Origin: Candidatus Auribacterota bacterium
GTDB taxonomy: Bacteria; Auribacterota; Tritonobacteria; UBA1439
Reading direction: 5' to 3'
Length of the DNA: 39,636 nt
NCBI GenBank assembly: GCA_026392015.1
Contig: JAPLCW010000184.1
Span: 1 to 39,636, forward strand
The notes beneath the pieces were generated by a model that ran no database searches, was not told the origin of the DNA, and saw only the letters and a program-made list of their open reading frames with translations. Below, piece after piece: positions 1 through 39,636 of the stretch. Positions within the stretch are counted from its first letter, which is position 1; each line of letters opens with the position of its first letter. The position numbers and the translations under genes were made by a program.

Positions 1-39
1 CTTATACTTCTCCTCCGGACTAAACTTCCTCTTTTCCAT
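1..39 (-). CDS. transposase OrfA N-terminus (partial, runs off window)
   Basis: The first 13 codons read MEKRKFSPEEKYK from an ATG at 37-39. They follow a purine-rich AGGAGGCGGAGAG ribosome-binding region. A basic start followed by FSPEEKY is typical of the helix-turn-helix OrfA of IS3/IS911-type transposases. The gene leaves the window at base 1. The same codons occur in the opposite orientation at the right end. Confidence 0.6.
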   Translation of the reverse strand, partial: MEKRKFSPEEKYK

Positions 40-140
40 CTCTCCGCCTCCTTTCTATGGTAAAATCTTACCATCCATGGAGGCGAGATTCATACAAATC
101 TAAGAACCCGAAAAAGTCCAATTTAGTCTAAACCATTACA
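1..140 (-). mobile_element. IS terminus, left copy (IS3-like, partial)
   Basis: This stretch is the reverse complement of the last 139 bases of the window with a single mismatch, so it is one end of an insertion sequence present at least twice. The inner edge is sharp: similarity stops after the terminal TGTAATGG (reading outward from 140). The terminus begins TG, as IS3-family ends do. A palindrome, ATGGTAAGATTTTACCAT, lies at 57-74 between the terminus and the transposase start. The element continues beyond the window. The IS3 assignment rests on the TG end and 13 transposase residues, so it is tentative. Confidence 0.85.
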
Positions 141-1935
141 CGTACCCCATAGCGGGTGAAGAATAATCTATTTGGCCACCTGTATTATAACTCCATGAGA
201 GAGAACCATCCGACTTGGCACAATAGAGTCTGTTATTACCAGAGCCCACATAAACTCGCCCATTGAGATCCATTGCTGGAGAAGATCGAATATAATTCCC
301 AGTGGACTTGTTCCATAAAAGTATCCCATCAGAAGTAAATGAATAGAGCCTACCATCATCAGAACCCACGCAAATCCTCCCGTCAGTTCCAATGCCTGGA
401 GATGATTCAACATCGTCGCCAGTCACATAGCTCCATGATAAGCTTCCATCGGGGTTAATCGCATAGAATATATTGTCGTCTGAACCGACACATACTCTTC
501 CGTCTATATTGATTGCTGGCGATGAACCCACATCGTCTCCAACCGTGTAGCTCCATGCAAGAAATACCGGACTCGGTCCTGAATATGAACTGAGAGATGT
601 ATGTTGGGGGTTCTGACCGAACATTGGCCAAGGACTGTATGGAGTTGGTGTCAGTGTAGGTGTAGGAGTAATCGTAGGTGTAGGAGTAATCGTAGGTGTT
701 TGTGTAATCGTAGGTGTTCTTGTGGGCGTAGGTGTTATAGTAGGTGTAGGTGTTATAGTAGGCGTAGGTGTTATAGTAGGCGTAGGTGTAATTGTCGGTG
801 TTGGTTTTTGTTTAATGCTATAGAGGGAATTATCCATAGCCCCAACATACACCTTCCCATCCGAACTTATCGCGGGCGAGGAGAAACGCACTTCGTCCCA
901 GGTTTTATAAGTCCATGCACGGCTCCCGTTTGAATTAATGCTGTAGAGGCAATTATCATACGAACCAACATACACCTTTCCATCAGAATCTATCGCGGGT
1001 GAAGACGATATGTACTCCCCGGTTTTATAACTCCAGTACAGGTTCCCGTTTGAATTGATACTGTAGAGGCAATTATCAATGGAGCCAACATACACTTTTC
1101 CATCAAAATCTATTGCGGGTGAAGACGATATGTACTCCCCGGTTTTATAACTCCAGTCAAGGATTGCATTCGAATTGATGCTGTAAAGATAATTATCCTC
1201 AGAGCCGATATACACCTTTCCGTCAGAATCTATCGCAGGTGAGGAAGATTGTATGGCCTTCCCGGTTTTATAACTCCACCCAAAGCTTGCATTTGAATTG
1301 ATGCTGTAGAGGCAAGCATCATACGAGTCAATATACACCTTTCCATCAGAACCTATCGCAGGTGAGGTAGAGAATATGGCCTTCCCGGTTTTATAACTCC
1401 ACCCAAGGCTTGCATTCGAATTGATGCTGTAGAGGTAATTATCCCGAGATCCAACATACACCTTACTATTCGAACCTATCGCGGGGGAGGAAGTTATCAC
1501 GTTCCCAGCTTGATAACTCCAGCACAGGTTCCCGTTTGGATTGATACTGTAGAGGCAATTATCATACGAGCCGACATACACTCTCCCATCCGAGCCTATC
1601 GCGGGAGATGAATATATGTCCCACCCTGTTTGATAACTCCATACAAGGCTCCCGTTTGGATTGATACTGTAGAGGCAATTATCAATGGAGCCAACATATA
1701 CTCTCCCATCAGTACCTATCGCTGGTGAAGAGGAATATATGTCATCCCCGGTTTGATAACTCCACGCCAGAGCCGGTATGGACGGCCCGGCGTAGGGGCT
1801 CAGGCCCGTGTGCTGGGGATTCTGGTGGAACATCGGCCATGGACTGTTTGGGTCGGGCTGACTATGAAGAGGAAGGCTACCTAAAGGTGATACAAGGGAA
1901 AGAATCACTACATATAAGAAGAATCTACGCTTCAT
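136..1935 (-). CDS. secreted PQQ-like beta-propeller protein, C-terminus truncated by IS
   Basis: The product has 599 residues. It starts with a signal peptide (MKRRFFLYVVILSLV..., residues 1-26), then about nine repeats of 36-39 residues on the pattern SSPAIGSDGKVYVGSYDNCLYSI...WSYKTG, as in PQQ/quinoprotein beta-propellers. A Thr-Pro linker (about 376-432) leads into a second propeller that begins with its own SPWPMFGQNPQHT motif, matching SPWPMFHQNPQHT near the N-terminus. I chose the ATG at 1933-1935 because a GGGAG ribosome-binding site precedes it; an upstream in-frame start would put 11 residues before the signal peptide. The last repeat stops after SSPAMG, and the stop codon lies inside the IS end (136-138), so the gene is broken. 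The role is probably extracellular; no substrate can be read from sequence. Confidence 0.85.
   Translation of the reverse strand: MKRRFFLYVVILSLVSPLGSLPLHSQPDPNSPWPMFHQNPQHTGLSPYAGPSIPALAWSYQTGDDIYSSSPAIGTDGRVYVGSIDNCLYSINPNGSLVWSYQTGWDIYSSPAIGSDGRVYVGSYDNCLYSINPNGNLCWSYQAGNVITSSPAIGSNSKVYVGSRDNYLYSINSNASLGWSYKTGKAIFSTSPAIGSDGKVYIDSYDACLYSINSNASFGWSYKTGKAIQSSSPAIDSDGKVYIGSEDNYLYSINSNAILDWSYKTGEYISSSPAIDFDGKVYVGSIDNCLYSINSNGNLYWSYKTGEYISSSPAIDSDGKVYVGSYDNCLYSINSNGSRAWTYKTWDEVRFSSPAISSDGKVYVGAMDNSLYSIKQKPTPTITPTPTITPTPTITPTPTITPTPTRTPTITQTPTITPTPTITPTPTLTPTPYSPWPMFGQNPQHTSLSSYSGPSPVFLAWSYTVGDDVGSSPAINIDGRVCVGSDDNIFYAINPDGSLSWSYVTGDDVESSPGIGTDGRICVGSDDGRLYSFTSDGILLWNKSTGNYIRSSPAMDLNGRVYVGSGNNRLYCAKSDGSLSWSYNTGGQIDYSSPAMGYV
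653..806 (-). repeat. 18-bp tandem repeat encoding Thr-Pro linker
   Basis: About eight degenerate 18-bp units (GTAGGTGTTATAGTAGGC on the plus strand) encode the PTPTIT linker between the two propellers of the beta-propeller gene. Unit number in such repeats can vary by slippage. Confidence 0.8.
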
Positions 1936-2132
1936 AAGATGCTCCCTTCGGATTACCACGCAAGGCAAAATCCCGCGGAGATGATCACCTGCACCTGCTC
2001 AAAAATTAATATTAACACAATTCAGGGGAGGAATAAATATACTAAAACTGCGCGGCTAGCGCGTCAGCCACTCGATGGAGCAAAGCAGATGCGAATCAGT
2101 TGGACGCGCTTGTTGTGCAGGGGCCTGTACTT
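1936..2132. other. spacer between nuclease gene and propeller gene
   Basis: About 200 bp, rather AT-rich in the middle. It holds only the ribosome-binding site of the propeller gene at its left edge. I see no hairpin, promoter or short gene that can be supported. Confidence 0.5.
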
Positions 2133-3365
2133 TTATCCTTTACGCTTTTCAACACGGCATATCTCGCATGGAATGTGGGTTTGTTCAATTGCCCATTGAA
2201 ACCAATTCATTTGCTCCTGAGATAGTTCGTCATGAGGCGATTTGACTTCTACAAAAATAAAGTCATTTTCCTTATAAACAAATAGGTCTGCCCAACCCGG
2301 CTGCCTATGCCAGAAATCTTGTATCACCCACTCGACGCTAGCGATGACTATATCTTTGGGAAGTATATTTAGGGCTATCCTGGCTACCTCAACAGATTTA
2401 TCATCGTTGACCCAAAGATAATCCCTAAGCAACTCGCCATCATCCAACAATTCATCGAACAGGGCCCGTAAGCTTTCGGTTGTTCTCATCCGCTGGATAC
2501 CAGCTCGTATAGCCGCCTCGCGCCGTTTGTAGTATTCCGCAGAACCAAAATCTTCGGGGAGGAGAATTGAGATTAGGCGATTATTTCTATTTTGGGAAGT
2601 CCAACCTTTAGTCGAATTACGGAGAGTGGGCCGCACTTGCACATCGCTAGGGTCTTGTATGGAATGCGCCAAATAAGTTCCTACCCAAGTAGAGATAATC
2701 CTTCTCTCACAGCCTAGGACCATGTAACCTTTGAAGCGATACCATTCAGTAGCAATTTCCTCGACAGGGACTAACTTACCAGCTTGATTTATCCACTTTC
2801 CAATCTTTTGGCCATTTTTCTCAATCTGCCTATATTCGGCTTGTATTTTTATAGTTGGAACTCGCACTTGTGAAAGAAACTCGGCTTCGGTCTTTTCCTT
2901 GAGGTTGTATTTGGGACTCTGCTTGTCAATCACCTGCCAGTGTTTTTTGGCTTTCTTCTTGAACTCTGATGCTATGTCTGGAAATCTAGCCTCAAATTCG
3001 ATGATGTCTTTTACTTGCTTCGAATTTTGTTGTAGCCAGTCAAGTACATAGCCATAGTACGTTTTAATAATCTCTCGCCAATAAAACCTTTCAACTTTGC
3101 CTTTCAGCCCATAAATAGCCGCACGGGGATGTGCTTCTTCTTTCTCGCCCTTACATTCCGCGCAAATATTGAGCTCAAATCCTGTAACTGGATATCTCTT
3201 ACGAGTTCCATACTCGGTCGCAAATCTTATCTGATGTGGTAGGAAAGCAACAACCAATTGCCGTTCACACTCACAGATGAAAATGCCGCCGCAAATTTCG
3301 CACAAATACTTGCGGAAGATATCGTAATGGTTAAAACATCGAATTCTGCTATGTTCACAATTCAC
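2133..3365 (-). CDS. FAN1-type VRR-NUC nuclease with N-terminal Cys cluster
   Basis: The product has 410 residues. The C-terminal half matches the VRR-NUC (PD-(D/E)xK) nuclease domain of FAN1. PVEEIATEWYRFKGY (200-214) is the first helix with the conserved Glu. GWADLFVY (357-364) carries the metal-binding Asp360. FVEVKSPHDELSQEQMNW (371-388) carries Glu373, Lys375 and the following Gln. The N-terminus has paired metal-ligand candidates C3/H5, C10/H13, C22/C25, C31/C33 and C68/C71, suggesting one or two zinc sites. The middle (about 85-195) is helical and basic, and I do not recognise it. The start is GTG at 3363-3365 with GAGG 8 nt upstream. VRR-NUC enzymes cut branched or flapped DNA in repair, phage and mobile elements. 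The gene is visibly less GC-rich than the housekeeping array, which may indicate transfer. The nuclease call is firm; the cellular role is open. Confidence 0.8.
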   Translation of the reverse strand: MNCEHSRIRCFNHYDIFRKYLCEICGGIFICECERQLVVAFLPHQIRFATEYGTRKRYPVTGFELNICAECKGEKEEAHPRAAIYGLKGKVERFYWREIIKTYYGYVLDWLQQNSKQVKDIIEFEARFPDIASEFKKKAKKHWQVIDKQSPKYNLKEKTEAEFLSQVRVPTIKIQAEYRQIEKNGQKIGKWINQAGKLVPVEEIATEWYRFKGYMVLGCERRIISTWVGTYLAHSIQDPSDVQVRPTLRNSTKGWTSQNRNNRLISILLPEDFGSAEYYKRREAAIRAGIQRMRTTESLRALFDELLDDGELLRDYLWVNDDKSVEVARIALNILPKDIVIASVEWVIQDFWHRQPGWADLFVYKENDFIFVEVKSPHDELSQEQMNWFQWAIEQTHIPCEICRVEKRKG

Positions 3366-3895
3366 TCAAATATCCTCGGCAATTTACAGATGTGCTTGCC
3401 CTTTCTCACCCCAATTTTGCAGCACTTTACACATGTCATCGGTTGATTCAAAACCAGCCACTGGCGGTCGAATCAAGACCGGCCAGTCTCCATCTCTATA
3501 ATCATCCTTTCTTACTAGTATTGCAAGCACGATCTTTCGATAGGTAGCTTCTGCCCTTGATGGTGATGATCTCGGTCCTTCAATTAAGTAGCACTAATCT
3601 CAATTACAAAACTTTAATAAAAAGCTTCTAGAGCGCGCGCAAAACCAAGAGCCTGCGGAGAGATTCCAGAGCCTAAAGGCTCGGCTACGAGTCTAGGCTG
3701 CCAAGCCCGTCCCCGAGGTCACGGTTAGAGAGTCCACGAGTCGGTCAATTCGCAATTGGTATGAAAGCCGCGGGCTGGAGGAAGTTTAATCAGGCCTGGC
3801 ACCAGGATTCGAAGCGGGGACAATAAAACCTTAATCTTTAACTTTTCCTGTTTCTACACGAAACGCGTAACTCGAAACTTGTGTTGCTGTACTAA
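3366..3895. other. intergenic region without a gene
   Basis: I find no open frame here that looks coding. At 3666-3703 there is a decayed copy of the GCCGAG/CTCGGC palindrome family (AGGCTCGGCTACGAGTCTAGG). A short inverted CAATT/AATTG sits near 3747. A fragment at 3800-3828 containing ATTCGAA resembles a tRNA T-loop but has no pairing stem. Confidence 0.5.
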
Positions 3896-3973
3896 TGGTC
3901 GGGGCGCCGGGATTCGAACCCGGGACCTCTTGCACCCCAAGCAAGCGCGCTCGCCAGACTGCGCTACGCCCCG
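3896..3973 (-). tRNA. tRNA-Pro (anticodon GGG), CCA encoded
   Basis: A complete cloverleaf can be drawn on the minus strand. The acceptor stem is CGGGGCG/CGCCCCG, and the D arm is GCGC/GCGC. The anticodon stem is CTTGC/GCAAG with loop TTGGGGT, giving anticodon GGG. The T arm is CCGGG-TTCGAAT-CCCGG, the discriminator is A, and the 3' CCA is in the gene (3896-3898). The C1:G72 pair is the identity mark of bacterial tRNA-Pro. A degenerate 7-nt repeat hairpin lies just upstream of its 5' end. Confidence 0.95.
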
Positions 3974-3977
3974 ACAA

Positions 3978-4048
3978 TACAGTGATAAGTGATAAGTGTT
4001 TGTGATCTAGGGCATTAAACTTTACACTTTACACTTTCGTTACTGTAG
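3978..4048. repeat. 7-nt repeat hairpin, family E (GTGATAA / ACTTTAC)
   Basis: One arm is AGTGATAAGTGATAAGTG, two units of a heptamer. The other is ACTTTACACTTTACACTTT. They are largely complementary and are enclosed by ACAGT...ACTGT. The same ACTTTACACTTTACACTTT arm recurs between xseB and dxs at about 23473. Confidence 0.65.
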
Positions 4049-4116
4049 TTATGGTAGCACCGCACCCAGCTCAATGCAAATCAATTCTCTGAACATCAGT
4101 GATGCCTTAATCTCCG

Positions 4117-4167
4117 GGGGAGGAGCACACCCCCCACCCTGACCCTCCCCCTCAAGGAGGGAGGGAA
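4117..4167. repeat. C-run/G-run hairpin repeat
   Basis: CCTCCCCCTCAAGGAGGGAGG at 4144-4165 can fold back on itself. It belongs to a loose group of C-run/G-run hairpins also seen at 10617-10661, 23382-23412 and 23511-23549. Confidence 0.55.
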
Positions 4168-4257
4168 TATGAGTTGATACGCCGTGAGACTGTCCCATCA
4201 CGAACATCAATTTGCCTATTATGCAATAAAAAGTGCGTATTTTTGCCTTTCGTAAGT

Positions 4258-4380
4258 GCCGAGACTGAAGTCTCGGCTACAGCCACTTTCGCAACCGCCG
4301 AGACTGAAGTCTCGGCTACGTGGCCATCTGAATAAACAAAATTTCCGAGGCTGAAGCCTCGGCTACGAGTCTCGGTTACA
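4258..4380. repeat. three palindromes, family A (GCCGAGACTGAAGTCTCGGC)
   Basis: Near-perfect palindromes with the core GCCGAGACTGAAGTCTCGGC followed by TAC lie at 4258-4280 and 4297-4319. A variant, CCGAGGCTGAAGCCTCGGC, is at 4345-4366. A half-copy, GAGTCTCGGTTAC, follows at 4367-4379. Compensatory changes between copies (GAGACT/AGTCTC against GAGGCT/AGCCTC) keep the pairing, so the fold seems to be what is conserved. Other copies are at 10776, 11160 and 37387. Confidence 0.8.
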
Positions 4381-4468
4381 GCCCCAACGGTTACAAGCAC
4401 CGGCTGCGGAAAGTATGATAACGCTCAAAAGGTCCGCATTCTTTATAACATGATCGCTGTAGCGCACA

Positions 4469-4572
4469 CTGAAGGGTGCGCTACGGAGGGGATCAGCATA
4501 TAGCAGCTTGAAGGGTACGATGCAGAGGGGATCGGCATACAGCACCCTGAAAAGGGTTCGCTACAGAGGATG
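4469..4572. repeat. 38-bp imperfect tandem repeat (2.7 copies)
   Basis: Units start at 4469, 4507 and 4546 and share the pattern CTGAAGGGTxCGxTxCxGAG followed by GGATCxGCATAxAGCA. The array ends 12 bp from the stop codon of the M50 protease gene. Reading frames through it give repetitive peptides and are not genes. Confidence 0.75.
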
Positions 4573-4583
4573 TACGTGCTCTG

Positions 4584-5258
4584 TCACAGTCCCGCGATAC
4601 CCGAAAAGAAAATGGCGGAGAGAATCGCATTGATCGGGCTGAGCACGGTGTACAGCAAAGGGGTATTGATCAGAAATATAAGCAGCCAGGGGCCGGTTGA
4701 TTCGAGGATCGTCGATACCCTCGTCACGTCGAAACGAAGCGTAAGGGCAAGTATATGATATCCGTCGAGCGGCGGGACCGGGATGAGGTTGAAGAGACTG
4801 AGCCAGAGAGAGATGGAGATCATGTGGATGAGAAGGTTGATGGGCGCGCCCAGCGCGGCAAGATGGGAGGGGAAAACGATTCCCAATCCCCTGAGAGCCA
4901 CGGCGGCGAGGATCGCGAGGATAAAGCCCGAAGCGCATCCGGCAAAGCTGATGAGGATATTGTCCCTCCGCCATCTCCTCACATTTGAGGGATTTACCGG
5001 AACGGGCTTCGCCCAGCCGAAAAAGCGAAATCCGGAGAGGAAACCGATCCCCGTCCCCTGGAATAGAGAGAATATAAGAGGCGAGAGCGGGATGAGTACT
5101 GTTCCCAGGAGATCGATATGCGCCCGGGGGTCGAGCGTCATCCGCCCCATAAGCCGGGCGGTCTGATCGCCGCAGCGGTCGGCCGTCCACGCGTGGGCGT
5201 ACTCATGAACCGTTACTATGAACAGAAAGACCAGATAGCCGGTGACGAATTCAATCAT
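4584..5258 (-). CDS. site-2 protease family (M50) membrane metalloprotease
   Basis: The product is a polytopic membrane protein of 224 residues. HEYAH (HExxH, residues 18-22) sits in the first membrane segment and supplies the zinc ligands and catalytic Glu. NLIPVPPLDGYHI near residues 156-168 matches the second conserved M50 motif (NxxPxxPLDG), whose Asp is the third ligand. There is no PDZ or CBS domain, so it belongs to the short M50/YwhC-like group. Family members cleave substrates within the membrane; no partner is encoded nearby. The ATG at 5256-5258 has no clear ribosome-binding site. Promoter and start are uncertain because the 420 bp upstream is full of repeats. Confidence 0.85.
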   Translation of the reverse strand: MIEFVTGYLVFLFIVTVHEYAHAWTADRCGDQTARLMGRMTLDPRAHIDLLGTVLIPLSPLIFSLFQGTGIGFLSGFRFFGWAKPVPVNPSNVRRWRRDNILISFAGCASGFILAILAAVALRGLGIVFPSHLAALGAPINLLIHMISISLWLSLFNLIPVPPLDGYHILALTLRFDVTRVSTILESTGPWLLIFLINTPLLYTVLSPINAILSAIFFSGIAGL

Positions 5259-5281
5259 AAGAAAAAACCGGGGATTGCGCG

Positions 5282-5321
5282 CCTGTCTGCCGGCAGGCAG
5301 GGATTTGGCGGATTTATCCGC
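5282..5321. repeat. two short palindromes
   Basis: CCTGTCTGCCGGCAGGCAGG (5282-5301) is a 20-bp palindrome with one mismatch. GCGGATTTATCCGC (5308-5321) is perfect. They lie upstream of the M50 gene start. Confidence 0.7.
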
Positions 5322-5412
5322 ACAGACGGCCCATCATCCTCCCCTCTCCCCCAAGGGACGAGGGAAGAAGATGTGACCTCCTTCCATGCATGGGGAAGCA
5401 CTCATCGTATGC

Positions 5413-5559
5413 CTCAGAAGGTGTGAAAAAATCTGGAATTCCATCCACCTCTGTGCACCATAGTCTGTAGGGGCTCGATTTATCGAGCCCTACGCGGCGG
5501 GTCGGATGAATCCGACCCCTACAAAAATGCGCAAAACTGATTTTTTCACACCTTCTCAG
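5413..5559. mobile_element. MITE-like element with nested palindromes
   Basis: The ends are 21-bp inverted repeats with one mismatch, sharing AGAAGGTGTGAAAAAATC at 5413-5433 and 5539-5559. Inside, GTAGGGG (5467) pairs with CCCCTAC (ending 5521) around two perfect hairpins: GGGCTCGATTTATCGAGCCC (5471-5490) and GGGTCGGATGAATCCGACCC (5499-5518). The element has no open reading frame. It resembles a miniature inverted-repeat element whose transposase is elsewhere; no target duplication is obvious. Confidence 0.65.
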
Positions 5560-5570
5560 TTATGGGAGGT

Positions 5571-5640
5571 CGCATTTGGGCTTTTGCCACATTTTTATGA
5601 GACAAATCCCCCCATTCCCCCCTTTTCCAAAGGGGGGGGG
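5571..5640. repeat. two-hairpin dispersed element, family B copy 1
   Basis: It begins CGCATTTGGGC, contains TTGCCACATTTTTATGAGAC (TTGCC...GGCAA hairpin, here with one change), then AAATCCCCCCATTCCCCCC and a CCCCCCTTTTCCAAAGGGGGG hairpin. The same ordered sequence is found at 10504-10571 and 37506-37577 in the same orientation. Confidence 0.8.
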
Positions 5641-5679
5641 AGGGGGAATTCATCATGATTATTTAATCTGCGGGTGCAA

Positions 5680-8600
5680 TCACTGCCCCTTTACCGAGCG
5701 CACCACCTTTTCGTTCCCCTTCTCCAACTTGTAGATGCCGTCGTAGATCGCCTTGCCCACGTAATGGGTAACTCCCCATGAGATCTTATCGATAGTGATC
5801 CGCAACCCCTCAAGGAGATAGTTGACGTTGCTCACCACCCGGATGTTCTTATCGCGAATCGGATACAGCATCCCGCGATCCATGTCGGTGAAGACGTGCT
5901 CTAGCCATTCGATGAGGAGAGATACCCTGTATGCCGACCCGCGTCCCGCGGCGCCTACGGGGTTCAGGAAGACAATGGGTGACGCATTGCTATAGGTAAT
6001 CTCCTTTATCTGAAGAGCGTGCAGGAGCTCCCGGAACCTCTCCTTCGGGTAGTAGTCGGGCAGTTTCTCATACCCTTCGGTCAGCCTGGCCAACCCCGTA
6101 CCGATGGGCTTTTTATTGTCGCCGGGATAGGCAAGGTCGAACAGGTTGTCGAGGTCTGAGAACGCCTCCCTGTTGAGAACCCCGACCAGGTCCGCTCCGA
6201 TGACATGGATATCCGTCGGCTTCTCCAGATCGTGGCCGTGGTAACGTCCGTTTTTAGCGAGAAATCCAGGCTGCTTCTCCTCCTTGCGCCGCTCGTATTC
6301 CGCGACAAGGTCTGAGAGATCGATCTGCTGATCTCTATACGGGAGCCCCGCGAGGAGCGCTTTAGCTGATCCTCCGCTGCCGGAGCTATCTTCCTCTCCC
6401 TCGCTCTTCAAGAAACCTTTCAGCGCCGTCCCATCGAACCGTTCACTGTCGTATGGGATGCGCAAAAGGGAAAGCACGGTGGGCACAAGATCAGCCGATC
6501 GCGCGCCGTCGCTGATCATAATCCCCTTTCTCACGTTTGGCCCCGACACGATGAACGGGATATGCATGGAACTGTAGAGGAGGTAGCCGTGTCCGCCGGA
6601 TGGCTGCTCGGGTTTCTCAAACGACCACCCGGGAGCGGCGCAGAGCACCATGTCCGGAGCGTACCGCTGTTCCCTTTCGGCGATGTTCCCGTCCCAGAAC
6701 ATCTGATTCGCAATCGCAACCACCGCGTCGGGATAGCGAAAATACTTGCTCCCCTCCAGCCACTCCCGGTCCGTATGGAACTCCCTGAGCGCTCCGGGCG
6801 GGACTCCGGCTTTTATGTATCCGAGCGGATCGCCGCTGTCCGTCTCTTCATATGTAACACGCCCCTCGGAAGTGTTTCGAATCCCCCTTGAGGGGATATA
6901 CCGGTAAAGGTACTTTCCGTTTCCATGCGCCTTTCGCTCTATTATCGCCTGTGTCCCCTCCTGCCCGAACACCGCGACACGGTTCTCATCAAGCTTCACC
7001 AGTACCTGGGCGACCGGACGGCCTGATACCTTTCCCGGGAAGAGGTTCTGCTCGCCCATGTCACACGCGAGGAGCCGCTCGATGAGATCCACGGGGGAGT
7101 ACCCCGGGTCGACGGCGTAGTGCGTGAGATTGTAGAGGTTATTCCGCCGGAGCCATTCGCCCGAGTCCACGTCGCTGTAGGGCAGGTAAACGCGCGCCTC
7201 ACCCTCGCCGTGATCAACGAATACAAATCCCTTCTTTTTCCTCTCCTTCCGCATGAAGCTGTCATCATACCAACTGACGTTGCATCCCATCCCGGAACCG
7301 GGATCGGGCATCCGGTCACGATCGGTATCGCTGAGAGGTTTATAGAAGAACTCCCGCGCCACGTCGAACTTCTGGAGCAGTGTCCCCTCCCCTCCCACCG
7401 TGCCGTGGTCGGCGAAAAGGATGAGGTAGGTGCGGTCCCACAGCTTTTTCCGCATGAGCTCATCCCTAATCGCCGCGATGCGGGCGTCCACGTTAGCGAG
7501 AGCCACCCTCCCCCCCCCGAATTGCGCTCGGGCATCGTCGTGAGAGCTCGCGTCAACGCCGGGGAACCAGAAGTTCATCACCCTAACATCGGGCCTGATC
7601 ACGAGATCCTTCGCATAGCGCGCATTGATCTCATCGGCATAATCCTTTGCGTGGTGGAAATAAAACGGCGGGATCACCGTCGAGGCGTCCACCTCGTAGC
7701 GATCGGGCGGAGAGTTCGGGAGGATGGGATTCAAGGTGCTGGCAAACTTCATTCCCTGGCCGCCCAGATAATCCGCGAGAAGCAGCACGTCCCCGCTTCT
7801 CTCTTCAGTGTGGCGGCGATACGCGCCGGGGAATGGGAACAGCATCGCTTTTTTCATAACCATGCCCAGTTGCCGCAGGCCTGTCGGCCTGAGCTCATCC
7901 GCGGCCACGGGAGGCCCGAACGGCTCCAGGTAGGTGCCGCACTTCCTCTTTTTCCGGTCGAAGTAGTTGTTCCCCTTCACCCCGGAACGGTTGGGGAAGA
8001 CCCCGGTGTAGAGCGTCGCATTGCTCGCCAGCGTGCTCGAAGGGAAGACCGTGAAGCTGTTGACAAAATCGGTTCCTCCATCGAAGAAAATTTCTCTGAT
8101 GGTGGGCAGGTATCCAGAAAGCGCCATCTCGCGCAGCACATCGTAGCGGAGTCCGTCAACGTAGAGGAGTACAACGCGCGCATCCCGGACCGGCCGGCCT
8201 TCCGGCAACCCCTTCGATGCGAAGACGACCTTGTCCTCCCGCTCCGCTGCCGCCACAGCCTCCTCCCCCACCGCGATCTCGGCCGTAAAGCTGCCGTTGT
8301 TGTCACTCACGTCAAAATCGTTGATGCCGAGGTACAGCCTCCCCGCGGCATGCGCATCTCCGTAGTATTCGCTCCCCACAAAAAACGGGGTTCCGGATTC
8401 GCCGATCCTGCCGATGAGGCAGTAGCCTGGCGCCGGGCCCTTGTCCGCCGAAGGGACGGGGAATTCCCGGTCTTTCACCGCCTTTGCATGGCGATATGTG
8501 CCCCGCGGACCGACGCGCCAGTCGAATCCGTCCCGTCCCATGTACGACCATCCCACGATTTCTATTTCGCCGGACGCCGTGATCCTGAACGGCTCCTTAT

Positions 8601-8730
8601 CCTTGAGGTCGATTCCCGTATCGGTGTATGGCTGCCGGGCAGGCACGGAAACCTTCGTCGCAGCGCGCGCAGGCTGCGGACAAATAAACGCCAGGATAAA
8701 AAATAAAACAGCTCGCATCGCCAATCTCAT
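5680..8730 (-). CDS. secreted PA-IL-like lectin domain fused to type I phosphodiesterase
   Basis: The product has 1016 residues. A signal peptide (1-23, cleavage after ARA) is followed by a jelly-roll domain at about 28-155. Its features IGRIGESGTPFFVGS and LYLGINDFDVSDNNGSF match LecA/PA-IL-like calcium-dependent lectin domains. The rest is an alkaline-phosphatase-superfamily type I phosphodiesterase/nucleotide pyrophosphatase core. Asp192 in LLYVDGLRYD is a metal ligand and Thr233 in PSSTLASNATLYTG is the nucleophile. Asp393 and His397 lie in FPGVDASSHDD, Asp441 and His442 in FADHG, and a last His in GGHGY near 713. It is long for the family because of inserts and a C-terminal region of about 250 residues that I do not recognise. 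The ATG is preceded by GGAGGAGAC; an ATG at codon 5 is also possible. It is probably periplasmic or outside the cell and acts on a sugar-linked or nucleotide phosphodiester, but the substrate is unknown. Confidence 0.8.
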   Translation of the reverse strand: MRLAMRAVLFFILAFICPQPARAATKVSVPARQPYTDTGIDLKDKEPFRITASGEIEIVGWSYMGRDGFDWRVGPRGTYRHAKAVKDREFPVPSADKGPAPGYCLIGRIGESGTPFFVGSEYYGDAHAAGRLYLGINDFDVSDNNGSFTAEIAVGEEAVAAAEREDKVVFASKGLPEGRPVRDARVVLLYVDGLRYDVLREMALSGYLPTIREIFFDGGTDFVNSFTVFPSSTLASNATLYTGVFPNRSGVKGNNYFDRKKRKCGTYLEPFGPPVAADELRPTGLRQLGMVMKKAMLFPFPGAYRRHTEERSGDVLLLADYLGGQGMKFASTLNPILPNSPPDRYEVDASTVIPPFYFHHAKDYADEINARYAKDLVIRPDVRVMNFWFPGVDASSHDDARAQFGGGRVALANVDARIAAIRDELMRKKLWDRTYLILFADHGTVGGEGTLLQKFDVAREFFYKPLSDTDRDRMPDPGSGMGCNVSWYDDSFMRKERKKKGFVFVDHGEGEARVYLPYSDVDSGEWLRRNNLYNLTHYAVDPGYSPVDLIERLLACDMGEQNLFPGKVSGRPVAQVLVKLDENRVAVFGQEGTQAIIERKAHGNGKYLYRYIPSRGIRNTSEGRVTYEETDSGDPLGYIKAGVPPGALREFHTDREWLEGSKYFRYPDAVVAIANQMFWDGNIAEREQRYAPDMVLCAAPGWSFEKPEQPSGGHGYLLYSSMHIPFIVSGPNVRKGIMISDGARSADLVPTVLSLLRIPYDSERFDGTALKGFLKSEGEEDSSGSGGSAKALLAGLPYRDQQIDLSDLVAEYERRKEEKQPGFLAKNGRYHGHDLEKPTDIHVIGADLVGVLNREAFSDLDNLFDLAYPGDNKKPIGTGLARLTEGYEKLPDYYPKERFRELLHALQIKEITYSNASPIVFLNPVGAAGRGSAYRVSLLIEWLEHVFTDMDRGMLYPIRDKNIRVVSNVNYLLEGLRITIDKISWGVTHYVGKAIYDGIYKLEKGNEKVVRSVKGQ

Positions 8731-8771
8731 GTCTCCTCCAATTGCAGCATGACTTATTCACCAATTTGTCA

Positions 8772-9812
8772 TTACAGACCATTCTCCAATTCCGCTTTCG
8801 GACTCCTCATCATGAGCTCCCTCACAGCGGTTTCCGGGTCCTTCCTCCGGTAGAGTACGGCATATATTTGCTCGGTAATGGGCATCTCCACCCCGTAGCG
8901 GAGGGCAAGCCTGCGCGACGCCTTCGTGGTGAGGACGCCTTCAGCCACCATTTCCATCCCGCGCAGGACCTGCTTCAGCGTCTTACCCTTCGCAATCATC
9001 TCCCCCACCCTGCGATTCCTGCCGTACCTGCTGACGCAAGTCGCGATCAGATCGCCGATCCCCGCCAGTCCCGAAAAGGTGCCCGCCCTGGCCCCCATGG
9101 CAACGCCGAGCCTGGCAATCTCAACGATCCCGCGGGTGATGAGAGCCGCCTTGGCGTTATCCCCGAATCCGAGTCCGTCACACGCCCCCGCGGCGATGGC
9201 GATCACGTTCTTGACAGCGCCGGCAATCTCAACTCCCACGAGGTCATCATTCGTGTAGACTCTGAAGCGCTCCGTCATGAACAGCCTCTGAGCTTCGGCC
9301 GAAGCCTCATGTCGTCGGGAGGATACCACAACCGTCGTCGGGCTCTCTCTCACAACCTCCTCCGCGTGACTTGGCCCGGACAACACCGCGACGCGAATTC
9401 CAGGGATCTCCGCCTCGATCACCTGGGACATGCGCATAAGCGAATTCGTTTCAATGCCTTTGGTGCCGCTGATGAAAAGCGGCATGGGGCGACTCTCCGG
9501 CGAAAGGAGACGCGCCATGCGCCGGCAGATGCGCCTCATGAAATGGGAGGGCACTGCGGCAACGATCACGCCCGCGCCGTCAACCGCCTCATCGAGCCGG
9601 GAGGTGATGGGGAGAGACGATGGGATCCTGATGCCCGGGAGGAACTTCCTGTTCATCCTTTTTTCCCTGAGGAACTCAACATACCTCGGGAATGCCCCCC
9701 AGAGGACCACCTCGACGCCCTTCCTGTGCAGGAGGAGGGCAAGGGTCGTCCCCCATCCCCCGTCGCCCAGGACCGCGACTCGCCGGCCCTCTTTCGCAGC
9801 GATGGCGATCAT
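8772..9812 (-). CDS. gpsA: glycerol-3-phosphate dehydrogenase [NAD(P)+]
   Basis: The product has 346 residues, the normal length. It reduces dihydroxyacetone phosphate to sn-glycerol 3-phosphate, the backbone that PlsY then acylates. The nucleotide-binding loop is GDGGWGT (16-22), where GAGSWGT is more usual. FISGTKGIE (113-121), LSGPSHAEEV (144-153), the catalytic Lys201 in GAVKNVIAIA, and GDNAKAALITRG identify GpsA. The ATG immediately follows the plsY stop codon (TAGATG), with GGGAGG 8 nt before it inside plsY. The two genes are therefore translationally coupled in a phospholipid-precursor operon. I see no oddities. Confidence 0.97.
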   Translation of the reverse strand: MIAIAAKEGRRVAVLGDGGWGTTLALLLHRKGVEVVLWGAFPRYVEFLREKRMNRKFLPGIRIPSSLPITSRLDEAVDGAGVIVAAVPSHFMRRICRRMARLLSPESRPMPLFISGTKGIETNSLMRMSQVIEAEIPGIRVAVLSGPSHAEEVVRESPTTVVVSSRRHEASAEAQRLFMTERFRVYTNDDLVGVEIAGAVKNVIAIAAGACDGLGFGDNAKAALITRGIVEIARLGVAMGARAGTFSGLAGIGDLIATCVSRYGRNRRVGEMIAKGKTLKQVLRGMEMVAEGVLTTKASRRLALRYGVEMPITEQIYAVLYRRKDPETAVRELMMRSPKAELENGL

Positions 9813-10433
9813 CTACAGCGCCTCCCTCTCGCCTATCTTCCTCTCGGTGCCCGCCAGCAGCCGCTGTATATTGGCGCGGTGTTTAAGGACAAGGGCGATC
9901 GTCAGCAGCGATGAAAACCAGAGGAAGCACGCGGGCCTGCCCGTGAGCCATATGAAGATGGGCAGCGAGACTCCCGCGATGATCGACCCCAGGGAGACAT
10001 ATCTCGTCACCGCGACGACAATCCCCCATACGGCGATCGCGGAAAGACTTGCCACGGGCGCCATCGCCAGAAAAGCCCCCGCGGTCGTTGCCACTCCCTT
10101 TCCCCCCTTCATTTTGAGAAAGATCATCCAGTTGTGCCCCGCGATAACGGCCACACAGGAGAATATCTGCCAGAGCGCGAACCGGCTGTCGCCCGCAAAG
10201 AATGCAGGGACGGCCCAGCGAACGACGACGAATCCCTTGAGGATATCGATCGCGAGGGTAACAAGGCCGGGACCCGTGCCGAGGACCCGCATCACATTCG
10301 TCGCCCCCACGTTTCCGCTCCCCCGTTCCCGTATATCAACCCCCTTCACCAGGCGGCCCATGAGATACGCCGTCGGAATTGATCCGATCAGGTAAGCGGT
10401 TACGCCGAGGAGCATAGCTCTAATAATAATCAT
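9813..10433 (-). CDS. plsY: acyl-phosphate:glycerol-3-phosphate acyltransferase
   Basis: The product has 206 residues and is an integral membrane protein. It transfers an acyl group from acyl phosphate to glycerol 3-phosphate in the first acylation step of phospholipid synthesis. LIGSIPTAYLMGR, RERGSGNVGATNVMR and KMKGGKGVATTAG are the three conserved cytosolic motifs of PlsY. The start is not settled. The ATG at 10431-10433 has no ribosome-binding site, while the ATG at 10413-10415 (residue 7) follows AGAG. A candidate -10 box lies only 10 nt before the first ATG, which would favour the second start or a leaderless transcript. It is followed directly by gpsA. Confidence 0.95.
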   Translation of the reverse strand: MIIIRAMLLGVTAYLIGSIPTAYLMGRLVKGVDIRERGSGNVGATNVMRVLGTGPGLVTLAIDILKGFVVVRWAVPAFFAGDSRFALWQIFSCVAVIAGHNWMIFLKMKGGKGVATTAGAFLAMAPVASLSAIAVWGIVVAVTRYVSLGSIIAGVSLPIFIWLTGRPACFLWFSSLLTIALVLKHRANIQRLLAGTERKIGEREAL

Positions 10434-10443
10434 AATTGCGTAT

Positions 10444-10449
10444 TATACA
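10444..10449 (-). promoter_or_regulatory. candidate -10 box for plsY-gpsA
   Basis: On the minus strand the sequence reads TTGTATAATACGCAATT then ATG, with a consensus TATAAT. No good -35 hexamer is seen 16-18 bp upstream. If used, transcription would begin about at the first ATG of plsY. Confidence 0.4.
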
Positions 10450-10503
10450 AAATTCCGGCGGGGGGAATAGAACATTTGTGATGGAGGGTCAGTCTTGGGG
10501 GGG

Positions 10504-10571
10504 AGCATTTGGGATCCTGCCACATTTTCATGAGGCAAATCCCCCCATTCCCCCCTTTTTCAAAGGGGGGT
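10504..10571. repeat. two-hairpin dispersed element, family B copy 2
   Basis: GCATTTGGGATCCTGCCACATTTTCATGAGGCAAAT is followed by the CCCCCC...CAAAGGGGGG hairpin, colinear with copies at 5571 and 37506. Two further C-run/G-run hairpins follow directly at 10581-10605 and 10617-10661. Confidence 0.8.
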
Positions 10572-10775
10572 AAGGGAGTGGATCCCCCTTTTTAAAGTGG
10601 GGATAAGAGCAATGAGCACCCCCCTCCTAACCTCCCCCCTTCAGAGGGGGGAGGGATAACTTGATTTCATAGGAATTTGCTTTTTATTATTGGATTAACC
10701 TCTTGGCAATCAATGGGTTGAAAATAAGAGGGTGGAGGCTATAATCAGGCCTTTATGGGCTCCAATCCCAAGCTT

Positions 10776-10798
10776 GTAGCCGAGGCTTCAGCCTCGGC
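10776..10798. repeat. family A palindrome
   Basis: This copy reads GTA followed by GCCGAGGCTTCAGCCTCGGC, a perfect stem of nine pairs around TT. It is the GAGGCT/AGCCTC variant of the family. Confidence 0.8.
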
Positions 10799-10868
10799 GC
10801 GGCGTTGGGGCAATGAAATGTAACTATTAATCCGGATTATTCACGAGGCGCCCGTATTAAAAGGGGCA

Positions 10869-11088
10869 TAACCACTGAGGGCACTGAATACACTGAATAT
10901 TTTGACGCAGATTTGCGCAGATGAACGCAGATTAACAAAAGAAGCAGCGTGAACCCTTGAAGTTTTTACCTCAAACTGTCTTTGTATCTGCGTGTTCTGC
11001 GTTCATCTGCGTCCCCAATAGCGATTAAGATATCAATGAGATAGTTGTTTGAACCGTTCAGTGACCTCAGCGTCTTCAGTGGTTAAAA
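10869..11088. repeat. compound nested inverted repeat (families G and H)
   Basis: The left arm is AACCACTGAGGGCACTGAAT (10870 on) followed by GACGCAGATTTGCGCAGATG (10904 on). The right arm answers in reverse order with CTGCGTTCATCTGCGTC (10997-11013) and CTTCAGTGGTT (11075-11085). Both arms are built of degenerate units of about 9-12 nt (CACTGAxx and CGCAGATxx). The whole forms one long imperfect hairpin in an 890-bp spacer without genes. Confidence 0.7.
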
Positions 11089-11159
11089 GAGTGTAGTCTG
11101 TTGTGCTATTGGGCAGTTATGTCAGTTTTGAGTTGGTGAATAGATCAAGTTAAGGGCTT

Positions 11160-11185
11160 GTAGCCGAGGCTTAAGTCTCGGCTAC
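11160..11185. repeat. family A palindrome
   Basis: A stem GTAGCCGAG(G)CT / AG(T)CTCGGCTAC around TTA. It lies between plsY and der. Confidence 0.8.
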
Positions 11186-11255
11186 GCTGTGGATAACCCG
11201 GCCTTTAAGAGCAACAAAAGGAGACAGATAGATGAGTAAGCTATCTGAGGGTGAC

Positions 11256-11280
11256 AAAAAAAGTCCGCGCGAAACGCGCT
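11256..11280 (-). terminator. candidate intrinsic terminator after der
   Basis: About 40 nt past the der stop, the minus strand reads GCGCGTTTCGCGC, then GGAC and seven T residues. The stem is short (5 pairs) but GC-only, and the T-run is good. It would separate der and the upstream array from plsY-gpsA. Confidence 0.55.
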
Positions 11281-11321
11281 AATTTAAGTCACCACGCATC
11301 TAGCTTTAAGAGGTGCGCCGC

Positions 11322-12623
11322 TCATTCTCGGCGGTTCCTGAACTCCAATCTGACGGGCGTCCCCTCGAAACCAAACGCGCGGCGGAGGTTGTTGACAAGA
11401 TAACTCTCATAGCGCGTATCGAGCAGCTTCCTGTCGTTCACGAAAAGGGCAAATGAGGGGGGACTCACGCCGAGCTGCGTGCCGTAGTAAAACTTGCACC
11501 TCTGTCCGCCACGGAAAGGGGGTGCGTTTCGGTCCCAGATGGCATGGAGGACATTGTTAAGGAGCGGGGTCGCGATCCTCCTCTGTGTCTGCTCGTGTAC
11601 GTACAGCACGGTCTCGAGAGTTCGATCAATCCCGAAGCCCGTTTTCGCGGAGAGAAATACAAGCGGCGCGAAGTTAATGAACTGCATCCTGTTCCACATT
11701 AACTGTCGATACTCGCGCTGGCTCACCTCCTTGACGAGGTCCCACTTGTTGATCCCCAGGACGCACCCCCTTCCCTGGTCCAGCACATGGCGGGCGAGTT
11801 TCTCCTCAACCCCGCCCACTTCCTCGACGGCGCTGTACAGCATGAGCACCACGTCACACCTCCGGATAGCCTTGCGCGTGCGCGAGAGGCTGAAGAAATC
11901 CGCCGCCTCCTTCACCCTCCCCTCTCTGCGCAGGCCGGCGGTGTCAATCAGCGTCAAGGGATGGCCGCGCCACACCGCCTCGGTATCCACCGCATCCCGG
12001 GTGGTTCCGGGTGTCTCATGGACAATCATCCGCTCTTCGCGGAGAATCTTGTTCACACAGGAGGATTTCCCCACGTTCGGCTTCCCGACCACCGCGACCC
12101 GGACCGGCCTGGCGACGGCGAAGTCCTTCTCCGCCGGAGCGCCTGCCGCAATCTCATCCGCCAGCGTGGAAATTCCCAGTCCGTGCGCCGCGGACACCGC
12201 GAAGATCGATGGGAATCCCAGGACGTGAAACGCGGCGGCGGAGGACGCAAGCTGTTCGTTGTCCGCTTTGTTGGCGACGAGGATAACCTTTTTCCCGGCC
12301 TTCCGCAGCATGGCGGCAATTTCGATATCGAGCGACACGACCCCCTCCATCACGTCCGTGACAAGGAGAACCACCTCAGCCTCGGAAATCGCCAGGTCAG
12401 CCTGCCGTTTCGCCATCCCCCTGACGCCGTCGGAGGAGTCAAAATCAATGCCGCCGGTATCGACGAGGGTGAAACGCGCGCCCTGGTGCGAGACGGACGC
12501 GGACACACGATCGCGCGTGAGCCCATAGGTGGAATCGACAATCGCGATTCGCTTCCCCGCAAGGCGGTTGAAGAGCGCCGACTTCCCGACATTCGGGCGG
12601 CCTACTATTGCTACTGTGTACAT
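11322..12623 (-). CDS. der: ribosome biogenesis GTPase Der (EngA)
   Basis: The product has 433 residues with two consecutive GTPase domains and a C-terminal KH-like domain that together mature the 50S subunit. Domain 1 shows GRPNVGKS (8-15), DTGG and NKAD. Domain 2 shows GKPNVGKSS, DTAG and NKWD. The KH-like end contains RRAFGFEGTPVRLEFRNR. I chose the ATG at 12621-12623 (MYTVAIVGRPNVGKS), which matches the family N-terminus. An in-frame ATG ten codons upstream lies inside a repeat and is unlikely to be used. No strong ribosome-binding site is visible. The gene follows pgsA across a 39-bp repeat spacer. Confidence 0.97.
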   Translation of the reverse strand: MYTVAIVGRPNVGKSALFNRLAGKRIAIVDSTYGLTRDRVSASVSHQGARFTLVDTGGIDFDSSDGVRGMAKRQADLAISEAEVVLLVTDVMEGVVSLDIEIAAMLRKAGKKVILVANKADNEQLASSAAAFHVLGFPSIFAVSAAHGLGISTLADEIAAGAPAEKDFAVARPVRVAVVGKPNVGKSSCVNKILREERMIVHETPGTTRDAVDTEAVWRGHPLTLIDTAGLRREGRVKEAADFFSLSRTRKAIRRCDVVLMLYSAVEEVGGVEEKLARHVLDQGRGCVLGINKWDLVKEVSQREYRQLMWNRMQFINFAPLVFLSAKTGFGIDRTLETVLYVHEQTQRRIATPLLNNVLHAIWDRNAPPFRGGQRCKFYYGTQLGVSPPSFALFVNDRKLLDTRYESYLVNNLRRAFGFEGTPVRLEFRNRRE

Positions 12624-12635
12624 GATTGCTCGGAT

Positions 12636-12687
12636 ATAAGCCGCGAGCAGCAAGCTTATGGCTTATAGCTTGCGGCTTAAAGCTTTA
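12636..12687. repeat. family C hairpin overlapping pgsA 3' end
   Basis: AAGCCGC (12638-12644) pairs with GCGGCTT (12672-12678) around AAGCTTATGGCTTATAGCTT. It fills the der-pgsA spacer and supplies the last codons and stop of pgsA (KALSRKL). Confidence 0.7.
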
Positions 12688-13229
12688 ACATGAAGCTGGC
12701 GCATTCCCGCCCTGACATATCCGACCCCGGACACCAGCGTCAGGATCGCCGCCGCATAAAGGGGCAGGACATGATGCGGCCAGCGGAGGAGGACCCATAT
12801 GACGGTTAGGATCTGGAAAAAAGTGGTGAACTTGCCCGCGATGCTCGGGACGGGGGTCACCTTTCCAACCCGCATGCTTATTAGCAGCGAGCCGAGGACG
12901 ATGACGGCGTCGCGGCTGATGACAATGACCGGAAACCAGCTCGGGAGTCGCGCCAGATCACGGAGCGGTATGCTCAATATCACCACCGCCGTAACCAGCA
13001 GCAGCTTGTCGGCGAGCGGATCGAGACACGCCCCCAGCCGCGATTTCTCATTTCTGATGCGCGCGACAAATCCGTCGAGGACGTCACTTGATGCAGCGAC
13101 TGCGAAGACCATGAGCGCTCCCCAGAGAAGCATATCGCTCCCTGTCTCACGGTAGCGCAGAAGCAGCGCCACAAAGCAGGGCACAAGCAGAATGCGGATC
13201 AACGTAATTATGTTGGGAAGGTTGAGCAT
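12663..13229 (-). CDS. pgsA: CDP-diacylglycerol-glycerol-3-phosphate 3-phosphatidyltransferase
   Basis: The product has 188 residues and is a membrane enzyme making phosphatidylglycerol phosphate from CDP-diacylglycerol and glycerol 3-phosphate. The CDP-alcohol phosphatidyltransferase signature D-x2-D-G-x2-A-R-x8-G-x3-D-x3-D is complete (SDVLDGFVAR...GACLDPLADK). The start LNLPNIITLIRI is typical of PgsA. I chose the ATG at 13227-13229 because GGAGG lies 6 nt before it; a longer frame would overlap glnS. The last residues, KALSRKL, are encoded by the intergenic repeat, so the native C-terminus may have been replaced. Confidence 0.93.
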   Translation of the reverse strand: MLNLPNIITLIRILLVPCFVALLLRYRETGSDMLLWGALMVFAVAASSDVLDGFVARIRNEKSRLGACLDPLADKLLLVTAVVILSIPLRDLARLPSWFPVIVISRDAVIVLGSLLISMRVGKVTPVPSIAGKFTTFFQILTVIWVLLRWPHHVLPLYAAAILTLVSGVGYVRAGMRQLHVKALSRKL

Positions 13230-13279
13230 TCGTTCCCTCCCGCATGAAAAGGCGCAGGTCGGGGGTGCGAGATCGGCCG

Positions 13280-15007
<1,728 letters not shown>

Positions 15008-15011
15008 GGAA

Positions 15012-16364
15012 TCAGCCGTTCTCCCCCTGTGCGGCCCGTTTCCCGCATCTTCCCAGCGCATCCTCTAGGCGCGCGAGGACGGCCTCCTTTCCCAGGAGGG
15101 CCATTGTTTCGAAAATGCCCGGGGTCTCAGTGCGCCCTGTGACCGCGACCCGCACCGGCTGGATCAGCTCGCCGGCCTTGACGCCACGCTCTGCGATAAC
15201 CGCGCGCATCTCGCGTTCGAGGCTTTCCGGCGTGAATTCCTCGAGTGCCCGCATGCGGCCGGTGACCTCCCTGATCGCCGCCGCAGCGTTTTCTTTTTGT
15301 AGATGCTTTTCGAACAGCGTGTCGTCGATCCGCACGGTTCTCGTGAAGAAGTAGTGTGCCTTTTCCGCCAGCTCGCGGAGGTTTCTGAACCTCTCCCCGA
15401 GAAGGCGGACGACGGCTTCCAGCCGCGGCAGGGGGATCTCTTCGGGCAGCACGCCGAATTCCTCCAAATAAGGGAGCGCCATCCGCGCGATCTCGGCTGT
15501 CGGCCGGAGCTTGAAGTACTGCATATTGAGCCAGGCGAGCTTCTTCGCGTCGAAGACAGCGCTCTTTTTGCTCACCCGCTCGAGTGAGAAAGAGGCGACG
15601 AGATGCTCGAGCGTCATCATCTCGCGGTTGTCGCCGGGAGACCATCCCAGGAGCGCCAGAAAGTTAACGAGCGCCTCAGGGAGTATCCCCTCCTCGCGGA
15701 ACTGCCCCACCGCTGTCGCGCCATGCCTCTTGCTCAGCCGGGAGCCATCCGGACCGAGAATGAGCGGGACGTGTGCGAATTGCGGGGGGGTGAGGCCGAG
15801 CGCGCGATAGAGCACCAGTTGCTTGGGTGTGTTACTCAGGTGATCGTCACCGCGAATGATGTGCGTGATGCACATCTCTGAATCATCCACGACGCACGCA
15901 AAATTGTACGTGGGGGTCCCATCCGATTTCATCAAAACGAGGTCCCCCACCACCTCCGGATCGAACTCGACCCGCCCATGAATCAGATCGTCCACCACAA
16001 TAAGATCCGAAGTCCGCTTCAGGATCACCGCGGGCTTCGCGCCTTTCTTTTCCTCCGAGATATACGCCTTTCCCTCCCGTACCAACCGCTCTGCATAGCC
16101 ACCGTACGCGTGAAATCTCTGTGACTGAAGGATCGGGCCCTCATCCCAGTCGAGTCCGAGCCATCGTATATTGTCGATAATTGCATCGATCGATTCCTGT
16201 GTCGATCGCTGGATATCCGTATCCTCAATGCGGAGAACGAATACACCACCTAACTTCCTCGCGTAGAGCCAGTTAAAAAGAGCAGTCCTTGCCCCCCCTA
16301 TATGAAGGTAACCGGTGGGGCTCGGAGCAAATCGCACTCTTATATTAGAACTGTTTGATCTCAT
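15012..16364 (-). CDS. gltX: glutamyl-tRNA synthetase, short form
   Basis: The product has 450 residues. It is a class I synthetase that attaches Glu to tRNA-Glu. The HIGH motif is [15 protein letters not shown] (19-33), KLSKR is [12 protein letters not shown], and [12 protein letters not shown] and [15 protein letters not shown] are present. The segment between GKAYIS and VVDDLIHGR is only about 22 residues. Typical GltX has roughly 45 more residues there, including the C-x-C zinc-binding region before R-Y-D-G-x-C, so this is a reduced insert. All catalytic motifs remain. The enzyme is coupled to glnS downstream. The ATG at 16362-16364 has no clear ribosome-binding site. Confidence 0.96.
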
Positions 16365-16436
16365 AAACTGAAAAGAGTCCGGGCTGCTTTCAAACGAAAC
16401 TGGATATCCTCCAAGAATTCATATGCTTTATCTGTG

Positions 16437-16620
16437 GTAACTACTCAGGTAGTCAGGAGCCAGAATGGAAAAGCAAGAATACAGAATCCAGAATACAGAA
16501 TACAGAATTAAGAATAACGGCATTTCAAGGAAACGTTTATCTCCTGTCTCCTGAATTCTGTATTCTGTCTTCAGACTTCTGTCTCCTAACTCCTTAATTC
16601 TGACTCCTGAGCAGTTACTA
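16437..16620. repeat. heptamer hairpin, family I (AGAATAC units)
   Basis: The left arm is TAACTACTCAGG...AGTCAGGAGCCAGAAT, then AGAATACAGAATCCAGAATAC and more units. The right arm answers with GAATTCTGTATTCTGTCTTC and ends ATTCTGACTCCTGAGCAGTTA. It forms a nested inverted repeat of about 180 bp filling the spacer between the gamma subunit gene and gltX. A 67-codon frame through it is composed of repeat sequence and is not a gene. Confidence 0.7.
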
Positions 16621-16649
16621 TCTGTGTTCATCGCGTTCCCTGCTCCCTT

Positions 16650-17243
16650 TCATGCGAAGCCGAAGCCCCTAGTGAGCTTGCTCCAGATGGCCGCGGAACT
16701 GTGCGCTTCCACGTAGATCTTCCCCTCGGCGATGGCCTGGCGATTCACCTCGATGAGGTGACTGCGGGATGCGGGGAGAATCTCCTGTATGGCTGCCGTG
16801 ACAGTAGCGATGTCCACGACAGCGCGTTTCGCGAGGAACCCTCCCAGCGCAACCATATTCGCCACCCGGGTATTCCCCAGGCGGTCTGCGATGCTTGTAG
16901 CGGGCACGGGGATAAGCTCTATATCCTTGCGCTTGGCTGCTCGCGTCACCAATGAGGAGTTGACGACCATCAGCCCCTTCTTCACAACTGCCGCTTCAAA
17001 TTTTGCCAGCGACGGCATATTCATGATAATCGCGGCTGTCGGATCGGAGACCACCGGCGAGGGTATTTCCTCCGACGAAATAATGACATTACAGTATGCG
17101 GTCCCTCCGCGCACCTCTGCGCCGTACGAGGGCATGTAAGTCACATGCCTGTCCTCCATCATTCCCGCATAGCAGAGGAGCTTCCCCATAAACATGATCC
17201 CCTGCCCGCCGAATCCGGCGATGATGATACGTTCCTCTGCCAT
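16650..17243 (-). CDS. korC: 2-oxoacid:ferredoxin oxidoreductase gamma subunit (Vor/Kor type)
   Basis: The product has 197 residues, one full gamma domain of the pyruvate/ketoisovalerate oxidoreductase family. IIIAGFGGQGIMFMGKLLCY (6-25) and MPSYGAEVRGGTAYCNVIIS are diagnostic. The gamma subunit helps bind the CoA substrate and completes the alpha-beta-gamma-delta complex. This complex oxidises a 2-oxoacid to acyl-CoA with ferredoxin as acceptor, and is oxygen-sensitive. AGGGA lies upstream of the ATG. It is the last gene of the four-subunit set, 125 bp after the beta gene, and that spacer holds a family F repeat. Confidence 0.92.
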   Translation of the reverse strand: MAEERIIIAGFGGQGIMFMGKLLCYAGMMEDRHVTYMPSYGAEVRGGTAYCNVIISSEEIPSPVVSDPTAAIIMNMPSLAKFEAAVVKKGLMVVNSSLVTRAAKRKDIELIPVPATSIADRLGNTRVANMVALGGFLAKRAVVDIATVTAAIQEILPASRSHLIEVNRQAIAEGKIYVEAHSSAAIWSKLTRGFGFA

Positions 17244-17335
17244 AGGCCATTTCCCTGCCGCAACGAGTGCAAAGATTCTATAACGTAATGATTTATCGAC
17301 CGCGGCTTGCGCCGATTATCATCTTATAATCAGCC

Positions 17336-17357
17336 CAATCCGCGTAATCCGCGGTTC
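17336..17357. repeat. family F repeat (AATCCGCG units)
   Basis: CAATCCGCGTAATCCGCGG, two 9-nt units. Further copies are at 21280-21310 and 21402-21434. Confidence 0.65.
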
Positions 17358-17368
17358 CAACCGTTAAG

Positions 17369-18115
17369 CTATTTTTTCTCCTCTATATCCTTGAGCTGGC
17401 CAAGCGGAAACACCTCGATCATCCGCTCTTCGATCATCTTCATCGCCACGCGAGGTTGCAGCCCCCAGTAGGTGGGGCAGGGTGAAAGAATCTCCACAAA
17501 GCCGAATCCCTTCCCTTCAATCTGCATCCTGAGCGCGTGGGTGATCGCCGCCTTTGTCCTGTTCACGTTCTTGGGTTTGGTTATGGTGCACCTTTCCACG
17601 AACTTAACGCCATCGAACTGGGCCAGAAGTTCCGAAACCCTGATCGGACTCCCTTCCTGCTCCATCAATCGCCCGCGAGGGGTCGTCTCCGTCTTCTGTC
17701 CTATCATGGTCGTCGGGGCCATCTGCCCCCCTGTCATCCCGTAGACGGCGTTGTTTACGAAGAACACCGAGATGTTCTCCCCCCTGTTGGCTGCATGGAT
17801 GATCTCCGCCATTCCAATCGCGGCGAGATCGCCATCCCCCTGATAGGCGAAGATTATGAGGTCGGGCCGCGCCCGTTTCATACCCGTTGCAACGGCCGGT
17901 GCGCGCCCATGCGCGGCCTCGCACACGTCAAAATTGAAATAGTCGTATGCGAGGACGGCACAGCCCACGGGAGCGATGCCCACCACCCGTTCGCGGATGC
18001 CAAGCTCATCCACGGCATCCGCGATCAGGCGATGGACGATGCCGTGCCCGCATCCGCCGCAGTAGTGGGTCTCCACATCTTTGAGACTGTATGGCCTGGT
18101 AAAGACCTTTGTCAT
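17369..18115 (-). CDS. korB: 2-oxoacid:ferredoxin oxidoreductase beta subunit (TPP-binding)
   Basis: The product has 248 residues. It binds thiamine diphosphate and the proximal iron-sulfur cluster. HYCGGCGHGIVHRL (17-30) holds Cys ligands. YQGDGDLAAIG and the following FVNNAVYGMTGGQMAPTT form the GDG...NN thiamine diphosphate and magnesium site. EAAHGRAPAVATG is typical of the 3-methyl-2-oxobutanoate (VorA) and 2-oxoglutarate subgroup. It lies 48 bp after the alpha gene. The substrate could be a branched-chain oxoacid or 2-oxoglutarate; the sequence resembles annotated Vor proteins more closely. Confidence 0.93.
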   Translation of the reverse strand: MTKVFTRPYSLKDVETHYCGGCGHGIVHRLIADAVDELGIRERVVGIAPVGCAVLAYDYFNFDVCEAAHGRAPAVATGMKRARPDLIIFAYQGDGDLAAIGMAEIIHAANRGENISVFFVNNAVYGMTGGQMAPTTMIGQKTETTPRGRLMEQEGSPIRVSELLAQFDGVKFVERCTITKPKNVNRTKAAITHALRMQIEGKGFGFVEILSPCPTYWGLQPRVAMKMIEERMIEVFPLGQLKDIEEKK

Positions 18116-18163
18116 GTTATCTACTCTGAATAGTTACTCGATAGCTCGACAGCCGGTGACTCA

Positions 18164-19237
18164 TCAACGCCCCTTTATCTTGAATTCCTCGATGATCTTT
18201 TCGATCTCGGATTGAACCTCGTGACTCTGTATCACCTCTCCCCCTGGCTTCCCGAGCAGCCTGATGATGGAATCATTAAGGAGAGCGAGGCGTACATCTT
18301 CCACCAACTGACCCGCGCTCATTTCAACAACGAGGACCATCCGCGATCCATGCGCCGCTTCTGCGAGCGCCTTGTAGGGGAACGGCCACAGGGTTATCGG
18401 CCTGAAGAGGCCTATCCGATAACCTTCCTGACGATATTTTTTCAACAACGACCTGCAGGTACGCGAGGGACTCCCATAGGCAACGAGGATTATGTCCGCC
18501 CCGTCTGTCTCCAATGACTCATAGCGGATTTCGCTTTCTTCCATCGCGCGGTACTTTGCCTGAAGCTTCCGGTTGTGCTCGAGAAGTTCATTGTCGCCCA
18601 GGACGAGGGATCTTATCTTATTGGGGGCACGCCCGCTGCAGCCTGTAAGAGCCCAGTCTTTCTTCGGAAGATTCGCGGTCTCCTTCGGGCTGAACTCAAC
18701 CGGTTCCACGATCTGTCCGAGAACGCCATCCGCGATGACCATCACGGGGTTCCGATACTTGTCTGCGAGGTCGAATGCAAGAAACATCTGATCCGCGAGT
18801 TCCTGCACGCTCGCAGGGGCGAGTACAATCGTCCGGTAATCGCCGTGGCCTCCGCCCCTTGTCGCTTGAAAATAATCCGCCTGGCTCGGCCCGATATTCC
18901 CAAGCCCCGGCCCCCCGCGCATAATATTGACGATGACCGACGGGAGCTCGTTCCCCGCGAGATAGGATATGCCCTCCTGCATGAGGCTTATCCCGGGGCT
19001 CGACGATGAGGTGAATGCACGAGCCCCTATCGCCGCCGCGCCAAACACCATATTGATAGCTGCCACTTCACTCTCGCTTTGAACGAACTGCCCTCCGACC
19101 TCGGGCATGCGCCGCGACATGTATGCCGTGACCTCGTTCTGCGGGGTGATCGGATAGCCGAAGTAACACCGGCAGCCCGCGGTAATGGCAGCCTCCGCCA
19201 TCGCCTCATTCCCGCACATCAGACCTTTTCTAGACAT
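18164..19237 (-). CDS. korA: 2-oxoacid:ferredoxin oxidoreductase alpha subunit (VorB type)
   Basis: The product has 357 residues. LMCGNEAMAEAAITAGC (6-22), FGYPITPQNEVTAYMS, QSESEVAAINMVFGAA and SSSSPGISLMQEGISYLAG match VorB, the alpha subunit of 3-methyl-2-oxobutanoate:ferredoxin oxidoreductase. The PNIxPSQ-like NIGPSQADYFQATRGGGHGD is also characteristic. In anaerobes these enzymes oxidise branched-chain amino acid skeletons, or run in reverse for biosynthesis. GGAG sits 5 nt before the ATG. The gene follows the ferredoxin subunit with a family C repeat between them. Confidence 0.93.
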   Translation of the reverse strand: MSRKGLMCGNEAMAEAAITAGCRCYFGYPITPQNEVTAYMSRRMPEVGGQFVQSESEVAAINMVFGAAAIGARAFTSSSSPGISLMQEGISYLAGNELPSVIVNIMRGGPGLGNIGPSQADYFQATRGGGHGDYRTIVLAPASVQELADQMFLAFDLADKYRNPVMVIADGVLGQIVEPVEFSPKETANLPKKDWALTGCSGRAPNKIRSLVLGDNELLEHNRKLQAKYRAMEESEIRYESLETDGADIILVAYGSPSRTCRSLLKKYRQEGYRIGLFRPITLWPFPYKALAEAAHGSRMVLVVEMSAGQLVEDVRLALLNDSIIRLLGKPGGEVIQSHEVQSEIEKIIEEFKIKGR

Positions 19238-19250
19238 AATAACTCCAGTT

Positions 19251-19338
19251 GTAAGCTGTAAGCCATAAGCTTTAAGCTGAAAACATTAAGCTATCCGAAG
19301 CAAGCATCTTTTTGCTTACCGCTTACTGCTTATTGCTA
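19251..19338. repeat. family C heptamer hairpin
   Basis: GTAAGCTGTAAGCCATAAGC on one side answers to GCTTACCGCTTACTGCTTAT on the other; units are 7 nt (GTAAGCx). It fills the spacer and reaches into the stop codon of the ferredoxin subunit gene. Confidence 0.75.
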
Positions 19339-19539
19339 TTTTTCCACTTCAATAATCACTTCCGGGCACATCATAGCGCAGAGGGCGCATCCCGTGCAAT
19401 CCTCGAGCATCGCGGGCTGCGCGAAGTGAACCCCCTTATCGTTTAATGACTTCGACATAACGATGACACCGTGCGGGCACGACTCGACGCAGAGCTCGCA
19501 GCCCTTGCAACGCTGTGTGATGATGGTCACTTTAGCCAT
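19336..19539 (-). CDS. korD: 2-oxoacid:ferredoxin oxidoreductase delta subunit, 2[4Fe-4S] ferredoxin
   Basis: The product has 67 residues with two complete C-x2-C-x2-C-x3-C-P motifs: CKGCELCVESCP and CTGCALCAMMCP. It carries two [4Fe-4S] clusters that pass electrons from the beta subunit to free ferredoxin. The ATG lies within the nadK stop region (ATGGCTAA, 8-bp overlap), so its translation is coupled to nadK. That links the oxidoreductase genes to the tlyA-nadK unit upstream. Confidence 0.94.
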   Translation of the reverse strand: MAKVTIITQRCKGCELCVESCPHGVIVMSKSLNDKGVHFAQPAMLEDCTGCALCAMMCPEVIIEVEK

Positions 19540-20443
19540 GGTGCACCCGCCCTCCCCAGTGCAATTTTTCGCGAAGGAGATGGAAGTAGCTCTTCTCGGG
19601 AGGGACCACCAGGGTCAATTTCTCTCCATAGCCGCTGATGACAACCTCGTCGCCTTCTCTCAATGATTCTCCCCCCTGGCCGTCGAACGTGAGCGTGCTG
19701 TCATGGCCGCGCGCCGTCACCGCCACGCGCACGATCCTCCGGCTCGGAACGATAAGAGGCCTGTTCGTGAGCATGTGCGGACAAATCGGCGTTATAATTA
19801 TAGCATCAGTATCAGGACTTACAAGTGGGCCGCCTGCGGAAAGCGAGTATGCGGTTGAACCCGTGGGGGTTGCAACAATCAGTCCGTCTGCCAGAAAAGT
19901 GACCAAGTACTCATCATCGATGAATGTCTCGAGTGCCACAAGCCGTGAGAGCGCTCCCCTCGCGATAACCACGTCATTGAGCACGATGCGCCGGATAATT
20001 TCCTTCCCGCCGCGCACAAGCCGGACAGAGAGAAGGAGCCGTTCCTCAGCGCGATACTCACCCTTGAGTGCCCGATCGAGAAACTTCCTTGCTTCGGCAT
20101 GGGTCGCTGCGCTAAGAAACCCCATCCCGCCGAGGTTGATCCCGAGGAGCGGAATTCGAGCGCCGGAAAGCATCCTTGCAGCTTTGAGCACGGTGCCGTC
20201 ACCGCCGATGGCAATCACGAGGTCGGATTCGGAGCGTATCTCGCGCTCCTCCCTTGCGATATTCGCATTCTTCAGCAGGTCCGCTGTTTCTTTGTCAGCG
20301 ATAACGCTGATGCCCTTCCGCATAAGAAATGGAAAAAGGTCAGCGCAGGCAGCGCGCGCCCCCTGCTTATGAATATTGACGATCAGGGCCAGGGTATGAA
20401 CGGGGGTGCCTCCCTTTTCATTTCGCCGTCTATTTTTTTGCAT
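19532..20443 (-). CDS. nadK: NAD kinase
   Basis: The product has 303 residues and phosphorylates NAD to NADP. GGDGTVLKAAR is the nucleotide-binding motif, LNDVVIARG the N-D/E motif, TPTGSTAYSLSAGGP the glycine-rich NAD site, and ITPICPHMLTNRPL the C-terminal signature. The ATG at 20441-20443 overlaps the tlyA end by 14 bp. A strong GGGAGG lies inside the frame 7 nt before a GTT codon at residue 15, exactly where the conserved part (HTLALIVNIHK) begins. The true start may therefore be non-canonical; I kept the ATG. The gene overlaps the downstream ferredoxin subunit gene. Confidence 0.95.
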   Translation of the reverse strand: MQKNRRRNEKGGTPVHTLALIVNIHKQGARAACADLFPFLMRKGISVIADKETADLLKNANIAREEREIRSESDLVIAIGGDGTVLKAARMLSGARIPLLGINLGGMGFLSAATHAEARKFLDRALKGEYRAEERLLLSVRLVRGGKEIIRRIVLNDVVIARGALSRLVALETFIDDEYLVTFLADGLIVATPTGSTAYSLSAGGPLVSPDTDAIIITPICPHMLTNRPLIVPSRRIVRVAVTARGHDSTLTFDGQGGESLREGDEVVISGYGEKLTLVVPPEKSYFHLLREKLHWGGRVHHG

Positions 20444-21155
20444 ATACGAAAAATTCCTTATTCCCCGCCGGTCCCCGCAATGGCGACTCCATCAGTCCTT
20501 GGACCATGAAACCCGCCTCCTCACACACCGCACAGACACTCCAGATCACCTTTGTGTGCACGCGCTCATCCCTCACAACCCCTCCCCGCCGGACCTCGCT
20601 CCTGCCGGCTTCGAACTGCGGCTTGATCAACGCGATAAGTTGCGCGCCTTCTCTCACAACGCCACTCACCGCAGGGATGATCTTCCCGAGCGATATAAAC
20701 GATACGTCAATTGTGACGAGCTCCGGGTCATAGGGGAGCTGGCTCCTCACAAGGTAGCGCGCGTTGGTCCGTTCGAGAATAGTTACGCGCGGGTCCTCCC
20801 TCAGTCGTTGTGCTATCTGCCCATACCCCACATCAACTGCGATCACCGCCGCCGCCCCACCACGGAGAAGGCAGTCGGTGAATCCGCCCGTGGACGCTCC
20901 TATGTCCAGACACCTTTTCTCCAAGGCCGAGATCTTAAAATTCTCCAGCGCAGCGGCGAGCTTTTCGCCCCCGCGCCCGACGTAGAGTGGCGCCTCCTTG
21001 ACGCGCAGGACGCTATCGGATGGCACCGCCTTCCCCGGCTTCGACTCAACCCGCTCATCCACCAGGACGATCCCTGCCATGACGGCGCGGCGTGCCTTCT
21101 CTCCGCTTGTAAAAAAGCCCCGCTGCACGAGCAAACGGTCGAGTCGCTCTTTCAT
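20430..21155 (-). CDS. tlyA: TlyA family rRNA (cytidine-2'-O)-methyltransferase
   Basis: The product has 241 residues. An S4 RNA-binding domain (MKERLDRLLVQRGFFTSGEKA..., 1-60) is followed by an FtsJ-like methyltransferase domain. CLDIGASTGGFTDCLLRGGA is the SAM-binding motif I, and VTIDVSFISLGKIIP and LIKPQFEAG are further family motifs. TlyA methylates 2'-OH groups of rRNA cytidines; older annotations call it hemolysin A. It overlaps nadK by 14 bp, so the pair is co-translated. The upstream spacer is entirely repeat sequence. Confidence 0.95.
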   Translation of the reverse strand: MKERLDRLLVQRGFFTSGEKARRAVMAGIVLVDERVESKPGKAVPSDSVLRVKEAPLYVGRGGEKLAAALENFKISALEKRCLDIGASTGGFTDCLLRGGAAAVIAVDVGYGQIAQRLREDPRVTILERTNARYLVRSQLPYDPELVTIDVSFISLGKIIPAVSGVVREGAQLIALIKPQFEAGRSEVRRGGVVRDERVHTKVIWSVCAVCEEAGFMVQGLMESPLRGPAGNKEFFVYAKK

Positions 21156-21172
21156 AACAAAAAGGCAGATCT

Positions 21173-21190
21173 AAGCGGTAAGCTGTAAGC
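21173..21190. repeat. family C units
   Basis: AAGCGGTAAGCTGTAAGC, a single arm of family C, just upstream of tlyA. Confidence 0.6.
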
Positions 21191-21279
21191 AAAATGCGTT
21201 ATGCGTATACCCTATGCCTTGATCCTTACCGCAATCAGCCGATCTCGTCCCTCATTATCTAGAATGTTCTGCGCTTTCC

Positions 21280-21434
21280 TAATCCGCACAATCCGCGCAA
21301 TCCGCGGTTAAAGGCTTTTAACCACTGAGAGCACTGAATTCACTGAGAACCTATAACTTGCCTCAGTGTCTTCAGTGTACTCAGTGGTTATACCTCTTTT
21401 CACAATCCGCCTAATCCGCGAAATCCGCGGTTAT
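21280..21434. repeat. family F and G hairpin between dxs and tlyA
   Basis: AACCACTGAGAGCACTGAAT (21320 on) pairs with TCAGTGTACTCAGTGGTT (21372-21389), most positions matching. Direct copies of the AATCCGCG repeat flank the pair at 21280-21310 and 21402-21434. The right-hand copy contains the dxs stop codon. Confidence 0.75.
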
Positions 21435-23320
21435 TTCCTCTGCGACGATGGCCAGAAACGTTCCTTTATCCTGCGGGTGACGGAACCGGAATCAAGCCCG
21501 AGCGCGGCCAGTAGCTCCTGGCGCCCCCCGTGCTCCACGTACTGATCCCCAATGCCGATACACAACGTCTCCACATCAGAGATACCCCTCTCCGCAAGCA
21601 TCTCGAGCACCGCGCTGCCGAAACCTCCCTGAATCGCGTTTTCCTCAAGGATAACCAGGCGTCGCGTTGCCTTTGCCGCCTCACATATCGTATCCACATC
21701 CAAAGGCTTCACAAACCGCGCATTGATCACCGCGGCGTCCCTGTGTTCTCGAGCGAGATTCTGCGCCACCTCTTCCGCCGTCCGGACCATCTGACCGATG
21801 GCGACAAGGCTGACATCCCTCCCCTCGCGAAGGAGACGCGCCTTCCCCGACATAATGAGTTCCGCATCATCCAGTTTCACCGCTTTCCCCATATCCCCCT
21901 TCGGGTACACGATCGCGGACGGTTTGCCGGACGAGAGCGCGAAGCGCAACATCCCCACAAGCTCACGGGCGTCTGCCGGCTCCATGAGAATGAGATTCGG
22001 GATATGTCTGAGGTACGACAGGGCAAACTGGCCGGAGTGCGTCGAGCCGTCCGCGCCGACAATGCCCCCCCTGTCCACCGCGAAAACGACAGCGAGCTTC
22101 TGCAGGCAGACATCATGCACGATTTGATCGTATGCGCGCTGGAGAAACGTTGCATAGATTGCGACCACGGGTTTGTATCCGCCCGCAGCCAGCCCGGCTG
22201 CGAATAGCACGGCGTGCCCCTCCGCGATACCGACATCGAAGAAGCGCGTGGGGAATTCATCGGCGAACACGCCGAGGCCGGTCCCGTGCGACATTGCTGC
22301 CGAGATAGAAATAATTGCCGGGTCCCCGCGCGCCAACTCAGTGAGCGCACTCCCGAAAATTTCCGAGTAGGTAAGGCCGGTGCTCTCCTTCTTGGGCTTC
22401 CCGGTACCGATATCGAACGGGCTCGTCCCGTGGAAATACTCCGCGTGTTGCTCGGCGTGGACGTAACCCTTGCCCTTCCTCGTGACCACGTGCAGGATCA
22501 CCGGTTGTTCGATCTTTTTCAATCTGTCGAACATCTCGATCAACTTTCCAATATCGTGCCCATCCACAGGCCCGAAGTAGCGGAATCCGAGTTCCTCAAA
22601 AAGGATGCCCGGCACGATCATGTTCTTGAGGCTCTCCTCGAGGCGCCGCGCGGTATTGAACAGACGATCCCCGATCGCGGGAATACTCTTTACGATCACC
22701 TGCATATCCGTTCTGACGCGATTATAGACCTGAGAGGTGAGGATCTTCGTCAAATATGCGGAGATGGCTCCCACGTTCCGCGAGATGGACATCTCGTTGT
22801 CATTGAGAATTACGAGGAGATTGCGGGCCCTGTTGCCCGCGTTGTTGAATGCCTCGTAGCAGAGTCCTCCGGTGAGCGAACCATCGCCGATGACCGCGAT
22901 CACCTTCTCTCCCCCTCCGTGCAGATCGCGCGCCGCGCAGAGCCCCATGGCCGCGGACACCGCAGTGCTCGCGTGACCGGCCCCGAATATGTCATACTCG
23001 CTCTCCGAACGTTTCGGGAAACCGCAGAGTCCCCCCATCTTTCTCAGGGTCGAGAACTCGCTGTTCCTGCCGGTGAGCACCTTGTGCGCGTACGCCTGAT
23101 GTCCCACATCCCACACGATTTTGTCTCGAGGGCAGTCGAAGACATAGTGGAGCGCAATCGTGATCTCCACGGCGCCGAGACTCGATGCGAGGTGGCCGCC
23201 CGTGACGGACACCACCTGGACGAGCCTCTCCCGTATCTCCCGGGCGAGTAGTTCGAGATCAGGGAGTTTCAGTTTCTTGAGGTCCTCGGGCGACTCTATT
23301 TTCTCCAGATATTTGCTCAT
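21431..23320 (-). CDS. dxs: 1-deoxy-D-xylulose-5-phosphate synthase
   Basis: The product has 629 residues. It condenses pyruvate and glyceraldehyde 3-phosphate in the first step of the MEP isoprenoid pathway, using thiamine diphosphate. TGGHLASSLG (His43), WDVGHQAYAHK (His74), VIGDGSLTGG with the following ILNDNEMSIS, and FDVGIAEGHAV (catalytic Glu) are all present. Length is normal. I chose the ATG at 23318-23320 (MSKYLEKI), as in the family. An ATG seven codons upstream is also possible; neither has a good ribosome-binding site. The next gene upstream is xseB, 260 bp away across repeats, a common neighbourhood (xseA-xseB-dxs-tlyA). Confidence 0.96.
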   Translation of the reverse strand: MSKYLEKIESPEDLKKLKLPDLELLAREIRERLVQVVSVTGGHLASSLGAVEITIALHYVFDCPRDKIVWDVGHQAYAHKVLTGRNSEFSTLRKMGGLCGFPKRSESEYDIFGAGHASTAVSAAMGLCAARDLHGGGEKVIAVIGDGSLTGGLCYEAFNNAGNRARNLLVILNDNEMSISRNVGAISAYLTKILTSQVYNRVRTDMQVIVKSIPAIGDRLFNTARRLEESLKNMIVPGILFEELGFRYFGPVDGHDIGKLIEMFDRLKKIEQPVILHVVTRKGKGYVHAEQHAEYFHGTSPFDIGTGKPKKESTGLTYSEIFGSALTELARGDPAIISISAAMSHGTGLGVFADEFPTRFFDVGIAEGHAVLFAAGLAAGGYKPVVAIYATFLQRAYDQIVHDVCLQKLAVVFAVDRGGIVGADGSTHSGQFALSYLRHIPNLILMEPADARELVGMLRFALSSGKPSAIVYPKGDMGKAVKLDDAELIMSGKARLLREGRDVSLVAIGQMVRTAEEVAQNLAREHRDAAVINARFVKPLDVDTICEAAKATRRLVILEENAIQGGFGSAVLEMLAERGISDVETLCIGIGDQYVEHGGRQELLAALGLDSGSVTRRIKERFWPSSQRK

Positions 23321-23381
23321 TGGAATCAGTGCCTGTGGCATTAAAAATGGTTCACTTTTGTTCTGTGTGGGTAACTCACAT

Positions 23382-23412
23382 TACCCCTCCCCCCTCCGAA
23401 GGGGGGAGGTAA
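23382..23412. repeat. C-run/G-run hairpin
   Basis: CCTCCCCCCTCCGAAGGGGG and the rest of its arm form a stem of about nine pairs around CCGAA-type loops. It lies in the dxs leader region. Confidence 0.65.
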
Positions 23413-23434
23413 AGAGGAGGGATAACTACGGTTA

Positions 23435-23497
23435 CAGGGTTAAGGTGTAAGGTTAAAAATTCATATACATTAAACTTTACACTTTACACTTTTGGCT
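23435..23497. repeat. family E hairpin
   Basis: TTACAGGGTTAAGGTGTAAG on the left and ACTTTACACTTTACACTTTT...CTGTAG on the right are imperfectly complementary. The right arm is identical in core to that near the tRNA at 4018. Confidence 0.65.
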
Positions 23498-23510
23498 GTA
23501 GTCAACACCC

Positions 23511-23549
23511 CCACCCCGACCATCCCCCTTCACAGGGGGAGGGAATGAT
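23511..23549. repeat. C-run/G-run hairpin
   Basis: ATCCCCCTTCACAGGGGGAG folds into a small hairpin just downstream of the xseB stop. Confidence 0.55.
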
Positions 23550-23580
23550 ATATATTTAACCACACAAAATGGAAGATAAC

Positions 23581-23925
23581 CTAAAAAAGAAACTGCTCCT
23601 CCGCAGGATCCACATGTCCGGGCTCGGGCTCGGCAGGCGGGCCCGGGCTCCTTCGCGGCGTTGCGCGTGTGCCTGCATCGGCATTCCGCGCATCACCGGG
23701 AGCGAACGGGACTGCTTTTACCCGTCCGTCGTCTCCCTTCGTGAGCATCTCGATCCGTTTCTCCGCGGCATCCAGCGTCTGAGCGCAGGATTTCGCGAGA
23801 CCAATTCCCTCCTCGTAGCGTTCGAGCGCTTCATCGAGTGGGATTTTTTCATCCTCCATCAGGGCAACGATCTCTTCCAGACGCTTCAGGGCTGCCTCGA
23901 ATTTGGGCTTTTTTTCCTTTGCCAT
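23581..23925 (-). CDS. xseB: exodeoxyribonuclease VII small subunit, extended C-terminus
   Basis: The product has 114 residues. The first 65 form the XseB helical hairpin (FEAALKRLEEIVALMED...IPLDEALERYEEGIGLAKSC), which binds several times to XseA. The remaining residues are rich in Pro, Ala and Gly, low in complexity and unlike the usual 70-85 residue protein. They are probably a disordered tail. It follows xseA after 136 bp containing a strong repeat hairpin, so the two subunits may not be made in equal amounts, which fits the excess of small subunits in the complex. Confidence 0.93.
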   Translation of the reverse strand: MAKEKKPKFEAALKRLEEIVALMEDEKIPLDEALERYEEGIGLAKSCAQTLDAAEKRIEMLTKGDDGRVKAVPFAPGDARNADAGTRATPRRSPGPPAEPEPGHVDPAEEQFLF

Positions 23926-23942
23926 AGTGCACCCTCATTACA

Positions 23943-24078
23943 TATAGTAGCTAGTAGTTAGTAGCGGGTAGTTAGGAAGATCCGGCCGGAAACTGCTTTT
24001 TTCCCTCACTACTAACTACTAGCTACTAACTACTGCCTTTTAGATGCTTTTCCCCCAACTACTAGCTACTAACTACTG
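23943..24078. repeat. family D heptamer hairpin (CTACTAA units)
   Basis: TAGTAGCTAGTAGTTAGTAG (23945-23964) and CTACTAACTACTAGCTACTA (24009-24028) are perfect 20-bp inverted repeats with a 44-bp spacer. A third arm at 24057-24078 supplies the last residues (TVVSS) and stop codon of xseA. Units are 7 nt. The same sequence recurs between rarA and pheT. Confidence 0.85.
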
Positions 24079-25291
24079 TCTTATCAACCGTAGCGACAAA
24101 TCCCCCCCGGCGCAGACGGGCGCGTACCCGCTCGCCCACCTCGACCTCCGAGGCGTCGCACACCACCGTACCGTCCCGCTCCCTCACCACCACGCTATAC
24201 CCGCGCGAAAGGATTGAGAGCGGATTGAGGCTTTCCAGCTTACCCGCAATTGCCTGAAGCCGGGTGCGCGCAATTTCCGCCATGTGATGGAACGACCTTT
24301 TCAGCCTTCCCAGAAGCTCGTCGAGAAGCTGCTGGTACTGTCGTACCGCATTCTCCGGCGCCTGGAGGAAATAGCTCCCCTCGCACAGCCGAACCCGATT
24401 GCGGAGTTGCTCTACCCTGCCCCTGATACCCGCGATGAGGGCTGAGCGGAGCATCGAAATCTTTTCATGGAGCTCCGACTTCTTTGCCACCACCAGCTCG
24501 GCGGCCGCGGAGGGGGTGGGGACTCTGAGATCTGCGACAAAATCGGAAATGGTGTAATCTATCTCATGTCCCACTGCGGAGATCACAGGAATCCGGGAAC
24601 GGGCGATCGCCCGGGCAACCGGCTCCTCGTTGAACGCCCAGAGGTCCTCGAGAGACCCGCCACCCCGCGTGACGATGAGCACATCCGCATCGCCGCGGGC
24701 GTTGAAACTGTCGATCGCTTCCGCGATCTCCGCTGCCGCCGTCTCCCCCTGTACGCGCACGGGGCTGATCAGAATCCGTACGTTGGCGAACCGCCGCTGG
24801 ATCACATTCAGTATGTCCCGTATCGCAGCTCCGCTGGGAGAGGTGACGATACCTATTCTCTCCGGGAGGAGAGGGATCGCCTTCTTCCTCGCTGTATCGA
24901 AGAGCCCCTCCTTGGCGAGCCGCGCCTTGAGCTGTTCAAACGCGAGTTGAAGCGCTCCCACTCCCCGCGGCTCCAGCTCTGATACGGTGAGCTGGTAGCG
25001 CCCCCCCTTCGCATAGACAGAGACGTCGCCCCGCGCAACTACCTGCATCCCGTCTTTCAGCTCAAATGGAATCCTCACGTTCTGCGCGCGGTATATCACC
25101 GCCTGGAGCTGGCTCCCCTCATCCTTGAGCGTGAAATACGTGTGCCCCGAGCCGGGCCGTCGGATGTTCGAGATTTCTCCCTCGACCCACACGCCGGGGA
25201 ATCGCCCCTCGAGGAGCACTTTTATCTCCCGTGTGAGCTCGCTGACACTGTAGATTTTTTTACCCGTGGGATGCATCATAGTAAATGACAA
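24062..25291 (-). CDS. xseA: exodeoxyribonuclease VII large subunit
   Basis: The product has 409 residues. It is the catalytic subunit of exonuclease VII, degrading single-stranded DNA to oligonucleotides. An OB-fold (VWVEGEISNIRRPGSGHTYFTLKD, about 34-57) is followed by the catalytic domain with GIVTSPSGAAIRDI, VTRGGGSLEDLWAFN and ISAVGHEIDYTISDFVAD. A coiled-coil segment at about 270-345 binds XseB. The end TVVSS is encoded by the family D repeat. The ATG at 25289-25291 was chosen; ATGs at codons 5 and 6 are alternatives, none with a clear ribosome-binding site. Confidence 0.96.
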   Translation of the reverse strand: MSFTMMHPTGKKIYSVSELTREIKVLLEGRFPGVWVEGEISNIRRPGSGHTYFTLKDEGSQLQAVIYRAQNVRIPFELKDGMQVVARGDVSVYAKGGRYQLTVSELEPRGVGALQLAFEQLKARLAKEGLFDTARKKAIPLLPERIGIVTSPSGAAIRDILNVIQRRFANVRILISPVRVQGETAAAEIAEAIDSFNARGDADVLIVTRGGGSLEDLWAFNEEPVARAIARSRIPVISAVGHEIDYTISDFVADLRVPTPSAAAELVVAKKSELHEKISMLRSALIAGIRGRVEQLRNRVRLCEGSYFLQAPENAVRQYQQLLDELLGRLKRSFHHMAEIARTRLQAIAGKLESLNPLSILSRGYSVVVRERDGTVVCDASEVEVGERVRARLRRGGFVATVDKTVVSS

Positions 25292-25332
25292 ATACCAAAA
25301 TTCAAAATCGCCTTATATTATGGTAGTAAGGA

Positions 25333-25384
25333 TTAAGCCGTAAGCCCTATGCTTACTGCTTACCGCTTACCACTTAGTGCTTAT
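25333..25384. repeat. family C heptamer repeat
   Basis: AAGCCGTAAGCCCTATGCTTACTGCTTACCGCTTACC forms a short hairpin with a tail of GCTTAxx units and contains the stop codon of the ymdB-type gene. Confidence 0.7.
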
Positions 25385-26172
25385 TCGGGATTCATCCTCT
25401 CCCGTATCCTCTCGATCCCCAACGCCTTGCCGGTACGCTCGTCGGCACGCACGATCACTCCCTGGAACTCCACACGCTCTTTCGCGACTTCAAAGCGCTG
25501 CGGCAACTGTGTGAGAAAGTTCGTGATCACCGGCTTGATCTCCACACCGAGGATGGAGACGGTAGGCCCTGTCATTCCCGCATCGCTGAGATACGCAGTG
25601 CCGCCGGGAAAGATCTGCTCATCCGCCGTCTGGACATGGGTATGCGTACCGATCACCGCGGTAACCTTCCCATCGAGGAAACGCCCCATGGCATTTTTCT
25701 CCGACGTTGCCTCCGCATGTATATCCACAATAATTACGGGCGTCTCTTTGCGAATAATCTCAATCTCCCTCACCGCGGCGGCGAACGGGCAGTCGGCCGG
25801 TTTCATAAACACGCGCCCCAGCAGATTGACGACGCCCACCTTCACGCCGCCGGGCAAGGTGACCACGACCCCGCCCCTCCCCGGGGCATCCATGGGGTAG
25901 TTTGCGGGTCGTAGGAGCCGCTCCTCTCTCCCGATAATCTCGAATACCGCCCTATTCTTCCAGATATGGTCACCCGAGGTAATCGCATGCACCCCAGAGG
26001 AGAGGAGTTCCGCGACAACATCAGGGGTTAATCCCGATCCGCCGGCGGCATTCTCCGCATTTGTAATCACGCAGTCCACCCCATACCGCTTGCGCAGGGA
26101 AGGAATCAATTCCCTCACCGCCGTTCTCCCCGGTTTGCCGACAATATCGCCGCTGAATAGGATAGTGATCAT
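25381..26172 (-). CDS. ymdB: YmdB/TIGR00282-family metallophosphoesterase
   Basis: The product has 263 residues. FSGDIVGKPGR (6-16), NAENAAGG (41-48), SGDHIWKN, VDIHAEATSEK and GTHTHVQTAD...YLSDAGMTG are the metal-binding blocks of YmdB-type calcineurin-like phosphoesterases, known in Bacillus to hydrolyse 2',3'-cyclic nucleotides. It sits directly after rny, as in many phyla, suggesting a link to RNA turnover. I chose the ATG at 26170-26172 (MITILFSGDIVG), preceded by AGGG 9 nt upstream; an upstream frame adds nine residues from repeat sequence. Confidence 0.93.
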   Translation of the reverse strand: MITILFSGDIVGKPGRTAVRELIPSLRKRYGVDCVITNAENAAGGSGLTPDVVAELLSSGVHAITSGDHIWKNRAVFEIIGREERLLRPANYPMDAPGRGGVVVTLPGGVKVGVVNLLGRVFMKPADCPFAAAVREIEIIRKETPVIIVDIHAEATSEKNAMGRFLDGKVTAVIGTHTHVQTADEQIFPGGTAYLSDAGMTGPTVSILGVEIKPVITNFLTQLPQRFEVAKERVEFQGVIVRADERTGKALGIERIRERMNPE

Positions 26173-26183
26173 AATAATCAGCC

Positions 26184-26280
26184 CTAAGCTGTAAGCCATA
26201 AGCTGTAAGCAGGAAGCATATAAGGTTAAAAACTTATCTACGCTTATAGCTTAAAGCTTACTGCTTACCGCTGTAGTTAT
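26184..26280. repeat. family C heptamer hairpin
   Basis: AAGCTGTAAGCCATAAGCTG is answered by AGCTTACTGCTTACCGC, with TTATAGCTTAAAGC between. It reaches into the stop codon of rny (26277-26279). Confidence 0.75.
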
Positions 26281-27848
26281 TTTGCGTATTCCACTGCCCT
26301 CGTCTCCCTGACGACTACAACCTTGATCTGGCCGGGGTATTCCAGCTCATCCTGGATCTTCTTCGTGAGGGTGCGGGCAATCACCACCGCCTCGTCATCG
26401 TTCACCTTGTCCGGCTCGACCATGACGCGGATCTCACGCCCCGCCTGGATCGCATACGCGTGATGCACACCGCGCACCGAAGTCGCGATCTTCTCGAGGT
26501 TCTCAAGGCGCTTGATGTAGGCTTCGAGCGTCTCCGATCTCGCGCCCGGCCGCGCGGCGGAGATTGCGTCCCCCGCGGAGACCAGAACTGCCTGGATTGA
26601 AGTCGGCTCCACATCGTTGTGGTGGGCCGCGATCGCGTGGACGACCTCCGGTGACTCATTGTACTTCTTCGCCATGTCGGCCCCTATCACCGCGTGAGCC
26701 CCCTCCACCTCGTGATCCACCGCTTTCCCGATATCATGAAGGAGCCCGATCCGCTTGGCAACCTGTATATCCTGCTTCAGCTCAGCCGCCATAATCCCCA
26801 CCAGGCGGGCGACCTCTTTTGAGTGCTGCAACACATTCTGTCCGTAGCTGCTGCGGAACTTCAGCCGCCCGAGGAGCTTGATGAGTTCGGGATGCAGGTC
26901 GTGAATGCCTAGATCAAACGCGGCCTGTTTCCCCGTTTCACGGATGCTCTCATCCATCTCCTTTTTCACCTTCTCCACGATCTCTTCGATCCGGGCGGGG
27001 TGGATGCGCCCATCGGCGATCAGGCGTTCGAGCGTAATACGCGCAATCTCCTTCCGTATGGGGTCGAATCCGGAGAGCGCAACGGCCCCGGGGGTATCAT
27101 CGATGATGATGTCCACACCGGTCGCTGCCTCGAGAGCCCGGATATTGCGCCCCTCGCGCCCGATTATTCTTCCCTTCATCTCGTCGTTCGGAAGCGGGAC
27201 GCTTGTAATAGTGGTTTCTGCGACCTGGTCGGCGCCATAACGCTGTATCGCCAGGGCAATAATCTTCTTCGCCTGTTTGTCCGCTGTCTCTTTGGCCTCT
27301 TCCTCGATACGGCGCGCCATCGCCGCTGCATCGCGCCTGATTTCATCCTCAAGCTTGTTGAGAAGGAGTTGCTTTGCTTCGTCCCTGCTAAGGCCGGCGA
27401 CCTTCTGTAACCTCATCCGTTCCTCCTCAAGGACGACGTCAAGCTCTTTCTGCCTGCGGTCAAGGCCTCCCTCTCTTCCATGGATCTCCTGCTCCATCCT
27501 CGCGAGCGTCTGCTCTTTCTTCGTGAGCAGATCAACCTTGCGCTCCAGACTCTCTTCCTTCTGAAGGACGCGTGCCTCGAGGTTGAGAAGCTCCTTCCGC
27601 CTGTTCTTTGTCTCCTTCTCAAACTCTACGCGGGATTTGTAGAGCTCATCCTTCGCAAAAATCTCCGCCTCTCTTTTCTTGTTGTTCGCTTCGCGTGTCG
27701 CCTCATCGATAAGCCTCTTCGCTTGGTCCGTTGCATCGTCCAACCTCTTCTCCGCCAGGTAGCGTCTGATGATGTAGCCGATGACTAATCCCGCCGCGGC
27801 GCTGATAATGCTCAGGGCGAGAAATTGCTCCTTCAGGAACCCGATCAT
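26277..27848 (-). CDS. rny: ribonuclease Y
   Basis: The product has 523 residues. It is a membrane-anchored endoribonuclease that starts mRNA decay. One N-terminal membrane helix (about 9-28) is followed by a long coiled coil (30-190) and a KH domain with [15 protein letters not shown]. The HD domain follows with [12 protein letters not shown] and [11 protein letters not shown], where the His-Asp pair binds metal, and then the RNase Y C-terminal domain. Length is standard (about 520). AAGGAGG lies 9 nt before the ATG, one of the best ribosome-binding sites in the window. It is followed by the ymdB-type gene. Confidence 0.97.
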
Positions 27849-27878
27849 GGCAGTGGCCCTCCTTTATATTAGAATGGA

Positions 27879-27917
27879 TTAAGCGATAAGCAGTAATCAA
27901 TAAGTGCTAAGAACTTA
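27879..27917. repeat. family C units
   Basis: AAGCGATAAGCAGTAATCAATAAGTGC, degenerate heptamers between rny and the cyclo-ligase gene. Confidence 0.6.
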
Positions 27918-27938
27918 CTCGCCGGTGCCTAATCCATA

Positions 27939-28550
27939 TCACAATGGAATACAGCTCCTTATTTTTTTACAATCAATAACGCGATCTTCCGTCACTATCA
28001 TCTCCACGAGCACATCAGTCTTGGAACGCACGATCTGCGGAAGAATCTGTGCCTCAAACCCCAATCCGATCTTTATCGCACGCTCCTCAGCTCCCGCAAG
28101 GAAGGCATCATAGTACCCCTTTCCCCACCCGAGCCGTACACCGCAGAGATCGAACCCCACCCCCGGAACGATAAATAAGTCTATTTCCGCGATATCCACG
28201 GCGCGCGCACGCGAAAGGCACGGCTCCGGAATTCCATAGCTTCCGGGAACGAGATCACAATCAAAATCGCTGATCTCAGCGGCATTGATGCTCCCACTCG
28301 ACCGATCGCACAATGGCACAGATACCCTCTTTTTTTCTCCGAGACATCGACGTATCAGCTCCTCTGTCTTCACCTCCCCTCTCACTGCTACGTAACACAT
28401 GACATGCCGTGCTCTCGCAACTTCGCCCCGCGCAAGCACCTGTTGCACGATCATGTTGCTGAGAGCGCAACGGCGTTCCTCCGGTATCTCATTCCTTCTT
28501 TTCAGTAACTCACTACGGAGACGCGCCTTTGAGTTTATGGTGCCTCCCAC
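27939..28550 (-). CDS. 5-formyltetrahydrofolate cyclo-ligase
   Basis: The product has 203 residues and converts 5-formyl-THF to 5,10-methenyl-THF using ATP. RLRSELLKRRNEIPEE is the typical N-terminus, and VPGVGFDLCGVRLGWGKGYYD (in two parts, PGVGFD and GWGKGYYD) is the nucleotide and folate site. The annotated start is GTG at 28548-28550 without a ribosome-binding site. Four codons on, GGGAGG precedes an ATA codon that falls exactly where the conserved protein begins, so a rare AUA start is possible. The position between the Phe-tRNA synthetase/rarA block and rny recalls the zapA/cyclo-ligase/rny order of other bacteria. Confidence 0.93.
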   Translation of the reverse strand: MGGTINSKARLRSELLKRRNEIPEERRCALSNMIVQQVLARGEVARARHVMCYVAVRGEVKTEELIRRCLGEKKRVSVPLCDRSSGSINAAEISDFDCDLVPGSYGIPEPCLSRARAVDIAEIDLFIVPGVGFDLCGVRLGWGKGYYDAFLAGAEERAIKIGLGFEAQILPQIVRSKTDVLVEMIVTEDRVIDCKKIRSCIPL

Positions 28551-28608
28551 TGCGTGAAGCGTCGCTCGTGAATCGTGAAGCGTATATAATGAACTATCCT
28601 ATTACGCC

Positions 28609-29958
28609 TCACATCTCACGTTTCCCCTCTCCCTTTTCCCGTGTTGCGCTCTTTGCGCGCCACAGCGCGAGCCTTTCCCCTATCTGTTTCTCATAGCCGC
28701 TCTTCCATGGTGTGTAGAACGAGACCGGCTCCGGGGTAAAGTCCGGTGCTCCGGTCACGCTCGAGGGGCCATGGAGATACTTGTATCCCTTCCCGCGTCC
28801 GAGCTTCGAAGCCCCTGCGTATCCTGTTCCCTTGACCGCATCGGGAACCTCCATCGTGGACTTCGTCCTGACATGATCGAGGGCCTTTTCGATGGCCAGG
28901 TACGACGCGTTGCTCTTGGGAGCGCAGGCAACGTAGATCGCGGCCTGGGCGAGGGGAATCCTCGCTTCGGGCATCCCCACGAACTCGAGCGATTGCATCG
29001 CGGCACTGGCGATAAGCAGTGCGTGGGGGTCTGCATTCCCCACGTCCTCGGCTGCGCAGATGATGATCCTCCGGACTATAAATCTGGGGTCTTCCCCCGC
29101 CTGGATCATCTTTGCCATCCAGTAGATGGCCGCATCCGGATCGCACCCACGCATACTCTTGATGAACGCGGAGATTGTATCGTAATGCCCGTCCTCGTCC
29201 TTGTCGTAGACAATTGCCTTGCTCTGGATGGAATCCTCGGCGACGCTCAAAGTCACGTGCCGCTTCCCCTCGCTTCCCTCCGGCGTCGTCTCTACAGCCC
29301 TTTCCAGTGAATTGAGCGCCCGGCGCGCGTCTCCGTCTGACACCCTTACGATATGCTCGATTGCTTCGCGATCAACCGTCAGTGGAATCTTCCCGAGTCC
29401 CTTTTCCTTGTCTTCCATGGCCCGCGTGAGAATGGCGCGCAGGTCATCGACCCCCAGAGGCCTCAGCTCAAAGAGGAGCGACCGTGAAAGAAGCGGCGCG
29501 TTGACGTAGAAGCAGGGATTGTGGGTCGTCGCCCCTATAAGCGAAATTGTTCCCCTCTCCACATGCGGCAAAAGGACATCCTGCTGGGCCTTATTAAAAC
29601 GGTGGATCTCGTCAATGAAGATAATCGTTTTCTCTTCCCGCTCCCGGAGCCTGTTCTCCGCGGAGTAGATAGCCTGGCGGAGACTATCCACGTTTGCCAT
29701 GACCGCGCTCATTCTGTCGAAGTGACTGTGCGTTGCACTGGCAATCACCTCTGCGAGGGTTGTTTTTCCACTGCCCGGGGGCCCCCAGAGGATGAGGGAG
29801 CCTATACGGTCTGCGAAGATCGCGCGGTAGAGCAGTTTTCCCTTCCCCAGGATGTGCGTCTGCCCCACGAAATCATCCATGGTTCTCGGGCGCATGCGCG
29901 CCGCGAGTGGCGCATGCCGCTCCGCCTCTTCCCTGTTGATACTGTCGAACAGATCCAT
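28609..29958 (-). CDS. rarA: replication-associated recombination protein A (AAA ATPase)
   Basis: The product has 449 residues. It is a clamp-loader-like AAA+ ATPase acting at stalled forks (RarA/MgsA/WRNIP1). [18 protein letters not shown] is the N-terminal box, [14 protein letters not shown] the Walker A, and [16 protein letters not shown] the Walker [10 protein letters not shown] is sensor 1, with SRSLLFEL after it and the Arg finger region nearby. The C-terminal tetramerisation part includes [16 protein letters not shown] and [19 protein letters not shown] chose the ATG at 29956-29958 (MDLFDSIN); a TTG six codons upstream has AGGGG before it and is an alternative. Confidence 0.96.
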
Positions 29959-29980
29959 ATTTCGAAATCCCGGCAATCCC

Positions 29981-30025
29981 TAACCCCTAACTACTAGCTA
30001 CTAACTACTGTTGTTCTACTGTTGT
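29981..30025. repeat. family D repeat at pheT-rarA junction
   Basis: ACTACTAGCTACTAACTACT, identical to the xseA copy, directly after the pheT stop. Read from pheT it offers several further in-frame stops (TAG). Confidence 0.75.
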
Positions 30026-32418
30026 CTGATATCACATCCCAGACTCTTCAATCCAGACCGAATCATCTCTACAGCATTTTCGATCTCTTCCTCAGAGAGG
30101 GTTGACTCCGCCGAACGCAGTACCACGGTGAGGGCAAGCCCCTTCTTATCGGCGGGAATCTGTTGTCCCTTAAAAAGGTCGAAGATCTCCACTCTCTCTA
30201 TCAGTTTCGGAACAGCGCCGCGCACACACCCGATAATTTTGTCTGCCTCGAGCGCCTCGTCAGCTACCAATGCAATATCCCTCCGCGCTGAGGGGAAACG
30301 CGGCAGTGGCGAATACGCTCTTTCTCTGAGGGCAGAGGCGTAGATCGGCGCCGCATCCACCTCGGCAAATACAACCGGAACCCGGATCCCGTACGCTTCC
30401 CGCACGCGCGGATGAATCTCTGCAAGCCAGCCCCGCGCTTTCCCTGCCCATGAGATCGTCGCGCACCTCCCGGGGTGACAGCTCGGGAGCGCCGCGCGCT
30501 GCGCAATGATCTCTCCTTCCGCTCCCGCAAGCAGTGATTCGAGAACCCCTTTCACGTAGAAGTAATCGACCTCCGTGGTTCGCGAGCGCCAGTTTACTCT
30601 CCCACTCATCCCCATGGCTGCAAGTGCGAGCTTCTCCACCTCGAGAGGAGGCGCATTGCTTTTCGTATGGCGGAACACGTTGCCCAGTTCGAACAACCGC
30701 ACATCCCGATTCCCCCTGCTCGCGTTGAGGGCGAGGCATCGCATCAGAGGGGGCAGCATGGATGTTCTCAGGTACGAATACTCCTCACTGACGGGATTTC
30801 TCACTTTTACCGCGCAACGCAGGGATTCCCCGGGGTCCCACAGAAGCCTGTCCATTTCATCGCGCCCCATGAAGCTGAGACAGATCGCTTCCGAGAATCC
30901 CAGGGAGCAGAGCGTTTCTCTCACGCACTCCCTGCCTCGTGAAGAGACGGCTTTCTCCTCTCCACCGGCTGTCGCGCGCGGCTGCACGTCGCTGATTTGT
31001 GAGTATCCCTCGAGTCTTGCCACCTCCTCAATCAGGTCCGCCTCTCCTTTGAGGTCGATGCGGTACGACGGCGGCAAGACCTTGAGTATGCTTTCCCCTT
31101 TCCCCTCTGCCCTTATAGTGAGGCGCGTGAGAAGATTCTGTATCCTCTGCCGCGAGAGGCGCGTGTGCAACACCGTATTCACCCTCGCTACGCGCAGAGA
31201 GAGCCGGGTCGGACGGCCGGGGGCTGATATGCGCTCCACGACCCCCTTGCATATCTCTCCTGCACCCAGAAATGAAATAAGCTGGGCGGCCCTGTTGAGG
31301 GCGGGGAGAACGCCGTTGAAGTCAACGCCTCTCTCAAACCTGTAAGAGGATTCGCTCGAGAGACCGAGCCGGGTTGAAGTGCGCCGGATCGATTGTGGCT
31401 TGAAATACGCGCTCTCGAGAAGGACCGCCTTCGTTTCCAGCCCCACCTCGCTCTCGCGGCCTCCCATAATCCCCGCGATCGCAATCGGGGCTTCGGAATC
31501 GGCAATGACAAGCATACCTTGGGCGAGTTCGCGGGTTGTGCCGTCGATTGCGGTGATCCGCTCTCCTTCCCGAGCCCCTCGAACCACGATCCCTCCCTCG
31601 CGGATCTTGCCAAAGTCGAATGCGTGAAGCGGTTGGCCATACTCCAGGAGGACGTAGTTGGTCACATCAACAATGTTATTGATCGCCCTCGTCCCCGCCA
31701 AGCCCAGTCTATTCCGCAACCAGAATGGCGAGGGTCCTACCCTGACACCCCGGACGAGGCGCGCACTGTACCGGCCGCAGAGGTCGCTGTCATCGATCTT
31801 CACAGACACCTGTTTTGCCGCCGGCTCCCCCTCCTCTCTCACCGCAACTCTCTGTATCCGGATCCTCTTTCCGAGGATCGCCCCCACCTCCCTTGCGATC
31901 CCGATTACGCTGAGACAGTCAGGGCGATTGGGGGTAATGTTGACATCAAGGATGCTGTCGTTCAGATGCAGGGCATCCGCGAGTCCCGCGCCCGGTGCGC
32001 AGGCTTCGGGCAGGATCATGATCCCGCCCGCCTCTTCCCCCATGCCGAGCTCCCTCTCGGAACAGAGCATCCCCTCCGACATAATCCCGCGGAGTGTGGC
32101 CGCGCGGATGGTGCTGCCGTTCGGGAGCGCGCAGCCCACACGCGCCAGGGGGGCGCAGTCTCCCGCCTTCATGTTCTTTGCGCCGCAGACTATTGTGAGT
32201 TCCCTGACCCCATCGCTCACCCGGCACACCGAGAGCCGATCGGCGTTAGGATGCGGCTCGACGCTCAAAATCCTGCCCACAACAATGCCCTCGAGCGGCG
32301 GGGAGACCCGCGTGACCGACTCCACCTCGAGCCCGCTGTTTGTAAGCCTGTCTGCGAGGTCGGCAGGACTGATTCCGCACTTCACGTATTCCGTGAGCCA
32401 ATTGAAAGAGATCTTCAT
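30016..32418 (-). CDS. pheT: phenylalanyl-tRNA synthetase beta subunit
   Basis: The product has 800 residues, bacterial length. An EMAP-like tRNA-binding domain (about 40-150, with VVGRILSVEPHPNADRLSVC) is followed by B3/B4 editing domains and B5 (about 400-475). The catalytic-like domain comes next, and a C-terminal FDX-ACB anticodon domain begins near 705 (YSPLPRFPSARRDIALV). With PheS it forms the alpha2-beta2 enzyme. The ATG lies 119 bp after the pheS stop, with the spacer filled by family C repeats. AAAGAGAT-type purine sequence is poor upstream, so the ribosome-binding site is weak. Confidence 0.97.
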   Translation of the reverse strand: MKISFNWLTEYVKCGISPADLADRLTNSGLEVESVTRVSPPLEGIVVGRILSVEPHPNADRLSVCRVSDGVRELTIVCGAKNMKAGDCAPLARVGCALPNGSTIRAATLRGIMSEGMLCSERELGMGEEAGGIMILPEACAPGAGLADALHLNDSILDVNITPNRPDCLSVIGIAREVGAILGKRIRIQRVAVREEGEPAAKQVSVKIDDSDLCGRYSARLVRGVRVGPSPFWLRNRLGLAGTRAINNIVDVTNYVLLEYGQPLHAFDFGKIREGGIVVRGAREGERITAIDGTTRELAQGMLVIADSEAPIAIAGIMGGRESEVGLETKAVLLESAYFKPQSIRRTSTRLGLSSESSYRFERGVDFNGVLPALNRAAQLISFLGAGEICKGVVERISAPGRPTRLSLRVARVNTVLHTRLSRQRIQNLLTRLTIRAEGKGESILKVLPPSYRIDLKGEADLIEEVARLEGYSQISDVQPRATAGGEEKAVSSRGRECVRETLCSLGFSEAICLSFMGRDEMDRLLWDPGESLRCAVKVRNPVSEEYSYLRTSMLPPLMRCLALNASRGNRDVRLFELGNVFRHTKSNAPPLEVEKLALAAMGMSGRVNWRSRTTEVDYFYVKGVLESLLAGAEGEIIAQRAALPSCHPGRCATISWAGKARGWLAEIHPRVREAYGIRVPVVFAEVDAAPIYASALRERAYSPLPRFPSARRDIALVADEALEADKIIGCVRGAVPKLIERVEIFDLFKGQQIPADKKGLALTVVLRSAESTLSEEEIENAVEMIRSGLKSLGCDIRQQ

Positions 32419-32430
32419 TATTTAAACCAG

Positions 32431-32540
32431 CCATAAGCTGTAAGCGATAAGCCGTAAGCTTACTACTTAACGCTTTTTTGCTTATTAGTATCCATCTGTA
32501 AGCGATAAGCCGTACGCAATACGCTTACTGCTTACCGCTA
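32431..32540. repeat. family C heptamer hairpin, longest copy
   Basis: TAAGCTGTAAGCGATAAGCC and a second run TGTAAGCGATAAGCCGTACG alternate with GCTTACTACTTAACGC and CGCTTACTGCTTACCGC. It makes two hairpins or one long one, filling the pheS-pheT spacer and including the pheS stop codon. Confidence 0.8.
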
Positions 32541-33557
32541 AGAGAATTGTTCCAAAAACCTTACATCATTCTCAAAAAAGAGCCGTATATCATCGATGCG
32601 GTACCTGAGCATCGCGATCCGCTCCACACCCATCCCGAACGCATAACCGGTGTACCTTTCCGCGTCGTAGCCGACCCCCCGGAGCACCGCGGGGTGGACC
32701 ATCCCCGCCCCGAGAATCTCGACCCACCCTGTCTCCTTGCACACTCTGCACCCCTTCCCCGAGCAGATCACGCACGATATGTCGATCTCGGCACTGGGTT
32801 CAGTGAAAGGGAAGAAACTTGGCCTGAAACGGAGCCGTGTCGCGCTCCCGAACATCCGTTGCACAAAGAATCCAAGTATCCCCTTTAAATCCCCGAAGCT
32901 TACACCCTCATCCACAAGGAGCCCCTCCACCTGGTGGAACATGGGGGAGTGGGAAACATCGCTGTCGCAGCGGTACACCCGCCCCGGCATGATGCAGCGT
33001 ACAGGGGGGCGCTGACGCTCCATCACCCTGATCTGTACGGGTGATGTGTGGGTGCGCAGGAGGAGGTCGTCGGTAATGTAAAGCGTCGCCTGCATATCCT
33101 TTGCCGGGTGGTCCGCGGGAAAGTTGAGGGCGGCAAAGTTGTAGTAGTCCGTTTCCACTTCGGGACCCTCTGCAACTACGAAGCCGAGCCCTGTAAAGAT
33201 GTCCGCGATACACGACATGGTGAGCGAGATCGGATGACGCCTTCCGCGCATATGCGGGACGCCCGGCAGCGTCACGTCGGCGGTCTGGGAGAAAAGAACC
33301 TGCTGCTCCTGCTTTGCTTCGAGCGAGCTTCGGCGGGAATCAAGTCTACGCTGGAAATCCTCCTTCAGGCTGTTCACCGCCTGGCCGACCACGCGCCGCT
33401 GGTCGGACGGGAGCGCGCCGAGGCTGCGAAGGATTATGCTGAGTTCCCCTTTTCTGCCGAGGTATCTGATCCTGAGCGACTCGATATCCTCAGGAGACGA
33501 GCACCGGTCAATCAGCTCCACGGTTTCACGGCGGAGGAGATCTATCTTTTCTTTCAT
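32538..33557 (-). CDS. pheS: phenylalanyl-tRNA synthetase alpha subunit
   Basis: The product has 339 residues and is the class II catalytic subunit. The N-terminal coiled coil includes RYLGRKGELS (about 30-39). Motif 2 region is MPGRVYRCDSDVSHSPMFHQ, with HQVEGLLVD. FRPSFFPFTEPSAEID precedes CVICSGKGCRVC, a Cys cluster seen in many bacterial PheS. Motif 3 is GYAFGMGVERIAMLRY. I chose the ATG at 33555-33557 (MKEKIDLL); GTG three codons upstream is possible. Neither has a ribosome-binding site, and a hairpin lies immediately upstream. Confidence 0.96.
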   Translation of the reverse strand: MKEKIDLLRRETVELIDRCSSPEDIESLRIRYLGRKGELSIILRSLGALPSDQRRVVGQAVNSLKEDFQRRLDSRRSSLEAKQEQQVLFSQTADVTLPGVPHMRGRRHPISLTMSCIADIFTGLGFVVAEGPEVETDYYNFAALNFPADHPAKDMQATLYITDDLLLRTHTSPVQIRVMERQRPPVRCIMPGRVYRCDSDVSHSPMFHQVEGLLVDEGVSFGDLKGILGFFVQRMFGSATRLRFRPSFFPFTEPSAEIDISCVICSGKGCRVCKETGWVEILGAGMVHPAVLRGVGYDAERYTGYAFGMGVERIAMLRYRIDDIRLFFENDVRFLEQFS

Positions 33558-33576
33558 GATGGTCACGCGGGTCGTC

Positions 33577-33592
33577 GGGGCAGGGATGCCCC
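33577..33592 (-). promoter_or_regulatory. hairpin just upstream of pheS start
   Basis: GGGGCATCCCTGCCCC on the minus strand is a perfect 6-pair stem with a 4-nt loop, about 20 nt before the ATG. pheS lacks a ribosome-binding site, so this stem occupies the region where one would be expected. No other gene lies in the 205-bp rplT-pheS spacer. Confidence 0.35.
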
Positions 33593-33762
33593 ACGCGAGG
33601 GAAGGGATAGGAAGAAATCAATATGCTTCGGCGAATGTAATAATTCTAATCAGACAACTCCCGGGCAGGTCCGCTGCTGTTCAGATATTTCGCCAAGCAC
33701 TCTCTATAGAAAACGGAGCAGATACTCTCCATCGTGGTTTTCACCTATCCCCTGACCGCGCC

Positions 33763-34122
33763 CTACTTCTTCCCTGCAGCCTGAGCGACTTTCACAAGCT
33801 CCTGGAAAACGCTCCTGTCACGCACCGCAAGGTCGGCGAGAATCTTCCGGTTAAGTTCCACCTGTGCCTTCCTCAATCCATCTATGAAATGCGAGTAGGA
33901 GAGCCCTTCTTCTTTGCAGGCTGCCCCTATTCTGGTTATCCACAGGCTACGGAAATCCCGCTTGCGCACCTTACGGTCTCTATATGCGTATGCCAACCCC
34001 CGCTCCACAGCTTCCGTCGCCAGACGTATGAGACTCCCCCGCGCGGTACGATACCCTTTTGCGCGTTTGAGAATCCTCCGGCGCCGTTCCCTGGATGCGG
34101 GAGCCTTCTTGACTTTGGCCAA
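33763..34122 (-). CDS. rplT: 50S ribosomal protein L20
   Basis: The product has 119 residues. It is an early assembly protein binding 23S r[44 protein letters not shown] and [14 protein letters not shown] are conserved (each shown in part). The start codon is TTG at 34120-34122 with GGAGG five bases before it. The N-terminus [21 protein letters not shown] is a little divergent from the usual RVKRGV form. It follows rpmI in the standard infC-rpmI-rplT order, where L20 often represses the operon; no L20-binding pseudoknot could be recognised by eye. Confidence 0.96.
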
Positions 34123-34193
34123 GTGTTCCTCCTCTCAAATATATCCCCTTGCACGCCGATTGCATGCGGCATGGGGATAATCCACTCAACTTC

Positions 34194-34391
34194 TCACCCG
34201 TACGGCAGAGCTCTTTTTATCATCCTCTGCTCTACTTTGTTCAGGACGCTCGTTCCCCTGAGCCTCCTTTTCCTATTGCGGCTCTTCTTGGTGAGAATAT
34301 GACTCGTGCACGCCAGCTTTTTCTTAACCTTGCCGTGCTTGGTCAGTTTGAACCGTTTCGCTGCTGCTCGGCTTGTTTTCAGTTTGGGCAT
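34194..34391 (-). CDS. rpmI: 50S ribosomal protein L35
   Basis: The product has 65 residues, the normal length. PKLKTSRAAAKRFKLTKHGK and RRLRGTSVL are characteristic. The ATG at 34389-34391 has AAGGAAG 6 nt upstream and gives the exact family N-terminus. This start lies inside infC, whose frame continues for 68 bp beyond it, so the two genes overlap in different frames. Confidence 0.95.
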   Translation of the reverse strand: MPKLKTSRAAAKRFKLTKHGKVKKKLACTSHILTKKSRNRKRRLRGTSVLNKVEQRMIKRALPYG

Positions 34392-34947
34392 CTGCGACTT
34401 CCTTCCTCTGCTCCGGCGCGGGGGAAACCTTCCCCCCCTTCTGCGGTACAAACATTAAAATGACGTTTCTTCCGAAATTCCTTGCGGGCGTCTCTACGTG
34501 CCCGATATCTCTGATATCCTCCTCGAGGCGCTTGAGCAGCTTATTGCCGAGCTCCACGTGCGCCATCTCTCTGCCGCGGTACACGAGCCTGATACGAAGC
34601 TTATGTCCCTTCGCGAGAAAATCCCGCGCCTGTTTCAATTTCACGTTATAGTCGTGGATTTCTATTCGTGGGCGCAGCTTGATCTCTTTGAGCCTCCCCC
34701 CCGTCTGCTTCTTCTTCGCAAGGCGCTCCTTCTTCATCTGCTGGTACTGGTATTTGCCAAAATCCATTATCCGGCAGACAGGAGGAGAGAGATTCGGTGC
34801 AACCTCCACCAGATCCAGCCGGGCAACCCTCGCAATCGAGAGCGCCTGGTCTATCGTGAGGATCCCCACCTGCGTGCCATCTTTATCGATGGTGCGGACC
34901 GTTTTGGCTCTTATCTGTCCATTGATTCTTGTCGTCAGCGGCCGAAT
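34324..34947 (-). CDS. infC: translation initiation factor IF-3, AUU start, extended C-terminus
   Basis: The product has 207 residues. Conserved IF-3 sequence runs upstream of the first GTG: TRINGQIRAKTVRTIDKDGT matches the family N-terminus. No ATG, GTG or TTG occurs between that GTG and the in-frame stop at 34975-34977. The frame contains ATT at 34945-34947, preceded by AAGGGGGG nine bases away. An AUU start is known to be used for infC in enterobacteria, where IF-3 represses its own mRNA. Core motifs DLVEVAPNLSPPVCRIMDFGKYQY (in part) and RLVYRGREMAH are present. The last 34 residues after VPQKGGK are a Gln/Glu/Ser/Thr-rich extension that overlaps rpmI. Confidence 0.92.
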   Translation of the reverse strand: MRPLTTRINGQIRAKTVRTIDKDGTQVGILTIDQALSIARVARLDLVEVAPNLSPPVCRIMDFGKYQYQQMKKERLAKKKQTGGRLKEIKLRPRIEIHDYNVKLKQARDFLAKGHKLRIRLVYRGREMAHVELGNKLLKRLEEDIRDIGHVETPARNFGRNVILMFVPQKGGKVSPAPEQRKEVADAQTENKPSSSETVQTDQARQG

Positions 34948-35012
34948 GATACCACCCCCCTTCGGTACTATAAGTCACTATAGCTACGTAATCAATTCAA
35001 CGGAACTGAAAC

Positions 35013-35042
35013 ATTATACCAGTCTGCATGGGCTCGGGACAA
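35013..35042 (-). promoter_or_regulatory. candidate promoter of infC-rpmI-rplT
   Basis: On the minus strand TTGTCC (35037-35042) is separated by 18 bp from an extended -10 box TGGTATAAT (TATAAT at 35013-35018). Transcription would start near 35006, giving a leader of about 60 nt before the AUU start of infC. Confidence 0.55.
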
Positions 35043-35105
35043 GTTCAAAATCCCCTCCTGCAGCGCAATGCGACAATAACCGGGTGTACCGTACTGAGCA
35101 TCTCA

Positions 35106-35147
35106 TTCCTGCATCTCGACTACGCTCAGTGTAAACTCACGCAGGAA
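35106..35147. repeat. hairpin in thrS-infC spacer
   Basis: TTCCTGC and GCAGGAA enclose CTCGACTACGCTCAGTG, a sequence whose reverse complement (CTGAGCGTAGTCGAG) resembles CTGAGCCTAGCCGAAGG at 37135-37151. It lies upstream of the infC promoter and could end thrS transcription, but no T-run follows. Confidence 0.5.
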
Positions 35148-35275
35148 CCGCCATTTTATACCTGCCCCAGGCCGCTCCTCGCTTTTGCAAAGACAAGTTG
35201 CCGGGGGATGATAATTGAACTGAATACCCCCAAAAGTTGGCCCCTACCCTGCACTCACAAAATCTATGCTCACTA

Positions 35276-37027
35276 TCAAGAAGCGCGCACTTCCTCAGCG
35301 ACCTTCTCAATAAATTCATCCAAAGGCTGAGGCCCCTTGTCGCCTTCCTCGCGCGAGCGTAGTGCTACGGTCCCCGCCGCAGCCTCTCTCTCGCCGACCA
35401 CAAGCATGTAGGGGATCTTCTGGATCTGGGCCTCCCGTATCTTCAACCCCATTTTCTCATTGCGCCTGTCGCACTCAACGCGGACGCCGTTCTCCTTCAG
35501 GGTGGCGTACACCTTCTCCGCATAGTCCGCATATTTTTCCGAAACGGGAATGACAATCGCCTGGACCGGGGCAAGCCAGAGAGGGAAAGCGCCCTTGTAG
35601 TGTTCGATGAGCGTACCAATGAAGCGTTCGAGCGATCCAAAGAGCGCCCGATGCACCATCACGACGTGATGCTTCTTATTATCGTTCCCGATATAGGACG
35701 CATCGAAGCGGCCCGGGAGATTGAAGTCAAACTGGATCGTCGAACACTGCCATTTCCGTCCGAGCGCGTCAAGAAGTTTGATGTCTATCTTCGGGCCGTA
35801 GAACACCGCCTCCCCCTCAATCCTCCTAAACGACATCCCTTTCTCCTTGAGCGCCGCCATGAGCACGCCCTCAGCCCTGTCCCAGTCCTCCGGCGAACCG
35901 GCGTAATCCTGAGGCTTTTTCGGGTCCCGGGCGCTCAGATCAATCTCATACTCTTTGAATCCGAACTTCCCAAGAATTTCCATCACGAGATCGAGAACAC
36001 CCTCGATTTCTCCGGGCAACTGCTCGGGCGTGCAGAAGATGTGCGCATCGTCCTGAGTGAACCCCCTCACGCGCAGCATGCCGTGAAGCACGCCGGAGCG
36101 TTCGTAACGGTACACAGTACCCATCTCAGCGAATCGGATCGGGAGATCCCTGTAACTGCGCGTTGCTGATTTGAAGATGAGGATATGGCCGGGGCAGTTC
36201 ATCGGTTTCAGCACATACTCTTCATCTTCGACTTTGAGAGTGTACATGTGCTGGCGGTAGAACTGGTAATGGCCTGACCGTTGCCAGAGTTGCGCATGCG
36301 CAATGTGCGGAATCGAGATGAGTTGGTAGCCGCGCTTCAGGTGCATATCTTCCCAGTAGTTCTGAATTATCCTCTTGAGGATCGCTCCCCTCGGATGCCA
36401 GAAGACCAGTCCGGCGCCGGCTTCCTCGTACATATTGAAGAGGTCAAGCTCCCTCCCGAGCCGCCGGTGGTCCCTCTGCTTTGCCTCTTCCAGCTTGGAG
36501 AGGTACTCCGCAAGCTCTTTGGCACTCTCCCATGCGGTCCCATAGATGCGCTGGAGCATCTGGTTCTTCTCATCTCCTCTCCAGTATGCGCCCGCGACGC
36601 TCAAAAGCTTGAATGCCTTTATCTGGCCGGTCCGCCCAATGTGCGGCCCGCGACAAAGATCGAAGAACTCACCGTCGCGGTAGAGACTCACCGTCTTGTC
36701 GGAGAGCTGCTCAATCAGATCCACCTTGTATTTCTCTCCCATGCCGCTAAAAATCGTGCGCGCCTTCTCCCGGTCAATCTCCTCACGCTCGAACGGGTGA
36801 TCTTCTTTTATGATTTTCTCCATCTCCTTCTCAATTTTACTCAGATGCTCTGGCGTCAGGTGTTCGTCAAGGTCAAAATCATAGTAGAAGCCCTCCGCGA
36901 TGGCGGGGCCTATTGCGAGCCGCGCCTTCGGGAAGAGGCGCTTCACCGCCTGGGCCATCACGTGCGAGGTCGAGTGCCTGTAGCGCTCGATCCCCTCTTC
37001 TGTTGAGAGATCGATATCCTTGCCCAT
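35276..37027 (-). CDS. thrS: threonyl-tRNA synthetase lacking the TGS domain
   Basis: The product has 583 residues. It opens directly in the editing domain: RHSTSHVMAQAVKRLFP (17-33) with the His pair, and DLCRGPHI with the editing Cys. Catalytic motifs follow: PMNCPGH (zinc Cys), FAEMGTVYRYERSGVLHG, VRGFTQDDAHIFC, and VMVHRALFGSLERF near the end. A C-terminal anticodon-binding domain begins about 485. The usual 60-residue N-terminal TGS domain is absent, matching the length deficit against a 642-residue enzyme. An in-frame TGA lies three codons upstream of the ATG, so no extension is possible. A GAGGTG ribosome-binding site precedes the start. Confidence 0.96.
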   Translation of the reverse strand: MGKDIDLSTEEGIERYRHSTSHVMAQAVKRLFPKARLAIGPAIAEGFYYDFDLDEHLTPEHLSKIEKEMEKIIKEDHPFEREEIDREKARTIFSGMGEKYKVDLIEQLSDKTVSLYRDGEFFDLCRGPHIGRTGQIKAFKLLSVAGAYWRGDEKNQMLQRIYGTAWESAKELAEYLSKLEEAKQRDHRRLGRELDLFNMYEEAGAGLVFWHPRGAILKRIIQNYWEDMHLKRGYQLISIPHIAHAQLWQRSGHYQFYRQHMYTLKVEDEEYVLKPMNCPGHILIFKSATRSYRDLPIRFAEMGTVYRYERSGVLHGMLRVRGFTQDDAHIFCTPEQLPGEIEGVLDLVMEILGKFGFKEYEIDLSARDPKKPQDYAGSPEDWDRAEGVLMAALKEKGMSFRRIEGEAVFYGPKIDIKLLDALGRKWQCSTIQFDFNLPGRFDASYIGNDNKKHHVVMVHRALFGSLERFIGTLIEHYKGAFPLWLAPVQAIVIPVSEKYADYAEKVYATLKENGVRVECDRRNEKMGLKIREAQIQKIPYMLVVGEREAAAGTVALRSREEGDKGPQPLDEFIEKVAEEVRAS

Positions 37028-37386
37028 AACACCTCACCTGTTGTCCGGCAACTTAGAGGAAATCAACACCTAATCTATCTGAATACTCTGGAATGCACTC
37101 GCCTGCAAATCAGGTTACTCAGAGAAAACTTGTCCTGAGCCTAGCCGAAGGATCAGGTGCAAAAAATACACCACTTGATTTACCTGACTACTCTGAAACC
37201 ATGCGCATAAATATCAGTCAATCAGAGAGATCAGGTGCACAAAATAATTTTGAAGCTAACTTATTCTGGATGAATAGAGTAGCACAACCGTTCACCGAGG
37301 CGCAATACGAAAGCCGGGATTTGGGAAAATGCTTCAATTATGGGGGGCCACAGATGCACACAAAGACCCGTGGCCGAGACTTGCAA

Positions 37387-37404
37387 CCGAGACTTTAGTC
37401 TCGG
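37387..37404. repeat. family A palindrome
   Basis: CCGAGACTTTAGTCTCGG, with partial copies on both sides (GGCCGAGAC at 37372 and GGTCTCGGCT at 37411). Confidence 0.75.
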
Positions 37405-37450
37405 CGGGCTGGTCTCGGCTGTGTTAATTTGCTTTTATCTGTGGTTAAAA

Positions 37451-37482
37451 TATCCTCTATAACCGACCCAGTACGCAGCCTG
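37451..37482 (+). repeat. 32-bp direct repeat, copy 1
   Basis: TATCCTCTATAACCGACCCA then GTACGCAGCCTG. Copy 2 at 37646-37677 differs at three positions. The pair brackets the family B element. Confidence 0.75.
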
Positions 37483-37505
37483 TTAATGGACCATTTATTG
37501 TAGGG

Positions 37506-37577
37506 CGCATTGGGCCTCTTGCCACATTTTTGCGAGGCAAATCCCTCCATTCCCCCCTTTGAAAAAAATGAGGGGGC
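37506..37577. repeat. two-hairpin dispersed element, family B copy 3
   Basis: CGCATTGGGCCTCTTGCCAC, ATTTTTGCGAGGCAAATCCC and a decayed C-run/G-run hairpin, in the same order as the copies at 5571 and 10504. Confidence 0.75.
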
Positions 37578-37645
37578 GAGGATTTTCCGCATGCATACCG
37601 CTACTGCGTTTGTCCTCCCTTTGGGAAAGAGGGGTAGGGGGTATT

Positions 37646-37677
37646 TATCCTCTATAACTAACCCGGTACGCAGCCTG
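37646..37677 (+). repeat. 32-bp direct repeat, copy 2
   Basis: TATCCTCTATAACTAACCCG then GTACGCAGCCTG; see copy 1 at 37451. Confidence 0.75.
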
Positions 37678-37700
37678 ATCAAATCACATTAAATGAATCT

Positions 37701-37792
37701 CCACCGCCTTACAGCGGTGGTCTCATTGGGTTCGGGCTTCGCCCGACCCGCTTCGCGGCTCCCTGCTCTCACCCCCACCCTTCCAGGTGGGG
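37701..37792. repeat. cluster of four stem-loops
   Basis: CCACCGC/GCGGTGG (37701-37720), TCGGGC/GCCCGA (37732-37746), CCGC/GCGG (37748-37758) and CCCCACC/GGTGGGG (37773-37792) follow one another with little spacing. This density suggests a structured RNA or the end of an IS200/IS605-type element, but no transposase or TnpB frame is present beside it. Confidence 0.6.
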
Positions 37793-37949
37793 AACTCCCG
37801 CGAACTTAGAGGAGAATAGAAAAGTATCTTTGCCACATCAGAGGCGGTCCCCATTTACTTGAGAACGCCCCTAATTTTTGCCTTGGCACGCGCTCCTGGG
37901 TTACAAGCTGTATCCGAACGAATTCATCGGGCTCCGGCTTTACGAGCAA

Positions 37950-37971
37950 GGATCTTCTTGCACGAAGATCC
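37950..37971. repeat. 8-bp perfect stem-loop
   Basis: GGATCTTC, loop TTGCAC, GAAGATCC. It is followed at 38000-38017 by a second stem GTCCCG/CGGGAC. Neither has a T-run. Confidence 0.6.
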
Positions 37972-38313
37972 GGAGTTATTTCCGCGGGTGGCAGAGAGTC
38001 CCGGAGAGCGGGACGAGCGCCGCTCTCCCGTACCAGCAACGGTTAAAACCATGCAATTTGCCGACTGCACCCGCCACGCATCTGGTCCAAAACCAACCCG
38101 CGTCATTATTGAGGTTAGGGCAGAACGAGAGGGTAATCTCTACCGAGGGCATGCCCCGTTAAGAGCAAAGCTAATTTCGGGGTATACCCTCGGCCGCCTC
38201 GACCATACAATCGATGATTTTGGGGCAGGGGGAGCAGTTTTTTTAGAAATTTTAGTTCCCTATATCACCCCATTGTTTTTCCTGGTTATTGGTAATTTCT
38301 CAAGTACGTTATA

Positions 38314-39318
38314 TTATTTAACCCAGATACGTGCTTTCATACCCGCTCTCCCTCCAGAGCACCCGGCAGTGCAGGTACCGCAACCCAGGTCCTGCGCCGG
38401 AATACCGTCATGAGCCCACCAACAACACGACGAACCAAATGGGTCCATAACCCAGCCCGAGGTGAAGTGCCCAATTCCTAACGGTCCACATTCTGTTTCG
38501 ATGTTACCATCAGTATATGCGCTGTAGCAATCCCTAACCGACTGCAGAGGGCGTGAAGTATATACAGCTTCTTGTGCCGCATCTCTCGTCGCATCCAGAG
38601 TAATTCCCCTAAAGTATACTTTATAACCATAGTTGCTCATGTCATACCTCACGTCCGTAAACTGTAGATTTCGCCATTCACCTTTATACATATTGTCCGC
38701 ATTTACTATCGGGTCTGTTATGGTAACGCCGTATCCTCCTTCTGTTGTCGGCCTCGTATCATTAGCCCTGGTTGATACCAGGGTCCATCCTCCCCCGTCG
38801 TTGGTCATGTCACAATAGCATTGGAATGCAGGGTCTCCTGTTCCAGTGCCATCCGGGTCAATGGTGTAAACGCCATCGGTTGAACCCGGAATTGCCGTCT
38901 TAATGGCTTTACAGGATGCGTAAATTGGCGTTGGGGTTAGGGTTGGGGTTGGAGTTGGCGGTACAACTAATGTCCCCGTCCTCACTCCCCAGCTTCCCGG
39001 CTGCGTGCAGAAGAACGGCATGCCCGATTTCACATCTGCCGCAGTCGTGGTTGCGCACAGAGCAAATGGCGTCGCGACGGCATCGCCGATCTCCTTCGTG
39101 GTCTTCATCGTCGAGCCGGGTCCCGACGTGGGCTCCTGGAAACTACTCTGCACTGTGAGCGCCGCGCCGCTCGTCAGGTAATCGTACAGGTTCTGGAGCG
39201 TGTACATCCCGCTCCCCGCTGAGGGGGCTCCAGGAGAATCAAGGCTTCCGGCAACAGCCGTATAAGACACGCATACTGCGAACAACAGGCCAAGAGCTGC
39301 TGTGATTAACTTTTTCAT
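38314..39318 (-). CDS. secreted protein with Thr-Pro linker and fibrinogen-like C-terminal domain
   Basis: The product has 334 residues. A signal peptide (1-23, ...YTAVA) is followed by a domain at about 25-115 with LDSPGAPSAGSGMYTLQNLY, a form recurring in secreted proteins of uncultured bacteria. A linker PPTPTPTLTPTP (119-131) leads to a C-terminal domain at about 135-334. CYCDMTNDGGGWTLVSTR (167-184) is the core of fibrinogen-related domains (CDM.TDGGGWTL), and the end is Cys-rich (DLGCGTCTAGCSGGRAG). The domain usually binds sugars or acetylated groups; here it may serve surface adhesion. AAAGGA lies about 10 nt before the ATG. The right IS copy begins 180 bp upstream and may influence expression. 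The linker resembles that of the beta-propeller protein at the other end. Confidence 0.8.
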   Translation of the reverse strand: MKKLITAALGLLFAVCVSYTAVAGSLDSPGAPSAGSGMYTLQNLYDYLTSGAALTVQSSFQEPTSGPGSTMKTTKEIGDAVATPFALCATTTAADVKSGMPFFCTQPGSWGVRTGTLVVPPTPTPTLTPTPIYASCKAIKTAIPGSTDGVYTIDPDGTGTGDPAFQCYCDMTNDGGGWTLVSTRANDTRPTTEGGYGVTITDPIVNADNMYKGEWRNLQFTDVRYDMSNYGYKVYFRGITLDATRDAAQEAVYTSRPLQSVRDCYSAYTDGNIETECGPLGIGHFTSGWVMDPFGSSCCWWAHDGIPAQDLGCGTCTAGCSGGRAGMKARIWVK

Positions 39319-39370
39319 TTTTCATCCATCCTTTCATGTTTCACCGCGAAAATGTTGAATATTGCTTTTT

Positions 39371-39492
39371 CACCGCAAAGGACGCAAAGAGCGCAAAGAT
39401 AATGAAAGCACTTTCTTTTCGAACCACAGATAACACTATTCAAAACAAATTCTTTTTACTTTATCTCTGCGTCCTCTGCATTCTCTGCGGTT
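39371..39492. repeat. imperfect hairpin of CGCAAAG / CTCTGCG units
   Basis: ACCGCAAAGGACGCAAAGAG (39372 on) answers to GCGTCCTCTGCATTCTCTGC (39470 on). It is built of 9-10 nt units like the family H arms at 10904, and lies between the IS and the fibrinogen-like gene. Confidence 0.65.
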
Positions 39493-39497
39493 CAAAC

Positions 39498-39636
39498 TGT
39501 AATGGTTTAGACTAAATTGGACTTTTTCGGGTTCTTAGATTTGTATGAATCTCGCCTCCATGGATGGTAAGATTTTAGCATAGAAAGGAGGCGGAGAGAT
39601 GGAAAAGAGGAAGTTTAGTCCGGAGGAGAAGTATAA
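39498..39636 (+). mobile_element. IS terminus, right copy (IS3-like, partial)
   Basis: Identical to the reverse complement of bases 2-140 except for one base in the palindrome (39564-39581). The inner edge is TG at 39498. Flanking bases differ from those at the left copy, so these are two insertions, not one. Confidence 0.85.
39599..39636 (+). CDS. transposase OrfA N-terminus (partial, runs off window)
   Basis: An ATG at 39599-39601 begins MEKRKFSPEEKY, the same as the left copy, after GGAGGCGGAGAG. The frame leaves the window. Confidence 0.6.
   Translation, partial: MEKRKFSPEEKY

Follow-up and report, generated by a model that had tools for sequence, protein, structure and literature searches.

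A REP hairpin pair nested in a short element with IS1182-type ends in a Candidatus Auribacterota genome

Between two same-strand genes of a Candidatus Auribacterota bacterium lies a 139-bp non-coding element that is very probably nested, namely a non-autonomous MITE with IS1182-type ends that carries a pair of REP hairpins as its passenger. The element occupies positions 5417-5555 of the window, by which we mean the whole stretch of DNA analysed (39,636 nucleotides of contig JAPLCW010000184.1), and was delimited by an exact match to a two-end pattern (C99:5417-5555) and by paired copies elsewhere. The genome of the window (G000) is a draft of 3.85 Mb in 216 contigs, 94% complete; the main genomes compared with it are G003, from another genus of the same family, and two acidobacterial ones, G042 (an assembly) and G045. 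An earlier note, made from the sequence alone, had described three levels of nesting within 147 bp, and all three are visible in the minimum-energy fold. Folded as single-stranded DNA, these 147 nt reach -37 kcal/mol (z -8.6), and 0 of 200 shuffled sequences were as stable.

The terminal inverted repeats proper are 17 nt long (GAAGGTGTGAAAAAATC; 5417-5433 on the + strand and 5539-5555 on the - strand). Both were recognized from a search for inverted arms and from matches to the end motif, and the left one also from ends of the same type on two elements coding for an IS1182-family transposase (L126 and L127, described below). The ends had previously been given as 21 bp. Inverted arms of 21 nt do exist (5413-5433 and 5539-5559, 95% complementary, spaced 105 nt), but the true repeat is the shorter one: the single mismatch, where the third base is C in one arm and G in the other, is explained by the outermost bases, which repeat directly instead (TCA, 5414-5416 and 5556-5558). 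Aligned copies accordingly share GAAGGTGTGAA as their conserved terminus, with T-C/G-A directly repeated outside it. The left arm (5434-5466) is common to sister copies of the MITE lineage but not to the IS1182 interior, with which the MITE arms, compared by eye, have nothing evident in common beyond the ends; the right arm (5523-5538) was placed from the sequence and the aligned copies. Short and bounded by terminal inverted repeats, the window copy is also non-coding, as the earlier note had proposed: the sole open reading frame of at least 80 aa that touches it (5118-5426, 102 aa, + strand) runs antisense to the flanking M50-like gene and stops 10 bases inside the element. Two other repeats were observed close by. 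Adjoining the element, 5604-5650 is an imperfect inverted repeat, AAATCCCCCC..GGGGGAATT, that looks like another dispersed repeat, and 5283-5300, in the same intergenic gap, is a palindrome, CTGTCTGCCGGCAGGCAG, to which a string in a REP of locus L130 is similar.

Inside the arms, GTAGGGG (5467-5473) and CCCCTAC (5516-5522) enclose two 20-nt hairpins, just as first noticed, GGGCTCGAT-TT-ATCGAGCCC and GGGTCGGAT-GA-ATCCGACCC, each built of 9 bp + 2 nt + 9 bp. This core had been called a cruciform; it is better named a pair of GTAG-tagged REP hairpins. REP 1 (GTAGGGG with the CTCGA subtype, 5467-5490, + strand) and, convergent with it, REP 2 (GTAGGGG with the TCGGA subtype, 5499-5522, - strand) were both identified by site search, subtype sorting and fold, and REP 1 also by stem pairing. 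REPs of the GTAG type occur at 229 sites in G000, compared with 2 for a control pattern, and 157 of 168 free stem positions are paired (n=56), against a mean of 97 and a maximum of 119 after shuffling. With its GTAG tag at the hairpin foot, two inverted copies, high genomic copy number and stem covariation, the inner unit is a REPIN-like pair of convergent GTAG-tagged REP hairpins, set on unrelated arms. Subtypes of these REPs differ in how often they lie within 160 bp of one of the element's inverted repeats: among 100 of the 229 sites, this was the case for 14 of 20 CTCGA/TCGGA REPs, 5 of 19 CTTGA REPs and 1 of 61 TTCGA/TTTGA REPs. Element-borne REPs are therefore a subtype distinct from free ones, and most likely multiply as passengers.

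The window element is one copy of many. The end motif AGAAGGTGTGAAAAAATC was detected at 52 sites in G000 (at most 3 mismatches; 5 sites for the reversed control pattern), and a BLAST search with 191 bases returned 41 matches at E <= 0.001, part of them to REPs only. Loose pairing of ends gave 82 rows, among them false pairs such as window 5368-5554 that the subsequent filter removed: keeping the shortest pair per right end left 73, and requiring at least 12 of 18 arm bases to match left 68. These 68 paired elements comprise 21 in G000, 13 in G003, 13 in G042 and 21 across six more genomes, the counts outside G000 covering fetched stretches rather than whole-genome censuses. The earlier note had proposed looking for further copies that have these ends, and had named a single copy with no empty site in relatives as the observation that would speak against a mobile element; instead, copies are numerous and at unrelated positions, and relatives lack the element at the orthologous locus.

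Beyond these genomes, no copy was found in G001 (same genus, 83% complete), G002, G004 or G005, and within the phylum the strict two-end pattern was present in 2 of 44 genomes searched. A scan of GTDB matched it on 17 contigs, in Acidobacteria, Variovorax, Pseudomonas, Rubrivivax and Azoarcus records; for the proteobacterial records the family assignment is tentative, and some of the matches could be due to chance or to another family. Among the scan matches, an IS1182 transposase with such ends was found only for G045 and, by one end, for G042, and a search within 2 mismatches revealed no convincing ends near the transposases of G039 and G041. Three individual copies have unusual forms. A 51-bp element in Variovorax (G039, L149:544-594) has both ends, is almost coreless and has CTCAG on either side; an element in G044 (L161:431-526) is centred between 14-bp palindromic flanks, CCTCCCAGGCTGAG/CTCAGCCTGGGAGG; and a family MITE in G000 (L100:1003-1295; G000:C125:30371-30667) has an arm hosting another inverted-repeat element, with ends like CTAGTACACTG/CAGTGTACTAG, which likewise carries the CATTGCGAG palindrome met in other copies.

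At the window locus, the element sits in a 421-bp gap between a downstream gene (4584-5258, - strand), for which orthologues were found in relatives and whose product we take to be an M50-like (site-2 protease-like) membrane protein, and an upstream gene (5680-8730, - strand) for a large protein, presumably a phosphodiesterase/alkaline phosphatase. In G003 (L211) and G005 (L214) no element separates the two genes, which follow each other directly, the stop codon of one meeting, or almost meeting, the start codon of the other; the comparison is not base-precise, since the spacer differs. Given this position, between two genes that share a strand and lie side by side in relatives, the hairpins of the window copy probably reduce or stop transcription from one gene into the next, or else serve to stabilize RNA.

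TCA stands on both sides of the window copy, and exact 3-bp TNA duplications flank 40 of the 68 elements, whereas re-pairing left and right triplets gave a mean of 20.7 and at most 32 in 5000 rounds; in the other 28 the duplication is imperfect. Exact duplications were most consistent in G003 (12/13) and G042 (10/13), followed by G000 (12/21), and those in the other genomes (6/21) were not above shuffling. A 5-bp duplication (CTSAG) was also considered and dropped: its first or last base often differs, and only the inner three agree. In G000 and G003, the surroundings of the target resemble GTAATGSS-TCA-GTTAY, and the orientation of TCA/TGA relative to the core, judged by eye, is often but not always constant. 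Two loci of G003, one empty (L140) and one filled (L145), provide a junction pair: their right sides match over more than 110 bases with a single mismatch, their left sides over only 11 bp (GTAATGGGTCA), and TCA occurs once in the empty locus and twice in the filled one. At the sequence level this pair is supportive of insertion with duplication but not decisive, because the left homology is short and equals the target consensus.

The family was assigned through longer elements with the same ends. G003 contains three pairs of these ends spaced about 2 kb, and two of them encode an IS1182-family transposase: L126 (1003-3011) scored 334 bits against the NF033551 equivalog (cut-off 270, E 1.6e-99), and L127 (1003-2959), in which the frame is broken, scored 257.8 bits, slightly below that cut-off. 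In the acidobacterial G045, an IS1182 transposase (L233, 410 bits) lies between same-type ends, with inverted repeats 2.04 kb apart and TCA as target-site duplication, and a transposase fragment of G042 (L238) has one perfect end next to it. The full-length element that the earlier note had suggested looking for was thus recovered twice in G003 and once more in G045, and with such same-ended autonomous elements (L126, L127 and L233) the window family is, as far as its ends indicate, of the IS1182 type. In G000 itself, we found no IS1182 transposase above the cut-off (6 partial hits, the best at 36 bits), 0 matches to the L126 protein and no autonomous partner, in a 94% complete, 216-contig draft in which a multi-copy IS could be hidden; possibly, then, the MITE family lacks a living partner there. 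The ends of two G000 contigs (C202 and C206; L228 and L229) have an identical 141-bp stretch encoding the C-terminus of an IS1182-like transposase, where the assembly was probably interrupted by a multi-copy IS; the inverted repeats of the window family were not seen in this stretch.

Cores other than the REP pair occur between the same ends. In several G000 copies (e.g. L074, L078, L079, L081, L096 and L099) the REP pair is replaced by a TGTCATTGCGAG..GCAATGACA palindrome, which copies in G003 likewise carry. One G003 element (L128:1003-3016; G003:C85:37835-39852), flanked by TGA on both sides, combines these ends with CATTGCGA palindrome arms around a 373-codon DUF4172/Fic gene, and is possibly a gene-carrying cassette. 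Cores are thus exchangeable inside the same ends: REP pairs, CATTGCGAG palindromes and, once, a Fic-domain gene. A folding z below -2 was obtained for 46 of 64 cores compared with 22 of 130 flank controls, with several single-copy cores from other genomes folding no better than shuffles, and between L140 and L145, within one genome, the palindrome is seen both present and collapsed to its tips. The REPs, in turn, have interchangeable loops. A 23-nt module, CCTTCGGCAAGCTCAGGACAAGT, is present at 57 sites in G000 (control, 0). Thirty of these loci were retrieved (L240-L269), and every one has the module within the loop of a REP-like stem (28 by a strict test); the stems are of several different sequences, and 87 of 99 free positions pair (n=33). 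The same module was found within REPs inside these MITEs (L055, L060, L086 and L094). A bolder and rather doubtful reading is that all of this forms one modular nested system, in which IS1182-type ends serve as a chassis for a REP pair, a CATTGCGAG palindrome or a whole gene, REP stems accept either a TT loop or the 23-nt module, and insertions prefer the loop of the outer hairpin. If this were true, the same vehicle would serve both a DDE transposon and a system of hairpin repeats, and the nesting would follow from IS1182 enzymes choosing their targets by structure.

For the nested element itself, we infer that an IS1182 transposase would bind the 17-bp ends regardless of the interior, so that any short insert would be carried along, and that insertion at TCA/TGA sites most likely takes place together with whatever stands between these ends. 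A GTAG-tagged REP pair would have entered one MITE lineage and then multiplied as its passenger, which would explain why CTCGA/TCGGA REPs are nearly confined to MITEs and TTCGA REPs are free. A role for a RAYT in the first entry of the REP pair into this lineage is possible, though unsupported. The opposite order of events, in which REP pairs mobilized by a RAYT (Y1) enzyme independently entered many pre-existing MITE copies, would fit with the 14 Y1_Tnp genes of G000, the abundance of free REPs (229 sites vs 2 for the control), the plausibility of palindromes as targets, and the REP dimers inside palindromes on record for Anabaena variabilis in a section of PMC3733652. It is nonetheless improbable, given that element-borne REPs form a separate subtype (14/20 vs 1/61, among 100 of the 229 sites) on the same arms, and that REPs of the window type are absent from the immediate surroundings of all 14 Y1 loci, the degenerate copies near L021 being about 1.4 kb off. 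Only one of the 14 Y1_Tnp genes, L018 (G000:C200:8880-9152), has GTAG-tagged hairpins on both sides; these are of another sequence (GGCCTTAAGGCC type), and L018 likely represents a RAYT that has a REP of its own. About 1.7 kb from it, an IS1182-type end was observed.

Two further readings were considered. The long hairpin with its inner hairpins might be part of a structural RNA or a bidirectional terminator that was duplicated by recombination, as the very stable fold of the window copy, its position between two same-strand genes and the compensatory changes that keep the inner REP stems (157/168 vs a shuffled mean of 97) could suggest. That the same ends enclose IS1182-coding elements and wholly different interiors, that a 3-bp duplication flanks the elements, and that copies are scattered over non-orthologous positions makes this highly improbable. 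Alternatively, the element could have replaced a target hairpin and left no duplication, in the manner of IS1272, an IS1182 family member that replaces inverted repeats (PMC5678879, PMC4923244). A weak TAA..TTA symmetry at the targets and the palindromic flanks of L161 point in this direction, but a 3-bp duplication is found here, which is nearer the loop-duplication branch of the model as presented in PMC5678879. Moreover, when target stems (TAA..TTA, GTAA..TTAC and ATCA..TGAT) were tested against left and right flanks re-paired inside each genome, complementarity was only modestly above shuffling, with some of the many offsets tried reaching z about 3 in G000 and in all genomes pooled, and none exceeding z 2.5 in G003 alone or G042 alone. 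We therefore consider such a replacement unlikely, and favour transposition of a MITE with its REP passenger.

Each component has precedents. ISMac2-related MITEs of Methanosarcina acetivorans (160 and 169 bp, IS1182 family; PMC3852290) are of similar size, have terminal inverted repeats, depend on an IS1182 partner and occur in several copies; the last column of the source table gives 4 and 0 for them, which we read as DR length, against 3 bp (TCA/TGA) here, and the present elements differ from that description in having as their interior a REP pair or some other palindromic repeat. As in GTAG REPs, REPINs and BIMEs (PMC3733652; see also PMC3116915 and PMC8266576), GTAG stands at the foot of a 20-nt hairpin, hairpins pair in opposite orientation, stems show compensatory changes, and copies number in the hundreds; unlike these, the REPs here have their own subtype inside a DDE-transposon MITE, with no matching RAYT found alongside. 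The GTAG-15 dimers of Anabaena variabilis within long palindromes (PMC3733652) are likewise REP dimers nested in a longer inverted repeat, although their ends differ from those described here and the section that describes them links the palindrome to no particular transposase family. IS1272 and TnSha1 share with this family the IS1182 affiliation, palindrome-linked targets and carriage of passenger DNA, but in the sections of PMC5678879 and PMC4923244 concerned they replace a hairpin without duplication, whereas TCA/TGA is duplicated here. In the open-access literature searched, we came across no description of IS1182 MITEs that enclose a REP pair, are flanked by a 3-bp duplication and can exchange their cores, and no match to the sequence strings of the ends, REPs or loop module. 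IS1182 MITEs and REPs inside palindromes are hence already known separately, and the combination would appear to be new relative to that literature.

Taken together, these observations offer an example in which a mobile repeat travels within a second one. REPs could in this way become more numerous via the MITE rather than via a RAYT enzyme, which affects how REP populations are counted and dated. Within the IS1182 family, for which replacement without duplication had been described, the present copies define one subgroup that duplicates TCA/TGA and has a recognizable target context, and they show that a whole gene (Fic) fits between ends of this type. In the window, two genes that abut in relatives are now kept apart by a mobile hairpin.
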